64,000 nucleotides of DNA from Methanothermobacter sp. (GTDB lineage Archaea > Methanobacteriota > Methanobacteria > Methanobacteriales > DSM-23052). The notes beneath the pieces are model-generated. The model was given only the letters and a program-made list of their open reading frames with translations, had not been told where the DNA came from and did no database searches. How positions within the stretch are numbered: the stretch's first letter is position 1; each line of letters begins with the position of its first letter. The translations under genes and the position numbers were made by a program. Location of the stretch: contig JASFYN010000002.1 in NCBI GenBank assembly GCA_030055615.1, positions 1 to 64,000 of the forward strand, written 5' to 3'. Shown here piece after piece: positions 1 through 64,000 of this stretch.

Positions 1-154
1 GTCCGCAGGGAAAACTGGTAAGGTTTTTGAGGTCGTGGCATCCTCAAGGGGAGGAGCAGGGAGTCAAATGCCATTCTACGCACTTTTAGGCGTTGTAAGT
101 ATCGTACTCCTTATAGGCGCCGGCTACTTCCTCAGAGGATTCGGAAAATTCTGA
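1..154 (+). CDS. C-terminal end of a membrane-anchored protein (partial)
   Basis: Only the last 50 codons are in the window; the reading frame starts at base 2 and ends with TGA at 152-154. The visible part is a short polar segment rich in Gly and Ser, followed by one hydrophobic helix (about 18 residues from FYALLGVV) and a short tail ending GFGKF. This is the layout of an exported archaeal surface protein held by a C-terminal membrane anchor. The family cannot be named from this fragment. Confidence 0.6.
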   Translation, partial: SAGKTGKVFEVVASSRGGAGSQMPFYALLGVVSIVLLIGAGYFLRGFGKF

Positions 155-182
155 AAAATTATCCCTCTTTTTATATTTTTCT
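155..182 (+). terminator. T-rich transcription end
   Basis: Just after the stop codon the plus strand has two T tracts (CTCTTTTT and ATTTTTC). Archaeal RNA polymerase commonly stops on such U-rich tracts without a hairpin. The rest of the gap to 333 shows only AT-rich promoter DNA. Confidence 0.4.
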
Positions 183-273
183 TGGAACCCCCCACTACCT
201 TATTTGATTATCTTCAAAATTTTAAGGAAAAATAGAAAAGCTATGAAAATTATATGATTAAGAAGATACTTTT

Positions 274-281
274 TTTATATG
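274..281 (+). promoter_or_regulatory. Putative TATA box for the XRE-cupin/acs/vor operon
   Basis: TTTATATG lies about 55 bases ahead of the start codon at 334, in an AT-rich gap with no gene. Spacing and sequence fit an archaeal TATA element with a short leader. Confidence 0.4.
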
Positions 282-333
282 TAACAATCTATTATAATTT
301 ATCATATTGATTTTCCTATTTGGGGTGCTATTA

Positions 334-882
334 ATGAAAGAAAAAACTAAAGAGATAGGTGCAAGGATAAAAGAGTTAAGAGAACTTTCAAATATCACAG
401 TAGAAGAGATGGCAGACCACTTAGGGGTTCCTAAGGAAACTTATGAGAAATATGAGACAGGAGAAGAAGACATACCCGCCAGCATATTATTCGAGATAGC
501 TCATAAACTTGGCGTTGACATGGGACTTCTTCTCACAGGAGAAGAAGCTAGGATGCATATTTTCACTGTCACAAGGAAAGGTAAAGGTGTTAAAGTTGAA
601 AGACGCAAACAGTACAAGTATGAAAGCCTCGCCGAGAAATTCATTCATAAGAAGGCGGAACCATTCATAGTAACGGTAGAACCCAGAGAAGATAAACCAG
701 AGATGAACAGCCACCCAGGACAAGAATTCAACTACATCCTAGAAGGTAGCATAAGATTCTATATCCACAACAATGAGATAATACTTAACGAAGGCGACTC
801 AATATTCTTTGATTCATCATATCCACATGCAATGGAGGCCCTCAACGGCAAAAGGGCAAAATTCCTAGCCATAATAATGTAA
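334..882 (+). CDS. XRE-family HTH regulator with C-terminal cupin domain
   Basis: The 182-residue protein has an N-terminal helix-turn-helix of the XRE/Cro type (about residues 8-65) and a C-terminal cupin_2 beta barrel (about 105-180, with [12 protein letters not shown] and [12 protein letters not shown]). Such XRE-cupin proteins are small-molecule-responsive repressors or activators. I start it at 334, not at an in-frame codon at 307, because GGGGTG sits just ahead of this ATG. It is 17 bases upstream of the acyl-CoA synthetase and probably heads that operon, so it may sense a substrate or product of the acid-activation and vor pathway; that role is inferred. Confidence 0.85.
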
Positions 883-899
883 AATGAGGTGGCAAAGAC

Positions 900-2579
900 A
901 TGGCGTCAATACTAAAAAAATTCGTCAACAGGATAGAGTTCGAATCATATGAAGATTTCAAGGAAAACTTCAAAATAATAGTACCAGAAAATTTCAACTT
1001 CGCCTATGACGTGGTTGACTGGTACGCCAAAAAACACCCACAAAAAGAAGCTCTAGTATGGTGTAACGACAACGGAGACGAACGCATAATAAACTTCAAA
1101 GAAATGAAAGAATACTCAGAAAGGGCGGCCAACTTCTTCAAAGACTGTGGGATAAAAAAAGGCGACAGGGTAATGCTAACCCTAAAGGGAAGATACGACT
1201 TCTGGTTCTCATTACTGGGCCTCCATAGGATAGGGGCCATCGCAATCCCAGCAACCCACATGCTAAAAGAAAAAGACATAATCTACCGTATAAAAAAGGC
1301 GGATATAAAGATGGTGGTTTGCATTGCAGAGGACGGCGTGCCAGACTGTTTCGACAAAGCCCAAGAAGAGATGGGTGACATTCCCCTCCTAAAAGTCATT
1401 GTAGGCGACGAAGACAGGCCTGGTTGGATTAATTTTAGAGAGAAACTTGAGGAGATGCCTAAAACTTTCAAAAAACCGGAAGATTACCCTTCAGACGAGG
1501 ACATATTATTAGTATACTTTTCATCCGGGACTACTGGGATGCCTAAGATGATAAAACATGATCACACTTATCCCTTAGCCCATATAGTCACTGCAAAATA
1601 TTGGCAGAACGTCCGAGAAGATGGCCTACACTATACAGTAGCTGATACAGGATGGGCCAAGTCAGTGTGGGGTGGAATCTATGGCCAATGGATCTGTGGA
1701 AGTGCAGTATTCGCCTATGACTATGATCGTTTCAACCCTATTAACATGCTGAAAAAATTAGAAGAGTATAATATAACAACCTTTTGCGCCCCACCCACAG
1801 TATACAGGTTCCTGATAAAAGAAGACATTTCTAAGTATGATCTTTCAAGTATAGAATATGCTGTGACAGCAGGGGAACCTCTAAACCCAGAAGTTTTCCA
1901 TAAATTCTATGAACAGACTGGTTTAAAACTTATGGAAGGCTATGGACAGACAGAATCTGTTGTATCCATCGCCAACTTCCCATGGATGGAACCCAAACCA
2001 GGGTCAATGGGCAAACCAGCCCCATTATATGATATAGAATTAGTTGACAATAATGGAAACCCAGTAGACGTGGGAGAGGAAGGGGAGATAGTCATAGACA
2101 CTTCAAAGGGCAAACCATTAGGACTCTTCGGCGGCTACTACCTGGACGAGGATAAAACAAAAGAAGTATGGTACGATAACAAGTATCATACAGGTGACAC
2201 AGCATGGATGGACGAAGACGGATATTTCTGGTTCGTCGGGAGAACCGATGATATAATAAAAAGTTCAGGGTACCGTATAGGACCATTCGAAGTTGAAAGT
2301 GCGGTCATATCCCACCCTGCGGTACTAGAGTGTGCAGTTACAGGCTACCCAGACCCTATTAGGGGACAGGTAGTAAAAGCTACAATAGTACTTGCAAGGG
2401 GATATGAACCATCCGAGGAACTCAAGAAGGAGATACAAGATCATGTCAAGAGGGTTACAGCCCCCTACAAATATCCTCGTGTAATAGAATTTGTTGATGA
2501 ATTACCTAAGACCATTAGTGGCAAGATAAGGAGAGTTGAGATAAGAGAAAGAGACATGAAAAAAGCAGGAGAACAATAA
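900..2579 (+). CDS. AMP-forming acyl-CoA synthetase (ANL superfamily)
   Basis: The 559-residue enzyme has the ANL adenylation signature [11 protein letters not shown] near residue 206, GYGQTES near 346 and a C-terminal domain ending in the SGKIRR motif with the catalytic lysine near 542. It would activate a carboxylic acid to its CoA thioester through an acyl-adenylate. Overall it looks like the medium-chain or acetyl-CoA synthetase-like branch. The stop codon abuts the start of vorC, so it is cotranscribed with 2-ketoisovalerate:ferredoxin oxidoreductase. This suggests that branched short-chain acids such as isobutyrate or isovalerate are the substrate, to be carboxylated reductively by Vor to 2-oxoacids for Val, Leu or Ile. 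The substrate is inferred from context only. Confidence 0.85.
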
Positions 2580-2807
2580 ATGGAACCATATCCAGTAATT
2601 AATCCACTGGAATGTAAAGGATGTGAAAGATGCATACTAGCTTGTAAAGGTAAAGTACTCTTTATGAGTGATAAGATTAATGAGAGAGGATATCACTACG
2701 TCGAATACAAGGGGAGTGGATGTAAAGGTTGTGGAAACTGCTATTATACTTGCCCAGAACCCCATGCCATAGAAGTGCACATCCCACTCAAGAAGAGGAG
2801 GAACTGA
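2580..2807 (+). CDS. vorC: 2-ketoisovalerate:ferredoxin oxidoreductase, ferredoxin subunit (VorC)
   Basis: The 75-residue protein is a small two-cluster ferredoxin. It has [11 protein letters not shown] near the N-terminus and [14 protein letters not shown] near residue 50. It matches the roughly 10 kDa subunit of the three-subunit Vor complex known from Methanothermobacter. It moves electrons between the thiamine diphosphate subunit and external ferredoxin. Its ATG directly follows the stop of the acyl-CoA synthetase, and vorB starts 4 bases later. Confidence 0.88.
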
Positions 2808-2811
2808 CAAG

Positions 2812-3864
2812 ATGGCAACACAAATGGTAAAAGGGAACACAGCAGTTATCATAGGGGCTATGTACGCTGGATGCGATTGTTACTTCGGATATCCGATAAC
2901 CCCCGCCAGTGAGATACTACACGAAGCCGCTAAATACTTTCCAATGGTCGGCAGGAAATTCGTGCAAGCAGAATCCGAAGAAGCAGCCATAAACATGGTA
3001 TACGGTGCTGCTGCGGCAGGCCACCGTGTAATGACAGCATCATCCGGGCCAGGTATAAGCCTGAAACAGGAGGGAATATCGTTTCTTGCAGGCGCAGAAC
3101 TCCCAGCAGTCATAGTGGACGTGATGAGAGCCGGCCCAGGACTTGGGAACATAGGACCCGAACAGGCTGACTACACCCAACTAACGAAGGGAGGAGGACA
3201 TGGAAACTATAAGAATATCGTTTTAGCCCCTAATAGTGTCCAGGAAATGTGCGATCTTACAATGGAAGCATTTGAACTCGCGGACAAGTACAGAACCCCA
3301 GTTATCGTGCTAGCGGATGCTGTTCTTGGACAGATGGCAGAACCTTTAAAATTCCCAGAGAAGGCCATAGAACATAAACCTGACACTTCATGGGCAGTCT
3401 GTGGCAACAAAGAGACTATGAAAAACCTCGTAACATCAATTTTCCTCGATTTTGACGAGCTCGAAGAATTCAACTTCTATTTACAAGAGAAGTACAAGAA
3501 AATAAAAGAAAAAGAGGTAAAATACGAATCTTACATGTTAGATGATGCTGATATAATCTTGGTCTCTTATGGTATAAGTAGTAGGATATCAAGGACAGCC
3601 ATTGACCTCACCCGGAAAGAGGGTATAAAAGTTGGACTATTCCGTCCGATAACAGTCTCTCCATTCCCAGAAGATGAATTAGCCGAGTTAAGCAAGGACA
3701 ATCCAAAGTTCATATCAGTGGAGATGAGCAACGGCCAAATGCTAGAAGATATAAGATTAGCGACAGGATGCCAAGACATCGAACTAGTTAACAGGATGGG
3801 TGGAAACCTAATCCAACTAGGAGAAGTGGTTAAAAAGATCAGGGAGGTAGCTCATGGCAGATGA
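2812..3864 (+). CDS. vorB: 2-ketoisovalerate:ferredoxin oxidoreductase, alpha-type subunit (VorB)
   Basis: The 350-residue protein is the pyrimidine-binding (alpha) subunit of a 2-oxoacid:ferredoxin oxidoreductase. It has YPITPASE near residue 27, the [18 protein letters not shown] segment and the SSGPG motif, then a C-terminal transketolase-like domain. The size fits the 42 kDa class of Vor subunit. A GAGGAGG Shine-Dalgarno sequence precedes the ATG, and the last 11 bases overlap the start of vorA, so the two are translationally coupled. Choosing Vor over Kor rests on the fused partner and the operon form. Confidence 0.88.
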
Positions 3865-5284
3865 AAGAATCATCAAAAAACCAAAGTGTATCCATGATGT
3901 CTTCGAGAGAAAGGGTGGAAGCGCGCCCACAGCAACACATTATTGTCCAGGGTGTGGACATGGCATACTACACAAGCTCATAGGAGAAGCCATAGACGAA
4001 CTAGGAATACAAGAGAGAACGGTCCTCATAAGCCCCGTTGGATGTGCGGTATTCGCATACTACTACTTTGATTGTGGTAATGTGCAAGTGGCCCATGGAA
4101 GAGCACCAGCCGTGGGGACAGGAATATCACGTGCAGAAGACGATGCCATCATAATACTCTACCAGGGTGACGGGGATCTTGCATCGATAGGATTAAACGA
4201 GACGATACAAGCCGCCAACAGGGGAGAGAAGATGGCGGTATTCTTCGTTAACAATACAGTTTATGGCATGACAGGAGGCCAAATGGCCCCAACAACCCTA
4301 GTTGGGGAGCCCACTATAACATGCCCAGAGGGTAGAGATCCAAGATTTGCGGGTTATCCATTGCATATGTGTGAGTTACTCAACAACCTAGAAGCTCCTG
4401 TATTTATTGAAAGAGTTTCACTAGCAGATATAAAACATATTAGAAGGGCTAAAAGGGCTGTTAAAAGAGCTCTTGAGATACAAAGGGATGGTAAAGGTTA
4501 TGCATTCGTGGAGGTTCTTTCACCGTGCCCAACAAACCTGCGCCAGGATGCTGAAGGCGCTCAGAGATTCATAAATGAAGAAATGGAGAAAGAATTTCCT
4601 GTTAAAAATTTCAGGGACAAAGCCGATGAAGTCGAACCCCTCAAACGCGACAATAGCGATTTTTCCAAGGAAAGTCTTGACAGGATATTCCAAGTAGAGG
4701 AATCACTCCCAGAACCCAAGGACGACCCAGAATTCGGAGAAATTAAAGTGAAGATAGCCGGATTCGGAGGTCAAGGGGTGCTTAGCATGGGCTTGGCACT
4801 CGCACAGGCGGCCTGCACAGAATCCAGGCACGTGTCATGGTATCCAGCTTATGGTCCCGAGCAGAGGGGTGGAACTTCAAGCTGTGCCGTTGTAATATCA
4901 GGTAATGTGATAGGCTCGCCAGTAGTGGATGAACCAGATATACTAATCGCATTTAACCAACCTTCACTTGAAGAGTTCGCACACACCGTCCCAGAAGATG
5001 GGCACATCCTCTATGACTCCACAACAATAAAATATAAGGGTGAGGGTAACATCATTGGTGTTCCAGCCTTTAAAATCGCGAAAAGTGAAGGAGCAGAAAG
5101 AGCTGCTAACACGGTCATGTTAGGGGTTCTCATGGAATTAGGCCTAACAAAACTCTCAAGGAGATCATTCGAAGACGCTCTAAAATTCATATTCAGTGGA
5201 AAAGAGAAAATCATAGACATAAACTTAAAACTACTAGATATAGGTGCTAAATGGGCCCGAGAAAACATAATGGGAGGCCTATAA
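3854..5284 (+). CDS. vorA: 2-ketoisovalerate:ferredoxin oxidoreductase, fused beta-gamma subunit (VorA)
   Basis: The 476-residue protein joins two subunits that are separate in most relatives. Residues about 20-260 are the thiamine-diphosphate (beta) domain, with CPGCGHG and the [12 protein letters not shown]...NN metal and TPP motif. Residues about 295-470 are the gamma domain, starting at [13 protein letters not shown] and containing the [14 protein letters not shown] segment. An acidic linker separates them. This fusion is the known 54 kDa Vor subunit of Methanothermobacter. The reaction is reversible oxidative decarboxylation of branched 2-oxoacids to acyl-CoA, CO2 and reduced ferredoxin; in a methanogen it probably runs toward 2-oxoacid synthesis. 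Confidence 0.9.
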
Positions 5285-6592
5285 ATGGCCTATAGAGGGC
5301 TTGCAAAAAGATTACTCGAAAAAGAATCCATTAAAGTCGGTGACCAAATCCGCATAAAAAAGGATGATATAAGCTATGAAGGGATGCTACTTGACAGACC
5401 CGAGGATGCTGATGACAAACACCTAGTACTAAAATTAGATAATGGCTATAATATTGGAGTGGAGATCGAAGATGCCAGGATAGAGCTGATAGAAGAAGGC
5501 TCAAAGCCTGAAATAAAGCTCCCACCAGTCGATGTTAAAAGAAATCCTGAATTACCAGACATATCAATAATATCAACAGGGGGCACTGTCGCATCAATCA
5601 TAGATTACCAAACAGGAGCTGTCCACCCAGCATTCACTGCAGACGACCTTCTAAGAGCCAACCCCGAATTATTAGATATCGCGAATATACGTGGAAAAGC
5701 CATATTCAACATTTTAAGCGAAAACATGCGCCCAGAATATTGGGTTGAAGCCGCAAATGCCATAGCCAAAGAGATAGAAGATGGAGCCCATGGTGTCGTG
5801 GTGGCCCATGGGACAGATACCATGCATTATACAGCGGCGGCGCTAAGTTTCATTCTCAAAACACCAGTACCAGTGATACTTACAGGAGCGCAACGAAGCT
5901 CTGACAGACCATCATCTGACGCGCACCTCAACCTTATAAGCTCAGTTATAGCAGCGAAATCAGACATAGCAGAGGTCATGGTTTGTATGCACGCTGGTAT
6001 AGATGATAAAAGCTGCCACCTACACAGGGGGACGAAAGTAAGGAAAATGCACACTTCAAGAAGGGACACATTCAAAAGCATAAATACCATGCCCATAGCA
6101 GAAATCAAAGACGGCAAAATCAAAATTTTAAGAAAAGATTATAGGAAGAGAGACCTAGTAGAACTTGAACTCAGGGACAAGATAGAACCAAAGGTAGCAC
6201 TAATAAAAACCTACCCTGGTATAAACCCAGAAATATTAGAATATTACATTGACAAAGACTATAAAGGGATAGTTATAGAGGGTACAGGCCTCGGCCATTG
6301 CCCAGAGGATCTCATACCCGCTATTGAACGTGCAAATGAAATGGACATCATAGTTGCCATGGCCTCACAATGTATTAATGGTAGAGTTAACATGAACGTC
6401 TATAGTACTGGCAGAAGATTACTCAGGGCTGGGGTGATACCAGTAGCTGACATGCTACCTGAGACAGCCTATGTGAAACTTGTATGGGCCCTTGGCCAGA
6501 GTAGCGACCCCGAGACCGTGAAGAGTATAATGCTTGAGAATATCAGTGGCGAAATCGAGGATAAGTCCTCACTTAGATACTTCCAAGGGTGA
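5285..6592 (+). CDS. gatD: Glu-tRNA(Gln) amidotransferase subunit D
   Basis: The 435-residue protein has an N-terminal Sm-like barrel (about residues 10-75) and an L-asparaginase-type domain. The nucleophile motif is STGGTVAS near residue 97, and [13 protein letters not shown] near 172 and [13 protein letters not shown] near 200 follow. GatD releases ammonia from Gln or Asn and channels it to GatE, which amidates Glu-tRNA(Gln). This is the only route to Gln-tRNA in archaea. The ATG directly follows vorA and gatE starts 6 bases after the stop. Confidence 0.95.
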
Positions 6593-6598
6593 AAAAGT

Positions 6599-8458
6599 AT
6601 GGACTGGGATAAAATAGGGTTAAAGATGGGCTTGGAAATACACCAACAACTTGACAGCAAAGGGAAACTATTCTGTCCTTGTAAGTGCGAGTTAACAGAT
6701 GAAGAACCAGAATATAATATAATGAGAAGATTGAGGCCCACACAAAGCGAACTCGGTAAAATAGACAGAGCAGCCTTTGAAGAGGCTAAAAGGAAGCTCA
6801 AGTTCTATTATCAGGCTTATTCTGATCATACTTGTCTCGTGGAAGCCGATGAAGAGCCACCCCATCCCATAAATAGTGAGGCATTAGAGATTGCAGTGAC
6901 AATAGCATTACTCCTTAATATGAAAGTGGTTGACGAATTCCACACAATGAGAAAACAGGTAATAGATGGGAGCAACACTGGCGGATTCCAAAGAACAGGC
7001 CTTGTTGCCACAGATGGCTATGTTGAAACACCCCATGGCAGAGTAAAAATAGAAAACTTATGCCTTGAAGAGGATGCTGCAAGGAGAATAGAAGAAAAAG
7101 AAGATGGTATTGTCTTCCGCCTTGACAGGCTTGGCATACCACTCGTTGAGATAACAACAGACCCTTCAATCAAGGATCCAATCCAATTAAAAGAGGTGGC
7201 CTACCAGATAGGCCAGATACTCCGCAGCACCAAGGTTAAAAGGGGCATAGGGACCATAAGACAAGATCTTAACATTTCTATAAGGGATGGTGCAAGGGTC
7301 GAGGTCAAAGGAGTTCAAGACCTTAACCTAATACCTGAGATTGTTAAAAGAGAAGTTCAAAGACAACTAAAATTATTAGAGATACGTGAAAAACTCAAAA
7401 AGAGAAAAGCAAAGGTCGAGGATAAAATATACGATGTGGGGGAGATTTTCAAGGACACCAAATCAAAGATAATAAAAAGTGCTGAAAGCGTGCTCGCAAT
7501 AAAACTAGAAGGTTTCGCAGGACTCATAGGCATGGAACTCCAACCCAACAGGAGGCTTGGAACAGAACTAGCAGATTATGCCAAGAAAAGGGGCGTAGCT
7601 GGTATATTTCATACGGATGAGCTCCCAGCTTATGGTATAAGTAAAGAAGAAGTTGAAAAGCTAAAAGGACACCTAAAAGCAGGCGAAAATGATGCTATAA
7701 TAATCATAGCAGATGAAAGGAGAAAGGCAGAGGCAGCCCTAGAGGAAGTCGCATCACGGGCTAGGATGGCTCTTCAAGGTGTTCCAGAGGAGACAAGGAA
7801 AGCACTGGAAGATGGTAATACCTCCTACTTAAGACCATTACCTACAGCCAGTAGGATGTATGTGGAAACAGACATTCCCCTTTTCAAAATCGGCTCAGAG
7901 ATGATCGAAAGGTTAAAGGAGAAGCTTCCAGAGCTTCCTTCGGAAAAGAAAGAGAGAATAAAGAGAGAATATAATCTAAGTGAGGATTTGGCATCTCAGC
8001 TAGTCAAGAAGGGCCTTGCAGAGGATTTCGAAAAACTTGCCAAGTTAGATGTTGAAAACACTCTAGTAGCATCATTACTCGCCTACACCCTACAAGAGCT
8101 TAAAAGAGAAGGTTACAATATAGAAAATTTAAAACTCAAAGACCTTATGGGGGCTTTGAGATTATTAGAGGATGGTAAAGTTTCAAAGGACGCCCTAAAA
8201 GACATCATAGCATACATGGCAGATAATAGAGTTAAACCACTCAAAGCAGCTAAGGAACTAGATCTCCTACTTTTAAGCAGAGAAGAAGTAGAGAAGATAA
8301 TCCAAGAGATTATAGAAGAAAAAGAAGAGCTGATAAAAGAGAGGAAGATGGCAGCCATAGGCCCACTAATGGGAGAAGCCATGAAGAAATTAAGGGGAAA
8401 AGCCGATGGCAAATTCGTAAACCAAATACTTAAAGAGAAGATACAGGAAAAACTTTAA
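6599..8458 (+). CDS. gatE: Glu-tRNA(Gln) amidotransferase subunit E
   Basis: The 619-residue protein begins with the GatB/GatE kinase-like domain (MGLEIHQQL, then a CPC zinc-type motif). In the middle it has the AspRS-like GAD insertion that marks GatE, and it ends in YqeY-like helical domains that bind tRNA. It phosphorylates the gamma-carboxyl of Glu-tRNA(Gln) and transfers ammonia supplied by GatD. Length fits the family. It is the last gene of this plus-strand run; a T-rich tract follows. Confidence 0.95.
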
Positions 8459-8569
8459 GAGTTTTTTACTTTTTCATGTTTGATGGTCGATGATTCGTTA
8501 AATGCGCATGCTTCTGCACAGCCTCTTATATCGAATTCTCCGTGGGGTATTCCATCTATTTCATGGCTT
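8456..8569 (-). pseudogene. Short open frame without start codon, possible gene remnant
   Basis: Between gatE and the DUF2304 gene, one minus-strand frame is open for about 37 codons but has no ATG, GTG or TTG. It reads as a plausible hydrophilic peptide, including DGIPHGEFDIRGCAEACAF, and ends KVKNS. The frame is closed upstream by TGA at the end of the DUF2304 gene. It could be the 3' end of a decayed gene or chance. I do not recognise a family. Confidence 0.2.
8461..8477 (+). terminator. T-rich transcription end after gatE
   Basis: GTTTTTTACTTTTTC lies directly after the gatE stop on the plus strand, at the junction with the minus-strand genes that follow. It fits a U-tract archaeal terminator. 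Confidence 0.35.
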
Positions 8570-8900
8570 ATTCATCCTCTTCCAACTCTCTAAGCGCCAA
8601 TTCCCTGACCAGTTTTGTTATTTCCATTTCGAGGTTTTCTATCATGATATATATTCTGAAGAGCAAGTAGTAGGCTCCTATTATCGCTAATATAATGATC
8701 AGGTCTAGTCCACGACCAATCCCCATAATATTTGCAAGATATGATGTGGCGTTGGGGCTAATTGAAATTATGATTAGGGAACCCCATGCTAGAAGCCACA
8801 AGACGAAAACAGTCGGGGATGTTTTACCCTCTTTAAACCTCTTTATGGACAATATTATCCCTATCAGACCTGTTAATGTTCCTATGATCTGGTATAACAA
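8568..8900 (-). CDS. DUF2304 small membrane protein
   Basis: The 110-residue protein has three hydrophobic helices and a charged C-terminal helix ending LRELEEDE. It matches the DUF2304 layout, a family usually encoded next to polyprenyl-phosphate glycosyltransferases. I start it at TTG 8900 because AAGGTG lies 6 bases ahead of that codon; an in-frame GTG at 8909 overlaps the Shine-Dalgarno itself. It follows the glycosyltransferase by about 11 bases and probably forms a membrane complex with it. Confidence 0.75.
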   Translation of the reverse strand: MLYQIIGTLTGLIGIILSIKRFKEGKTSPTVFVLWLLAWGSLIIISISPNATSYLANIMGIGRGLDLIIILAIIGAYYLLFRIYIMIENLEMEITKLVRELALRELEEDE

Positions 8901-8911
8901 TCCTAGCACCT

Positions 8912-9622
8912 TTACAATTTTTTTAGTATGTTAACTATTAATTTGATCAATATTTTAATACCTATACTAAGGTTTGTGCCTTTTGATATAGTCTCTGGAG
9001 TGTATATAGTTTTTATAGGAATCTCTTCTAGTCTGAGACCCCTTCTTTTGATTTGACTTATTATCTCAGAAGACACACCATATCCTCTATCCTCTATTTT
9101 GATCTTGGAGGCTGCTTTGCGGGTGAATGCTCTCAAGCCGGATTGTGAATCAGAAACCCAAACACCATAAAATATTAAGGTTATTATGTTCATAAGAAAG
9201 TTTCCAATGTTCCTTGAAAATGGCATTTCACTAAAATTCCTTTTACCGATAACAGCATCTGCTTTATTGTCGATTAGTGGTCTGCAAACATTTTCTACAT
9301 CATCTGGGTCATGTTGTCCATCAGCATCAAATGTGACTATATAGGATGATCCCATGGAAAGGGCTGCCTCCATACCAGTTCTCAAAGCCGCTCCAAGCCC
9401 CCTATTTATTATATGCCTGTAAACATGGACTCTATCATCATCTTTGAATCTTCTGAGGAGATAGGGTGTTGAATCGGTTGAACCGTCATCTACGACAATA
9501 ATAGTATAACCTCTATCCTTTAGTTTGCCTAGAACCCGGAGTATTGTCTTTTCCTCGTTATATGCAGGTACAATAATGGTAACATCTTTTGGATTTGCCC
9601 TTTTTGCCATTGCCATTCCCAT
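8912..9622 (-). CDS. Family 2 glycosyltransferase, dolichyl-phosphate sugar synthase type
   Basis: The protein has the GT-A fold motifs of DPM1/DPG synthases: VTIIVPAYNEE at the N-terminus, VVDDGSTDST, and the FDADGQHDPDD metal-binding site. It lacks added C-terminal transmembrane helices. It would transfer a sugar from a nucleotide donor to a polyprenyl phosphate on the inner membrane face, supplying N-glycan or surface polymer synthesis. The start is uncertain: ATG 9622 has weak AAGG upstream, and in-frame GTG 9649 and ATG 9610 are alternatives. It is paired with the DUF2304 gene. Confidence 0.8.
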   Translation of the reverse strand: MGMAMAKRANPKDVTIIVPAYNEEKTILRVLGKLKDRGYTIIVVDDGSTDSTPYLLRRFKDDDRVHVYRHIINRGLGAALRTGMEAALSMGSSYIVTFDADGQHDPDDVENVCRPLIDNKADAVIGKRNFSEMPFSRNIGNFLMNIITLIFYGVWVSDSQSGLRAFTRKAASKIKIEDRGYGVSSEIISQIKRRGLRLEEIPIKTIYTPETISKGTNLSIGIKILIKLIVNILKKL

Positions 9623-9688
9623 TTTCAAAGCCTTATTAGAAGCCCACACACAGAATATTAAATCTATACTATGATAATCCTGGGGTCT

Positions 9689-11016
<1,328 letters not shown>

Positions 11017-11070
11017 TGTTATCCACACCAAAAAAAAACGGATATTATAGTATGGATTGTCTGAAAAAGT

Positions 11071-11847
11071 TTATATAATTTTTATAGTTCTTGTGAAGTA
11101 TACTCCTAGGAGTAGTGTTATTTCGAAGGCTATTACTAATATGATCCATTTATTATCTGTTTCATGGATTTTCATGGTTGGGATTTCTCCATTGTAGCAT
11201 CTTGTCTCCATTGCTTGGTATGCTTTTTCTCCTTGTAACCAGGATCTTATAAATAGGTTGCTTGCGAGCAGTCCTAAAGATTTTATAGAATTTCTGATGC
11301 TATTATAGCCTAATCTTGTCTCCTGTGCATGGTACATTGTGGATGCTTCTTCAAGGAAAATGAATATCATCCGGTACATTAGGAGAGCTATCTCAATTAT
11401 GATCTTGGGCGTTTTTATCTTCTCTAATTGTTTGAATATCTCGTTAATGGGTGTTGTAAGTGAAAGGAAAGCCAAACAAGTGAAACCACCAATTATCCTC
11501 GAGAATGTTAGGAATCCTGTGTGGAGACCATCTAAGTACACTCTAAACCAGAGGAATCCTATGGAAGATGGTTTAACCCCAAAGAATAGTCCCATTATTA
11601 TAAATGTTAGAATTCCAAAGCCCATGGGTATGCTTATAAATTTGATATAATAACGTGATGGTATCCCTGCAATATAAACTGTGATAAATGACATCATAAA
11701 TGCTACTGTAATTGGGATTACCGGTGATGGGGATAAAAGAGATAATATCATTGTAAGGATACCCCAGGTTAATTTTATACCCGGGGATATCCTGTTGAGA
11801 TTGTTTTTATGGGCGTAAAAGTCTGTTGAAATATTCAATTCCCTCAC
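11071..11847 (-). CDS. cbiQ: Cobalt ECF transporter transmembrane protein CbiQ
   Basis: The 258-residue integral membrane protein has five or six hydrophobic helices and the EcfT-type coupling-helix region near EEASTMYHAQETRLGY. It is the scaffold that joins CbiO to the substrate-binding CbiM. It starts with GTG directly after the cbiN stop (2-base gap). A 54-base gap then separates it from cbiO. Confidence 0.9.
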   Translation of the reverse strand: MRELNISTDFYAHKNNLNRISPGIKLTWGILTMILSLLSPSPVIPITVAFMMSFITVYIAGIPSRYYIKFISIPMGFGILTFIIMGLFFGVKPSSIGFLWFRVYLDGLHTGFLTFSRIIGGFTCLAFLSLTTPINEIFKQLEKIKTPKIIIEIALLMYRMIFIFLEEASTMYHAQETRLGYNSIRNSIKSLGLLASNLFIRSWLQGEKAYQAMETRCYNGEIPTMKIHETDNKWIILVIAFEITLLLGVYFTRTIKII

Positions 11848-11849
11848 TT

Positions 11850-12134
11850 CTATGAAGCTTTCTGTTTACCTTTGTAGTAGCCGAAAACGTATCCTATTAT
11901 TAAGGCTCCTATGGCTGCTTGCACCGCGAAGAGTAAACTTTCTATTTCACCACTTGGGGGCTCCCATATGGGCTCAAACCATGGCTTGTAGCCGGTTTCT
12001 TCTATAACTTGACTGGCTTTATCATCCGCACCCCCAAAGTAGCCTTGTTCTTCTCCGAGGCCACCATAAATCAGGAATGGTATGATGCAGATGAAGGCAA
12101 CGATTATAAGCATTATGATATGCCTCTTCTCCAT
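11850..12134 (-). CDS. cbiN: Cobalt transport accessory protein CbiN
   Basis: The 94-residue protein has two transmembrane helices flanking an extracytoplasmic loop (EEQGYFGGADDKASQVIEE), as in CbiN. It is needed for metal loading of CbiM. The start at ATG 12134 is set by AAGGTGATTAAC; a GTG at 12143 is part of that ribosome binding site. The 5' end lies a few bases from the cbiM stop. Confidence 0.92.
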   Translation of the reverse strand: MEKRHIIMLIIVAFICIIPFLIYGGLGEEQGYFGGADDKASQVIEETGYKPWFEPIWEPPSGEIESLLFAVQAAIGALIIGYVFGYYKGKQKAS

Positions 12135-12139
12135 GTTAA

Positions 12140-12814
12140 TCACCTTGTGCTTGTGGGTTTTCTAGTTAATAGGTTTAGTTTTTCAGTGATGTCTGGTTTC
12201 AATTTTAGGATATTCTCGAATACCACTACTGTGAGTAATCCTTCGGCTACCCCTAGGGGTATTTGAGTGTATGCGAATATTAGCATGAATTTTGAGGTTG
12301 CTGTAATCACGTTAGGTGTTGGGAATGCTAAGGCTAACTGGAGTGATGTTGTTACATAAGTCATGATATCACCTAGGAAAGCTGCTGAAAACACTGCAAT
12401 GGAGGTTGGTAGGTTTAATTTTAGGGATCCTTTGTATGTTAGCCATGCGAATACTGGGCCTATTATACCCATTGAGAATATGTTGGCTCCTAGTGTTGTT
12501 AATCCTCCATGGGCTAGTAAAAGTGCTTGGAATATGAGTACTATGGCTGCCATTACTGATGTTATCCATGGACCAAATAGTATTGCTCCTAGTCCGTTTC
12601 CGGTGGGGTGTGAGCAGCTTCCTGTGACTGATGGCATTTTAAGTGAAGATAATATGAATATGAATGCTCCGCTCACGGCTAGTAGTGGTTTCGATTCTGG
12701 GAGTTCATCTGCGACTTTTTTTATTCTTGTTATTCCGTATATGATAACTGGTAGTGAGATGGCATACCAGAGGATGCACCATTGCCATGGTAGAAAGCCT
12801 TCCATGATATGCAA
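12140..12814 (-). CDS. cbiM: Cobalt ECF transporter substrate-specific subunit CbiM (TTG start)
   Basis: The 224-residue membrane protein is the metal-binding subunit. The start must be TTG at 12814: GGTGAT lies 4 bases before it, and it yields the N-terminus MHIMEGFLP. In CbiM/NikM proteins the N-terminal amine and His2 are metal ligands, so this start is functionally required. The second metal-site segment CSHPTGNGLG is present near residue 65. An ATG at 12826 would add four residues and bury the ligand. It is the first gene of cbiMNQO-ribC. Confidence 0.93.
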   Translation of the reverse strand: MHIMEGFLPWQWCILWYAISLPVIIYGITRIKKVADELPESKPLLAVSGAFIFILSSLKMPSVTGSCSHPTGNGLGAILFGPWITSVMAAIVLIFQALLLAHGGLTTLGANIFSMGIIGPVFAWLTYKGSLKLNLPTSIAVFSAAFLGDIMTYVTTSLQLALAFPTPNVITATSKFMLIFAYTQIPLGVAEGLLTVVVFENILKLKPDITEKLNLLTRKPTSTR

Positions 12815-12874
12815 GAATATCACCATCTTTTATTTTTTTTAAAGTAAACTTGAATAAAATTTTGGGTCGCATAT

Positions 12875-12883
12875 CTTATAAAT
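12875..12883 (-). promoter_or_regulatory. Putative TATA box of the cbiMNQO-ribC operon
   Basis: On the minus strand ATTTATAAG lies about 65 bases ahead of the cbiM start, in a gap with no gene. No cobalamin riboswitch-like conserved core (B12 box) is visible in this leader. Confidence 0.4.
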
Positions 12884-12954
12884 ATTTTACCCTTTTGCTT
12901 CACAGAAAAAAAAATAAGTTCAAAAAAAGGAGGGGATGATTTAATCTAGGATAT

Positions 12955-13785
12955 TCATGGTGGCTGTATTGGCATCTGGAAAGTTCCTATGCTCACACCA
13001 CCAAGACCAACCCCACATATTATCTCTAATTTTTCACTTGAGGAGTTATAGGCCTTTGTTTCAATTTCAAGGTAATTTGTAGTGTTCTTTATAACCTGGA
13101 AGCCATTTGGTTCAAATGTGATTCCTCCACTGTCAACATTCGCTATCATTCTAAGGGGGATTGATGGATCTATTGGGGCTATTGTTATACCACCTATGGT
13201 AACATTTGCAACTATAGAACCATTACCCTTGAATTTTGGGTTTAAAACCGCTATGTAGAATCCTCCAGTGTTCACGTTCATTGACAAGTTCTTGAATGTT
13301 GTTTTATCGATGAATAGTGCCCCGCCACCAGCATATTGGATTGTTGAATTTATATTATCAATTTTTGAATTGTTTCCGAGGATTATTGCAACTCCACCAA
13401 CCTTACTCCTACTACTTACATTGTATGTATACTTGTTCGATAGGAGGATGTTCGCAGAACCCTTATCCAACATTACATTAATTTTGAGGGTGTCGCCTTC
13501 AACTGTATAATTGACTGTAGGCCTCGGATCCTTGGGGCTTCTTTCAGTTTCAATAGTATAAACAGAATCCGTGACATTCTTAAATTCCACAGTCACACCT
13601 GAAGCATTGGATTCAACGTTTATATTAACCTTCTTTATACCTGAGACTTGACTTTCATTTAAAGTGAAATTCTCCTTGATAACATTTTCCTCTGCTGGTT
13701 TGAAGAGTGGTCCTGCCACTGCTGTTAAAAATGCCACCACTAGTATGGCTATGATTATGACACTAAAAAATTTCTCTGCATTCAT
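12955..13785 (-). CDS. Membrane-anchored DUF4097-like beta protein
   Basis: The 276-residue protein has one N-terminal transmembrane helix (about residues 6-27) and a long extracytoplasmic part rich in Asn, Gly and Ser. That part has regularly spaced short beta strands ending in GG turns (VGGVAIILGN, TGGFYIAV, IGGITIAP, SGGITFEP, GLGGVSIG). This resembles the single-strand beta prism of DUF4097 adhesin-like proteins. It overlaps the upstream Yip1-like gene by 4 bases, so the two probably act together at the membrane. Function unknown. Confidence 0.65.
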   Translation of the reverse strand: MNAEKFFSVIIIAILVVAFLTAVAGPLFKPAEENVIKENFTLNESQVSGIKKVNINVESNASGVTVEFKNVTDSVYTIETERSPKDPRPTVNYTVEGDTLKINVMLDKGSANILLSNKYTYNVSSRSKVGGVAIILGNNSKIDNINSTIQYAGGGALFIDKTTFKNLSMNVNTGGFYIAVLNPKFKGNGSIVANVTIGGITIAPIDPSIPLRMIANVDSGGITFEPNGFQVIKNTTNYLEIETKAYNSSSEKLEIICGVGLGGVSIGTFQMPIQPP

Positions 13786-14348
13786 TGTAAAACCCCCACC
13801 AGCATCATCAACCCTATTATTATGAGGGCTGGTATTCCAAGGACTGATAGGAATGATCTCCCAAAACCGATCCTATGTTCAATGTTTACAGCTGCTGACC
13901 CGATTATAATGGCCCATATGTACATTACAGTGAATAGCATAGTTGATGTGAAAAATGTTCCAGCTACTATTAGAGTCATTAGAGCGAATATTCCAAGGAT
14001 GAATGGCGCTGCTGAAAACCCCATGAGTTTAATGGTATTTTCAAAGCTTCCTTTTCCTTTAAAGGCAAAAACTGCGACAATATGTGAAATTGCGGCCCAT
14101 ATTATGAGTTTTAGCAGTGCTATTACTGTGACTATCACGGCGAAGGCTATTGGGAAGATTATCCACACTCCGGTTATGGCTGATGCCACTCCACCTAACA
14201 TGAAACCAAGGAATGCGCACATGAAAATGTAAAGGTACAATCCTTGGTTTTCCAAATTTTTATCCTTCACAACCTTAAATATTTCCTCTGGGGATATCAT
14301 AACTTTTACGAGGTCCTTGGAGAAATTCATCATGTTTTTCAAGATCAA
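13782..14348 (-). CDS. Yip1-like integral membrane protein
   Basis: The protein of about 188 residues has a short cytosolic N-terminus (FSKDLVKVMISPEEIFKVV) and five hydrophobic helices. This matches the Yip1/YIF1 domain seen in many archaeal membrane proteins. The start is set at TTG 14348 because GGAGGT lies 7 bases before it; TTG 14342 and ATG 14333 are possible. It is translationally coupled to the DUF4097-like gene (ATGA overlap). Confidence 0.65.
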   Translation of the reverse strand: MILKNMMNFSKDLVKVMISPEEIFKVVKDKNLENQGLYLYIFMCAFLGFMLGGVASAITGVWIIFPIAFAVIVTVIALLKLIIWAAISHIVAVFAFKGKGSFENTIKLMGFSAAPFILGIFALMTLIVAGTFFTSTMLFTVMYIWAIIIGSAAVNIEHRIGFGRSFLSVLGIPALIIIGLMMLVGVLQ

Positions 14349-14458
14349 AGATATTACCTCCAAATTATCACATTTTAAGGGATTAATCTTCTATTCCTAT
14401 TTTATTTTTAGAGAAATTTATGAGAAAATCTTTATCTTTTCTTTGTTATCACCCCCCC

Positions 14459-15352
14459 TCAGGTAAGGTATCTGGTTGATTTTAATCCTTCTTCAAGTTT
14501 TATTTTTGGTTTCCATCCGGTTTCTTTATGAATTTTTGTAATGTCTGAAAGGAGAACTTCCCTTTCTGTATCTCTTATTCTATGATTTTCTTGGATGATT
14601 TCAATTTTTTCGTCTAAACTTTTGCTTATTAAATCGACTACTTCTTTGACAGAATAAGCTTTTCCACTTCCGATATTGAAAGTTCCTGATTTGTTTTGTT
14701 CTAAAAGGGTTATTATTGCTCTGCAGACGTCTTCAACATGGATAAAATCTCTTTTAGGTGTTAAGTTTCCAAGTTTTATTTTATGTTCTCCTTTTTGAAG
14801 TTGCTCCATGATATCTGGAATCAGGTGTGGATTTAGATCCCTGGGACCGTATACATTGAATATTCTCCCTATAATCGGATTTTTACAATACAATTTTACC
14901 AAATCTTCGCCGATAATCTTTGTTTTTCCATAAATGTCAATTGGACCTTCTAGATCTTCAGTGCACGGTTTTTCTATTGGTGGGTATACGGCTCCTGAAG
15001 AAGCGAAGAAAAACTTAATATCATTGTTAAGAGCTTTTAGCAGATTCCTTGTCCCCATAACATTTACGTCGAAGGTTTCTTCTGGATTTGCATTACAGTA
15101 AGGTATATAATGGATAGCGGCAAGATGTACGACAATATCAGGTTCAAACACATCCATGATACTTTTCAGATCCTTTGAGCGAATATCTACTTTTTTAAAC
15201 AGGGCACCATCCGGGATAAACTCTTTTTTCCCAACAGAAAGGTTATCCATTACCAGAACCTTGGATCCTTCATTTAAAAAATGTTGAGCTAAATGAGAAC
15301 CTATGAAGCCAGCCCCTCCTGTTATAACAACATTTTTACCTTTTAAATTCAT
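14459..15352 (-). CDS. NAD-dependent sugar epimerase (UDP-glucose 4-epimerase-like)
   Basis: The 297-residue extended short-chain dehydrogenase has the Rossmann motif GGAGFIGSHLA at residue 12, the catalytic Ser region FASSGAVYP, and the YGKTK catalytic pair. Late motifs include RIFNVYGPRD and DFIHVEDVC. It would epimerise or dehydrate a nucleotide sugar for surface glycans. It starts right after the stop of the upstream glycosyltransferase (TAGATG), so both form one transcription unit. Confidence 0.85.
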   Translation of the reverse strand: MNLKGKNVVITGGAGFIGSHLAQHFLNEGSKVLVMDNLSVGKKEFIPDGALFKKVDIRSKDLKSIMDVFEPDIVVHLAAIHYIPYCNANPEETFDVNVMGTRNLLKALNNDIKFFFASSGAVYPPIEKPCTEDLEGPIDIYGKTKIIGEDLVKLYCKNPIIGRIFNVYGPRDLNPHLIPDIMEQLQKGEHKIKLGNLTPKRDFIHVEDVCRAIITLLEQNKSGTFNIGSGKAYSVKEVVDLISKSLDEKIEIIQENHRIRDTEREVLLSDITKIHKETGWKPKIKLEEGLKSTRYLT

Positions 15353-16480
15353 CTATAGAGCCTCCTCATAAACTTCTTCCATTTTTTTGACGATAATTTT
15401 CCAGTCATGTTCTTTTGCAAATTTTAGGGCATTTTTTTTAAGAGGTTTAAGATCATTGGTAAGCAAATTACTAATCCTTTCTGCGATTTTTTCAGGTGAT
15501 AATTCAACTATAAACCCGTTATATCCTTCTTTAACTACTCCAATACCAGCATTTTTCTCATGTCTGATTATAATTGCGGGTAAACCACAAGAATTAGCCT
15601 CAAGGATCGTGTTCGGAAAACCTTCTCTCGTAGATGGTAGAACAAAAACTTTTGAAGACTTCATATAGGAATAAACATCCTCATCCTTTTCTACGAATCC
15701 AAAAAATTTGACGTTACTTGATATATTAAGTTTTTTACTTAGTCGCATGAGATGATCTTTTTCTGGACCGTCACCGATTATTCCACACCGGATATCTGGG
15801 ATCTCCTCTTTTAATAATGCTATGGCCTTTAGTAGGATATCGACATTTTTGTGTGAGATTAATCTGCCTACATAGATTATATCAAAATTTTCACCCTTTG
15901 GGCCTATTTTTTTAATTTTGTGAAAATCCACACCATTAGGCACGACCTTTATATGATCTTCAGCCATCCCTAAATGTTCGACCATATCATTTTTGATTTT
16001 CTCGGAAATGGTAATTGGAATATGTGGGATCCTAGAAATGAGTTTTTCAACGAGTAAACCGAATATGCCTTTCTTTCCAAAATATTCAAACCAATAATCA
16101 TCCCAGACCTCATACCAAGTTATGAAAAAACTCGATCCTTTAAGAGAATGTAACTTACTAGAAAAACATGAAAAATAAGGAGACTGCTGGCAATCTATTA
16201 TATCAAAATCTCCCCTAAAATTGGTCAAAACCTTTAAACCAAAATATAATCCTTCTTTAATGGATCTTTTACTATCCTTATAAAGTTGAACCTTTTTTCC
16301 AATTCCATGATAATATATACCATCCCTTTGTAGCTCATTTTTTCCTTTCCACCATTTAAGCCCAAAAAAATGAACTTCATGACCTCGCTTAGCGAGCCTT
16401 TTCCCGATCTCATAGATTCTCTTCTCAGAACCGCCTTTAACCCAAGGATATACACAATCATGAATATATGCTATTTTCAT
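15353..16480 (-). CDS. Family 4 glycosyltransferase
   Basis: The 375-residue protein has the GT-B fold. The N-terminal domain starts MKIAYIHDCVYPWVKGGSE, and the C-terminal domain carries IIYVGRLISHKNVD and the nucleotide-sugar site REGFPNTILEA (E-x7-E). It transfers a sugar to a surface or glycolipid acceptor. I start it at ATG 16480, after AGGTGTTATGAA, not at an upstream ATG at 16537. A run of AT-rich DNA with a decayed transposase tail lies upstream, so this pair may be an acquired glycan island. Confidence 0.85.
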   Translation of the reverse strand: MKIAYIHDCVYPWVKGGSEKRIYEIGKRLAKRGHEVHFFGLKWWKGKNELQRDGIYYHGIGKKVQLYKDSKRSIKEGLYFGLKVLTNFRGDFDIIDCQQSPYFSCFSSKLHSLKGSSFFITWYEVWDDYWFEYFGKKGIFGLLVEKLISRIPHIPITISEKIKNDMVEHLGMAEDHIKVVPNGVDFHKIKKIGPKGENFDIIYVGRLISHKNVDILLKAIALLKEEIPDIRCGIIGDGPEKDHLMRLSKKLNISSNVKFFGFVEKDEDVYSYMKSSKVFVLPSTREGFPNTILEANSCGLPAIIIRHEKNAGIGVVKEGYNGFIVELSPEKIAERISNLLTNDLKPLKKNALKFAKEHDWKIIVKKMEEVYEEAL

Positions 16481-16848
16481 TTCATAACACCTGTCTTCGT
16501 ATTCCTTTTTCCAAATCCCCCTGATAATTGATAACATTGAGGTTGTTCAGTTCAATTCTCTGTTTCATTCGTGTATTCGCAACATGTTCTTAAGATCTTA
16601 TTTATGTTCTATTTGGTGGTTGCCTCGTTAAACTCCTCTATAATTTGTCAAATTTTGATGCGTTCTTTTGCCCAGTTTATTTCGAGCATGCTTTTTTCTG
16701 GAATTTTAATTTCTAGCATGATATTTTTGGTCTAAGTACGAAAGTGGAATGTCTGTGAATGTTTTCACTACCAATATATTAATTACTTTTATAAAATTAA
16801 TAAAAGCTTCTCCTTAATAAAATATTGGAGGTTGGCTTATTTTTTTGA
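16481..16848. other. AT-rich gap without recognisable gene
   Basis: No open frame with a start and ribosome binding site is convincing here on either strand, and no RNA gene is recognised. A T-rich stretch and several stop codons occur in all frames. It leads into the transposase-like remnant that follows. Confidence 0.5.
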
Positions 16849-17105
16849 TTATTAAGAACCCAAAGGATTGTTCTTATAATTAGGGTATTGGATGGTACCA
16901 TGGTATGTGGAACTTTTACGTCCTCAACTTGTATAGGAGGTAAGGGTAATCCTCTAAATAAAAAGGATGTTCTTGGTCCTATAAGAGTTCAAAATCCCTT
17001 GGAGTAGTTAGGTACGGAGATTGTGGACAATCATTTCCCTTAACTGTGAAGCTGCAGTTAAAAATGTTGAAGCCCCCTTTGCCATTGGGTGAATGGTTGG
17101 AAAAT
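16849..17105 (+). pseudogene. Decayed tail of a transposase-like gene, frameshifted
   Basis: One plus-strand frame is open from 16849 through MVCGTFTSSTCIGG and VLGPIRVQNPLE to a TAG near 17006. Shifting by one base continues it as VVRYGDCGQSFPLTVKLQ and on to PPLPLGEW. The two halves join at LE/VV, so a single frameshift disrupts what reads as one C-terminal tail. The CxxG and Cys-rich character and the ending suggest the 3' end of an IS605-type OrfB/TnpB-like gene, but I am relying on a recollection of such tails. No inverted repeats were found. Confidence 0.35.
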
Positions 17106-18124
17106 TATGTTGTGAGTTTTTTAATTTTTTTAATTTTTTCCTTTTCAACGGCTTTTAGGTTCAGATCGTCCAGTACTTTTTGGAAGTCTTTCCATCTGAT
17201 GTTAAGCCATCTTGAATATTTGTGGAATATTTCCTTTTCGATTATGGCCATCCCTTTTAGTTTGATTTTATGTTTTGGCAATTCTTTTCTGAGTCGCCAT
17301 CTTGCGTCCTTGTATGGTTGGATTTCGAGGATGGCTTCTTCCATTTTTTTATTTTCAAAAATCATTTTGAATAGAATTTCCAGGATTAAGTTTATCCTAT
17401 CTGGGACTCCTACTGTATCCCCCATTAGTGATATTTTCCTCCTTTTGACTTTTATTTTGTTTTCCTGGAGTTTTTCACCTATTTTTGGTGTGGTTCCCTT
17501 TTTGTCACCTGTTTTATCGACTATACCACCTATTATGAACGCCTTTGAGGTGAAGTCCTCTGGTTTTATATCCTCTTTTGCCCATGGATCTAAGAGTATC
17601 ACCTCTTTTATCCCATTTTTGGCTAGGAATTGATGTGTAGGGCCCTTGAAGCTTGTTATCCTAGAGAGGGGGAAGTGCATGGAGGATTCAGCTTCTTTGT
17701 TGACCCATGTGAGAACTAGTTGTTTACCCCATAAATAATCTCTTATAAGCCCATAGGATTGGTTTAATTGGAGAACAAGCTTCCTTTTCTCTTTGGTGGT
17801 GTGTTTATCCCAATACATTAAATCTATTATAAAATAAGGGTGTTCATATTTTGAAAGTTCTTTTATGATCTTCTCTTTTCCTATCAGAATGTTATCATGG
17901 TTGCTTGGAGAATATGCGTAATGGCTGGAACTTGTAACTTCGCCATTCAAATTCCAAGCCAATTTCACAGGCTTGTCTAATTTTATTATAGCCCCTTTCC
18001 CATCTAGGATTGAAATTGCCATCTCTTGGAATGGATCATCCCCTCCAAGTCTACAGAGACTCCCAATCTTATCTATACCTTCTTTTTCTAACAATTCTTT
18101 GAATATTAGACTGAGCCTCTTCAT
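17105..18124 (-). CDS. tRNA (purine-9) N1-methyltransferase, archaeal Trm10-like
   Basis: The 339-residue protein looks like the archaeal branch of the Trm10 SPOUT family. FIIDLMYWDKHT precedes a central SPOUT core with AFIIGGIVDKTG, KVKRRKISLMGD and VPDRINLILEIL; the C-terminal region is rich in Lys. Such enzymes methylate N1 of G9 and/or A9 in tRNA using S-adenosylmethionine. The start is ATG 18124, after GGGAGGTG; an upstream in-frame codon at 18184 lacks a ribosome binding site. It is divergent from pyrF. Confidence 0.65.
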   Translation of the reverse strand: MKRLSLIFKELLEKEGIDKIGSLCRLGGDDPFQEMAISILDGKGAIIKLDKPVKLAWNLNGEVTSSSHYAYSPSNHDNILIGKEKIIKELSKYEHPYFIIDLMYWDKHTTKEKRKLVLQLNQSYGLIRDYLWGKQLVLTWVNKEAESSMHFPLSRITSFKGPTHQFLAKNGIKEVILLDPWAKEDIKPEDFTSKAFIIGGIVDKTGDKKGTTPKIGEKLQENKIKVKRRKISLMGDTVGVPDRINLILEILFKMIFENKKMEEAILEIQPYKDARWRLRKELPKHKIKLKGMAIIEKEIFHKYSRWLNIRWKDFQKVLDDLNLKAVEKEKIKKIKKLTT

Positions 18125-18285
18125 AAGAAGACACCTCCCAAAGGGGAAGATCATCACTATGAACAGAGGAAAAAGGACCACCACACTATGATGGGGTTTG
18201 AACTTTTATCAAAAAGGAGAATGTTCTAGATTTTATGTTTCTTCCTTTTGAAGATAAATATGATATATTATCATATTTTATTATT

Positions 18286-18954
18286 ATGAGGATAAAAAAT
18301 GATATAATTTTAGCAATGGATTTAACAGACCCTGCAGAGGCTCTTAAGGTAACAGGCCAAGTAATAGATTATATAGACACTGTTAAGATAGGTTATCCTC
18401 TAGTGCTTGCAGCTGGAATCGAATGCATCCAAGAATTCAAAGAAAAATTACAATGCCAAGTCATAGCAGATTTTAAAGTTGCTGATATACCTGAAACAAA
18501 CGAGAAAATCTGTAATATAACATTCGAGCATGGTGCAGACGCCATTATAATACATGGTTTCACAGGCCCTGATAGTATAAAAGCTTGCATGGACGTAGCG
18601 GATAAAACAGGAAATGAAATATTCCTCCTCACTGACATGTCACATCCAGGATCTGAAAAGTTCATGGGCAAGGTTTCAGAAGAAATAGCAAGACTTGGAG
18701 TACAATTAGGTGTGGAAAATTATGTGGCCCCAGCCACAAAACCCGAAAGTCTTGAGAGTATAAGAAAAATAGTAGGTGATGAAGCGTTCATCATATCCCC
18801 TGGTGTAGGATTCCAGGGTGGTGAAGCCACTGAAACATTAAAATTTGCAGATGCCCTCATAGTTGGGAGGACAATCTACCTTTCAAAAAATCCAAGAAAG
18901 ACCATAAAAGACCTCATAAATACCCTAGGAGATGTTCATCAAACCAACCTGTAA
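18286..18954 (+). CDS. pyrF: Orotidine 5'-phosphate decarboxylase
   Basis: The 222-residue TIM-barrel enzyme carries the OMP decarboxylase catalytic segment IADFKVADIPETNEKI (the D-K-x-x-D array), IIHGFTGPDSI and the phosphate-binding SPGVGFQGG and ALIVGRTIY motifs. It converts OMP to UMP. The start at ATG 18286 gives MRIKNDIILAMDLTD, in line with known archaeal PyrF. No Shine-Dalgarno precedes it, so the message may be leaderless; an in-frame ATG at 18235 is the alternative. Its 3' end overlaps the convergent membrane protein gene. Confidence 0.95.
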   Translation: MRIKNDIILAMDLTDPAEALKVTGQVIDYIDTVKIGYPLVLAAGIECIQEFKEKLQCQVIADFKVADIPETNEKICNITFEHGADAIIIHGFTGPDSIKACMDVADKTGNEIFLLTDMSHPGSEKFMGKVSEEIARLGVQLGVENYVAPATKPESLESIRKIVGDEAFIISPGVGFQGGEATETLKFADALIVGRTIYLSKNPRKTIKDLINTLGDVHQTNL

Positions 18955-19450
18955 ACTCATAGGATAATTCAAATAAAAAGAAGAATATAAGAGAATACCA
19001 TCCTATCCCATGTATCGGTATAAACTGTGGGATTATTACAAGAGCTAATATTCCCATTTTAAGGATTAAACGATATTCAAATATCATGGAAAGATAACCT
19101 TCATCCTTGCATAAGTCATGTCCAATCTCGTCTATGAAAGCCCCAATGACGCATACAATCAAGGTTACCGGTTCAAGGATTGGTAATCCCCCCACCAGTG
19201 CCACTAAAAGGAACAGAGCACCTGCAAGGAAATGGTTTAAATTATCAATTTTACCAGCCAATAACGTGCCTATAAATATCCCAAAGAAAATATATGGAGC
19301 ATCAGAGCTTATAATGACGAGTAATCCGACAAAGAATCCGCAGAGTATCCCTGCAGAGGCCCCGGCTATCCTAGCTGTGGTTTCATCTGCAAGATCATCA
19401 GCAAGTTTCATAAGAAAACCAGAAGCTAAATATAATAATGGTTCCATCAT
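18914..19450 (-). CDS. Polytopic membrane protein, unknown function
   Basis: The protein of about 178 residues has five or six hydrophobic helices and conserved-looking acidic patches (KLADDLADE, GAFIDEIGHDLCKDEGY, LSYEFTGWFDEH). Charged pairs next to helices suggest a transporter or metal-linked enzyme, but I do not recognise the family. ATG 19450 is chosen as the start; in-frame TTG 19483 overlaps the dys stop. Its last 41 bases run opposite the end of pyrF. Confidence 0.6.
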   Translation of the reverse strand: MMEPLLYLASGFLMKLADDLADETTARIAGASAGILCGFFVGLLVIISSDAPYIFFGIFIGTLLAGKIDNLNHFLAGALFLLVALVGGLPILEPVTLIVCVIGAFIDEIGHDLCKDEGYLSMIFEYRLILKMGILALVIIPQFIPIHGIGWYSLIFFFLFELSYEFTGWFDEHLLGYL

Positions 19451-19479
19451 ATAGACACTTATTTTCCTTATGGGGAGGA

Positions 19480-20370
19480 TCAAAGCGCGCCTGCTAGTAT
19501 CAATGGAAACAATATTGTGGCATCCCCTATAACAGTTACCAGTTTAGAATTTGTTTGGGCTTTCGCCCATGTTCTCGCCTCTTCTAATGGGGCGCCACTG
19601 AGGCTTCCTGCCTCGCTCCTGTCCATGATTATCTGGATAGCCGCATCAACTCCTCCCCTAAGTATAGTTGATGCTAGGGTGTAATGTTTTGGCACCCCAC
19701 CACCTAGTATTATAGCACCTATTCTTTCTGATTCAAAGACTAGATCTGATAGGTGGTGCATATCAGCTACCGCATCCAGGCATAATTGGTTTTCTTGGGT
19801 GAACATCCAAAGTTGAAGTCCTATCATACTATCGATTATCCCAGGGGCATAAATGGGTATGTTATTATCGGTTGCATTCTTTATTATGGAATTTTCATCT
19901 TGTATGTGTTTTCCTATCTCATGGATAAACTCCCTTATAGAAAAAATGTGCCCAGTAGAAGTGATAGATTCTAAGATTTTTAATATTTTCTCTTCGAAGA
20001 CTTCGAAGTCTTCTGTTTTTGTGTAAATATCCTTGATATGGCCTACTTTCACCTCACTGGATTGGAGGTTGTGGTAGTGTCCGCCACCGAACGCCTCTAA
20101 AAGGTCATGAGTCAGGTTAGCCCCGCTTGTAATGAGTGCTTGAATTTTACCCTCCCTTAGGAGGTCTGATATGATCTTTCGCATGCCACCCGCCACTAGT
20201 GGCCCTGCCATGCTAAGGAAGATGTTCATTTCATGGTCTTGGAACATTTCAGATAATAGCTTAGTGGCCCTGTATACTCTTCCTGCTCCGAGGACCCCCG
20301 CTCGGCCCATTTCATTGACTAGTTCTTTTACTTTCATTCCATTTTTTATTTTCATGTGTTGGACTCTCAT
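19480..20370 (-). CDS. dys: Deoxyhypusine synthase
   Basis: The 296-residue protein matches archaeal deoxyhypusine synthase. It has the N-terminal GRAGVLGAGRVYRA region, SGANLTHDL (NAD site), LGGGVPKHY and the C-terminal LEEARTWAKA segment holding the catalytic Lys. It transfers the aminobutyl group of spermidine to a lysine of initiation factor aIF5A. The start at ATG 20370 follows GGAAGGTGAC. It lies 11 bases after the CBS-HTH gene, a pairing I recall from Methanothermobacter. Confidence 0.9.
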   Translation of the reverse strand: MRVQHMKIKNGMKVKELVNEMGRAGVLGAGRVYRATKLLSEMFQDHEMNIFLSMAGPLVAGGMRKIISDLLREGKIQALITSGANLTHDLLEAFGGGHYHNLQSSEVKVGHIKDIYTKTEDFEVFEEKILKILESITSTGHIFSIREFIHEIGKHIQDENSIIKNATDNNIPIYAPGIIDSMIGLQLWMFTQENQLCLDAVADMHHLSDLVFESERIGAIILGGGVPKHYTLASTILRGGVDAAIQIIMDRSEAGSLSGAPLEEARTWAKAQTNSKLVTVIGDATILFPLILAGAL

Positions 20371-20381
20371 TGTCACCTTCC

Positions 20382-21269
20382 CTACTTGTTTTTGAGGCCT
20401 GAGATCGCATCTAGTATGTCTGTGCGTGTCACGATCCCTATGGGCCTCTTTTTAGAATCTACTAGGATTAGGCGGCCGATATTGTGTTTGTTCATGATCT
20501 CTATTGCGTCTGATATTAGTACTGTTTTGTCGACTGTTACTATGCTGGTTGACATGATATCTTTTACTTTGCAGTGGTTTTTGCCTTCTGCTATTGCCCT
20601 GTTTATGTCGCTGAGGGTTAGCATGCCCACTATTTTGTCGTCTTCTGTTACTGGCGCTCCTTCAATGTTTTTTTCTGATAGTATCTTCGCAACCTCTTTA
20701 AGGGTCATTTCTGGTTTTATTGTTACAAGATCCTGGGTTGCTACTTCCATTACTGTCTTTTGTGGTATGCTCCTGATGCCAGTAGTATCTAGTAGTATCA
20801 TGTTGTCCATATCATCTCTTCCTACTATGATACCATCTACTACAAGTTTGTTTACGGGGGTTGGCCCTACTCTTATCCTGTCTCCTAGGTCTAGGTTTTT
20901 TATGCTTCCTACTACTTTTATGGCTGCTTCGCATTCTCCTGGGTGTGGTATGCTTGTGAATTCTATTTTTGAAACTGATAGGTCTTCGAGTTTCTCCCCA
21001 TTTTTATAGATGGGGACTTGGGCTTTCATTTCCATGGGTGATATTTCCAAGTACTGGAATGCTTTTATTGTTGGCTTGTAACCGCCCCTGGGTCCTGGAA
21101 CTCCCTTCACGAGGCCTAGGCTTCTTAGTGATTGCATCTGGTTCCTTATGGTACCTGGGTTTCTGTTCATTATTTCTGCTATTTCCTCGCCTTTAATAGA
21201 TTTTCCTTCAGATTTCTTGTAAAGGTTGATAAGGGTTTGCAGTATTTCTTTCTGGACGGCTGTTAACAT
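20382..21269 (-). CDS. HTH-CBS domain regulatory protein
   Basis: The 295-residue protein has an N-terminal winged helix (residues about 1-60, with IAEIMNRNPGTIRNQMQSLRS), a central beta-rich region, and a C-terminal pair of CBS domains (about 170-290). CBS pairs bind adenosyl ligands such as AMP, ATP or SAM, so this is likely a transcription regulator that reads energy or methyl-donor state. It is in one run with dys and the membrane protein. Confidence 0.85.
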   Translation of the reverse strand: MLTAVQKEILQTLINLYKKSEGKSIKGEEIAEIMNRNPGTIRNQMQSLRSLGLVKGVPGPRGGYKPTIKAFQYLEISPMEMKAQVPIYKNGEKLEDLSVSKIEFTSIPHPGECEAAIKVVGSIKNLDLGDRIRVGPTPVNKLVVDGIIVGRDDMDNMILLDTTGIRSIPQKTVMEVATQDLVTIKPEMTLKEVAKILSEKNIEGAPVTEDDKIVGMLTLSDINRAIAEGKNHCKVKDIMSTSIVTVDKTVLISDAIEIMNKHNIGRLILVDSKKRPIGIVTRTDILDAISGLKNK

Positions 21270-21425
21270 CTATAACACCTAAAATCATATCTACTATGAA
21301 CAATAATTATAGATTATTAGTTAATATAATTTGTCCCCATAGCGCATGTAGATTAAACAAAAAAAAATAGAATTTTTCTAGTAAGCTGTTAAAACCTATA
21401 TTATTATCATATGGTGGGTGTTTTT

Positions 21426-22433
21426 ATGTTCAAGGATGTTGAAGAAATTGCTGATAAAGCGATGGAAGAACTTGCCAGGATGAACATAACATCTGGTTAT
21501 AGTGCAAGGGATAAAAGATTATGCCTACAAGACTTAAAATATCACCTAAAATATTTAAAGGCGGCCTTGGATTCCTCAAGTCCGCTATTATTCAATGATT
21601 ATGTGACATGGGCGGACATACTACTCAGAAGCATAGGATTGCCCAGGGAATGCCTAACAGCATCCCTAAAGGCACTAAAAATGGCCATGAAGGGGGTAAT
21701 AGACCCTAGATCATATGAAAAGGCATCTTCATATATTAGAATGGCCTTAGATCAACTAGAAGAAGTGCACGCCCCTAAAAGTTTCATAAGTGAAGATAAC
21801 CCCTTGAAAAGAGAAGCTGAGGACTATCTGAATCTATTGCTCAGTGCAGATACTGAAGGAGCCCATAAGCTGATAAAATCATTGATAGAAGCTGGTGTGA
21901 AAATCCCAGACATCTACCTAAACATATTTGAACCGGTTCAATATGAAATCGGCCGCCTATGGCAGATGAACATGATAACAGTAGCACATGAACATTATGC
22001 CACAGGAGTCACCCAGATGATAATCGCCGAACTCTACCCTTATATCCTAGAATATTCTGAGAAAACCGGTAAAAGACTAGTAGCAACTTGTATAAACAAT
22101 GAACTCCACGAACTCGGCCTTAGAATAGTATCCGATTTCTTTGAGATGAACGGATGGGATTCAATATACCTTGGAGCTAACACTCCACAAGATAGCATAA
22201 TAAAGATAATCCAGGAACATAAACCAGAACTTTTAGCAATATCAGCTACCATAACATATAACATTAGCCATGTACGAAAACTCGTAGAAAGAGTGAAAAA
22301 ATTAGAAAATCCACCAAAGATAATGGTAGGAGGCCACCCGTTCAATATCGATCCGGACCTCTGGAGAAAGGTGGGGGCGGACCTTCATGCCACGAACGCT
22401 TCTATGGCTGTTAAAATAGTGGAAAGGTTATGA
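21426..22433 (+). CDS. B12-binding sensor protein with CarH-type W-x9-E-H motif
   Basis: The 335-residue protein has three parts. A helical N-terminal domain (about 1-130) contains FNDYVTW. A four-helix cap (about 131-205) carries W179, E189 and H190, the Wx9EH signature of CarH-type adenosylcobalamin photoreceptors. A Rossmann B12-binding domain (about 215-335) carries ELHELG with H228 as lower axial ligand, replacing the usual DxHxxG. No catalytic or DNA-binding domain is present. It starts at ATG 21426 after GGTGGGTG. Its stop overlaps the start of a histidine kinase, so it probably senses B12 state or light for that kinase. Assignment to light sensing is inference. Confidence 0.85.
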
Positions 22434-23497
22434 TTATGGAAGAAATCGTTAAAGGTTTTGTAGCGGTCACTGACAGACAAGGTTGCCTTAAGAGGATAAT
22501 AGATTATGGGATGGACATACCATTCAAGAAAGGCGAATTATTCACAGAAATCATAGACATAGAGAGCAGGGCGAAAGCATCAGCCTTCCTTGACAAAATA
22601 ATAAGCGGGGATGCAATATTTGATTGGGAGATGAACATCACACTCAAAAATAGGACAAAGACCCTCCATTTTTCAGGGTTTAAAGTTAATGATGAAATTT
22701 TTATTGTAGCTGCAGAGAACCGGAGTGAAATGATAAAAATCTACAAGCTACTAGAAGATGACATGCCACTCATAAAGCCAAGAGTCTATAGGAAGATAAA
22801 AGATGAAAAATTGGTGTTTGATGAATTAACACGACTAAACAACCAACTTACATTGGCAAAGCGTGAACTTATAAAAAAGAACCTTGAACTAGAAAAAGCC
22901 CTCCAAGAGAAGGACATGCTCATAAGAGAGATCAATCATCGGGTTAAAAACGATCTTATGATAATCTCAAGCCTTCTTAACTTGCAAGCAAAATATGTTA
23001 AAGACAAGGAGGATCTGATCCTTTTTAAGGAGGCTCAAGCGCGGGCCAAATCCATGGCGATGCTCCATGAAAAATTATATCAATCAGGAAAATATCGAAG
23101 CATAGAATTTGGAGAATACCTCAAGGGTCTTCTAAGAGATTTATATTATGCATTCGTCCCACAACCCGGGGAGATAGGCCTTGAAATGGATATAGAAGAT
23201 GTGGAACTTGATGTGAAATTTGCCATGCCACTTGCATTAATCGTAAACGAACTTTTCACTAATGCAATAAAGCATGCGTTTCCAGATGGGAAGGGCACTA
23301 TAAAAGTCACTTTCAAAAGAAAGGATGGATACTATATTCTGGTAGTGTCAGATGATGGTATAGGCCTGCCAGAAGATTTCGATTTAAATAAAAAATTCGG
23401 GTTATCGATAGTTAACGCCTTGACGAAGCAGATAGGTGGTGAACTTTCAGTAGACTCTAATAATGGAACCAGTTTCATGGTAAAATTTAAGGAGTAG
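22430..23497 (+). CDS. Sensor histidine kinase, HisKA_2 family
   Basis: The 355-residue cytoplasmic protein has no membrane helices. Residues 1-110 look like a PAS-type sensor. A coiled coil (about 130-165) leads into the HisKA_2 phosphoacceptor box [16 protein letters not shown] with His170. The HATPase domain has [12 protein letters not shown] and DDGIGLPED. It autophosphorylates and would pass phosphate to a response regulator not present in the window. The ATG overlaps the B12 sensor stop (TTATGATTATG), so the two are coupled; ATG 22436 is an alternative start. Confidence 0.9.
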
Positions 23498-23505
23498 AAC
23501 AGCCG

Positions 23506-23904
23506 ATGGTATCATTATGTTTGCTTGCAGTTAGGGCTTTCATAAAGGATAATAAAGGCAGGATCCTCATAATAAAAAGGTCTCCCCTTTGTAAGACTAA
23601 TCCTCTTAGGTGGGAGTTGCCAGGTGGCAAAGTAAACATAGGTGAGCCCCTCGAGGAAGCCCTTAAAAGGGAAGTTAAAGAAGAAACAGGATTAAATGTA
23701 ACTCCTAATAGTGTCTTGGGAGTTGCTGAACAAGAATTAGCCATTTTTAAGGCTGTCCATATTATAATTGAATGTTCTGCCAATGGTAAACTAAGATTAA
23801 GTGGTGAGCATATAGCATATGCTTGGGTGAAACAAGAAGATCTCAAATATTATGAACTAACAGACTGGTTTTACAATTTCATCAAATCAACAGATTCGCC
23901 ATGA
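23506..23904 (+). CDS. NUDIX hydrolase
   Basis: The 132-residue protein has the full Nudix box GGKVNIGEPLEEALKREV followed by KEETGL, matching Gx5Ex7REUxEExGU. It would hydrolyse a nucleoside diphosphate linked to another group; the substrate cannot be read from sequence. It follows the histidine kinase after 8 bases, so it may be in the same transcript. Confidence 0.88.
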   Translation: MVSLCLLAVRAFIKDNKGRILIIKRSPLCKTNPLRWELPGGKVNIGEPLEEALKREVKEETGLNVTPNSVLGVAEQELAIFKAVHIIIECSANGKLRLSGEHIAYAWVKQEDLKYYELTDWFYNFIKSTDSP

Positions 23905-23911
23905 AAAAATT

Positions 23912-24500
23912 TTAAGCACGCCTCGGAAAATATTTTATCTCCAAAATCTTTTTAACAGCCGGGATGGTGAAATATAGCAAACTATTCCACGAATATATAT
24001 AAAAGGATAAACTCATAGCTATGATGGAACATATAGGTAAAATAAGACTATTATCACTTATGAATTTACTCGTCTTATCAACATCTACCAGACCCCCTCC
24101 AAAGAGCATAATTCCAATTAACATAAGATAGGATACCCACTAATAAGAGATTAACCTGAAAGATTATATTAGCTGTGACGTAACTGATACCATAGCTAGA
24201 AGACATTTCAGTGGAAAATGCTATCAGAGCAAATCAAAAAAGAAAAGTTTACCAAAGTAGGGTTCGTGCGCTTGATGAAATTGAAATGCTGATGATTAAC
24301 ACGCCATACACCACTCAATGTCAAAAAAGAGAGAAAATAACATAGTAACTGTGGCCATAACACTCCTAGTCGTTGTTGGAAAGCGGCTTCAGTTAAAGAC
24401 GTGGGGATGTTTGGAACATTAAGTGTTAAGACAAGCAAGGTCATTGAAATGGCGAATATACCATCCACAAGTGTCTCAATACGCGTAGTTTTTCATCCAT
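23912..24500 (-). pseudogene. Frameshifted TMEM175 (DUF1211)-like potassium channel gene
   Basis: Four fragments in shifting minus-strand frames read as one TMEM175-type protein. They are MDEK at 24500, TTRIETLVDGIFAISMTLLV, a segment FALIAFSTEMSS to VNWNYALW, and LVDVDKTSKFISDN to TIPAVKKIL. The breaks fall at a run of five A just after the start, at a T-rich stretch near 24230, and at a G run near 24090. All are one-base shifts at or near homopolymers, so either real decay or sequencing error is possible. An intact protein would be a cation channel with the RxxxFSDG-like motif. Confidence 0.7.
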
Positions 24501-24553
24501 AAACTGGTACTCATAAATATGAAATCTCACCCCACACACTAATAATTTCTCCA

Positions 24554-24585
24554 AAAAAAAAAAAAAAGAAAAAAGAATCTGTAAA
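24554..24585. repeat. Poly-A tract
   Basis: A run of about 15 A, then G and six A, lies between the TMEM175 remnant and hisG. On the minus strand it is a T tract; it lies upstream of the pseudogene start and may serve no purpose beyond an AT-rich promoter region. Confidence 0.5.
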
Positions 24586-24612
24586 ATTAATATTATAAGG
24601 GGTTGATAAATC

Positions 24613-25599
24613 ATGGAAATCATACTAGGATTGCCAAAGGGTAGCTTGAATAATGTTAACAGGGGAAACACCTACCAAGTATTCGTTGATGCTGGATACG
24701 AGATTAGAGGCTACGAACCCGGCAAAGAAGAAAACGAGATCAGAATTTTGAACGATCCGGAAATAAAAGCTTATCTCACAAGGCCGCAGAGCGCCCCTGT
24801 AGAATTAAACAGGGGAATGCTCGATATCGCCATAATAGGCGAGGACTGGGTGCGTGAAGAATCCATAAATAACAAAGACAACATGATAAAGAAGATAGGC
24901 AGCCTTGAATACGGTCAGACACGCTTAATAGTGGCAGTACCCCGGGAAAAACCATACAATTCTCTCCAAGAATTTTTCTTAGCCAATAAGGATCGTGAAA
25001 CCCCAATATTATGTTTCACAGAATATCCTAACCTCGCAAGGGAATTCTTCATGAAAAACCCCGGCTACAAAGAAATATTCGGTGAAAGCACCCCAATGGT
25101 CCAGATAAGAGGTCTTAGAGATGGTGACAATGAAATGGTCCAAATAATAAACTCAGATGGGGCCACAGAAGTATATATCGCAAAAGGCGCTGATCTTATA
25201 GTGGACAATACACAAACCGGCACCAGCCTAAGGAAAGCCGGTTTAAAAATCATCGACATTATAATGGAATCCAGCGCAGGATTATATGCGGGGCCAACCT
25301 GTAAAGGAGAAAAACTTGAGAAGGCTAAGATGATATATCAGCAATTATTCGGAGCTATAAAAGCCCGAAATTACTTTGATGTTAAATTCAATATAAGGAA
25401 TGAGAAACTAGAAGATGTTAAAGAGTTCTTAATTGCTAGGAACTACTGTTCACAAGAGCCGACAATAGTAAAGGGTATGAGATTCTCCCAAGTAAATGTT
25501 CTAATACCGAAGAATAAATTCCCAGAAATGCTAAGCGGTATTAAAAACTTGGGAGCATCATCAATCGTAAGGGAAAAGGTCAAACAATACGTAGAGTGA
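24613..25599 (+). CDS. hisG: ATP phosphoribosyltransferase
   Basis: The 328-residue protein is a long-form HisG. It begins [12 protein letters not shown] and has the [18 protein letters not shown] and [18 protein letters not shown] motifs of the PRPP-binding bilobed domain. A C-terminal ferredoxin-like regulatory domain (about 225 onward) probably gives feedback inhibition by histidine. It makes phosphoribosyl-ATP, the first step of histidine synthesis. It stands alone here, with no other his gene nearby. AGGGGTTGAT precedes the ATG. Confidence 0.87.
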
Positions 25600-25873
25600 A
25601 CCATCATCCCACAATATAGGGTGGCCTTCGGTAACTAGTAGTTCACAATTTCAACTTCATCTGTTGGGGGGTTTGAGGTTCAATTATACCCCCTATACAA
25701 CCTCTACTTTCCTAGTTATTTTACAAATTTCAGCCTTATGGATGATAAAGTCTGAGGACGGTTAAATTTTTTACGGCGACAGTGGGAGTCTTTTCGCTGA
25801 ATTATAATAGTGTCCATGGAAAATTTTATATTATGATGGGGAGAAGAAAGATTTTAGGAGGCGCGTGTAAGAG

Positions 25874-26026
25874 ATGAAGTTCGAAGATTTGTTTAAGGAA
25901 TGTCCACGTTGTGGTTGTAAGGATAAGATAGTTAAAAGGAAGATAATAGATGAACATAAAGCTTTTGCTAGTCTTAGGGAGATCATATGCGAAAAGTGTG
26001 GATATGTTTTCCAAAAGGGAGATTAG
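25874..26026 (+). CDS. Cys-rich 50-residue peptide, probable radical SAM substrate
   Basis: The small protein begins MKFEDLFKECPRCGC, has a charged middle segment and ends CEKCGYVFQKGD. It has five Cys (10, 13, 15, 39, 42). GGAGG lies 12 bases ahead of the ATG, and the stop is 3 bases before a radical SAM/SPASM gene. Size, Cys pattern and position fit the Cys-rich peptides that accompany this radical SAM family in methanogens (I recall TIGR04165 for the peptide). Two CxxC-like pairs could also make it a plain zinc ribbon. Confidence 0.75.
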   Translation: MKFEDLFKECPRCGCKDKIVKRKIIDEHKAFASLREIICEKCGYVFQKGD

Positions 26027-26029
26027 GGG

Positions 26030-27166
26030 ATGGTAACTTTGGCCTTCCATGTGATGATAGTCCCTACTATGAATTGTCCCTCGAATTGTAGTTATTGTTG
26101 GGGTGTTGAGCGGGACTCTACTGTAATGAGTATAGATATTATAAAGAAGATTGTTTCTTGGCTTAAAGGTTTCAGGATGGAGCCTGTGACTTTCACTTTC
26201 CATGGGGGCGAGCCTTTATTGGCGGGTTATGAGTTCTATAAGGAGGCTTTATCTTTATTGAGCAGGGAATTGGCCATGTTGAATCCTGCATTCGCTATAC
26301 AGACAAACCTTTGGTTAATGGATGATAGATTGGCTGAGCTTTTCGCTGAGTATAATATACCTATTGGTTCCAGTCTTGATGGTCCAGAAGAGATAAATGA
26401 TTTTCAGAGAGGTAGGGGATATTTTGAGAAGACGATGCGCGGATACAAAGTTGCTAGAAGGCATGGTTTGGATGTGAGTTTTATTAGTACTTTCACTTCA
26501 TATTCTATTAATTTTAAGGAGGAGGTTTTTAGGTTCTTTTTGGAGAATGGTTTGAATCTTAAATTGCATCCGGCTTTACCGTCTCTTAAAAGTGAAGATC
26601 CGAAGGAGTGGAGTATAAGTGCGAGGGAGTATGGTGAGCTTTTAGTTTATCTTCTTGATGAGTATTTGTCCCATTTTGGTGAGATTGAGATAAAGAATCT
26701 TGATCATTTTGCTAAGAGTTTGTTTATGAGGCGTGGTGTTGTATGTACTCTTGCAGATTGTGTGGGTAATACTTTTGCTGTGGATCCGCATGGGGATATT
26801 TATCCTTGTTATCGTTTTGTGGAGATGAAGGATTATGTTATGGGTAATGTGGAGGATAAGCCTAGTATGGATGATCTTGAGGAGTCCGAGGCTTTGAGGA
26901 GGCTTAGGGGTTGGAGAAGACTTGTCGATAGGGAGTGTTCGTCATGTGATTATTATCGTTTTTGTCTTGGTGGGTGTCCATATAATGCGATAAGTATTGA
27001 TAAGGATGGTAATATGGAGCTTGATGGTGTGGATCATCAGTGCGAGGCTTATAAGATGATATTTGGTGAGATGAGAAGGAGAGTTAACAGGGATTTTATG
27101 GTTCATGGGATTAAAGGTGGGGATAAGAAGGCCAGGATTATCGATTTAATGTTAAAGGAGCTTTAA
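26030..27166 (+). CDS. Radical SAM/SPASM peptide-modifying enzyme
   Basis: The 378-residue protein has the radical SAM CX3CX2C motif at C16, C20 and C23 (MNCPSNCSYCW), FTFHGGEPLLAG and IGSSLDGPEE. Its C-terminal SPASM region holds CTLADCVGNTFAVDPHGDIYPC, CSSCDYYRFCLGGCP and a last Cys near residue 344 (QCEAY), enough for two further iron-sulfur clusters. SPASM enzymes of this type install thioether or other crosslinks in peptides or oxidise Cys/Ser in sulfatases. No sulfatase is in the window, so the Cys-rich peptide just upstream is the natural substrate. I recall TIGR04083 (Mhun_1560 family) as the matching model. Confidence 0.85.
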   Translation: MVTLAFHVMIVPTMNCPSNCSYCWGVERDSTVMSIDIIKKIVSWLKGFRMEPVTFTFHGGEPLLAGYEFYKEALSLLSRELAMLNPAFAIQTNLWLMDDRLAELFAEYNIPIGSSLDGPEEINDFQRGRGYFEKTMRGYKVARRHGLDVSFISTFTSYSINFKEEVFRFFLENGLNLKLHPALPSLKSEDPKEWSISAREYGELLVYLLDEYLSHFGEIEIKNLDHFAKSLFMRRGVVCTLADCVGNTFAVDPHGDIYPCYRFVEMKDYVMGNVEDKPSMDDLEESEALRRLRGWRRLVDRECSSCDYYRFCLGGCPYNAISIDKDGNMELDGVDHQCEAYKMIFGEMRRRVNRDFMVHGIKGGDKKARIIDLMLKEL

Positions 27167-27178
27167 AATATTCTAATT

Positions 27179-27529
27179 TTATGCTTTTTTTAGTTTGTTT
27201 CCGTTGCAGTAATATACTTCTGCTGGTATGTCGAAGACTTTAAGTTGTAGTTTTATTGTTTCGGTGAGGTTTGGGGTTGTCACGATCCAGAATTTGGTGC
27301 CGTTGTTGTTAAATCCGAATCTTCTCCATTTTCTCATGTTTTTTGATAATCTGTTGGGATCCTTGGTGATTTCTATGATTATGTCTTCGAAACTTCTAAC
27401 AGCGTAAATGTCTGGTTTGAATCCTTGGATTTTGGGTATTTTGCGTTTTTCATTGTATTTTACGGCGTAGCCCTCTCTTTTCAGGTGTTCGGTTATTGTT
27501 CTTGTTATTTTGTCATTTTTTATTTTCAT
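27179..27529 (-). CDS. Small nuclease-like protein, PD-(D/E)XK type possible
   Basis: The 116-residue protein has GFKPDIYAVRSFEDIIIEITKD near the middle. This resembles a PD-(D/E)XK nuclease core, with PD and then E followed by K, though spacing is E-x-x-K. The rest is basic with WRRFGFNNNGTKFWIVTTP, also common in Holliday-junction or restriction-like folds. The start is ATG 27529, preceded by GGTGGGGAT; an open stretch to 27652 is leader DNA. It runs opposite the radical SAM gene. Confidence 0.55.
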   Translation of the reverse strand: MKIKNDKITRTITEHLKREGYAVKYNEKRKIPKIQGFKPDIYAVRSFEDIIIEITKDPNRLSKNMRKWRRFGFNNNGTKFWIVTTPNLTETIKLQLKVFDIPAEVYYCNGNKLKKA

Positions 27530-27672
27530 TTTTTTATCCCCACCCACCACAACTTTTTTTGAACATTGTTTATAATCTTGGATCTTATAGTATAAATACT
27601 TATAGGTTATCAGGGATTTAATACACAAAAGATATATATAGGTTTCCATCAATTGAAATTAGTGGTGATAGC

Positions 27673-27894
27673 ATGGAAGTCTTAGATGATGAAACCATAA
27701 AGATGAGATACATCGAACTAGTAAAAAAGGGTATAATAGAAGAGGACGAATGCGCATCCTATACAAAGAATATAGACCTCAAACCTTGCATGAGAAAAAA
27801 AGTAGAAGAATTTGAAGATTTTTTCATACCAGGCACCGTCCTGGTCAGTGAAAGGGCATCCTACCGCTTAAGGATAGGATACCCCATGGAATAA
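27673..27894 (+). CDS. Hypothetical acidic protein of 73 residues
   Basis: The protein is charged throughout, has two Cys (near 27 and 39), and has no membrane segment. GTGGTGAT lies 4 bases before the ATG, which supports translation. Its end meets the end of the convergent CARF-HTH-like gene with one base between. I do not recognise a family. Confidence 0.6.
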   Translation: MEVLDDETIKMRYIELVKKGIIEEDECASYTKNIDLKPCMRKKVEEFEDFFIPGTVLVSERASYRLRIGYPME

Positions 27895-27895
27895 A

Positions 27896-28444
27896 CTATA
27901 TTGTAACGAATTTTCCCGCTTTTGTAATAGAATACTTTTCCAGGAGATGGGACTGCTTCACAAGTCCCATCTCTATAAGGTCACTTAAATGCTTATAAAC
28001 CATGGCCCTTGATACTCCAACCTTTTTCGCGATTTCTACAGCAGTTAAATTTTCATCCTCTAAAACCTCTAAAATCTTAAGTTTTGAATCTGATATATCA
28101 AGCTTAGGAATGGGTAATCTGACCGAGGTTTCCCTGAAACAAGTGAAGATAGCATCAACACCCTCTTTGAAGGCTGCAAATGCTAGAAGACCTCCAATAT
28201 CGTCGCCATTATAGGCTACATAGACTTTACCATGCTTTTTAGCCCCCCTTATAATCTCAGATATCTTATAGCATGCTTTAAGTGGGTCTTCAGTTTCTAT
28301 TTTTATAAGACCGCCTTTAACGAACCTTTCGAGGGATAAGTCATTAAATTTTTCGCTCTGAACTAGTATCAAACCATCTACTTTATTCCTCATTGTAACA
28401 TCAAAGAGGCATCGGCCCCTCAAATTTGTAACAAGAGTCTTCAT
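27896..28444 (-). CDS. CARF-like domain with C-terminal winged HTH regulator
   Basis: The 182-residue protein has an N-terminal Rossmann-like part. VDGLILVQSEKF is followed by VYVAYNGDDIGGLLAFAAF and a LPIPKLD linker. The C-terminal winged helix holds EIAKKVGVSRAMVYKHLSDLI. This layout resembles Csa3-type CARF-HTH regulators, where a loop like NGDDIGG binds a cyclic oligoadenylate. No cas gene or CRISPR array is visible here, so it may act outside CRISPR. The start is ATG 28444, 3 bases after GGTGAT. It diverges from the glutamate synthase genes. Confidence 0.6.
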   Translation of the reverse strand: MKTLVTNLRGRCLFDVTMRNKVDGLILVQSEKFNDLSLERFVKGGLIKIETEDPLKACYKISEIIRGAKKHGKVYVAYNGDDIGGLLAFAAFKEGVDAIFTCFRETSVRLPIPKLDISDSKLKILEVLEDENLTAVEIAKKVGVSRAMVYKHLSDLIEMGLVKQSHLLEKYSITKAGKFVTI

Positions 28445-28534
28445 ATAATCACCTTCCACTAATCTCACATATAATCATATCAATCTAATATAAGTATTGA
28501 CTCTTCTATGATACGACTCTAATGGATGGGAAAG

Positions 28535-28544
28535 TTTAAATAAA
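28535..28544 (+). promoter_or_regulatory. Putative TATA box of the split glutamate synthase operon
   Basis: TTTAAATAAA lies about 55 bases before the start codon at 28597, in the divergent gap shared with the CARF-HTH-like gene. AGGGGGAT ahead of the ATG is the ribosome binding site. Confidence 0.45.
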
Positions 28545-28596
28545 ACCCCCCTGAAAAACCAAAAATTAGACTACAACAAACTCCCAGGGGGATAAC

Positions 28597-29262
28597 ATGA
28601 AAACAGAATTAGTAATCTCAGGAGATGACCTATCTACCCGAAAAATCAACAAAATGATAAAAGAAGGCCTAAAAGACAACACAAAAAAATTCATAATAGA
28701 AAACAACAAAAAACTCGACTCACTCGTCGTAGGAATACGAGAAGAAGCAGAATTCATACTAAAAGGAGAATTCGGCGACTTCATAGGAGCACTCAACGAC
28801 GGCGCCCAGATAAAAGTCATCGGAAACACTGGAAGATACCTAGGAGACAATATGACAGCAGGAGAAATAATAGTTGAAGGATCAGCCGAAGACGGCGTCG
28901 GATTCGGAACCTACAACGGCACAATAGTAGTCCACGGAGACGCTGGAAACGGCGTTGGACAATTAAACAAAGGAGGAACAATCATCATAGACGGGGACAT
29001 AAAAGATCTCGCAGGATTATACATGCTAAGCGGGGACATAATAGTAACAGGAGACGCTGGAAAAGACACAGGAGATTGGATAATCGGAGGCAACATTTAC
29101 GTGGCAGGGGACTTCGAAACAGGAACCAACGCCAAAGTAAGCAAATTAGAAAAAGAAGACATACTAAAACTCTCAAAACTCTTTTACGATTATGGGATAG
29201 AAGCCGAAGTAGAAGAATTCAAAAAAATACAACGCAAAAAACTCCGCCCATTCTACGGCTAA
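28597..29262 (+). CDS. Glutamate synthase GXGXG domain protein (separate subunit)
   Basis: The 221-residue protein is the GXGXG right-handed beta-helix domain (domain 3) of the glutamate synthase large chain, here a free subunit. It has repeated G-G turns such as NDGAQIKVIGNTG, EDGVGFGTYNG, GDAGNGVGQLNKGG and GDAGKDTGDWIIGG. It also occurs in tungsten/molybdenum formylmethanofuran dehydrogenase C, but pairing with the FMN-domain gene 16 bases later supports the glutamate synthase role. The glutaminase domain is not in this window. Confidence 0.85.
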   Translation: MKTELVISGDDLSTRKINKMIKEGLKDNTKKFIIENNKKLDSLVVGIREEAEFILKGEFGDFIGALNDGAQIKVIGNTGRYLGDNMTAGEIIVEGSAEDGVGFGTYNGTIVVHGDAGNGVGQLNKGGTIIIDGDIKDLAGLYMLSGDIIVTGDAGKDTGDWIIGGNIYVAGDFETGTNAKVSKLEKEDILKLSKLFYDYGIEAEVEEFKKIQRKKLRPFYG

Positions 29263-29277
29263 AATGAGGTGAACTAT

Positions 29278-31140
29278 ATGGTTCAAATACTCTTAACAGA
29301 CCCTCAAAAATGTGACGGATGCAATGAATGTATAGAAGCATGTGAAAAAACTACAGGTCACGCATCAATCTTTTTAAATGAATTGGAAGATGGATACCAC
29401 GCTATCGTATGCCAACAATGCGTGGATCCAGCATGTGCAAGAGGATGTTTCAGAGATGCTATAAGAAAAGAACACGGTATAGTTAAAATAGAACAAGAGG
29501 CATGCATAGGCTGCAAACTCTGCATGCTAATGTGCCCAATAGGTGCCATAACATATTCAGAAAATGGCATGATAAAATGTGACCAAACTTGCATAGAAAA
29601 ACCAGGGGACACACCAGCATGTGTAGCAGCATGCGAAAAAGGATGCCTAGAAGCAGTTGACGTGAGAGAAGTTGTAAGTGACATACAAAAAGGCTTTGAA
29701 TTAAAAACCGCGACATCATCAAGTTCATTAACACCATCTTCACCATCATCAGACCTTGCAGCAGCCACCCAAGGACTCTGCGTATTCTGCGGAACCTGTG
29801 AAGTAGTATGCCCAGTAGATGCAATAAAAGTCGTTGAAAGCCACCCTGAAATCGACAGGAGAAAATGTATAATGTGTGGATCATGTCTAGCAGCATGTCC
29901 AGTACTCTTACCAACTGGCGCCGGGAGCATATGGGATCCAAGGACAATAGCAAACATAAGATACACATCCAAAGCAGGTAAATATGTCCTAAGGGGCTTT
30001 GGAACTGAAAGAAGACTGCCGAACTTCGACGACATACTAATAGTACCGGCACAAGCATCAATAGCACCAGTAGACAAATACAGAGAACCCTGTAACACCC
30101 AAGTAACCCTCGGAACAAGATATGCAGAAGAACCCCTCACACTCCAAACACCAGTACTCATAGCAGGAATGTCATTCGGAGCCCTTAGCAAAGAAAGCAA
30201 ACTAGCACTAGCCAAAGGTTCAGCCATGGTAGGATCTTGCGCCAACACAGGTGAAGGTGGAATGCTACCAGAAGAAAGAGAACTATCAGACAAACTCATA
30301 GTACAATACTCATCAGGAAGATTCGGAGTCTCATCAGAATACCTAAACGTTGGAGACGCAATAGAAGTGAAAATAGGCCAAGGAGCCAAACCAGGAATGG
30401 GAGGGCACTTACTAGCCGAAAAAGTAAGCCCAGAAGTCGCCAAAATCAGAGGCATACCAGAAGGTACAGACGCTTTAAGTCCCGCAAGATTCTTGGATGC
30501 AAAAGACAAAGAAGATTTGGCAAAACACATAGAACTCCTCAGAGAAGTTACAGACTGGAGAGTGCCCATCATAGTCAAATTCGGACCAGGAAGAGTATAC
30601 GAAGATGTTAGAATAGCAGCAGAGGCAGGAGCAGATATAATAGCCGTAGACGGGATGGAAGGCGGTACAGGAGCAGCTCCAGAAGTCGTGATAGAACATA
30701 CAGGCATACCCACACTCTCAGCACTAGTACAGGCAGTAAAAAGCCTAGAAGACATGGGCCTAAAGGATGAAATAGACCTTATTATAACCGGTGGTATAAG
30801 AAGTGGTGCAGATGTGGCCAAGGCAATGGCAATGGGGGCAGACGCGGTGTACATAGGGACAGGTGCAATGATAGCAATGGGATGCCGAGCCTGCAGAATG
30901 TGCTACACAGGAAAATGTCCAGTAGGTGTCGCGACACAAGACCCAGAGCTGAGAAAAAGGTTAGATGTTGATATAGCGGCAAGAAAAGTCGCAAATTACA
31001 TAAAGGCCATGACTGAAGAAACCAAGATGCTAGCACAACTTGCAGGACATGACGACATAAGACAATTTAACCCAGACGACTTACGTGCACTGGACACGAA
31101 CACAGCAGCAATAACCGGACTAAAACTAATAAACGAATAA
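29278..31140 (+). CDS. Archaeal glutamate synthase, ferredoxin-FMN subunit
   Basis: The 620-residue protein has an N-terminal region with several 4Fe-4S motifs (CDGCNECIEAC, CIGCKLCMLMCPIGA, CVFCGTCEVVCPVDA, CIMCGSCLAACP) interrupted by a Ser/Thr-rich linker near residue 145. A C-terminal FMN-binding glutamate synthase domain follows (about 220-615, with IAGMSFGALS, DGMEGGTGAAPE, GGIRSGADVAKAMAMGAD and CRACRMC). Electrons from ferredoxin would reduce 2-oxoglutarate plus ammonia to glutamate. The start is ATG 29278, after GAGGTGAA; a GTG at 29269 lies inside the ribosome binding site. Confidence 0.9.
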   Translation: MVQILLTDPQKCDGCNECIEACEKTTGHASIFLNELEDGYHAIVCQQCVDPACARGCFRDAIRKEHGIVKIEQEACIGCKLCMLMCPIGAITYSENGMIKCDQTCIEKPGDTPACVAACEKGCLEAVDVREVVSDIQKGFELKTATSSSSLTPSSPSSDLAAATQGLCVFCGTCEVVCPVDAIKVVESHPEIDRRKCIMCGSCLAACPVLLPTGAGSIWDPRTIANIRYTSKAGKYVLRGFGTERRLPNFDDILIVPAQASIAPVDKYREPCNTQVTLGTRYAEEPLTLQTPVLIAGMSFGALSKESKLALAKGSAMVGSCANTGEGGMLPEERELSDKLIVQYSSGRFGVSSEYLNVGDAIEVKIGQGAKPGMGGHLLAEKVSPEVAKIRGIPEGTDALSPARFLDAKDKEDLAKHIELLREVTDWRVPIIVKFGPGRVYEDVRIAAEAGADIIAVDGMEGGTGAAPEVVIEHTGIPTLSALVQAVKSLEDMGLKDEIDLIITGGIRSGADVAKAMAMGADAVYIGTGAMIAMGCRACRMCYTGKCPVGVATQDPELRKRLDVDIAARKVANYIKAMTEETKMLAQLAGHDDIRQFNPDDLRALDTNTAAITGLKLINE

Positions 31141-31186
31141 AAAAAACGCCAAAAAAAAGTATGAGGTGGCAAATAAAACCCCCCCA

Positions 31187-31465
31187 CTATTTTTTTCTCA
31201 TCTTATAGAATAGATATGCTATGGCTGCAAAGCCAAAGGTGAGTATTGATAAAATCCCTAATATTAGGACTTTGATTATTATAGGGGGCTTGTAGTGTAC
31301 TCTGTGTACTTTTATGGTGCTTTTAACGATTTTGGGGGCTTTCCTTTTTTTAGATAGAGTGGATGGTGCAGATTTCACTTCTAGATCGTCTGCATGGACT
31401 ATGATAGTCCTTTTTATGCTCTTTCTCCAATCTGGTCTCATCCCTTTCATCTCCCACCCAATCAT
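31187..31465 (-). CDS. Small membrane protein with basic N-terminus
   Basis: The 92-residue protein has a soluble, Lys/Arg-rich N-terminal half and a single long hydrophobic stretch near the C-terminus (IIIKVLILGILSILTFGF then AAIAYLFY), ending MRKK. ATG 31465 is used; an ATG at 31450 is possible. No family recognised. Confidence 0.5.
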   Translation of the reverse strand: MIGWEMKGMRPDWRKSIKRTIIVHADDLEVKSAPSTLSKKRKAPKIVKSTIKVHRVHYKPPIIIKVLILGILSILTFGFAAIAYLFYKMRKK

Positions 31466-31568
31466 AATTTAGTGGGTTAAATTATTTAAGTGCTTCGAAA
31501 TAGGAAACCCCCCATGGCAAGATTATCGGAACATGGATTTTGGAATGCGCCCTTAGGATTTTTTTGGC

Positions 31569-32348
31569 CTAATATTGTATGAATTTTATCATCTGGATAA
31601 GGTCTTGGGCGCTTTCTATTCCCGCTTTTAGGTCTAGGTTTATATAGGCCTTTCTTCCTGCGCTGTAACTTGATGATAGTATGATCTGGTTGCCTATAAT
31701 CTGGTAGCCATCCACTGGGGTGTGCCCAACTATCATGGCATTACATTTAACTCTCCTCAGGAATTCATCTATGTCCTCTTCTAGGTAGGATCCGTAACGG
31801 TTCCATAACATCTCATATACCGCTGGGCTTTGGTAGCCACCCTCTTTTATGTTGATTATATCATCTAGGCCCCTTATATGCCTTGATGGACCAGCATGGC
31901 TTATGAAGACTTTATTTTTTGTTTTAACAGCGAATGGCAATTCTTTGAAGAATCTTTTATATGATTCTAGCTTTTCCATCCAATTATCCCCAAATTTTTC
32001 ATTTAATAATCTCTCGAATGATAGGCTCTGGTTTATGCCACCTTTAAAAACATCTATGCCTGTGATATGTGACCATTCATGATTTCCAAGGAGAAGATGG
32101 AAATTCTTATAACGGCGATAATATACTCTCAATGTTTCTAGGATTTCTACTGATCCGTCCTCGTATCCCATGGAGTGTATGAAATCTCCAGTGAAGACAA
32201 TAGGATATTCTCTGTTGTAGTCTTTTTCCCATATTTTAAGATATATTTTAAAGTCTGTGAGATTACCATGAAGATCTGTCACAACAAGTAAATTGTCACT
32301 TCCACCAACTTCTATGAGGCCACCCCTATATTTCGTTGACATAGGCAT
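31569..32348 (-). CDS. Calcineurin-like metallophosphoesterase (PPP-type)
   Basis: The 259-residue protein has the metal-binding motif set DLHGN, GDFIHS, GNHEW, SHAGPSRH and GHTP in order, as in PPP-family Ser/Thr protein phosphatases and related phosphoesterases. It would hydrolyse a phosphomonoester with two metal ions. No Shine-Dalgarno is clear before ATG 32348; ATG 32342 is also possible. It diverges from the radical SAM gene with only about 40 bases between starts. Confidence 0.85.
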   Translation of the reverse strand: MPMSTKYRGGLIEVGGSDNLLVVTDLHGNLTDFKIYLKIWEKDYNREYPIVFTGDFIHSMGYEDGSVEILETLRVYYRRYKNFHLLLGNHEWSHITGIDVFKGGINQSLSFERLLNEKFGDNWMEKLESYKRFFKELPFAVKTKNKVFISHAGPSRHIRGLDDIINIKEGGYQSPAVYEMLWNRYGSYLEEDIDEFLRRVKCNAMIVGHTPVDGYQIIGNQIILSSSYSAGRKAYINLDLKAGIESAQDLIQMIKFIQY

Positions 32349-32390
32349 CAAAATATTATGAGGGTGTAGCTAATATTTATATGAGGTCCT

Positions 32391-33095
32391 ATGAAAATTT
32401 CCCATATTTCAGTAAGTGATAAGATAACATTGCTCGTATGCGGGTGCAATTTCAAGTGTAAATATTGTTTTTTCAAACCGCAAGATTGCACAAGTCTTAC
32501 AGCGAAGAGCCTATATGATATGCTTTCCAAAATAAAAAAGGTATACAATCTCTCTATGATTACAATAGCCGGTGGGGAACCCACTCTCCAAGATGATCTC
32601 CCAAATTTGACGAGATTCCTAGATGGAAACTTTCACAGTATATTATCCACCAATGGATCACACTTACTTGAAATAATAGACAAATTAAAAGTCAATGAAG
32701 TCCATGTGAACCTTAAGGCTTTGGATGATAAAAAACATAAGATTCTCACCTCTCAATCAAATAAAAGAATCCTTGAAGTCGTAGAATATCTTGGAGAAAA
32801 CAAGAGGGATCTTAATTTTAAAGTGGAAATTTCAACCGTACTCATACCTGGTATAATTGGGGTGTCTGAAATTGGGAAGATCGCAAAATTTATTGGAAGA
32901 TGGGATCTACCATATCATATAATAGCCCATGTGCCCAGTCGTTTGAATGCGCCGAGACCATCAAAGAGCATATTAGAGGCTGCGAAGAAAATCAGCCAAA
33001 AATACTTATCAAATGTTTCAACTTCACTAGAATCTAGAAGGCATAGAAGAGGAAAAAAGATACTCATCCAAAAAAGTTTGATAATAAAAGAATAA
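32391..33095 (+). CDS. Radical SAM protein, activating-enzyme size
   Basis: The 234-residue protein has CNFKCKYCFF near residue 19 (CX3CX2C) and AGGEPTLQDDL. It lacks a SPASM domain and resembles short radical SAM activases (NrdG/PflA-like) and MoaA-like cores. GAGGTCCT precedes the ATG. The surface protein gene begins 16 bases after its stop, so both may share a transcript. Substrate unknown. Confidence 0.82.
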   Translation: MKISHISVSDKITLLVCGCNFKCKYCFFKPQDCTSLTAKSLYDMLSKIKKVYNLSMITIAGGEPTLQDDLPNLTRFLDGNFHSILSTNGSHLLEIIDKLKVNEVHVNLKALDDKKHKILTSQSNKRILEVVEYLGENKRDLNFKVEISTVLIPGIIGVSEIGKIAKFIGRWDLPYHIIAHVPSRLNAPRPSKSILEAAKKISQKYLSNVSTSLESRRHRRGKKILIQKSLIIKE

Positions 33096-33111
33096 AGGAT
33101 GGGGGGTATCA

Positions 33112-33627
33112 ATGGATACAAGGATTCTATCAATTATGGTATTATGTGTGTTAGTGGTGGGTGTATTTGCAGTTGCAGCAGAAAATAAAACAACAAATCA
33201 GTCAATAGGGAACAAATCAAACATTACAAATAATACCACTAATGTACAACCACTTTCGGTTTGGACATCTGTTAGTGTAACCCCTTCTACTTTAAATCTT
33301 GGGACGATAGCCCCTGATGGCATAGAAAGGAGTTATCCAAATGCTGCAACTGTAACAGTCACATATTTTTTGGCATATAATGATCGTCTTTCTGTAAGGG
33401 CGAGTGGTGATTTAGTAAATGCCAATGGTTCGACGATCCCATTATCGAATCTTAAGTTCAGCACCTCTAACATTGCTAAAAGATCATTCACAACATCAGA
33501 TTATACCATATTAACTTATAGTGGACTTTGGGGCTCTCAAACGGTCCCTATGAACTTTTATATTACTATACCAGTTTTCACTGATCCTGGCACCTACTCT
33601 GTGACTATAATCTATACAGCAACTTAA
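33112..33627 (+). CDS. Exported surface protein, copy 1 of a tandem pair
   Basis: The 171-residue protein has a hydrophobic signal segment (about 4-22), an Asn/Thr/Ser-rich linker likely to be glycosylated, and a beta-sandwich ending PGTYSVTIIYTAT. SVTPSTLNLGTIAPDGIERS starts the folded part. The design resembles WxL-type or pilin-like beta proteins of Gram-positive cells, without the WxL motif itself. GGGGGGTATC precedes the ATG. Its 5' part is almost identical to the next gene. Confidence 0.75.
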   Translation: MDTRILSIMVLCVLVVGVFAVAAENKTTNQSIGNKSNITNNTTNVQPLSVWTSVSVTPSTLNLGTIAPDGIERSYPNAATVTVTYFLAYNDRLSVRASGDLVNANGSTIPLSNLKFSTSNIAKRSFTTSDYTILTYSGLWGSQTVPMNFYITIPVFTDPGTYSVTIIYTAT

Positions 33628-33912
33628 AAGAACGGATTTACCAAAAAAGATCACGAAAATAGAACCACCCAGAGGAGGCGGCGAAATATAGCCCCCCATA
33701 GTAAAAAAGATATTCAAATTTTCACATAAGATGTTTAGGGGGGGATCCCACTGTTGGGAGAGTGGATGAGTGTGATGTCCCCCCCACACCAATGTTTTGC
33801 TATCTTTTGGGGGAGGTTATGTTAAATAGACTAAGGTGGGAGGGGAAGATCCTTTAATCACCAAAAGATTTTAACAATGAGTGAAAGCATATAAGAAATT
33901 TGGGGGGATCAG
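33628..33912. other. Gap between tandem surface protein genes
   Basis: This 285-base gap has no convincing gene. It contains G- and C-rich blocks (CCCCCCAT, GGGGGGGATCC, CCCCCCCAC) that could pair to form RNA structure, set in AT-rich DNA. GGGGGGATC at the end is the ribosome binding site of the next gene. Confidence 0.5.
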
Positions 33913-34419
33913 ATGGATCCAAAAGTTTTATCTCTTGTGATATTATTTGTGTTCGTGGTTGGAGCTTTTGCAGTTGCAGCAGAAAATAAAACAACAAATC
34001 AGTCAATAGGGAACGAATCAAACATTACAAATAATACGATAAAGATACAGCCACTATCAGCGCGGGTAAGTGTTAATGTAACCCCTACGGTCGTATATTT
34101 CGGAACAGTACCCCCTGATGGCATTGAAAGGAGCTACCCAAATGCTGCGACGGTAATAATAGATCACCAGGGGGCTAGCGATTTCTATGTGAGAGCAAAT
34201 GGCAATCTAGTAAGTGATAGTGGCTTAGAGATTCCAATATCATACCTTAAGTTTAGCACACCTAATTCCCCCATAAGACCATTTACAACAGAAAATCAAT
34301 GGATATCAAAATATCCAGGGAGTGGAGTTGAAAGGATTCCTATAAATTTTTATATCACGATACCCACTTACACTGATCCTGGTACATATTCTGCGACTAT
34401 AATATATACAGCAACTTAA
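33913..34419 (+). CDS. Exported surface protein, copy 2 of a tandem pair
   Basis: The 168-residue protein is a paralogue of the preceding one, with the same signal segment, Asn/Thr-rich linker, PPDGIERSYPNAATV segment and C-terminal PGTYSATIIYTAT. The first 45 codons are nearly identical at the DNA level between copies, while the beta domain has diverged. This points to duplication with later gene conversion or selection on the export and linker part. Likely displayed on the outside of the cell wall or membrane. Confidence 0.75.
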   Translation: MDPKVLSLVILFVFVVGAFAVAAENKTTNQSIGNESNITNNTIKIQPLSARVSVNVTPTVVYFGTVPPDGIERSYPNAATVIIDHQGASDFYVRANGNLVSDSGLEIPISYLKFSTPNSPIRPFTTENQWISKYPGSGVERIPINFYITIPTYTDPGTYSATIIYTAT

Positions 34420-34633
34420 AGGCCCCCCTTATTTCATAAATTAGAAGGAGCCCTCCTCAAAAAAAAGAGTGAATATTCCATAACAAGGTATGTGCATGTA
34501 AAATGTTAAAAAGAGCTATGGATATGATAAACCTCCAAAGCAAGGAATAGAAGCTTATATCTACACATTACAATTTTTTTGGTTGTAAGGGGGGCTCTCT
34601 CCATGAAGCAAATTTGAAATACCTATGAGAGAT

Positions 34634-34650
34634 ATCACATAGTGTGTGAT
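34634..34650. promoter_or_regulatory. Interrupted palindrome, possible operator
   Basis: ATCACA and TGTGAT flank five bases, giving 6-base arms of perfect inverted symmetry. It lies about 55 bases upstream of a TATA-like element, a position fit for an activator. Short palindromes also arise by chance in AT-rich DNA. Confidence 0.3.
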
Positions 34651-34703
34651 TATAGTCACAACTCTTTTTATATTAAATCCCCAATTTTCACATAAATAGA
34701 AAA

Positions 34704-34714
34704 ATTTAAATATA
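34704..34714 (+). promoter_or_regulatory. Putative TATA box of the third surface protein gene
   Basis: TTTAAATATA sits about 50-60 bases before ATG 34766, the best match to an archaeal TATA element in the gap. Confidence 0.45.
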
Positions 34715-34765
34715 TCCTATGAATAAGATCTAATTCAAAAGAACAAAGTTTTTTTGGTGAAAGGA

Positions 34766-35293
34766 ATGAAGGAAAAGATAGGGGGCCTAATGGCACTACT
34801 AGTGGCTTTGATCCTTGCTGTAGCGATAGGAGCATATGACACATCATCAGCAGCCACTGCAAATCAGGAAGTCCAAGTATCAGTACAAGAGGCAATATCA
34901 ATACAAGTTGACACTCCACTAAACTTTGGTAATCTGAGTGCAGGCGATACTTACAATAGCCCAAATTACAATATAAGGAACACTGGGAATGTTAAAATAG
35001 ATCTTTATGTCCAGACAAATGACACAGCCTTCAGACCAACCACAGAAAACACCCAAGATACAATACCAATAGCTGGTAATTATAGGATAAGGAGCAATGT
35101 TACCGGAGGCTTCGAACAACTTTCAACAAGTCTTTTGAAGATCTATGATAACATGCCAAAGGCTAGCCAAGGCTCAGGAACACCATTTACATGGACCACA
35201 CAACAACAGTTAACAATACCTGCATTTACAGAAGATGGAACCTACATTATAACTCTAATTTACACTGCCGTAAAACACAACGTGCAACCATAG
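34766..35293 (+). CDS. Exported beta protein, WxL-like fold possible
   Basis: The 175-residue protein has a cleavable-looking signal (about 5-27, then SSAATANQEVQ) and a single beta domain. The domain starts ISIQVDTPLNFGNLSAGDTY and ends DGTYIITLIYTAVKHN. The N and C edges of the domain match those of the two tandem proteins, so the three share a fold. The start is ATG 34766, 5 bases after GGTGA; upstream GTG and TTG codons belong to the ribosome binding site. No membrane anchor is present. Confidence 0.75.
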   Translation: MKEKIGGLMALLVALILAVAIGAYDTSSAATANQEVQVSVQEAISIQVDTPLNFGNLSAGDTYNSPNYNIRNTGNVKIDLYVQTNDTAFRPTTENTQDTIPIAGNYRIRSNVTGGFEQLSTSLLKIYDNMPKASQGSGTPFTWTTQQQLTIPAFTEDGTYIITLIYTAVKHNVQP

Positions 35294-35309
35294 TATAGAT
35301 CCCCATTCC

Positions 35310-35345
35310 AATTTTTTTAGAAAAACAAAAATTTTTTTATTTTCT
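35310..35345 (+). terminator. T-tract terminator
   Basis: Two tracts of seven T (ATTTTTTTAG and ATTTTTTTATTTTC) follow the stop of the third surface protein gene. They match an archaeal U-tract stop signal. Confidence 0.4.
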
Positions 35346-35396
35346 CTTCATTTATTATTATTAATCAAATTTACATAAATTATCTGGGGGAGTCGG

Positions 35397-36287
35397 ATGA
35401 AGTTCAAGGTTTTTGTGGCAATTTTAATGTTCATATTCATTTTAGGGTCATTGTATCCAATTATTGCAACGGGTTTATGGGCTTCGCCAGCGGAATTCCG
35501 CTACAACCTCAAACCAAGCGAGACAGTAACCGGTGAAGTTACAATAAAGAATATCGGGGACGAGACAGTTAATGTTACTGTGGAGAAAAAGAGACTTCTT
35601 ATGGACAGCATACACCTTGTATATTCTGATAAAGGTATTGCAAAGTGGATAACAATCAACAGTAACACAACATTCACCCTAAAACCTGGAGAATCCAAGA
35701 AAATAAGATTCAGTGTAAAGGCACCATCTAGGATAAATTATTCAGATGCTGTAGGCGCACTCGTTATAAGGGGTCTTCCTGTCGTAGAGAATGCCACAGG
35801 TGGGACGCAGATCACCCACGGAGTCGAGTTAGTGATACCGATAAGGGTGGGGCTCCCAGGGCCTATCATAGAATCCCTACAACTTTTAGATCATAGGATT
35901 CCAAGTGTACTTTTAAGTTTTATTCCTGGTGAGTTTGTCTATGAGCTTAGAAATAATGGTACAGTACAGGCCAACATGACCGGGGCAATAGAAATCAAGG
36001 GCCTGACCACCCATAGAATACCTATAGATGGTGTCGTATATCCTGAGGACAATTATACACTTGTTGAAAGGTGGACCCCAGGTTGGACAGACCTTGGATT
36101 ATACAAAGTAGATACCAGGATAGATTATGGTAGGTTCCAAAAGACCAAGACAATAGAAACTAGTGATACTCTCATAGTTATACCAGTGTGGCTCATAATC
36201 CTAATCATAGTAGGGGCAGTTATCTGGGTATTGCGTCGAAAAGGTGTTGAACCACCTATAACAGTGAAAATCGAAAGAAAAAAATAA
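35397..36287 (+). CDS. Membrane-anchored WxL-interacting-protein-like (DUF916-like) protein
   Basis: The 296-residue protein has an N-terminal signal or anchor (about 4-26), two immunoglobulin-like beta domains and a C-terminal transmembrane helix (about 264-283) followed by RRKG and a basic tail. The first domain runs SPAEFRYNLKPSETVTGEV, IKNIGDETVNVTVEK and LKPGESKKIRFSVKAP, then DAVGALVIRG. This order resembles the DUF916/WxLIP proteins of Gram-positive WxL loci. It probably holds or chaperones the three small beta proteins encoded upstream. Similarity is by pattern only. Confidence 0.65.
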   Translation: MKFKVFVAILMFIFILGSLYPIIATGLWASPAEFRYNLKPSETVTGEVTIKNIGDETVNVTVEKKRLLMDSIHLVYSDKGIAKWITINSNTTFTLKPGESKKIRFSVKAPSRINYSDAVGALVIRGLPVVENATGGTQITHGVELVIPIRVGLPGPIIESLQLLDHRIPSVLLSFIPGEFVYELRNNGTVQANMTGAIEIKGLTTHRIPIDGVVYPEDNYTLVERWTPGWTDLGLYKVDTRIDYGRFQKTKTIETSDTLIVIPVWLIILIIVGAVIWVLRRKGVEPPITVKIERKK

Positions 36288-36289
36288 GA

Positions 36290-37525
36290 TTATTGGAATT
36301 CTATTCTTTTTATTCTTTCCATTGCCTCTTTGGTGTTTTTTTGAGTGTTGAATGCTGATATCCTGATGTATCCTTCTCCGTGGGGTCCGAATCCTGTGCC
36401 TGGTGTCACAACTACCTGCGCCTCATTTAGGAGTTTGTCGAAGAATTGCCATGAGCTCATATTATTTGGTGTTTTAACCCAAATGTATGGTGCATTGATT
36501 CCACCATAATATTCTAGGCCCGTGTCTTTTAGGTTTTCTCTTATTATCTTCGCATTTTCCATGTAGTATTTTATTGATTCTTTGATTTCTTTTTGTCCTT
36601 TTTTGGTGTATGTTGCTGCTGCGGCAGCCTGTACTGGATAGGATACGCCATTGAATTTTGTGGTTTGTCTTCTGTTCCACAGGTTGTTTAATTTGTATTT
36701 TTTGCCTTGGCTGTCTTCTGCTTCTACTTCTTCTGGTACTATTGTATAGGCGCATCTTGTACCTGTGAAGCCTGCTGTCTTCGAGAAGCTTCTGAATTCT
36801 ATCGCAACCTCTCTGGCCCCATCTATTTCATAGATGCTGTGCGGTATCTTTTTTTCTTGTATGTATGCTTCGTATGCTCCATCAAATAGTATTATGCTAT
36901 TGTTGTCCCTTGCATAATCTACCCATTCTTTTAATTGGTCTTTTGTCAGGCTTGTTCCTGTTGGATTGTTTGGGTAACAGAGATAGATTAGGTCTGCTTT
37001 TTTTTCGGGTAGGGGTGGTTGGAAGTTGTTTTCTGCCGTGCAGGGTAGGTATATGATGCCGTTGTATTGGCCTTTTTTGTTTTGTGGTCCTCCGCGGCCT
37101 GCCATGACATTACTTTCGACATATACTGGGTATACTGGGTCTGTTATGGCGACTTTATTTTCGGTGCTGAATATTTCTTGGATGTTTGCTGTGTCGCATT
37201 TTGCACCGTCGCTTATGAAAACTTCATCTATGGTTAGTTTTATGCCCCTTTTTTTGTAGTCGTTTTCTATTATTGCTTCTCGGAGGAATGGGTAGCCTTG
37301 TTCTGGACCGTATCCTTTGAATGTTTCCTTGTGGGCCATTTCATCTACTGCTTTGTGGAATGCTTCTATGACTGTTTGTGGTAGTGGTCTTGTAACGTCT
37401 CCTATTCCCATGCTTATTATGTTGGCTTTTGGGTTTTCTTTTTTGTATTTTTCTACTTTTTGGTTGATTTTGGAGAATAGGTAGCTTTCTTCGAGGTGTA
37501 GGTAATTTTCGTTGATTAGTGTCAA
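36290..37525 (-). CDS. dapL: LL-diaminopimelate aminotransferase (TTG start)
   Basis: The 411-residue PLP enzyme matches the methanogen DapL, with [13 protein letters not shown] near the N-terminus, [11 protein letters not shown], and the PLP lysine region [16 protein letters not shown]. It makes LL-diaminopimelate from tetrahydrodipicolinate and glutamate in one step for lysine synthesis. The start is TTG 37525; GGGGAGG lies 9 bases before it, and the N-terminus [14 protein letters not shown] fits relatives. It ends the long minus-strand block, converging with the surface protein cluster 2 bases away. Confidence 0.93.
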
Positions 37526-37542
37526 CTTTTTAGCCTCCCCTT

Positions 37543-39213
37543 TTATTTGTGAGCGTAATAGAATGTGGTTTTTTTGTTTGTTTTATCTACTCTTGCGAAT
37601 CCGAATCTTTCAAGTTGTACTATTTGATCGGTTTTGAGGTTTTTGGCGGCTGGTTCGAGTAAGCCCTTTACAGTTTTTGCGTTTGGCATTATTACATTGG
37701 CTGGTATGTTCTCGTCCATTGGCACCCAGTGTATTATTTTTGCATTGTGTTTTCTCGCTTCTTCTAGGCTACTGCTGTGATATTCTAGGCTGTTATTTTT
37801 TATTTTGACGTTGACGGCATCTACTAGTCTTAGTATTTTTGCGTTTTTGAGGTCGTCTTTTTGGATGTAGACTTTGCCATTGAATGGTATTTTTCTTTGG
37901 CCTCTTTCTGGGTGGTCTGGGTGTAATGGTCTTTCTATTGTACCTTTCAGGTGCTCTGGGAGGTTTTTGATTTTGAATGGTGTGGGTTGGGCTACGAAGA
38001 AGTATCTGTTGGCTATCTCATCTAGTATGTTTTTGTTTAGGCCGTAGATTTTTTTCCAGGTTAGGGTTGAGTCTGCTATTTTTGCGCCGATTTCTATCAT
38101 GGCTTCTCTTATGGCCTGTGCTTGTATTCCTCGCCTTTTTATGGCTCTTATTGTGCCTAGTCTTGGGTCGTCCCATCCTTTGTATGTTCCTTTTTGTATT
38201 CCTTCTCTTGTTTTGGATGTGCTTAGTTGTATGTTGTCCATGTGTAGTCGGCCGTAGTGTATGAATATGGGTGGCTTCCATTTTAGGTGTTTGTAGAGGT
38301 ATTCTTGTTTTTCTGTGTTTGTTATGTGGTCTTTTCCTCTGAGTACGTGGGTTATTCCTAGTAGGTGGTCGTCTATTGTTACTGCGAAGTTCATTGTGGG
38401 GTATACTCTGTATTTTTTTCCTGTGCGTGGGTGTGGTTCATCTACTATGCGGAGGGCTACCCAGTCTCTTATGGCTGGGTTTTTGTGTTTGAGGTCTGTT
38501 TTCACTCTGAGGACTGCTTCTCCTTCTTGTAGTTGGTGCATTTTCTCCCAGCGTTTGAGGTTTTCTTCTGTTTTCAGGTTTCTGCATGGGCATGGTTTGG
38601 ATTGGTCTTTTAGTTTTTTGAATTTTGCCGGTTCACATGTGCAGATGTATCCTCCGCCTTTTTGTAGTAGTTTTTTCGCATATTTGTAGTAGGTTGGGAT
38701 TCTGTCGCTTTGTATTATGAGTTGGTCCCATTTTATTCCTAGCCATTTTAGGTCTTCTTGTATCATCTTGTAGGCTTTGGGGTCTACTCTTCTGGGGTCT
38801 GTGTCTTCCATGCGGAGTATTAGTTTGCCGTTGTATTTTTTGGCGTATTCGTGGTTTAGTATTGCGGCTCTTGCATGTCCTATGTGGAGTGGCCCGCTTG
38901 GGTTTGGGGCGAATCTTAAAATGACCTTTTCTTGGGTGTTGGGTAGTGGTGGTAGTTTTTTCTTTTTTTCGGCTTCTTTTTTTTCTTTTAGTTTTATTCC
39001 TAGTTTTTTTAGTTCTTTTTTTTGTTGTTTGGGGGTTAGTTTGTTGACTTTTTCTACTATATTTTTTGTTTTTTCCAGGACTTTTTGGGGTTTTTTTCTG
39101 AGTTGTGGTTCGTTACTCATGATGGCTCCTATCACTGCTTTGTCTAGGGCTTTGCCTTTGTGTTTGACCGCGTTTATTAGGGCGTATTTGTATATTATCT
39201 TTTCTAGGTCCAT
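37543..39213 (-). CDS. gltX: Glutamyl-tRNA synthetase, archaeal type
   Basis: The 556-residue class I synthetase has [17 protein letters not shown] (HIGH motif) near residue 105, a Cys-rich insert ([14 protein letters not shown]) and [10 protein letters not shown] as the KMSKS-like loop. It has the archaeal/eukaryal beta-barrel anticodon domain. It is non-discriminating: it charges tRNA(Gln) with Glu, which GatDE (encoded at 5.3-8.5 kb) then converts to Gln. A Lys-rich stretch precedes the core. Confidence 0.95.
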
Positions 39214-39227
39214 TGTCTCCCCCAGTT

Positions 39228-40250
39228 TTAGTGTTTTCTTTCGATTATGAAGTCTGCTATTTCTTTTAGGAGTTTTTTGGCTTGTGATTCTTGTAGTATT
39301 TTGATTTTTTCTTTGGCTCTTTTGGTGTATTCTTTGGCTAATCTGTGGGCATATTCTATTGTTCCATATTTTTCGAAAATTTTTATGGCTTCATTGACGC
39401 CTTCTTGGCTTTTGGCTTCTAATATTCCTATCAGTTTTTCCCTGTCCTGTTTTGAGGCTTTTTCTAGGGTTTTTACTGTGAGTATTGTCATTTTTCCTTC
39501 TGCTATGTCGCTTCCTATTGGTTTTCCCAAGGTTTTTTCGTTGCCTGCTATGTCTAGGTAGTCGTCATGGATTTGGAATGCTAATCCTATTAGTTTCCCA
39601 TATTCTCCTAGTGCTTCGATTTCTTCGTGTGTACCCCCACCCATTATAGCCCCGGATCTTGTGGCGGCTGATATGAGTGCTGCTGTTTTCTTGTAGATCA
39701 TTTCAAGGTATTCTTCTTCTTTGATGTTGAAGTTTTCTTCAAAGCCTATGTCTAGTGCTTGTCCTTCACATATTTTCACGCAAGAATCTATGATAGTTGA
39801 TAGTGCGCTCGTAACACGCTTGTATGAGATTTCATCGATTCTAGTCTTTAAAGTGCTTTCGAAGGCCTTGGAGAATAGTATGTCACCTGCGAGTATTGCC
39901 ATGGATTCTCCCCAGAGTACGTGAACTGATGGTTGGCCTCTTCTCATCTCATCTTTGTCCATGATATCATCATGTATTAGTGAGAATGTGTGTATTAGCT
40001 CGATAGCTGTTGCAACATTCATGGCATCCTCTATTTCACCACCTACGGCCTGGCAACTGAGTAAGGCTAGTGTTGGCCTGATCTTTTTACCCCCGGCACT
40101 TATGAGGTGCATTGAAGCCTCGTATAGGCTCTCTGGTGTTATGTCAGCTAATATTTCTTCTAGTTTTGGGTTTATGAGCTTGGAGTATTCTCCAAGTGTT
40201 TCCATTAAATCCAAATCAGATCCCTCCATTGAAGACTTGGGCTTGTCCAT
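39228..40250 (-). CDS. idsA: Polyprenyl (geranylgeranyl/farnesyl) diphosphate synthase
   Basis: The 340-residue all-helical synthase has the first Asp-rich motif [15 protein letters not shown] and the second [11 protein letters not shown]. It condenses IPP onto allylic diphosphates to give C15 and C20 chains for archaeal ether lipids. Start is uncertain. ATG 40250 overlaps the upstream gene by 35 bases; ATG 40229 and ATG 40205 (METLGEYSK) are alternatives. It directly follows the RNase J gene in a cluster of isoprenoid genes. Confidence 0.92.
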
Positions 40251-41565
40251 TCCTTAGTATGTGGATGTCGTTACCCAACCTGTAACCTTCTTCTTCGGCG
40301 AGTTCAGCATATGCTGATAACATGTAAATGTCGCCGTGGGCTGGGATTACATGGACTGGGTTGAGCATCCTAAGGAAGTCCCTGTGATCCTCTTTACCAG
40401 CATGTCCTGATACATGAGCGTTTGTATAAATCCTGGCCCCACTTGATATGAGCCTTTTCTCCATGAGATTGCGATTTGCTATATTCATTGGATTGGGTAT
40501 TACTGGAGCTGAAATGATGATGTTGTCTCCTTGCTTTACATTAAATTGCGTTTTACCATTGGCTATCCTGGGCAGTAGGGCGTCTGGTTCGCCCTGATGC
40601 CCTGTTGTCACGAGCAGATAATCTTCTCTTTTGGCCTCGGCCCTTGCAAGGGCCCTGTTAACTGATTTGGGACTTCCGAATATGCTCGCATTTTCTGGTA
40701 ATTTTAAAATCCCCATGGATTCTGCTAGGCTGCAATATCTTTCCATTGACCTTCCAAGTAGAAGTATTTGCCGGTTGCTTTTTTTCGCTATGTCGCTTAT
40801 GGCTTGTATACGTTCGATGTGTGATGAGAATGTGGTTACTATCATGGCGGATTTTTCTTCGAGTGGTCTTTTCATTATATCCTCGAGTATTATCCTTGCA
40901 ACTTTCTCTGATGGTGTTTTAACCTCCTCTGAGTCAGCTACTCTTGTTGTTTCCACTATTAATGCCAGCACTCCTTTACGTCCTAATTCCTTTAGGCGAT
41001 GGTAATCTGGGGGTGGTGATATTATCTGGTGGTCGTCGAATTTGAAATCTAGACCATATACTATTATACCTTCTGGTGTGTGTAGGGCTGCTATGACCGA
41101 CTGGGGTATGCTATGTGTAGCATTTATAAATTCTAGTGTCATTTCAGGTGATAGTTGACATTTTTCACCAGCATTTAGAACTTCTAACCTATTGGGGACG
41201 TTGAATTTTCTCTCTGATTTTATTATGCGTTCTATTAATGCTATGGTGTAGGGTGTTCCTATTATTGGTGCGTTGTAGCGGTGAGCTAGTTTCGCCACTC
41301 CTCCGATGTGGTCTAGGTGGCCGTGTGTAAACACTATTGCCCTTACTTTCCCGTTAACTTCTCTCATGAGTGTGTCATCTGGTATGACACCTCTTTCGAT
41401 GAGGTCTAGGCTGTGCATCCTTGCAATGTCGGTATCTTCATGTATATGTACTCTGTCGAGGTGTATTCCCATGTCGAATATTACTACGTCGTCGTTTATT
41501 TTGACTGCTGACATGTTTTTTCCTACTTCTTCGTATCCTCCGATGGCGATGATTTCAACGGTCAC
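40216..41565 (-). CDS. rnj: Ribonuclease J
   Basis: The 449-residue metallo-beta-lactamase protein has the HGHLDHIGG zinc motif, a beta-CASP domain with [12 protein letters not shown] and the C-terminal [10 protein letters not shown] and PAHGD motifs. RNase J trims RNA from the 5' end and cuts internally. It starts at GTG 41565, after AGGAGGCGAC, and overlaps the fni stop by 4 bases. Location inside an isoprenoid run is conserved in Methanobacteriales as I remember it. Confidence 0.93.
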
Positions 41566-42620
41566 TGTCGTCGCCTCCTTGCATATTTTGATGTGTTAAA
41601 GCCCCTCTCATGCAACCATGTTCTTGTTTCGCCTTTTATCACGAGTGGGGCTTTTTTAAGTTCTTCTATGTTCTGGGCGCCCGCTAAGTACATTGCCACT
41701 TTCAGAGATTCATTAAATTTCTTTATTACATTGATAACCTCCCTGTGGCCTTTCTGAGCCGCTTTGAGTACTGGTAGGGCTATCCCAACAGCGTCAGCCC
41801 CTAATGCTATTGCCTTGGCAGCATCTAATCCGCTTCTTATCCCACCTGATGCTATCACTGGTATTTTAACTGTCTGCGCAACCTCTACTGTGCTAGCAGC
41901 TGTTGGTATGCCCCAATCCCAGTATAATCTCCCAAGATGTTTTTTTTCGGCCCTGTATGTTTCAACAGCAGCCCAGCTAGTCCCCCCTGCCCCTGCAATG
42001 TCTATGGCCGCCACTCCTATCTCTTCTAATTTAAGGGCATCCTCTGCACATATACCGGCACCGGTTTCTTTTACGATTACTGGCACTTTTATATTCTTTA
42101 TTATCCTTTTGATGGAGTCTACCAATCCACTGGAGTTTATGTCACCTCCTGGTTGTATGGACTCTTGTAAGGGGTTTAAGTGGATTGCCAGGGCGTCTGC
42201 ATCTATCATTTCAACTGCAGCTTCTGCATATTCTACTTGGGGCGCTCCAATATTCCCTATTAGGAGTGTTGATGGTGCCTCTTCCCTTGCAATAGTATAA
42301 GTGTCCTCGAGTGATGGATCTTCTATACCTGCTCTTTGGCTTCCAACTCCTAATCCTATACCTAGTTCTTCAGCAGCCTTTGCAAGCGCCCTATTTATAT
42401 TAAGGGCCGCGGGATGACCCCCTGTTATGGCTGTTATCATTATAGGTGATTTTAGTTCTTTTCCGAGTAATTTTATGCTCAGGTCGATTTCTTCGGTGTT
42501 AACTTGGGTTAATGCGTGGTGTACGAGTTCCACGTCCTTGAATCCTGTATCTTTTCTGTATTCTACATCATAGTGTGTGCATAATAGTATGTGTTCCAAT
42601 TTTCTGTCTGAAATCATCAT
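41562..42620 (-). CDS. fni: Isopentenyl-diphosphate isomerase, type 2 (FMN)
   Basis: The 352-residue TIM-barrel flavoenzyme has [35 protein letters not shown] and [12 protein letters not shown]. It interconverts IPP and DMAPP with reduced FMN. It overlaps the ipk stop by 4 bases and the RNase J start by 4, so all are coupled. Two consecutive ATG codons make the exact start uncertain by one residue. Confidence 0.95.
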
Positions 42621-43411
42621 ATATCCCCATCTATAATTGTCTTTTTAAGCCTTTGGCCTAGAAGGGCCTTTTTGATGTTACCTGGTTTCTTGGCGTTGAT
42701 TATTTCAGAGTTCACCCCTTTTTTGGCTAATAGTAAGAGTTCTTTTATCTTCCCATGCATGGCCCCGGTAGCGTCCTCTGATCCTGCGGGCTGATATTTG
42801 ATGTCTTTGAGGGATTTTATCCGTTTTAGGAGTTTGGCGTTTGGGTATTTTTTAGGGTCTTTGTCGAATACTCCGTCGACGTCTGTTCCAAGTATAACCT
42901 TTTCAGGTTTTAGTGTTTCCCCGAGGTATTTTATGATCTGGTCGCCTGAGAGTACAGACATTTTCAAGTTTTCGTCTGTATCGAGCACTACATCACCATA
43001 GGTTACTGGTATGAAGCCCCTTTCAAGGTATGAGGTTATTACTCTATGATCTGCATGTTTTATTCTCCCATTATATGCTAATATGAAAGATGAGGGTTGT
43101 ATTGAAACAACTGGTAGATTCACTTTCCTTAGTGCGTCACATACATGAATATTTAAAAGTTTAACCCATTTTTGTATTATGGAGAATCCCATCATCTTCT
43201 TTTGCAGTTCTTCAGCACTTGTTGGGGCTCCGATTCTATATTTTTTCGCTAAGGGGTGTCCAAAGGATCCGGCTCCATGGACTATTATAAGGGATGATGG
43301 CAGAGAATCTGATATCTCCTTGGCGATCCTTTTAAGGTTTTCATGGTCTAGGGTGGGTTTTGAGGCTTCTTTTTTTGTTATGACACTTCCACCCAATTTT
43401 AATATGATCAA
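42617..43411 (-). CDS. ipk: Isopentenyl phosphate kinase (TTG start)
   Basis: The 264-residue amino-acid-kinase-fold enzyme starts [12 protein letters not shown] and has [12 protein letters not shown], with the catalytic-site His found in this kinase, then GDVVLD and [10 protein letters not shown]. It phosphorylates isopentenyl phosphate to IPP, the last step of the archaeal mevalonate route. The start is TTG 43411, 6 bases after AGGTG; an ATG at 43438 would add nine unmatched residues. Confidence 0.93.
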
Positions 43412-43504
43412 TTCGCACACCTGTCCCCCTTTTAACATGTTAAAAAAACACTAGGATAGAGTAAGAGGTTGGCCCAACTTTCTTGGGGAGTGGTCCAATA
43501 AATT

Positions 43505-44458
43505 TTATTGTTTTGTGAAAACTCCTCTCTTTGCAGGGTCTGCTTTCATGGCATTATATCCTTTACTTTTTAGGGTTTCTATGATTTTTTTTGTTCTATT
43601 GGGTGAGTATGCTATTATACTTCCGCCTCCGCCTGCTCCTGTTATCTTGGAGCCTAATGCCCCTGCTTCCCTACTAGTGTATATCATCTCTGATAAGCTA
43701 AGATTGTTGACACCTATTGCGTCTAGGAGGCCTTGGTTTATGTTCATTAATTCTCCGAGGGTTTCTTTGTCATTGGTTTCCAGTGCTTTTTTTGCTTTTT
43801 TTGTGGTGTGTGCTATGGTGTCCATGATATGGTTTATGATGGTGGGGTGGCGTTCCATCCTTTCTTTCACGAATTTAACCATCTTTGCAGTATTTTCTGG
43901 TTGTGTGTATCCTATGACTATGGAATCTTTGAGGTCTCCTTTGATTTGTTCTATTTTTTTCTCCTCGTTGAGGTATATTAGGCCTCCGTGTGTTGATATG
44001 GATGTGTCTAGTGGACTCGCGGCACCTTGAACTTCTAATTCGACTTTGTGGGCTCTTTTGGCGATTGAAGGTAATTTGATCTTCCTATTGTGGTATTTGT
44101 CGAGTGCTGTTATTGTGGCGACTGTAACAGCGGCTGATGAGCCCAAACCAGCCCCTATGGGTATTTCGATTTCAAGTTTTATTTTGATGGGTGTGGAATC
44201 ATGATAAAATTCTAGGGCCTTAAGGATATAATTTAGAATGCCTATTTCACCCTTCTTTAACTTTAATCCGGTTTCCGGGCTGATTATGGCCTCTAGGCCG
44301 ATATCATCAAATTTTATCCTTGTATGGTCTTTATGGGATTTTTTGATGGTTATGGTGGCTCTTTTGTCTATTGCGAGTGCTATGGCTGGTTTGCCATAGA
44401 CTACAGCATGTTCTCCGAATAGGATGGCTTTCCCGGGTGCAGAAGCCCTTGAAACCAT
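43505..44458 (-). CDS. mvk: Mevalonate kinase
   Basis: The 317-residue GHMP kinase has APGKAILFGEHAVVYG near the N-terminus, the ATP loop PIGAGLGSSAAVTVA and the C-terminal KITGAGGGGSIIA. It makes mevalonate 5-phosphate. ATG 44458 is chosen, since GGTGATTCTA lies just before it; an upstream ATG at 44470 lacks that spacing. About 90 AT-rich bases separate it from ipk downstream. Confidence 0.95.
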   Translation of the reverse strand: MVSRASAPGKAILFGEHAVVYGKPAIALAIDKRATITIKKSHKDHTRIKFDDIGLEAIISPETGLKLKKGEIGILNYILKALEFYHDSTPIKIKLEIEIPIGAGLGSSAAVTVATITALDKYHNRKIKLPSIAKRAHKVELEVQGAASPLDTSISTHGGLIYLNEEKKIEQIKGDLKDSIVIGYTQPENTAKMVKFVKERMERHPTIINHIMDTIAHTTKKAKKALETNDKETLGELMNINQGLLDAIGVNNLSLSEMIYTSREAGALGSKITGAGGGGSIIAYSPNRTKKIIETLKSKGYNAMKADPAKRGVFTKQ

Positions 44459-44487
44459 TAGAATCACCAATGGTTGTCCCTTTGGGG

Positions 44488-45321
44488 TTATTTGAGGATG
44501 ACTGATGCGTATCCCACAACTGATGAATTGTCACCTGTTATATCACCACTGGTGGCGTATTTTAGTAGTTTGCCTTTGGTAGCTCCTAGTCCCTTGGCTG
44601 CGATGATGGAAGCTGCTACTGGACCATAACCACACATGCTAACATTGTGCTGGTAAATTCTTTCGTACATCATATTTTCGTCTAATGATAATATGGCTTC
44701 AAGCACTTTCTGGTCTTTTTTGTATGCTACCTCTGCTGGTTCATAGTGTGTGAAATCTGTACTTGCTATGATCAGAACATCCTTTCCAGAACTCGCATCT
44801 TTTATTGTATCTCCTATTTCCTTTGCTGTTTCAAGGTCTTGCATCCACATGCAAATAGGCACTATCTTAAAGTCTTGGTTAAAATATTGTAGGAATGGTA
44901 GGTGGACTTCGCAACTATGCTCTCCTATGTGGGCTGATTCATCCATATCTATTATCCCAGAGGCTTCTAGGAGTTCCTTTGCGAGTTCTTCATCGATTTT
45001 AACAGAGCCTAATGGTGTTATCCATTCTCCTTTTGACATCATGGATATGCCCGAGCCCATGCCTGTATGGTTCGGACATAATATTATAAAAGTTTCGGGA
45101 AAGCCATCGGCTGCAACTTCATGATAAGCGTGGGCTGCCACTGGTCCTGAGTACATGTAACCTGCATGTGGTGCTATGACAGCCTTTAGTTTCCTTTTGT
45201 TTCCTATTTTTGGTATTTTTCCTGGGCCTAGTTTATGTTGGAAGCACCATTCTATCCTTTTTCTTAGCGCGTCTGCTTCGGCTTCATAGAATGTTCCTGC
45301 TACTGCAGGGTTTCTTTTCAT
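44488..45321 (-). CDS. MEMO1 family protein
   Basis: The 277-residue protein matches the Memo/AMMECR-linked family related to nonheme-iron dioxygenases. It has RNPAVAGTFYEA, APHAGYMYSGPVAAHAY, CPNHTG, HSCEVHLPFLQ and STDFTHYE; the His residues form the metal pocket. The archaeal role is unknown. It lies between rpsB and mvk, a position I recall as conserved in Methanothermobacter. Confidence 0.9.
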   Translation of the reverse strand: MKRNPAVAGTFYEAEADALRKRIEWCFQHKLGPGKIPKIGNKRKLKAVIAPHAGYMYSGPVAAHAYHEVAADGFPETFIILCPNHTGMGSGISMMSKGEWITPLGSVKIDEELAKELLEASGIIDMDESAHIGEHSCEVHLPFLQYFNQDFKIVPICMWMQDLETAKEIGDTIKDASSGKDVLIIASTDFTHYEPAEVAYKKDQKVLEAILSLDENMMYERIYQHNVSMCGYGPVAASIIAAKGLGATKGKLLKYATSGDITGDNSSVVGYASVILK

Positions 45322-45330
45322 AAAATCACA

Positions 45331-45927
45331 TCATATTTTTACTTCGAATTCTGTTGGGGGAACATCAAGGTCCTCGTCTTCTTTTAGTATGCCTTTTTCT
45401 CTGAGGAATTGCCTTGTGAGCAGCCAATAGACTAGTGCTAGGGCTTTTCTGCCTTTGTTGTTCACTGGTATGGCTATGTCCACGTTCCCTAGCAGGTTTT
45501 CGGTATCGCATAGGGCGACTACTGGTATGTTCACTTGTTTTGCTTCTACGATGGCTTGGGAGTCTGCTCTTGGATCTGTTGCGACGAGTACCTTGGGTTC
45601 TATGAATTTTGGGAAGTTTGGGTTTGTTAGCGTACCTGGGATGAATCTGCCGGGGATTGTTTTAGCCCCGGTTATTTCTCCGAACTTTTTCACGGGTTTT
45701 TGCCCGTATTGTCTTGTTGATACTGCAAGTATGTCATCTGGTTCATATTTTGCCAGGAATTTTGCGGCTGCTATGATTCTGTCATTTGTTTTCCTAATAT
45801 CTAATACGTATAGGCCGTCTGATCTTACACGGTAGATGTATTTTTCCATGTCGGCTGTTTTTTGTTGTGTGCCGATATGTAGGCCTGCTGCTAAGTATTT
45901 GTCCAATGGAATTAGGAGTTCTGCCAA
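45331..45927 (-). CDS. rpsB: Small ribosomal subunit protein uS2 (TTG start)
   Basis: The 198-residue protein has [20 protein letters not shown] and [27 protein letters not shown], the archaeal S2 (eukaryal SA) pattern. The start is TTG 45927, 4 bases after GAGGTGAT. It overlaps no gene, but that Shine-Dalgarno covers the end of eno, so translation is coupled. Confidence 0.95.
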
Positions 45928-45932
45928 GTATA

Positions 45933-47186
45933 TCACCTCTTTGGTAGTTTCGCCATCCTAGCGTAGGGTATTTCTTCTTGGATTCTGATGAGTTCGTTTA
46001 GTTTGGCTATTCTTTCACCGCCTATGGCTCCTGTTTTTATTATGGGGGCTGAAAATGCTACTGCTAGGTGTGCTATAGTTTCGTCTGTTGTTTCTCCTGA
46101 TCTGTGAGAGACTACTGGGATGTAATTGTTTTCTTTTGCTAGTTTCACTGTTTTGTATGTGTCTGTTAGCGTGCCTATCTGGTTTGGTTTTATGATGATG
46201 GCGTTTGCGGCGCCTATTTCGATTCCTTTTTTGAGTATTTCACTGTTTGTTACGAAGATGTCGTCTCCGCAAATTATGCATTTGTCACCTACTTCTTTTG
46301 TTAGTTGCGCGAATCCTTGGAAGTCTGATTCGTGTAGTGGATCTTCTATAAAGAACATCTTGTAGGTTTTTATTAGTTCTTTGACGAATTCTATTTGTTC
46401 GCCTGTGTCGCGTTTTATGTTTTCTTGCTTGTAGATGTATTTTTCTTCTTTGGGGTTCCAGAGTTCCGTGGCTGCGAAATCTAGTGATGGTCTTATTTCG
46501 ATTCCTGTTTCGTCTCCTATTTCTTCGCAGGCTCTTGCTTGTATTTCTAGGGCTTCGTAGTTGGATATTTTTGGGGCCCATCCTCCTTCGTCGCCTTTTC
46601 CCCCTGTAAATTCAGGGTCTTTGGCTTGTATTAGTTCCCGTATCCTTGCATGGACTTTTGAGTTTGCGAATACGGCTTCTTGGATGCTATTAGCACCCTT
46701 TGGGATTACAAGGAATTCTTGGATATCTGGGGCGTGTTTTCCTGCGTGTGCTCCACCGTTTATCATGTTTCCTAGTGGATATGGTATGCTTGTTGCGAAA
46801 TTGCCCCCAAGGAATTTATACAATGGGAGGTTGTATGATGATGCAGCTGCTTTGGCCGCTGCCATTGAAACTGCTACTATTGTATTCCCACCAATATTAG
46901 ATAGGTTTTCTGTCCCGTCTATCTCTTTTAGTATGAGGTCTATGTCTTCAAGGTATTCTGCGTCCATTCCTATCAGTTCAGAGGATATGACATCCTCTAG
47001 TTCGCTTATTACCTTGTCAACTCCGCCTTCCGGGAATGCTACAACTTCTCTGGTTCCTGTGCTGGCACCGCTGGGTGCTGCTGCACGTCCGAAACCATTC
47101 CATGTTATCACGTCTACTTCTATTGTAGGGTTTCCCCTACTGTCTAATATTTTTCTCACCCTAACATCTTCAATAACAGTCTCCAC
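45933..47186 (-). CDS. eno: Enolase
   Basis: The 417-residue enzyme has [12 protein letters not shown] at the N-terminus, [26 protein letters not shown] and [16 protein letters not shown], with the catalytic Lys in [11 protein letters not shown]. It interconverts 2-phosphoglycerate and phosphoenolpyruvate, mainly for gluconeogenesis in a methanogen. It lies between rpoK and rpsB. Confidence 0.96.
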
Positions 47187-47256
47187 ATGAACACCTCTTT
47201 TCCAATGTAAAACTCTAAAAAAGGGGTAGAAATAGTGGTTGATTTTTTTAGAGTTT

Positions 47257-47424
47257 TTATTTTCTAACAGCTAATGGTATAACGCTTTTTTTAAGTTCGA
47301 GGGTGGCTATGTCAATGGGGTCTTTGCTTTCTGGGATCTTTACTAATGGTTTAGCCCCCATTGCTAGTTGAAGAGCCCTCGCCCCTATCAGCCTAGCCTT
47401 TTCAAATCGGGTCATTTCACTCAT
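47257..47424 (-). CDS. rpoK: DNA-directed RNA polymerase subunit K
   Basis: The 55-residue protein, [19 protein letters not shown] to IPLAVRK, is the archaeal homologue of Rpb6/omega. It helps assemble the clamp of RNA polymerase. The true start is ATG 47424 behind GGAGGG; the open frame that runs further upstream enters the tRNA-Pro gene and is not coding. Confidence 0.95.
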
Positions 47425-47472
47425 TATTTTTTCCCTCCTATGATAATAATGTGGAAGGGGGGTTCTTTTGAT

Positions 47473-47575
<103 letters not shown>

Positions 47576-47582
47576 TCATACT

Positions 47583-47750
47583 CTACCATGTGTCAACATG
47601 TGAAATTAGCATGCGCCTGCAACAGTATCTTTTCAATCCCAGGTCATCGAGCACTTTCTTTGGGCTTTCACCATCTTTTACTCTTTCCTGATATTCATTA
47701 AAATATGCGGATATTGGTTTTCCGCAACTGAAACATCTTATGGGGATCAT
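47583..47750 (-). CDS. rpoN: DNA-directed RNA polymerase subunit N
   Basis: The 55-residue protein starts [13 protein letters not shown] and has C6, C9, C43 and C44 (RYCCRR), the zinc site of Rpb10. It helps join the D and B subunits of archaeal RNA polymerase. It ends 7 bases before the tRNA-Pro gene and follows S9 closely. Confidence 0.97.
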
Positions 47751-47794
47751 CTTTTCCTCCTTTAAAATAATTAGTTTTGGGGAAATATATAAGT

Positions 47795-48202
47795 TTATCG
47801 ATAGCTCTTTTGTCTTCGAGCCCTAGCCCCTCTACCACCATATTTTTTGGGTTCTGAGCGTCTTGGGTCTCCGACGAGCATAGTACGGTCATATTGTGAG
47901 AATTTTTCTTTAAGTTCCATGTCATTGGTCCATTGTATAAGGCCTCTTGCTATGGCCATCCTGGCGGCTTCTGCCTGTCCCATGACACCCCCGCCTCTTA
48001 CATTCACTTTTATGTCTATGTTCTTCGTAATTTCTTCACCTGCTAATTTTAGGGGTTCTAATATTTTGAGGCGGGCGAGTTCGGGTTGATATAATTCTAC
48101 TGGTGTTTTGTTGATCCTCACTCTACCTTTACCCTCATAGAATGTTGCCCTTGCAATGGCGGTTTTCCTTTTTCCACTCGTATGTACTATCTTTTTCATC
48201 AT
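47795..48202 (-). CDS. rpsI: Small ribosomal subunit protein uS9
   Basis: The 135-residue protein has [14 protein letters not shown] and ends RRQKSYR, the conserved S9 C-terminus that reaches the P site. The start ATG 48202 follows GGAGTGG; ATG 48199 is adjacent. A GTG at 48208 lies in the ribosome binding site. Confidence 0.95.
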
Positions 48203-48222
48203 AGCCACTCCAATTTCCTCTT

Positions 48223-48645
48223 TTAGAATTTGGCGCCTAATAGCCTTGATATTTCACCTAATTTCACTCCTTTGCGGATGGGTGATCTTTTAGCTTCTGG
48301 TATCTGGATTAACTCCGCATCCTTGTATTCTCTTGGAATACCTACATAAGCTCTTAGGCGTTTGAAAGCTTCTCTGCCCTTTGCCTTCTTGTATGGTAGC
48401 ATCCCCCTTACTGTTCGCCTGAATATGTCATCAGGCCTCCTGGGATACTTGGGGCCCATCCTTCTGGGGTTTGATATGCTTGCTCTGTCTATTCTTTGTT
48501 TGTATTTTTTGTGGGCCCATTCTTTTGATCCTGTGATAATTATCTTGTCTGTGTTGAGGACTATTACTTTTTCGCCTTGGAGTAATTTTTTGCTCACAAT
48601 ACTTGCAAGTCTTCCTAGGATATGTCCTTTAGCGTTGATGATCAT
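48223..48645 (-). CDS. rplM: Large ribosomal subunit protein uL13
   Basis: The 140-residue protein begins [15 protein letters not shown] and has the [17 protein letters not shown] and [15 protein letters not shown] segments of archaeal L13. Located between L18e and S9 as in other Euryarchaeota. Confidence 0.96.
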
Positions 48646-48658
48646 GATGATAACCCCT

Positions 48659-49024
48659 TTATCCTATTATTTTTATATTGGAGCCTTTTGGGTTTTCTTC
48701 TAATAGTTCTTCTATTGTGAGGTGTTGGCCTTTCGCCTCTCTTATTTTATCTTTCGCTGTTTTTGAGAATTTCCATGCTGCTATTTTAACCTTGTGGTCT
48801 AGTCTGCCTGTTCCCAGTACTTTACCTGGGACTATTATTGTATCGTTCTCGGTTGTGTGCCTGTTTATCCTTGATATGTTGACTTCTGCCATTTGTCTTG
48901 TGGGTTTTTCCAATCTTTTGGCGATGTCTTTCCATATTGCCACATTTTCTTGTGATGATTTCTTTTTAAGGGTGCGTATAAGTTTTATGAGATTGGGGTT
49001 TGTCTTTGTAATCTTTTTCGCCAC
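48659..49024 (-). CDS. rpl18e: Large ribosomal subunit protein eL18
   Basis: The 121-residue protein has [28 protein letters not shown] and [15 protein letters not shown], the L15/L18e fold seen only in archaea and eukaryotes in this form. It sits between rpoD and L13, 14 bases from each. Confidence 0.95.
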
Positions 49025-49037
49025 TTTATGGTCCTCC

Positions 49038-49823
49038 TTAAAATGCTTTTGTTATGTTTTCTGCTTTTTCCATTAGGATGTCACATGCTCTTTCTAGGAC
49101 TTCTTCTGGTGGTATTGAACCGTCTGTTTCTATTTTGAAGATGAATGACCCTTCTTCGTATCCTACTTTTATGGCTCCTCTGTCACATGCTCTCATACAA
49201 GTTTTACACATTGTGCAATCTTCGATATTCCCTATTTGGGGTTTTTTGGGGCTTTCTTCTAGGATCCCCTTTGGGCATGCTTTTACGCATTCGTAGCATT
49301 GTTCGCATTCTTCTCCTATGGTTATCTTTGGATAGTATTTGTATGCGCATGCTGTGGTGGGCTTCCATTTGGCATGTTCCATTCCAAGGCCTAGCTGTGC
49401 TATAGCCTCTAATTCTATCTCTTCATCCTCTCTAAGTTTTAAGATTGGTATGGTATCATATACTGGTACTATTTTCTCATCTTCTGATACTAGATCCTTT
49501 GAGTAGACTATCCCTGGGCCTTTCTTTTTTAATGTTAGGGATACGCTACATTTTGGACAGTAGTCTTCGCAGTCGCATTCACTTGGCATTATTATACCAT
49601 TTATTGCCTCTTTATCCGATTTTAGTGGGATTAGACCGAGTCTGTGCGCTACGATCTCATCGAACATTGATGAGTCATTTTTTATTATGTTAACGTATTC
49701 TATTGCTATTTTGGGGACTTCTGTCATGCTGGTTCTTCTTATAGCATTGACAAATGATGTGTCAGCATCTTTTATAATGAGGGTTATCTCATTTTCGGAT
49801 TTTTCCTTCATGTTTATATCCAT
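49038..49823 (-). CDS. rpoD: DNA-directed RNA polymerase subunit D with two Fe-S cluster motifs
   Basis: The 261-residue alpha/Rpb3-like subunit has [22 protein letters not shown] at the N-terminus. A ferredoxin-like insert holds C173, C176, C179, C183 and C203, C206, C209, C213, enough for two 4Fe-4S clusters. A separate C83, C85, C89, C92 set may bind zinc. It nucleates polymerase assembly with L, N and P. The start is ATG 49823, 9 or so bases after GGAG, overlapping no gene; an open frame to 49889 lies over S11. Confidence 0.95.
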
Positions 49824-49824
49824 T

Positions 49825-50226
49825 TTAGACCCTTCTCCCTCTTCTGCCTCCAGGTCTCCCTGTGCCATCATGTGGTATTGGTGTGACATCCTCTATTTTA
49901 CCTATTTTTAAACCTGCACGGGCTAAGGCCCTTATGGCCGCCTGTGCACCTGGTCCGGGTGTTCTTGGCCCGTTTCCTCCAGGTGCCCTGACTTTTATGT
50001 GTAATCCTGTGATGCCTTTCTCTTTGGCGTCCTCGGCTGCCCTGGTAGCTGCTTCCATTGCAGCGAATGGTGAGGCTTCTTGTCTGTCAGCCCTCACAAC
50101 TCTTCCACCAGACCATTGTGTCACGGTCTCTGCTCCTGTGATATCGGTTATTGTGATTATTGTGTTGTTGAATGATGAGTAGATGTGGGCGATACCCCAT
50201 TTTTCTTTTCCTTTAGCCTTGGCCAT
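49825..50226 (-). CDS. rpsK: Small ribosomal subunit protein uS11
   Basis: The 133-residue protein has [19 protein letters not shown] and ends in the conserved [16 protein letters not shown] tail. It forms part of the platform of the 30S subunit. The stop is one base before the rpoD start. Confidence 0.97.
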
Positions 50227-50238
50227 TGTACTACCCCC

Positions 50239-50757
50239 CTATTCTGTGTCTTCAGCCTTGGATTCTACCTTTCCTATCATTGGTGATAATGGATAGAATC
50301 CTATCTTATCCTCTTCACCCTTTTTTACTAGGTAGCCTGGGGCGTTGACTTTACCACCATCCAAGGCTATGTGTCCATGTACTATCATCTGTCTTGCTTG
50401 TTTTATTGTTCTTGCAAGTCCCTTTTCATATACCATGGTTTGTAGTCTGCGTTTTAACACATCTTCGATTGTTAGATTAAGAACATCTTCTAGTTTAGCA
50501 TCATCTGCTAGTATACCCATCCTTTTAAGGTGTCCTAGGAGTTGTTCCCTCTCCTTTTTTGTCTGTTCTTCTGGAAGGCCGAGTAGATGCCTTGCATCTC
50601 TCCTATATCTTCTAATCATTGTTTCGGCCTTCCATATCTCCTTTTTGTTCTTTAACCCGTATTTTGTGAGTAGTCTATTTTCTTCTTTTATCCTTTCAGC
50701 ATTCCATGGGTGAGGTGGAGTGTCATACTTTTTACGGGGTTTTCGTGGGTGTCCCAT
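50239..50757 (-). CDS. rpsD: Small ribosomal subunit protein uS4
   Basis: The 172-residue protein starts [19 protein letters not shown] and has an S4 RNA-binding domain near residues 100-150 ([13 protein letters not shown] then [16 protein letters not shown]). It binds 16S rRNA early in assembly. Gene order S13-S4-S11-rpoD is the archaeal standard. Confidence 0.96.
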
Positions 50758-50778
50758 ATCAGATCTCCCCCTTTTATC

Positions 50779-51231
50779 TTATTTTCTCTTCCTTCTCCTA
50801 ACACCTACAGATTGTCCTTTTCTGAAGGTTGATTTTGTCCTCTGGCCCCTTACTGGGAGGCCTAATTCGTGTCTTATCCCCCTATAACTTCTTATCTTCT
50901 TCAGACGGTTCAAGTCTTCTCTGATGCTCATTTCAAGATCTGCCTCGATTAGGTGTTTGTCTTCGCCTGTTTCGTAATCTTGGCGGCGATTCATCATCCA
51001 ATCAGGGATATTGTATTTTTCAGGATTTTTAAGGGCTTCTTCTAATCTTGTTATTTCATCCTCTGACAAGTATCCGATCCTTTTCTGGCCATCAAATCCA
51101 AGGACGCTTACTATGGCCTTGGCGAAGGCCTTACCAACACCTTTAATATCTGTAAGTGCATGTTCTATTGTCTTATTACCATCTAAGTCTTTTCTGGCTA
51201 CACGTACTATGTGTTTGAATTCTTCTTCCAT
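50779..51231 (-). CDS. rpsM: Small ribosomal subunit protein uS13
   Basis: The 150-residue protein has [17 protein letters not shown] and [18 protein letters not shown], the helix-two-turns-helix and tail of S13. It contacts the 50S subunit and P-site tRNA. It opens the S13-S4-S11-rpoD run about 120 bases after the tRNA-Ser gene. Confidence 0.96.
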
Positions 51232-51349
51232 CTGTTTAACCTCCGAAGGTGTGAGAATGAATCCACAAACCTTCCCCCATTGTGGGGGGGTATCATCCCT
51301 TATCCCTGAAGTGATAATGGGTAAAACTTGGGATTATGATCTACTCGAC

Positions 51350-51433
51350 GCCGGGACTGGGATTTGAACCCAGGAGGAGCAAAGCTCCACAAGATCTCCA
51401 ATCTTGCGCCTTACCTGGCTAGGCTATCCCGGC
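51350..51433 (-). tRNA. tRNA-Ser (GGA)
   Basis: An 84-base class II tRNA. The acceptor GCCGGGA pairs with TCCCGGC, anticodon stem CAAGA/TCTTG carries loop TTGGAGA (anticodon GGA), the long variable arm is GGAGCTTTGCTCC, and the T arm is CTGGG-TTCAAAT-CCCAG. CCA is not encoded and no intron is present. It lies between truB and S13. Confidence 0.95.
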
Positions 51434-51495
51434 ATCTTTATAATGAGATTAATAGGCGAGGATTCTATACTATTATCATAAGCTTTAGATTCTAT

Positions 51496-52464
51496 TTAAG
51501 TTTTACCCCATACTTTAGGGTATGTTCCTCGTTCCATAAAAACTTTCTGGGTGTCTACTACGATACCCTTTTCAGCATCTAGGATCTGGAGGGATGAGTA
51601 CATGCTTTCACCGGCAGCTACGAGCTCATCTTTAAGTGTCATCAGTACTACTGTGTCACCCCTTTCTATGTTATCATCTAATCCTATGATGCCACTTACT
51701 GCAAGGTTTGCACCGTGGCATATTGCATCAACTGCACTGTCCCTGATAACTATCTTTGGAAGGTGTCTGACTGCAAATTCCATTGGTTGTATGCATTTTC
51801 TTAGGAATTTTTCTTCACCATCCTCTATCCAGAAGTGGTATGCGTCGGTTAGATCATGGAGTGTTACGAGGGTCTCATCTTCTGTGAATGGTCCAACTTT
51901 TGTACGTCTTAATTCAAGCATGTGTGCTCCTGTCCCAAGGGCTTCCCCAATGTCGTGGCAATATTTCCTTATATATGTCCCAGCTTCGCATCCGATCCTG
52001 AATAGCACATCTTTCCCATCTACTTCTAGGATCTTGGTATAGTATATTCTTCTAACTCTTAGTTGGCGTTTCACAGCTGCTTTCATTGGGGGTGTCTGAA
52101 ATATTTTACCTTGAAATTCTCTGAAAACCCTTTCAAGTTCTGCCATTTTAACGGGCCTGTGCAGTCTCATGATGCATACATATTCCTTATCTGCTTCTAG
52201 GAGTAATTGGAGCACCCTGGTAGCCTTTTCAATGCCTATGGGTAGTATTCCAGTGACCTTGGGGTCTAGTGTCCCTCCATGTCCAACTTTTTTCACGTTG
52301 AGTAGTCTGCGGATCCATGAGTCTACCTGATGTGAAGTGGGACCTGGGGGTTTATCAAGGTTGATAACCCCCTTTTGTATGTATTCATGGATTGGCCTTT
52401 TATCGGGTGGGCAACCATATGCTGGGTCTGTTTCGGCTTTGTTTTTGATTAGGAATTTTGCCAT
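51496..52464 (-). CDS. truB: tRNA pseudouridine synthase, Cbf5/TruB
   Basis: The 322-residue protein has NLDKPPGPTSHQVDSWIR and the catalytic GHGGTLDPKVTGILP with Asp, then a C-terminal PUA domain (about 240-320). In archaea Cbf5 modifies tRNA U55 and, with box H/ACA RNAs and Nop10, Gar1 and L7Ae, rRNA sites. It follows L14e after 16 bases. Confidence 0.95.
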   Translation of the reverse strand: MAKFLIKNKAETDPAYGCPPDKRPIHEYIQKGVINLDKPPGPTSHQVDSWIRRLLNVKKVGHGGTLDPKVTGILPIGIEKATRVLQLLLEADKEYVCIMRLHRPVKMAELERVFREFQGKIFQTPPMKAAVKRQLRVRRIYYTKILEVDGKDVLFRIGCEAGTYIRKYCHDIGEALGTGAHMLELRRTKVGPFTEDETLVTLHDLTDAYHFWIEDGEEKFLRKCIQPMEFAVRHLPKIVIRDSAVDAICHGANLAVSGIIGLDDNIERGDTVVLMTLKDELVAAGESMYSSLQILDAEKGIVVDTQKVFMERGTYPKVWGKT

Positions 52465-52480
52465 GGGGCGCCCCAGGTAA

Positions 52481-52711
52481 TCATTTTATTGTTTTTTCGA
52501 GTTGTTTTTTAATCTCTTCTATGTCGTCTGATTTTATTTCTATCTTTTTTTCCGTGGGTTCTAAATGTTTTATGTTGCACCTTCTATTTTTGACATTGAT
52601 TCCCACGACTTCTACGAAATTTTTATCAATTATATCTAGTATTACGCATTCTTCTCCTGCTTCTCTGCCGGCGGTTTTGATGCATATTCTTCCCACTTCT
52701 ATTGCTGGCAT
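52481..52711 (-). CDS. rpl14e: Large ribosomal subunit protein eL14
   Basis: The 76-residue protein has [20 protein letters not shown] and the KOW-type fold, with HLEPTEKKIEI before an acidic helix. It overlaps the end of cmk by 13 bases, so translation is linked. Confidence 0.92.
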   Translation of the reverse strand: MPAIEVGRICIKTAGREAGEECVILDIIDKNFVEVVGINVKNRRCNIKHLEPTEKKIEIKSDDIEEIKKQLEKTIK

Positions 52712-53229
52712 TTGATCACCTCGGTAATTTTTATTATTATGTTTGTGATTTCTTCGGGTTTGAAATGGGCGCTGTTTAGTATTATGTCATAGACTTGCAA
52801 GTTTTCTATGTCTATCCCGTGAATTTCTTTGTATCTTTTGGCTTCGCTTTCTTCTCTTCTCTTTATTTCATCTTCGACCTTTTTGAGAGGTTTTGATTCC
52901 CTTTTACTTATCCTCTCTGCTCTGATATCGAATGGTGCTATTATAAGTATTTTGAGATCAGCTTCGACAAAATAGGCTGAAAGTCTCCCTTCCACTATTA
53001 GGTTCTCCTTGTTCTTGGCTATTTCTGCTTGTCTTTTATCTATCTCTTTGTCGATTTCATGGTCTTCTTCTGCTAATCTGCTGAATTCTAAGATGTCCAT
53101 CCCCCTTTCAGCTGCCATTTGCCTGAAAACGTCACCTGCTGATATGAATGGTATCCCTAGTTTCTTTGAGAGCATTCTTGTAATTGTTGTTGTACCAGCG
53201 CCTGGGAGACCGCTGATGGTTATTATCAT
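52699..53229 (-). CDS. cmk: Cytidylate kinase
   Basis: The 176-residue P-loop kinase begins [15 protein letters not shown] and has [14 protein letters not shown] and EGRLSAYF, the archaeal CMP kinase pattern. It phosphorylates CMP and dCMP. Its start overlaps the L34e stop by 4 bases. Its place between L34e and L14e is usual in archaea. Confidence 0.93.
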
Positions 53230-53492
53230 GACCTTGCCTCTTCCTTAAAAACTTTTCTCATACACTCTGAACAGTAATAACCACCATATGGTCTGTTAGG
53301 TCTTCTCTTTGACTTTGATAATTTTCTTATCTGGTATGGTCTTCCACGGGGGACTCCATGGAGTGGTTTACCACATCCTGCACATACATGCTTTGATGGT
53401 TTCTTCCTCTTGTAGTGTATGACCGTCCTGCCACCTGGAGTCCTCTTGAATGTTTTCTTATATGATCTGGATCTGTATCTTAATTCTGGCAT
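53226..53492 (-). CDS. rpl34e: Large ribosomal subunit protein eL34
   Basis: The 88-residue basic protein has two zinc-type pairs, CAGCGKPL and CSECMRK, and [20 protein letters not shown] at the N-terminus. Overlaps cmk by 4 bases. Confidence 0.95.
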
Positions 53493-53506
53493 GAGTGTTC
53501 CTCCCG

Positions 53507-54070
53507 TTACATTCCTTTAAGTCCCATGAACTTCCTGAATATCTGGGACATTGCAAATGAGCATAGTATGTACCAGCCTAGCCACCCTATGGCATATGCT
53601 GGTGAACCAGCCGGCATCTTATAGAACATGTGCCATATCGGCACGAGGAGCACGTAATATGCTACTTGTGGGAGTATGATTGTGGCCTTTGAAATATAAG
53701 GGTGTTGGGCCATCCAATAGAATACTAGGATTATTGGTAGGAAGGTTACTATCATGGGCTTGAATGACATTGTCATCATTTCCCTTTGCTTGTCCATGAA
53801 TTCCATCTGCTTTTCTTGCAATTCCTCAAGGGCTTTAATGTCAGTGGATTTTCTGGCCTCCATAACCTCTTGTTGGAATTCTTGCATCTCACGTCTAAGT
53901 TCTTGTAACCTTTCCTGGTCTACTAGTAGCTTGTTTGCTAATGTTATTATAAAGGCTATTATGGTGGCTATAATAAATATTGTGAGTATAGGATTTTGTG
54001 GATTAGGGTCTAATGCTAGGAATGGGCCGAATATGATGTCTAGTCCATTGTATATGATGTCTAGTACCAT
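53507..54070 (-). CDS. DUF106 membrane protein, YidC/EMC3-like
   Basis: The 187-residue protein has three transmembrane regions. A long cytosolic coiled coil ([18 protein letters not shown]) follows the first and precedes [20 protein letters not shown]. This is the archaeal DUF106 family related to YidC, EMC3 and TMCO1, thought to insert membrane proteins beside SecYE. Its location between secY-adkA and L34e supports a role in protein insertion. Confidence 0.9.
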
Positions 54071-54080
54071 TTTATTCCTC

Positions 54081-54635
54081 TTATAGTATCTTTTTCATTT
54101 CTTGAACCGCATTTTCTAGGCGGCTGTTATGGTTTTCGATTATTTTTACTGTTGCACCTGTTAGTGTGGCGTATGCTATTGCCGCTGCTCTGTTCATCTG
54201 CTGGTGTAGGTCTATTTCTTTGAGCATTTCCATGTCCCTTGTCCTTGTTGTGTCTGAGATTCTTCTCATGAAAATCTCTTCTGGGTCTGCTTCGATAAGT
54301 ACAAACATATCTGGTTGGAGTTCTTCTAGGACCCATTGTGGTAGTCCTGGTAGAAAACCAGTTGGTGTTTTTATTGTGCAGTGAGTGTCAACGATTATAT
54401 TAGTTTGCTTGGATCTTTCTCTTATATTTTTCGCAGCCGCTTTTTGTATCTTCTTCTGTTTTTCTGGTGAAAGTTTCCTCAGCTGATCCCTGTCCTCTAC
54501 CAGACCCTCAGATTTAGCTATTTCGAGCATCACATCTCCATAATTCACATTTATATAATCTAGGTCTTCTAGTGCATGTTTGAGTACTGTTGTACTCCCG
54601 GAACCTGGTATTCCTGCAACTACAACAACCTTCAT
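54081..54635 (-). CDS. adkA: Adenylate kinase, archaeal type
   Basis: The 184-residue P-loop kinase starts MKVVVVAGIPGSGSTTVLK and has the NVNYGDVMLEIAKSEG segment of the archaeal family. It balances AMP, ADP and ATP. ATG 54635 is used; the upstream in-frame TTG 54644 is less likely. It directly follows secY as in most Euryarchaeota. Confidence 0.94.
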   Translation of the reverse strand: MKVVVVAGIPGSGSTTVLKHALEDLDYINVNYGDVMLEIAKSEGLVEDRDQLRKLSPEKQKKIQKAAAKNIRERSKQTNIIVDTHCTIKTPTGFLPGLPQWVLEELQPDMFVLIEADPEEIFMRRISDTTRTRDMEMLKEIDLHQQMNRAAAIAYATLTGATVKIIENHNSRLENAVQEMKKIL

Positions 54636-54659
54636 GTCTATCAAATCCTATTTTCTTTT

Positions 54660-56021
54660 TTATTCTCCGAGGAAGCGTCTGAGCATTGGATGCATATCCA
54701 TAAGCTGTTCCTGGGCTATCTCCTCATATAACCTGTAGACTATACCCACTGTTAAAAGCACACCTGTACCCCCACCTAGAGCCCCTGTCAGGTCAGCTAT
54801 AAATGCTAGAAATCCTACGAAAGCCCCTCCTAGTATTGTGAGTGGGGGTATATACCTTTTTAGTATCCTCTCAAATTGCTTCTTAGTACTTCTAAAACCA
54901 GGAACTTGTAAGCCCATCTGGTATAATTGTTTGGCGACTTCTCGGGGTCCGAGGCCGCTTATCTCGATCCACAACCATGCGAATAAAATGGAGAATCCTA
55001 TGAATACTATAGCATAGAATGCAACCTTCAAAGGATCTAAGTAGAGGATGTCAATGGATCTTGGGGGTGTTAGAAGGTATGCTAGGCCGCTTATAGCCTG
55101 TCCCCTTGAAACTTCTCCGAGTATTGGGTGTCCCATTTTTTGGAATACGTTAGCCATTAATTGTACGTTTAATAGTAGGGCGCTTGTGAGTATAACCGGC
55201 ATGTTACTCGCATATACGAACCTGAGGGGGTATTTGCCTATTGGACCGCGCCCCCATCTTTTACCTCCACCCATAGTCAAGGGTATTTCAACCCTCATAC
55301 TCTCTGCATAGACTACAATTAAGAATACGAAGATTAAGGCTAGTATCGGTATAATATAATATTGTAGATCAGGGGACTGGCCAGTTGCCAGCAAGTATAG
55401 GAATCCGGGTATTCTGCCAGCTGGCACTCCCGGTTGTGCTGGTGAAGGAAGGGGGTTGAATGCTCCTACCATTATCTCCTGGGATACTCCTGCTGCTATG
55501 AATAGTCCAACTCCACTACCGAAACCCCATTTAGAGACAACCTCATCTAGGAATATTATGAGTATACCGCCTATGGTCATCTGCAATATTAGTATGCCTG
55601 TAAATGCCGAAGATAATGGTGCGAGAGCCCCTGTTAATACTAGTATGGCTGCTTCAAAGACTGTGAAGATTATAGCTAACAATTTCTGGGTCCCTTGGAA
55701 AAATGCTTTGTCCTCATGGCGTGATAGATCTAATTTTAGTAATTTTCCACCTACTAGCAATTGTAGTATGATTGATGCTGAGACTATGGGCCCTATACCC
55801 AAAGTTAAAATTGAACCGAAGTTTCCTGCGATAACTGCCCTTAATTGGGCGAATTGGTCCACTGCAGTGGGGCTTAGACCATAGAGGGGTATCTGCCCAA
55901 GGAAAAAGTATAATATTAGGACTATCCCAGTCCATTTGAGTTTTTCCTTGAATGTTTGCCTGTATTCAGGCTGTTTTACTTCGGGTATTATTGAGAATAT
56001 GGGGTCTAGTTTTTCCCTCAA
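54660..56021 (-). CDS. secY: Protein translocase subunit SecY (TTG start)
   Basis: The 453-residue protein has ten transmembrane helices, an N-terminal IPEVKQPEYRQTFKEKLKWT, the plug region, and cytosolic loops with RVEIPLTMGGGKRWGRGPIG. It is the core pore of the archaeal Sec channel. The start is TTG 56021 behind GGGAG. It follows L15. Confidence 0.95.
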   Translation of the reverse strand: MREKLDPIFSIIPEVKQPEYRQTFKEKLKWTGIVLILYFFLGQIPLYGLSPTAVDQFAQLRAVIAGNFGSILTLGIGPIVSASIILQLLVGGKLLKLDLSRHEDKAFFQGTQKLLAIIFTVFEAAILVLTGALAPLSSAFTGILILQMTIGGILIIFLDEVVSKWGFGSGVGLFIAAGVSQEIMVGAFNPLPSPAQPGVPAGRIPGFLYLLATGQSPDLQYYIIPILALIFVFLIVVYAESMRVEIPLTMGGGKRWGRGPIGKYPLRFVYASNMPVILTSALLLNVQLMANVFQKMGHPILGEVSRGQAISGLAYLLTPPRSIDILYLDPLKVAFYAIVFIGFSILFAWLWIEISGLGPREVAKQLYQMGLQVPGFRSTKKQFERILKRYIPPLTILGGAFVGFLAFIADLTGALGGGTGVLLTVGIVYRLYEEIAQEQLMDMHPMLRRFLGE

Positions 56022-56041
56022 ATTGGTTCAGCTCCCAGGAT

Positions 56042-56479
56042 TTATATTTTTTCGACTTTTCCTCCGGCCTCTTTTATCTTCTCTTCTGCTTTAGCCGAAA
56101 ATTCATGGGCTTTAATGTGTAATGGTTCTGTTATTTTGCCTTGGCCCAGGACTTTCTCGTAACCTATGTTGGTAACGTCTAGGATGGTTATATTTTTTTC
56201 TTTTTTGGCTATTCCTTCCTTTATGAATTTTGGTAGTTTTTCTTGGATTTCGCCAAGGTTTATTGTCTTGGGGTCTTTGACGAGTTTCCTTGGACGTTTA
56301 AACCCTCTTTTACCGAAGTGTTCTGGGTCGTATTTGACTATCCATGTCCAGTGGTGTTTGTGTCCGCCTGCTTGTCCTCTGCCGCCACGGTGGCCTGCTC
56401 CTCGTCTTTTCTTTGATGATCCTCCTCCGACTGTCCTGGAGCCTCTCATCTTTGTGATCTTTTTTCTTTTTCTGATCAT
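56042..56479 (-). CDS. rplO: Large ribosomal subunit protein uL15
   Basis: The 145-residue protein is Gly- and Arg-rich at the N-terminus (RGSRTVGGGSSKKRRGAGHR) with a C-terminal L15/L18e fold. ATG 56479 is chosen since GAGGT lies 9 bases before it; the upstream ATG 56488 abuts the ribosome binding site. Confidence 0.94.
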   Translation of the reverse strand: MIRKRKKITKMRGSRTVGGGSSKKRRGAGHRGGRGQAGGHKHHWTWIVKYDPEHFGKRGFKRPRKLVKDPKTINLGEIQEKLPKFIKEGIAKKEKNITILDVTNIGYEKVLGQGKITEPLHIKAHEFSAKAEEKIKEAGGKVEKI

Positions 56480-56495
56480 TGTTATCATACCTCGG

Positions 56496-56951
56496 TTATA
56501 TCATTCGTTGTATTAGTTCGTTTATTTTATCTCCTCTGTAGCCTAGGCTTCCACCTTCTTTGAATGATTTTTTCACGCTTTCATAGCCTTTTCTGGGTGG
56601 TTGGAGTCTGAATACTGGTTTTATGTCAAGGTCTTCGAGTTTGGTTTTTCCTTTGAGTATGGCTTCTGCGAGTTCTTTGAATGTTGAATAGCCTTTATCT
56701 TTTATGTGTTCTTTTGTGATTTTTTTGTTACCTGGTAATCTGCCCCTTTTTTGTATCATTGATGCTAGTGTTTCTTTGTTTATTTCTCCCCATGTTATGT
56801 AGTCTTTTGCTTTTTGTAGCATGCCTTTGTAGTCTGGTGTTTCCTCGACTATTACTGCATGGTTGATCCGGTGTAATCTTAGCATTGCGAGGGTGTCCTT
56901 GATGTCTTTTTTCACGCCCACGGAGCCCCTCACTCTTATGACTGCGAACAT
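56496..56951 (-). CDS. rpmD: Large ribosomal subunit protein uL30
   Basis: The 151-residue protein starts [20 protein letters not shown] and has [16 protein letters not shown], the archaeal/eukaryal L7-type long L30. It ends [13 protein letters not shown]. Confidence 0.95.
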
Positions 56952-56964
56952 GCTAGATCACCCT

Positions 56965-57609
56965 TTATGCTGTGGTGACTCCAAGTTTTTTAAGGTCTTT
57001 TTCTGCTGCTTTTATCTTGCTTAGTTGTTTTAGGGCGTTGAAGGTTGCCTTTGCAAAGTTTATTGTTGTTTGTGTCTGTCCTTTTGTCCTGGACCATATG
57101 TCTTCTATCCCTGCGAGTCTGAGTATTGTTTTTCCAACGTCTCCTATGGCGAGTCCTACTCCTCCTGGCGCTGGTAGGAGGGTGACTCTGACGCTTCCGC
57201 TTTTACCTGTGACTCTGAATGGTATGGTGTGTTCTCGGCCACATGCGCATCCCCAGTCTCCACATCCTCTTCTAACCTTGATTATGTTGAATTTAGCATC
57301 ATCTACTGCTTTTCTTATGGCTGGTCCGACTTCTCTTGCTTTTCCTTGTCCTAGTCCTACGTAGCCGTCCTTGTTTCCAACTGCTACTATGACTCTGAAG
57401 TTTACTTTTCTTCCTGATTTGTGCATTCTTTGGACTAGGTTAACGTCTATGACTTCTTCTTCGAGGTCTGGGAGTAATGCGTCTATTATTTCTAATTCCA
57501 TTATGGGGAGCCCTTCTTCGAATATTTCGTCTATGCTTGTGATTTCTCCTTCTTTCACCCTTTGTCCTAGGCTTGTTTTTGGCTCCCATTCTTCTATGTC
57601 AAAGTTCAT
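56965..57609 (-). CDS. rpsE: Small ribosomal subunit protein uS5
   Basis: The 214-residue protein has an archaeal N-terminal extension, then the S5 domain with [20 protein letters not shown] and ITGKSG-type loop, and the C-terminal [28 protein letters not shown] is a Cys-rich insert typical of archaeal S5. Overlaps the L18 stop by 4 bases. Confidence 0.96.
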
Positions 57610-58187
57610 GATATTACCTCATCTATTTTCTTTTTGATTTCTTCAAAGTGCTCTGGTAATCTTGTTGGGGAAAGTCCCCTTTCGAAGTATTTGGAGAACT
57701 TTTTTTTCGCTTCTGTTTCGTCTAGTGATTTTGCATATTCTGCTATGTGTTCTCCTCTTATCCTTGATTCGTCTGGTAGGATGGTTTCACTGTGTGGCAC
57801 TTTTAACCCTGCATCCACAGCACCTTTAAGGGCTGCGAAGACCCGCGAGCCCTTAACTGGTGGTCTTAGGCCTATGTCTAAGATGGCCTCTTTGATCCCC
57901 TCTTTTAGGGCTTTTTTGCCGCATAGGTATCCTGTTAGGTAGGCTGCACTTATATTATTAGTGTTAGCTAGCCATCCGAGTTTTTGTAATTGTTTTGAGT
58001 GGGCTGAAATGAGTGTTTCATCTCCTATTTTACCAACTTTAGCTATTTGGGTTATAACATGATAGTTGGTTACTCTTACAATGAATCTTAATTTACCGGC
58101 ATCTACTAATTTGTACCTTGCCCTGTAATCTGTTTTCCCTTCTCTGCGTCTTCTGAAGGGTAATCTGTATCTGGGCCCGTGTGCCAA
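57606..58187 (-). CDS. rplR: Large ribosomal subunit protein uL18
   Basis: The 193-residue protein has [20 protein letters not shown] and [14 protein letters not shown], with [21 protein letters not shown]. This is the longer archaeal/eukaryal L5-type L18 that binds 5S rRNA. Confidence 0.95.
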
Positions 58188-58200
58188 GTCTCTTCCCTCC

Positions 58201-58647
58201 TTATCTTAGCATGTCATGGTCTCTGGCATAGGTTTTCATGTAGGATTTGCTCCTGAAAGCCCCGCCTTTAGCCATTTTGTAAAGTTTACGATATGTAGTC
58301 TTGTTTATTTGCCTTTTATCCCTCATTTTTTTAAGGTCTTTCCTCAGAGCCCTTATAGTGCTTATCCACTCCCTCTTACGTGGTCTTCTAGCACCTTTAG
58401 CCCCTTTTATACTGCCTTTTCCTTTCCTTCTGCCCTTCCTTTTCTGCTCTTTTATCTTCTTGGATCTGTAACTGCTTATACCCTTTTTGGGTTGGGCTTT
58501 TATGGCTCCATCTTTTATTAGTTGTTTTATGCTTTCTCTAGTTATTGCTGTTGAAACCTCGTCAACTCTTTCAGGGTCTATCCATACCCTGTTTGTTCCT
58601 ACTTTGAGTATTTCTGCAGCTAGTCTCTTTTGAGTGGTGAGATTCAT
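58201..58647 (-). CDS. rpl19e: Large ribosomal subunit protein eL19
   Basis: The 148-residue, strongly basic helical protein has [19 protein letters not shown], then a Lys/Arg-rich segment ([17 protein letters not shown]). Such proteins form an intersubunit bridge in archaea and eukaryotes. A 41-base gap separates it from L32e. Confidence 0.95.
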
Positions 58648-58688
58648 GTTGGGTTTCCCTCCCTTAAGTTTTTTTTATTGGGGGGCTT

Positions 58689-59015
58689 TTAGGGGTTCAG
58701 AATTTTAATGCCTAACTCTTTGGCCCTTTCTATGATTAGCTTTTTTTTCCTGGCGCCTACTGTGGATGCTATCCTAGCAGCCTCCCCTTCAGGGTCTAGA
58801 GATTCTATTTCCTCCAAGTTTCTGATTAGTACGTCCTTGTAACCTGAAGGGTGTAATCCTCTTTCTTTCTTGGGTTTCCTGTATCCTATGGATGGCATTG
58901 CAGGTTTTCCTTTTTCGTATCTTCTCATTTTACTGGTTTTGCCCTTGGGTTTTCTCCATTTTTCGCCCAATTTTTTGTATCTTGCATACTCTTGTCTTTT
59001 GAATCTTTTTTTCAT
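58689..59015 (-). CDS. rpl32e: Large ribosomal subunit protein eL32
   Basis: The 108-residue protein starts [20 protein letters not shown] and has [20 protein letters not shown], the L32e core. It is short for the family, lacking the N-terminal extension some relatives have. ATG 59015 follows GGTGAT by 4 bases; the GTG at 59024 is in that site. Confidence 0.92.
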
Positions 59016-59020
59016 AGGGA

Positions 59021-59554
59021 TCACCCTTTACTTACGAGGTATATGCCATCCTGGAATACTCTTGGGTCTCTTCTTTTGATTTTTGTGGCCTGTTCTATGT
59101 TTGCCATTGTCTGTCCAACGTGTTCTTTGTCTATTCCGGTTATGTGGACTTCGTCGCCTTTTACTTGCACTTTGGTGTCCCCTAGGATTTTTGCTTTGCG
59201 GGGGTGTCTTTCACCTAGGAAGTTTTCGATTATGACCTTGTCTCCTTGGACTTTGACTGTCATGGGGAAGTGTGCGTAGACTATTTTCATCTTATAAGTG
59301 AATCCTCTAGTTACTCCTGTTATCATATTGTTTATGTGGGCTTTGATGGTCCCGAGCATTGCCTTGTCCCTTTTACGTGGGAATTTAACTTCTAGGATGA
59401 TTTTGTCATCTTCTTTATCTATTTTTATGTTGTGTTGGTCGAATTCGCGGGATACTTCCCCTTTAGGCCCTTTTACTGTTATTTTGTGGTCTATGGTGAC
59501 CTCTACATTGTCTGGGATTGGGATTTCTTCCCGGAGTATTGCTGCTACGGCCAT
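59021..59554 (-). CDS. rplF: Large ribosomal subunit protein uL6
   Basis: The 177-residue protein has two L6 repeats, with [20 protein letters not shown] in the first and [20 protein letters not shown] between. Start ATG 59554 is set by GGTGATAATA. Confidence 0.95.
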
Positions 59555-59569
59555 TATTATCACCCTTTT

Positions 59570-59962
59570 TTAGTAGATGTAGGCTAGTAGTCTGCCGCCT
59601 ATCCCTTTTTCTTTGGCTTCTTTGTGGGTCATTATGCCCTGCGGTGTTGTGACTATGAGTATTCCAAAGTCTCTGGCTGGTAAGTATCTTTTTTCGAATT
59701 TTTCGAATTCGTCTTTTTTGACGGCATGTCTTGGTTTTATGACTCCGCAGTGGTTTATGTTCCCTTCTAATTCTACTATGAATTTACCGGCTCTGCCGTC
59801 GTCAACGTATTCGAATTCGCCTATGTATCCTTCTTTTTGCATTGTCCTTAGTACTTGTCCGATGAGTTTGGAGGCTGGTGATATTATACATTTGGTGTTT
59901 CCTCTAAGTTCGTTGTTTCTGATGTTTGTCAGTGCATTGGCGAGTGGATCCATTAGTGTCAT
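59570..59962 (-). CDS. rpsH: Small ribosomal subunit protein uS8
   Basis: The 130-residue protein starts [18 protein letters not shown] and ends with [19 protein letters not shown] then GGRLLAYIY, the conserved S8 core. Confidence 0.96.
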
Positions 59963-59978
59963 CTTCTTCGCTCTCCTT

Positions 59979-60122
59979 TTAGTTGTATTTTTTGAAGCCT
60001 ATTTTTGGTGCGAGTTCTCTGAAGCATTGTCTGCATAACATTAACCCGTATCTTCTTACGATGGCTGAATGATCGCCACATCTTGAACATTTCCGTGATG
60101 CTTTCCCGTATTTTCTTGGCAT
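59979..60122 (-). CDS. rpsN: Small ribosomal subunit protein uS14, zinc type
   Basis: The 47-residue protein reads [18 protein letters not shown] to GFKKYN. C12, C15, C30 and C33 form the zinc ribbon of type Z S14. It lies between S8 and L5, 6 bases after L5. Small size means it is easily missed. Confidence 0.96.
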
Positions 60123-60128
60123 GGATTA

Positions 60129-60638
60129 TCACCCTATTATTTTGACGTTGAATTTTTCTTTCATGAATTTGATGGCTTCTTCTCGTGTTACTCTATGTTT
60201 TCTTGGAACTTTCCTTTTTTGTATTCTGCGCCTGCTTATCCTGTATCCGGGTTTTTCGAATGTTATTGAAAGGTCCATCCCGAATATTCCAATGTCTGGA
60301 TCGTATTTCATCCCTGGCATGTCTATGTGTTCTTCTATCCCCATTGAAACGTTTCCTTGGTCATCGAATTGGCTTGCTTTGAGTTTGTTGCCGATGCCAT
60401 CTAAGAATTTCCTGATTATTTCTTCGGCTTTTTTTCCCCTCAGTGTTACTTTGCAGCCTATTGGCTGCTTTTTTCTTATGCCGAATTCTGGGTTTGTCAC
60501 CTTTGATATTGTTTTAACTGGCTTTTGTCCTGTCATGGTTTCTAGTAGTTTCTCTGCTCTTGCTAGTCTTTCCCCTCCTTCTCCAACGCCTATGTTCAGG
60601 GTTACCTTTGCTATTCTCACTTGTTCCATGGGGTTCAT
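60129..60638 (-). CDS. rplE: Large ribosomal subunit protein uL5
   Basis: The 169-residue protein has [39 protein letters not shown] and [12 protein letters not shown]. It binds 5S rRNA and contacts P-site tRNA. The start follows GGAGGATAAAGAT. Confidence 0.96.
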
Positions 60639-60642
60639 ATCT

Positions 60643-61365
60643 TTATCCTCCTAGTTGTATGAGTGGTTCTTTTTCTCCGATGACGAATACGTAGTCTTTG
60701 AGTGTCATGAAACTTTTTTTATCATGGGTTTCTATGATTACTGTGTTGGGCATTGATGATCTTGTGATTGTTATCTTTTTGATGGTTCCTATTTCCCCTG
60801 TGTGTTTACCGCCGGTAACTAATCCGATGTTACCCTCTTTGAAGCTTATTGAATCTATTATTTCTTGTTGTGGGATTTTGAGTTTTATAACATCTCCTAC
60901 TTTGAAGTTTTCATCAACTATATGGTTGCGTCCATCATGGAGGTTGAGTTGTGTCTTCCCACCTTTTAATGTTGTTTTTTTGATGATCTTGCATAATTTG
61001 AAATTTTTGTCCTCTTCTTTTATCGGGTGGAGTGTTAGGGCGCCCTTTTTGCTGAGGCCTACTCTGTAGGTTTCGCCTGTTTTTGGTATTTCGACAACGT
61101 CCATGAAACCGACTGGGAATTTGTAATCTTTCCTTGGACGCCCATCTATGAAGATTTCTCCACTGTTTATTATCTTTTTGGCTTCTCTGGAAGTATCAGC
61201 CACTCCTAGGATATCTCTTACTATTATAAGTAATGGTAGTGAGTTCTCCATGCTATGAGGTCCTGGTGATGGTTTAACAGTCCATTTACTTTCTTTTGGT
61301 GGTATTGGCCAATGTCTAGGTGATTTGAAACGTTTAAGATGTTTTCTTGATCCCATTTTAGCCAT
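60643..61365 (-). CDS. rps4e: Small ribosomal subunit protein eS4
   Basis: The 240-residue protein has an N-terminal [18 protein letters not shown], an S4-like domain ([20 protein letters not shown]) and a KOW motif near the C-terminus ([13 protein letters not shown]). Archaeal/eukaryal only. Confidence 0.95.
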
Positions 61366-61368
61366 TTT

Positions 61369-61740
61369 TTATCCCTTCCGTTCTAATACTTTGATTCTTT
61401 TTTCATCTTCTAGGTTTAATTCTATTATCTGCAGGTTGGAGGGGTGTATTGGGAAGTATGTGGTGGTTCCGTCTACTTTTTGTATGGTGGCGCCCTCCAC
61501 ATAGACCTTATAATTTTTGAGGTCTACTTTCTCTATTCTTCCTTGGTGTCCTTTGAAGTCTCCGCGCATTATCTCTACTTTGTCTCCTTTTCTTACTGGT
61601 AATGATCTTCTGTTGTATTCTTTTCGGAGTTCTTTACTCAAGTTTGCGCTCATTATCTTGTGACGAATGTGTAAAGGTGCATTATGGAGGAATTTCCTCT
61701 GTTTCCTTGGTTGTTTTGATCTTGGCCTTTTCCTAGCCAT
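61369..61740 (-). CDS. rplX: Large ribosomal subunit protein uL24
   Basis: The 123-residue protein has [20 protein letters not shown] and the KOW core [23 protein letters not shown] 61740 follows GGTGAT; the ATG at 61752 overlaps the ribosome binding site. Confidence 0.95.
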
Positions 61741-61753
61741 TTTTATCACCATA

Positions 61754-62152
61754 TTATACTATTATGCTGGCTGCGCTGCCTATACTAGGCCATCTCGTGG
61801 CTGCTTCTTTCGCAACGGGTCCTCTTATCTCCGAGCCTTTCAGGCTCCCGTCTGGGTTTACGATGACGGCGGCATTATCCTCAAATTTGACCCTTAGCCC
61901 GTCTGGTCTCCTGTATTCTTTTTTTTGTCTTATTATGACCGCGTTTAGTACTTCTCTTCGCATGTCCACGGTACCTTTTTTCACTGATACTACTATCATG
62001 TCACCTACGCCAGCTGCTGGGAGCCTTCTTCGAACACCTTTGTAACCTTTAACTGCTATTATTTCAAGTTCTCGGGCTCCTGTGTTGTCCGCGCAGTGTA
62101 GTTTCGCGCCTACGGGCAGTGCCCTGGTGACATTTGCTGCTATGGCCTTCAT
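61754..62152 (-). CDS. rplN: Large ribosomal subunit protein uL14
   Basis: The 132-residue beta-barrel protein has [20 protein letters not shown] and the conserved [13 protein letters not shown] loop. It follows S17 with one base between stop and start. Confidence 0.97.
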
Positions 62153-62153
62153 A

Positions 62154-62474
62154 TTATTTCTCTCCTTTCACTTCAACTACAACGAAACTTTTTGTTTTGC
62201 TTAGGGGTCTGCATTCTGCAATCTTTACTGTATCCCCAATTTTGACGTCGATGCAGTCGGGTTTGTGGGCTTTGATCTTTGATCTTCTCTTCTCATATCT
62301 TTCATATTTTGGCAGGAACTGGTAGTAGCTTCTCTCTACCGTAACTGTCCTTTCTGCCTTGTCACTGGTAACTATACCTTCTAGTATTCTGCCCCTAACC
62401 TTTAGGTTACCATGGAATGGACAGTTAGGATCGTTACATTTTGATTTTGGTTCTGGGACGTCGATGCCGATCAT
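62154..62474 (-). CDS. rpsQ: Small ribosomal subunit protein uS17
   Basis: The 106-residue protein has an archaeal extension with Cys pairs ([12 protein letters not shown]) and the OB core [20 protein letters not shown] then [18 protein letters not shown]. It follows Rnp1 by 12 bases. Confidence 0.95.
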
Positions 62475-62486
62475 CTATTATCACCC

Positions 62487-62768
62487 TTAAATTTTTTTAA
62501 ATTTCTTTTTTATCCGTTCTTCTGGACGGCCTACTATTATTCGCCCGTCTATTTCCACTACTTGGCCGTCTGGTAATTTGAAGTGGAATTTTGCCACGTT
62601 CTTGGGTATTATGACCTCTTTTCCATCTTTTAGTTCTATTTTGAGTGTGTTTTTTGTTTCGTCTATGACTTTGCCCTTGAGGCCTTTGAAGTTTTTGTGT
62701 GGGCTTTCTGCTACTTTGACTTTTAAGCCTATGAGTTCATGTCTAAATACGTTCCTTGGTGTTATCAT
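62487..62768 (-). CDS. rnp1: RNase P protein component 1 (p29/Pop4)
   Basis: The 93-residue Sm-like protein has RNVFRHELIGLKVKVAESPH, KGLKGKVIDETKNTL and FKLPDGQVVEIDG. It binds the archaeal RNase P RNA for tRNA 5' processing. It sits between SUI1 and S17 and overlaps the SUI1 stop by 4 bases. Confidence 0.93.
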   Translation of the reverse strand: MITPRNVFRHELIGLKVKVAESPHKNFKGLKGKVIDETKNTLKIELKDGKEVIIPKNVAKFHFKLPDGQVVEIDGRIIVGRPEERIKKKFKKI

Positions 62769-63070
62769 CTTATCTCTATGGTGTCTGGGGAGAAGCCTAA
62801 TTCCACTAGAACTTTTTTGACCTTCTTTTTATGGTCTCCTTGTAATTCTATTCTACCCTCTTTGGCTGTTCCCCCACATGCGCATTTGGCTTTTAGCGTC
62901 TTTGTGAGCTCTTTTATGTCTATTTCTTGCTCGTTGATGCCCTCGATTAATGTCATGATTTTTCCGAATCTTCTTCTTACTGTGTACACTTTTACTCTCT
63001 GTATTTCTCTTGCTATCTCTTCACAGACGCATAATTCTTTTGGAAGACCGCATACCTCGCAGATTTTCAT
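62765..63070 (-). CDS. Translation initiation factor aIF1 (SUI1)
   Basis: The 101-residue protein has an N-terminal Cys cluster (CEVCGLPKELCVC) and the SUI1 fold with TLIEGINEQEIDIKELTKTL, KCACGGTAKEGRIELQGDH. It guards start-codon selection on the small subunit. Overlaps rnp1 by 4 bases. Confidence 0.94.
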   Translation of the reverse strand: MKICEVCGLPKELCVCEEIAREIQRVKVYTVRRRFGKIMTLIEGINEQEIDIKELTKTLKAKCACGGTAKEGRIELQGDHKKKVKKVLVELGFSPDTIEIR

Positions 63071-63082
63071 TTGTGTCTCCTT

Positions 63083-63277
63083 CTATTTTTCTTTCATGAT
63101 TGTGAGAACTCTCGCTATCGTCCTTCTAAGTTCGCGCATTTTACCAGGACTTTCAGGGGCTCCTGTAGCCGCGCTTTTAGATAAGTATTTTGAATATTCT
63201 GCCTTCAGTTCATCTAACTTTTTATAAAGTTCTTCAGAGTCCATCTCCCTTATCTCATCACTTTTTAAGATGGCCAT
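63083..63277 (-). CDS. rpmC: Large ribosomal subunit protein uL29
   Basis: The 64-residue helical protein has KSDEIREMDSEELYKKL and GKMRELRRTIARVLTIM, standard L29. It lies between S3 and aIF1. Confidence 0.95.
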   Translation of the reverse strand: MAILKSDEIREMDSEELYKKLDELKAEYSKYLSKSAATGAPESPGKMRELRRTIARVLTIMKEK

Positions 63278-63283
63278 ATTTAA

Positions 63284-64000
63284 TCACTCTTTTTTAGCTT
63301 CTTCCACTTCCTCTAATTCTTCCTCTAGTTCTTCCAATTCTTCCAGTTCTTCCTCTAATCCTTCTTCTTCCACTTCCTCTAATTCTTCCTCTAATCCCCC
63401 TTCTTCCTCTTCTGTGGTCTTTTCTTCAATTTTTGGCGTTTTGATCTCCACGTCATCAGGTAGTTTGGCATCAGGGGGCATTATACGCACATACACCCCA
63501 AGTACTCCAGGTTTTAATTGTACTGTGGCGAATCCTTCCTTGACAAATTCTATGGCTGGTTCGCCACACTTTTTAATATAACCATCTGTGAATTTGGCCA
63601 TAGCTGCCCTGGCACCTCTTATCTTCCCTGAGATTGTTATCTCAACTCCTTGGGCGCCGGCGGCCATTATCCTCCTCATGGCTGTGTAGGCCACTCTCCT
63701 GAAGTGCATGCCTCTCTGGAGCATGGCAGCGATCTTATGGGCCATTATCCTCGGGTTTAATTCGGGTACTTCAACTTCTTTAACTTCTACTTGGGGGTTT
63801 TCTAGTTTGAACTTGTTTTTGAGTTTCTGGGTTATGGCACGGACTGTTTTGCCTCCTCGTCCGATTACCATGCCTGGTCTTTCAGCATAGACCACTACCA
63901 TGGTACCTAGTGGTGTTACTTGTATGTCCATACCACCATAACCTGCTCTTTCAAGTTCCTTTTCTAAGTATTCGTCGATTTTTGTCCTTCTAAGTCCTTC
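63284..64000 (-). CDS. rpsC: Small ribosomal subunit protein uS3 with acidic tail (5' end outside window)
   Basis: The frame is open to the right edge. The visible 238 residues begin EGLRRTKIDEYLEKELERAG, before MDIQVTPLGTMVVVYAERPG, so only a few N-terminal residues are missing. The KH domain motif GMVIGRGGKTVRAI and the S3 core GYIKKCGEPAIEFVKEGF are intact. The last 47 or so residues are almost all Glu with Leu and Val (GLEEELEEVEEEG), encoded by a repetitive CTT/TTC-rich stretch on the plus strand. The archaeal S3 proteins I remember end near the PP residues of VRIMPP or slightly later, so the tail is unusual. Confidence 0.95.
   Translation of the reverse strand, partial: EGLRRTKIDEYLEKELERAGYGGMDIQVTPLGTMVVVYAERPGMVIGRGGKTVRAITQKLKNKFKLENPQVEVKEVEVPELNPRIMAHKIAAMLQRGMHFRRVAYTAMRRIMAAGAQGVEITISGKIRGARAAMAKFTDGYIKKCGEPAIEFVKEGFATVQLKPGVLGVYVRIMPPDAKLPDDVEIKTPKIEEKTTEEEEGGLEEELEEVEEEGLEEELEELEELEEELEEVEEAKKE

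What the first reader, a model, noticed from the sequence alone, without database searches (positions are those of the whole stretch)
21426..23497. B12-binding sensor with CarH-type light-sensing motif coupled to a HisKA_2 kinase in a methanogen
The protein at 21426 carries W179 followed nine residues later by E189-H190 in its four-helix cap, the Wx9EH signature of CarH adenosylcobalamin photoreceptors, and H228 in ELHELG as probable lower ligand. It has no methyltransferase or DNA-binding domain. Its stop overlaps the start of a soluble HisKA_2 histidine kinase. A B12-based light, redox or cobalamin-status sensor that signals through a kinase would be distinct from CarH, which acts directly on DNA. 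The organism also has a cobalt uptake operon 9 kb away, so cobalamin status is a plausible input.
Basis: partly seen in the sequence, partly recalled or inferred. Interest (0 to 1): 0.75.

Follow-up and report, generated by a model that had tools for sequence, protein, structure and literature searches.

The report
Methanogen B12-plus-phycobilin-type light sensor
A dark-living, oxygen-hating methane producer carries a two-part sensor, a vitamin-B12 light-switch domain joined to a domain like the pigment-binding proteins of cyanobacteria and paired with a signalling kinase, although its genome has no recognised enzyme for making the pigment.

Summary
ORF 21426-22433 (335 aa) ends in a CarH-like B12 domain with W179, E189-H190 and H228, and its stop overlaps a PAS-HisKA_2-HATPase kinase (22430-23497) by 4 bp. 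Residues ~5-115 form a phycobiliprotein-like globin ("photoglobin"). Its nearest solved relatives are therefore the photocobilins (B12 plus biliverdin photoreceptors), not CarH. The biliverdin contacts of SasPcob (Asp270, Trp296) are D36 and W62 here, invariant in 15 homologues. All intact archaeal copies also keep C33, which aligns with the phycobiliprotein chromophore cysteine.

The pairing is real. In 151 genomes of the order, the kinase's PAS module occurs in exactly the 13 genomes with an undecayed B12 gene, always beside it. One sister genome lost both genes through a single deletion. Bacteria pair the same receptor with HisKA kinases that share the PAS and coiled coil. In Methanobacteriaceae-type genomes the receptor is split into two genes beside the kinase.

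Best reading: a photocobilin-type receptor controlling a kinase in trans. Light as the natural signal is inferred. No heme oxygenase was found (0/150 genomes) and no known corrinoid adenosyltransferase in this genome, so both chromophore supplies are open.

The parts
21426..22433 (+). photoglobin-B12 receptor gene (335 aa); alternative in-frame start at 21411
21438..21770 (+). photoglobin domain, residues ~5-115: five helices, C33-L34-Q35-D36 (CxQD) and W62
   Evidence: Phycobilisome Pfam hit; phmmer of the isolated domain to ApcB3 1.1e-5 and AbPcob 3e-4; AlphaFold model pLDDT 91
21807..22058 (+). four-helix cap of the B12 domain (residues ~128-211) with G176, W179, E189-H190; Q180 stands where CarH has H132
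   Evidence: PF02607; alignment to SasPcob and CtMerR
22074..22430 (+). Rossmann B12-binding domain (residues 217-335) with the E226-x-H228-x-x-G231 lower-ligand motif and LGANTP
   Evidence: PF02310 E 1.5e-25; Foldseek to photocobilins and CarH
22430..23497 (+). soluble histidine kinase, 355 aa: PAS-like (1-112), coiled coil (125-160), HisKA_2 with phospho-acceptor H170, HATPase_c
22430..22915 (+). partner module: PAS-like domain plus coiled coil, found only in kinases beside the receptor gene in this order

Best explanation
The two genes encode a photocobilin-type receptor split from its output. The receptor has a phycobiliprotein-like globin followed by a CarH-like cobalamin domain. It probably binds a base-off, His228-on cobamide whose adenosyl group packs against W179, E189 and H190. 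The globin, docked over the corrin edge, may hold a linear tetrapyrrole on D36, W62 and C33. Light that cleaves the Co-C bond (or another change at the upper ligand) would shift the E189-H190 helix and the dimer state. That change would be passed in trans to the PAS and coiled coil of the adjacent HisKA_2 kinase, which would then phosphorylate one of the cell's two response regulators. Shown by computation: domains, residues, homology to photocobilins, pairing and joint loss with the kinase. Inferred: ligands, light as the signal, direct contact, direction of the response.
For: Best solved relatives by profile are the photocobilins 8j2w/8j2x (E 1e-39) and 8j2y (5e-33), each matched over both domains; CarH is far weaker (8e-9). 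Model pLDDT 91; its B12 part overlays SasPcob at 1.7 A over 208 columns. W179, E189, H190, H228, D36 and W62 are invariant from Methanothermobacter-type archaea to Azospirillum, Paenibacillus and Bacteroidota. D36 aligns with SasPcob Asp270 and with the His that replaces it in AbPcob. The PAS module occurs in 13 of 151 genomes, the same 13 with an undecayed receptor gene and always beside it. In G003 one deletion fuses and kills both genes. Archaeal and bacterial partner kinases share PAS plus coil (hhalign E 6e-31; unrelated PAS controls E > 0.05), though the catalytic cores differ, HisKA_2 against HisKA. Standalone photocobilins act in trans on partner enzymes (PMC10979010). Both genes are under purifying selection (dN/dS 0.14).
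Against: No heme oxygenase in 150 genomes of the order, and no recognised corrinoid adenosyltransferase of two families in this genome, so neither chromophore supply is accounted for. The organism is probably an anaerobe of dark habitats (inference). Of the published light signature GxxW/EH/GxxH/GxxxP, GxxH reads NxxH in all archaeal full-length members. No binding, spectral or kinase data. The monomer model says nothing about docking to the kinase.
Confidence: 0.62

Rival explanations
1. A dark cobamide-status or redox sensor: the same receptor and kinase report whether adenosyl-, methyl- or base-only cobamide is bound, and the globin is a structural cap without pigment.
For: No heme oxygenase in the order. 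cbiMNQO lies 8.6 kb away here and about 4 kb away in the f3 genomes. AbPcob shows that the globin can persist with little biliverdin binding (PMC10979010). Cobamides are central to methanogenesis (general knowledge).
Against: D36, W62 and C33 are kept in every intact archaeal copy (G150 also reads CMQD), which a mere cap would not need. The whole adenosyl pocket is kept, yet no known adenosyltransferase was found in the genome.
Confidence: 0.27
2. A corrinoid methyl-transfer protein (MtmC/MtaC/MtgC-like) whose neighbour kinase is incidental.
For: NCBIfam corrinoid models MtgC and pyl_corrinoid score slightly above CarH, and MtmC shares the fold.
Against: All those scores are far below the families' cut-offs (63 of 370 bits, for example). 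The corrinoid-type relative 4jgi lacks W179 and E189-H190 at the aligned sites. No methyltransferase gene lies next to it. Co-occurrence with the PAS kinase is exact.
Confidence: 0.03
3. A relic inherited from bacteria that no longer senses light, under decay in the group.
For: Decayed in G003, absent from G001, B12 gene frameshifted in G150, kinase split in G146.
Against: dN/dS 0.136 for both genes between the two intact species of the genus, like neighbouring genes. Signature residues are fully kept. Most undecayed f1/f3 loci have both genes as whole ORFs.
Confidence: 0.08

Closest known systems
Photocobilins SasPcob (8J2W/8J2X) and AbDPcob (8J2Y), PMC10979010
   Same: CarH-like B12 domain with Wx9EH and E/DxH, plus a phycobiliprotein-like globin; Asp270 and Trp296 equivalents kept; Q instead of CarH His132, as in SasPcob; can act on partners in trans
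   Different: domain order reversed (globin first); has the CxQD cysteine that SasPcob lacks; partner is a PAS-HisKA_2 kinase; archaeal host without heme oxygenase
Photoglobins (Schneider et al. 2022, not readable here; cited in PMC10151467)
   Same: globin fused to a B12-binding domain, CXQD motif, proposed sensor for signal transduction
   Different: whether archaeal members or this kinase pairing were listed there could not be checked
CarH (Thermus thermophilus, 5C8D)
   Same: adenosyl pocket W131/E141/H142 and lower ligand H177 correspond to W179/E189/H190/H228
   Different: no MerR DNA-binding domain, no His132 equivalent, extra globin domain, output through a kinase
CtMerR cobalamin domain (8JBS/8JBT, PMC11796333)
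   Same: closest single-domain fold match (E 3e-12) with the same W, EH and H
   Different: fused to a MerR-type DNA-binding domain, no globin
BBAG-2 globins next to B12-binding proteins (PMC10151467)
   Same: the Methanobacteriaceae-type version also has a separate globin gene beside a separate B12 gene
   Different: no bilin reductase or heme oxygenase seen nearby; no RGMC cysteine motif
EL346 blue-light HisKA_2 kinase (4R3A)
   Same: soluble light-type kinase with the closest HisKA_2/HATPase fold
   Different: light is sensed by its own LOV domain, not by a separate receptor protein

Membership tests
photocobilin | CarH-like B12 domain with W-x9-EH and E/DxH lower-ligand motif | tested here: met
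   W179, E189-H190, E226-x-H228; invariant in 15 homologues
photocobilin | phycobiliprotein-like globin on the same chain | tested here: met
   residues ~5-115
photocobilin | bilin contacts Asp270 and Trp296 | tested here: met
   D36 and W62
photocobilin | binds AdoCbl and biliverdin, photolysed by green and red light | not testable with these tools
   needs protein; heme oxygenase absent from the order
photoglobin | CXQD motif | tested here: met
   C33-L34-Q35-D36
CarH | adenosyl pocket W131/E141/H142 and lower ligand H177 | tested here: met
   W179/E189/H190/H228
CarH | MerR DNA-binding domain | tested here: not met
   no such Pfam hit; N-terminus is a globin
CarH | His132 for bis-His light state | tested here: not met
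   Q180; SasPcob also lacks it
SignatureFinder light-responsive B12 domain | GxxW, EH, GxxH and GxxxP | tested here: inconclusive
   three of four met; GxxH is NxxH (N225) in archaeal full-length members, GxxH in most bacterial relatives and in the split archaeal version
HisKA_2 histidine kinase | phospho-acceptor His and ATPase N and G boxes | tested here: met
   Pfam above cut-off; H170, N278, D308 kept
corrinoid methyltransfer protein | scores above curated family cut-off | tested here: not met
   63 of 370 bits for MtgC, 57 of 215 for pyl_corrinoid

The most novel reading that the evidence does not exclude
An archaeal photocobilin in strictly anaerobic hydrogenotrophic methanogens that attaches a linear tetrapyrrole through the phycobiliprotein-type cysteine C33, the pigment being made without oxygen and without heme oxygenase by an unknown route, and that signals through a kinase.
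Probability: 0.17. Interest if true: 0.88.

Novelty: new variant of a known kind. Interest (0 to 1): 0.62.

Why it matters
It puts a phycobiliprotein-like, probably light-sensing module in methanogens, which are not thought of as light-responsive. It also poses two testable puzzles: where an anaerobe without heme oxygenase would get a bilin, and how a genome without known adenosyltransferases would supply adenosylcobamide. The exact pairing with a PAS kinase, and the use of the same PAS-coil module with two different kinase cores in archaea and bacteria, suggests how B12 photoreceptors plug into two-component signalling and offers a thermophilic starting point for red/green optogenetic kinases.

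Tried and rejected
Receptor-kinase fusion in Azospirillum oleiclasticum: my first ORF call suggested it, but re-reading showed two overlapping genes, 7806-8963 and 8960-. Corrinoid methyltransfer protein: rejected on cut-offs, missing W/EH and genetic context. AhbD heme synthase and HutW anaerobic heme-opening enzyme: only below-cut-off radical SAM matches, so neither is claimed. The tree makes the archaeal full-length proteins one clade (98/100) but leaves deeper order open, so a transfer from bacteria is not shown. Foldseek does not align the globin because the domain order is reversed, so the globin rests on sequence profiles and the model's helices.

Full report
WHAT IS THERE. Two overlapping genes lie at 21426-22433 and 22430-23497 on the + strand. 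The second is a soluble kinase: an N-terminal PAS-like fold (strands and helices 9-111 in the model), a coiled coil, HisKA_2 with H170, and HATPase_c. The PAS assignment rests on the order of secondary structure; the model is of moderate quality there (pLDDT about 85, whole-chain pTM 0.51).

THE MISSED DOMAIN. Residues ~5-115 are a phycobiliprotein-like globin. The Pfam Phycobilisome model just misses its cut-off for this protein (22.1 of 22.2 bits) but is matched by 14 of 15 homologues at E <= 0.05, best E 4.6e-9. The isolated domain finds ApcB3 (1.1e-5), allophycocyanins and AbPcob (3e-4) among solved structures, and the family profile finds smURFP at 5e-8. In these alignments C33 falls on the phycobiliprotein chromophore cysteine (CIRD against CLQD) and D36 on its aspartate. 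The PNAS 2023 study states that photoglobins carry a CXQD motif (PMC10151467). D36 aligns with SasPcob Asp270, the main biliverdin contact. The numbering offset of 6 is supported by AbPcob, whose residue at that position is the His that the authors report there. W62 aligns with Trp296. D36 and W62 are invariant in archaea and bacteria; C33 is kept in all intact archaeal copies and in Azospirillum but not in Paenibacillus or Bacteroidota.

NEAREST RELATIVES. The profile of 15 homologues ranks the photocobilins first (1e-39 and 5e-33), CtMerR next (5e-23) and CarH far behind (8e-9). The AlphaFold model is confident (pLDDT 91.4, pTM 0.85), and its B12 part overlays SasPcob at 1.7 A. Fold alone does not separate light sensors from corrinoid methyl carriers (MtmC also matches). 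The W/EH residues do: the corrinoid-type protein 4jgi has F and DL at those sites. CarH's His132 is Q180 here. SasPcob has Q too, and its light state is water/hydroxide-ligated rather than bis-His (PMC10979010).

DISTRIBUTION AND PAIRING. The kinase's PAS-coil module, searched alone, occurs in 13 genomes: exactly those 14 minus the decayed one, one kinase per genome and always beside the receptor. This covers three families, so the events are fewer than the genomes, but there is no exception. In G003 a deletion joins receptor residue ~197 to kinase residue ~239, with in-frame stops, removing both functions together. In f2 genomes the B12 protein (225-232 aa) is followed by a separate globin (141-142 aa; interrupted in G007) and then the kinase; the separate globin matches the photoglobin profile (hhalign probability 90%, E 1.5e-6; control against the B12 domain 0.1%).

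BACTERIAL COUNTERPARTS. Full-length relatives with the same domain order (35-44% identity) occur in Paenibacillus, Bacteroidota MAGs and Azospirillum, and a more distant one in Ilyobacter (32%). They sit next to HisKA kinases in Paenibacillus, three Bacteroidota and Azospirillum, next to a GGDEF gene in Ilyobacter, and without a kinase partner directly downstream in Skermanella and one Bacteroidota. Archaeal and bacterial partner kinases share the PAS-coil module (hhalign E 6e-31, against E > 0.05 for two unrelated PAS domains of the same genome), while the catalytic core is HisKA_2 in archaea and HisKA in bacteria. Paenibacillus keeps only the coil. The conserved thing is thus receptor plus PAS-coil, which suggests, but does not show, that this module is the docking or input surface.

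OUTPUT. The genome has seven HisKA_2 kinases but only two response regulators: receiver-PAS-GAF, and receiver-PAS-MetOD1 (methanogen output domain 1) next to a KaiC-like ATPase. Neither has a recognised DNA-binding domain, so the output may not be direct transcription control.

CHROMOPHORE SUPPLY. Heme oxygenase (PF01126) is absent from 150 genomes while the controls ring. Neither PduO-type (PF01923) nor CobA-type (PF02572) adenosyltransferase is found in the window's genome; both searches are also silent in Methanocaldococcus jannaschii among the controls, so an unrecognised enzyme in such methanogens is possible. Scavenged biliverdin, another tetrapyrrole, or an empty pocket cannot be told apart here.

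MECHANISM AND CONFIDENCE. Shown: domains, residues, homology, pairing, joint loss, purifying selection (dN/dS 0.136 for both genes). Inferred: cobamide and bilin binding, Co-C photolysis as the switch, signalling in trans to the kinase, phosphotransfer to one of the two regulators. The claim 'photocobilin-type receptor working with this kinase' I hold at about 0.85. That light is the physiological signal I hold at about 0.6.

NOVELTY. Photoglobins and photocobilins are known in bacteria. I found no paper in the library on archaeal members, but the key 2022 survey was not readable. New here, as far as these tools show: methanogen members, the exact kinase pairing with a shared PAS-coil and swapped core, the split three-gene version, and retention of the chromophore cysteine without heme oxygenase. 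That the host is a methanogen is inferred from its relatives and the MetOD1 domain, not tested by a search for methyl-coenzyme M reductase.

Noticed in passing
G003:C1 (L024:5791-6726): Sister genome with the receptor and kinase genes fused and truncated by one deletion plus in-frame stops.
   Followed up: yes
L033:4354-6881 (G137): Upstream of the split B12/globin/kinase genes lie STAS-like, RsbW-like, PP2C-like and further HisKA_2-like kinase genes, resembling a partner-switching stress module (judged from sequence, not scanned).
   Followed up: no
L038:1486-3328 (own genome C3): One of only two response regulators carries MetOD1 and abuts a KaiC-like ATPase gene; possibly a KaiC-linked phosphorelay in a methanogen.
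   Followed up: no
G000:C2:208825-210332: An AhbD-like radical SAM match (211 bits, below the 500-bit cut-off) lies directly before a strong B12-binding domain hit; function unclear.
   Followed up: no
window 23506-23904: A NUDIX hydrolase gene follows the kinase in the window's genus and in all f3 genomes, and survives in G003 where the pair is lost, so it is probably independent.
   Followed up: partly
own genome: Neither PF01923 nor PF02572 corrinoid adenosyltransferase is found, although a cobalt uptake operon is present.
   Followed up: partly
window 33112-34419: Two tandem, closely similar small secreted-type proteins (171 and 168 aa); no Pfam match for the one scanned.
   Followed up: no

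Follow-up and report, generated by a model that had tools for sequence, protein, structure and literature searches.

A radical SAM/SPASM enzyme and a proposed zinc-ribbon-like partner protein in Methanothermobacter: candidates for didehydroaspartate formation in methyl-coenzyme M reductase

The gene pair and its surroundings

The window, that is, the whole stretch of 64,000 nucleotides of Methanothermobacter sp. DNA that was analyzed, carries a small open reading frame and, 3 bases after its end and on the same strand, the ATG of a radical SAM/SPASM enzyme gene. The features of this gene pair are as follows:

25856..25863, + strand: TTAGGAGG, a putative ribosome-binding-site-like stretch upstream of the small open reading frame, seen in the sequence
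25874-26026, + strand: small open reading frame, 50 aa, with Cys at 10, 13, 15, 39, and 42
25874..26026, + strand: zinc-ribbon-like protein encoded there, TIGR04165 (methano_modCys), with knuckles C10/C13 and C39/C42
26030-27166, + strand: radical SAM/SPASM enzyme, TIGR04083, 378 aa, proposed didehydroaspartate synthase of methyl-coenzyme M reductase (MCR)
26075..26098, + strand: CxxxCxxC (C16, C20, C23), ligands of the radical SAM [4Fe-4S] cluster, invariant in 43 homologues
26744..27043, + strand: SPASM region with TIGR04085 and PF13186 matches and eight invariant Cys, ligands for two auxiliary [4Fe-4S] clusters
27041..27106, + strand: C-terminal helix, residues 338-359, with the invariant Tyr341, which is TAG in the M. 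wolfeii homologue

The two family models that the first-pass annotation had named were run against the two proteins, and both scores were above the curated cut-offs. The 50-aa protein is a member of TIGR04165 (78.4 bits over residues 1-49, cut-off 60), and the enzyme is a member of TIGR04083 (567.4 bits over residues 7-360, cut-off 300). The enzyme also exceeded the cut-offs of PF04055 and PF13186, which identifies it as a radical SAM/SPASM protein. Its SPASM cysteines are residues 239, 244, 260, 303, 306, 312, 316, and 338, and all 11 cluster cysteines, including those of CxxxCxxC, were invariant in the 43 homologues. Thus, the coordinates and the alignment confirmed what had been noticed at first sight, namely a small gene 3 bases ahead of an enzyme with the full set of cysteines for extra clusters. 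The AlphaFold2 model of the enzyme (pLDDT 91) had its best match in an anaerobic sulfatase maturase (anSME), anSMEcpe (4k39, E 5e-25, TM about 0.8).

The absence of a sulfatase, an exporter, and a protease next to the pair had likewise been noted, and it held among the eight nearest genes tested, which encode HisG, a NUDIX hydrolase, two glutamate-synthase-like proteins, a histidine kinase, a Csa3-like HTH protein, and two proteins without a match. The Csa3-like CARF/HTH protein (27896-28468, − strand) scored just below its cut-off (49.9 of 60.2 bits), and its gene is kept beside the pair in related genomes. A second, small radical SAM protein of 234 aa is encoded in the window at 32391-33095 on the + strand.

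Distribution of the two proteins

Among 152 Methanobacteriota genomes, the enzyme scored above the cut-off in 132 and the small protein in 136. When clear enzyme fragments were counted as presence of the enzyme, about 134 genomes carried both proteins, 14 carried neither, and 4 carried one alone, the last four being incomplete genomes or contig-end cases. Since nearly all of the 152 genomes carry both proteins, the pair is not a product of chance. The complete genome G004 was without both. The two genes are adjacent in most Methanobacteriota genera, and in genus g13 they lie at separate loci with both kept (e.g., G114, G119, G122, G128). In two genomes with unlinked genes, the gene of the 50-aa protein lies beside those of a small Cys/His protein, a ferredoxin, and a geranylgeranyl-reductase-like flavoprotein. 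In the apparent operon of the unlinked zinc-ribbon gene (L102:4813-8012, L113), the ferredoxin is of the 2x[4Fe-4S] type, and a DUF59 Fe-S assembly protein is encoded as well.

The first-pass annotation had proposed to look for co-occurrence in other methanogens, and the two proteins do co-occur in Methanobacteriota, but elsewhere the enzyme is widespread without the small protein. In the order that includes family f76, the enzyme exceeded the cut-off in 46 of 50 genomes and the TIGR04165 protein in none of the 50. The enzyme was also above the cut-off in the Methanosarcina control, M. acetivorans, where its gene lies at about 4.09 Mb, and in many further families of the phylum to which M. acetivorans and f76 belong, including methanogens and ANME archaea. 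Because the enzyme is widespread without the 50-aa protein, the latter cannot be its general substrate. Of 48 genomes with the enzyme in which the MCR subunit gene mcrA was sought, 47 contained it; therefore, the substrate should be common to MCR-bearing archaea. NCBIfam lists TIGR04083 as a hypothetical equivalog named "peptide-modifying radical SAM enzyme," and the "peptide-modifying" part of this name was not borne out outside Methanobacteriota. No paper on TIGR04083 or TIGR04165, and no tested function of TIGR04083, was found in the open-access literature.

Character of the small protein

The five cysteines that had drawn attention to the 50-aa protein are present in the window copy, but they are not a family trait. 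Among 18 representative members, C10, C13, C39, and C42 were the only invariant cysteines, and C15 was Ser in most. The four lie in two invariant CPxCG-type knuckles, C10-P-x-C13-G and C39-x-x-C42-G. Pfam matches were weak and mostly to zinc-finger types, and all stayed below the cut-offs of the curated zinc-ribbon families, the best being PF14354 Lar (25.5 of 28.6 bits) and PF13248 (18.7 of 27 bits). The AlphaFold2 model (pLDDT 69) had weak matches in the PDB, none below E 0.1, and these were mostly zinc-ribbon proteins, RNA polymerase subunits and initiation factors among them. Conservation in the 18 members gave no sign of a division into leader and core. We read the protein as a zinc ribbon, and it is probably a lineage-specific partner of the enzyme in Methanobacteriota. 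The family name methano_modCys implies a peptide with modified cysteines, whereas conservation indicates a four-Cys zinc ribbon instead. A match to a general zinc-ribbon family had been named at the outset as the finding that would speak against a modified peptide. The knuckles and the prevalence of zinc ribbons among the matches go largely in that direction, but the matches themselves stayed weak and below the cut-offs.

Further TIGR04165-like proteins were seen in several genomes. Those of family f3 encode a second one of 74 aa with an extra Cys near the C-terminus (L099:10872-11096, L242-L247), at a distance of about 5 kb and on the other strand, and more paralogues above the cut-off were found in G005 and G139-G142. 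The second, weak match in the window's own genome is a 206-aa CPxCG zinc-finger protein, PF19769 (L110:4108-4728; G000:C1:508107).

Linkage to mcr, mmp10, and atwA

Nearly all methane of biological origin is made by MCR, an enzyme with a number of rare modifications; mmp10 encodes its arginine methylase, and atwA serves in its activation. In the loci around the enzyme outside Methanobacteriota, mcr genes were the most widely shared neighbors. Of 73 genomes, 22 had the enzyme gene no more than 10 kb from mcr; they represent 8 of 35 genera and 6 of 13 families, while about 1% per genome would be expected by chance (P about 2e-9 for the genera in a rough binomial estimate). The remaining 27 of the 35 enzyme-bearing genera were not linked to mcr, and no such linkage was seen in Methanobacteriota, the window's own phylum. 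The linked arrangements vary. The enzyme gene lies directly after mcrA in all 10 genomes examined of genus g166, after mcrA within 1 kb in g269 of f132 and g289 of f140, convergent with mcrA in three genomes of g224 of f76, and 5 kb downstream in two genomes of f124. A tree built from 55 enzymes has at least eight changes between the linked and the unlinked state.

A gene resembling mmp10 directly adjoins the enzyme in eight f76 loci, and its product at L240, the sole one of the eight that was confirmed, matched TIGR03278 with 582 bits (cut-off 350). The gene atwA (TIGR03269) lies within 2.4 kb of the enzyme in three genomes (L316, L320, L322). Two other neighbors were considered as AtwA and not accepted: a 570-aa ABC protein in ANME-2c-like genomes, which scored below the cut-off and was not counted, and a 592-aa protein in genus g13, which is RLI (ABCE1) instead. 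The former is a two-domain AtwA-like protein encoded upstream of the enzyme (L232, L233, L259, L260), and the two copies tested scored 331-334 of 517 bits.

The genome G635 has an mcrA 96-98% identical to those of two sister genomes without the enzyme, and its own enzyme gene, 1.3 kb after mcrA, encodes a protein 89% identical to the enzymes of g224 in f76, another order. To judge from these identities, G635 gained the enzyme horizontally beside its own mcr operon, which would be an acquisition beside the target. In G346 (L096:7200-7760), the enzyme gene is followed by a decayed second 3' end of mcrA, frameshifted and about 90% identical. This copy suggests recombination at mcrA, as if a stretch containing mcrA and the enzyme gene had recombined in. 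Overall, these gene neighborhoods suggest that the enzyme acts on MCR.

Agreement with the published didehydroaspartate pattern

According to a published table, didehydroaspartate is present in the MCR of M. marburgensis, M. barkeri, and M. acetivorans and absent from that of M. kandleri, M. formicicus, M. wolfeii, M. thermolithotrophicus, M. shengliensis, ANME-1, and Ethanoperedens (PMC9081873); it is also present in ANME-2c and ANME-2d (PMC12413448). Genomes were tied to the analyzed organisms by the identity of their McrA to solved structures, and named controls were added, with one genome per species, from a strain that may differ from that of the MCR structure. The enzyme was intact in G144, whose McrA is identical to that of M. 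marburgensis (1mro) at 547/547 residues, and it was present in M. acetivorans, in agreement with the modification there. Present as well in families f124 and f123, whose McrA is closest to the structures of ANME-2d (9qqt) and ANME-2c (9qm5), respectively, it was absent from G497, with an McrA identical to that of Ethanoperedens (7b1s) over 485 aa, and from the ANME-1-like family f126, with an McrA closest to 3sqg; in the M. jannaschii control it was below the cut-off. Thus, the state of the enzyme agreed with that of didehydroaspartate in every case tested, several of these being relatives of the analyzed organisms. The cases were M. marburgensis, M. acetivorans, M. wolfeii, Ethanoperedens, the relatives of ANME-1, ANME-2c, and ANME-2d, and, as the sole representative of the Methanococci, M. 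jannaschii.

A specific contrast was found in M. wolfeii, whose MCR structure is 5a8k (PMC9118554). The genome G151 encodes an McrA identical to it at 547/547 residues, and its enzyme gene has TAG in place of the codon for Tyr341, for which relatives have TAC and which was invariant in the 43 homologues. The stop removes the C-terminal helix 338-359 and leaves all Cys ligands before it, and no second enzyme copy above the cut-off was found in this genome. Since dN/dS gave no sign of pseudogene decay in this one assembly, the stop either arose recently or is an artefact, and it may reflect a sequencing error or be peculiar to the strain. M. wolfeii carries all other MCR modifications of M. marburgensis (PMC9081873), and the contrast between the two is therefore specific. 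Of those MCR modifications to which no enzyme has been assigned, didehydroaspartate alone fits the distribution of the window enzyme's family. The putative target Asp is conserved in McrA regardless of whether the genome encodes the enzyme, and thus no co-variation between the two was seen. A one-base frameshift was also observed in the enzyme gene of G149 (L100, 4712-5835), and if real it predicts that didehydroaspartate is missing there. It was set aside as evidence because the sequence is old and may contain an error.

Proposed function and alternative readings

We consider it likely that the window enzyme is an MCR maturase, namely a didehydroaspartate synthase, and that the 50-aa protein is its Methanobacteriota-specific partner and not a secreted ribosomally made, modified peptide (RiPP). 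For TIGR04083 as a whole, the case for an anSME-like MCR didehydroaspartate synthase with a dedicated 50-aa zinc-ribbon partner in Methanobacteriota seems to us evenly balanced. In anSME, a C-beta hydrogen is abstracted from Ser or Cys and the electron goes to the auxiliary clusters. In a similar manner, the 5'-deoxyadenosyl radical of the window enzyme would abstract hydrogen from one side chain in the protein substrate, and the SPASM clusters would receive the leftover electron. We infer that the target residue is the second Asp of the McrA motif G-[FY]-D-L-Q-D-Q-C-G (Asp450 in M. marburgensis), close to the thioglycine, which would lose one hydrogen each from C-beta and C-alpha, the latter as a proton, to give the unusual double bond of didehydroaspartate. 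In M. acetivorans, the residue is Asp470, within the McrA tryptic peptide L461-R491 that earlier work had measured (PMC7058361). The McrA of the window's own genome has this motif as GYDLQDQCG. The zinc-ribbon protein may serve, at a guess, in the recruitment of McrA or in stabilization.

The first-pass annotation took the pair for a RiPP-type cassette, in which the enzyme would modify the 50-aa protein by a thioether, a cyclophane, or another crosslink and the modified peptide would be the product. The 3-base gap, the scores of both proteins above the model cut-offs, and the near-perfect co-occurrence in the 152 genomes, even in a genus with unlinked genes, are what this reading would lead one to expect, RiPP maturation is the function of many SPASM enzymes, and the family names point the same way. 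However, the enzyme occurs in 46 and the peptide in none of the 50 genomes of the f76 order, the conserved cysteines are four and form zinc knuckles with mostly zinc-ribbon fold matches, weak as these are, and neither a leader in the 50-aa family nor a protease or exporter among the eight nearest genes was found. Moreover, M. wolfeii has kept the 50-aa protein intact while its enzyme gene is broken, and the closest solved structure is the protein oxidase anSME and not a crosslinking enzyme. We therefore do not favor this reading and regard it as quite improbable. The accompanying suggestion that the product acts inside the cell survives in part, as the lack of export is in line with action on MCR, but a peptide is not favored as the product.

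Linkage to mcr, mmp10, and atwA shows a connection with MCR and not which residue is concerned, and the enzyme might instead introduce another modification, such as 6-hydroxytryptophan or an undescribed one, or serve in MCR assembly. The residues that are known speak against this: 6-hydroxytryptophan is absent from the enzyme-bearing M. marburgensis and Methanosarcina and present in M. formicicus, whereas S-methyl-Cys, N-methyl-His, methyl-Arg, methyl-Gln, and thioglycine all occur in M. wolfeii despite its broken enzyme (PMC9081873). Enzymes have also already been assigned in the literature to methyl-Gln, methyl-Arg, thioglycine, and S-methyl-Cys. Another role at MCR thus appears unlikely. 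A further reading concerns the small protein alone and is compatible with an enzyme acting on MCR: the two could be unrelated neighbors, the zinc ribbon having a housekeeping role of its own, such as in transcription, translation, or Fe-S handling. Its zinc-ribbon character and the two genomes in which its gene keeps company with a Cys/His protein, a ferredoxin, and a flavoprotein fit this idea, but the adjacency in most genera, the scarcity of genomes with one protein alone (about 4 of 152), and the joint loss in the complete genome G004 argue against it, and we hold it to be possible rather than probable.

According to reviews and structure papers (PMC7581889, PMC8070964), no machinery that makes didehydroaspartate was known, and no later report of such an enzyme was found in the open-access literature, a scope that could miss one published elsewhere. 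If the proposed function of the enzyme as a didehydroaspartate synthase is true, it would explain the patchy distribution of the modification, e.g., in M. marburgensis versus M. wolfeii, and aid the heterologous production of fully modified MCR. It would also add the desaturation of Asp in an enzyme substrate to the supposed SPASM repertoire and put right the label "peptide-modifying" for a gene that most Methanobacteriota genomes and many other methanogens carry.

Comparison with known enzymes

The closest known relative in structure is anSME (TIGR03942; PDB 4k36-4k39), which the predicted fold of the window enzyme matched over its whole length. Both share the CxxxCxxC motif and eight SPASM cysteines, and TIGR03942 was the second-best NCBIfam match of the window enzyme. 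Since its score of 189.5 bits is below the cut-off of 349, the enzyme is not a member of the anSME family. In addition, anSME is paired with a sulfatase, of which none was present among the eight genes nearest the window enzyme, and it produces a formyl side chain, whereas the proposed product of the window enzyme is a desaturated Asp of McrA. In terms of the substrate, the comparison is with Mmp10/MamA and MgmA, the radical SAM methylases of the active-site Arg and Gln residues of McrA. Like these two, TIGR04083 would be a radical SAM enzyme acting on McrA, and mmp10, which often adjoins mcr, adjoins the TIGR04083 gene in one order. However, Mmp10/MamA and MgmA are cobalamin-using methylases, while TIGR04083 has a SPASM domain and a predicted anSME fold and is proposed to catalyze a desaturation.
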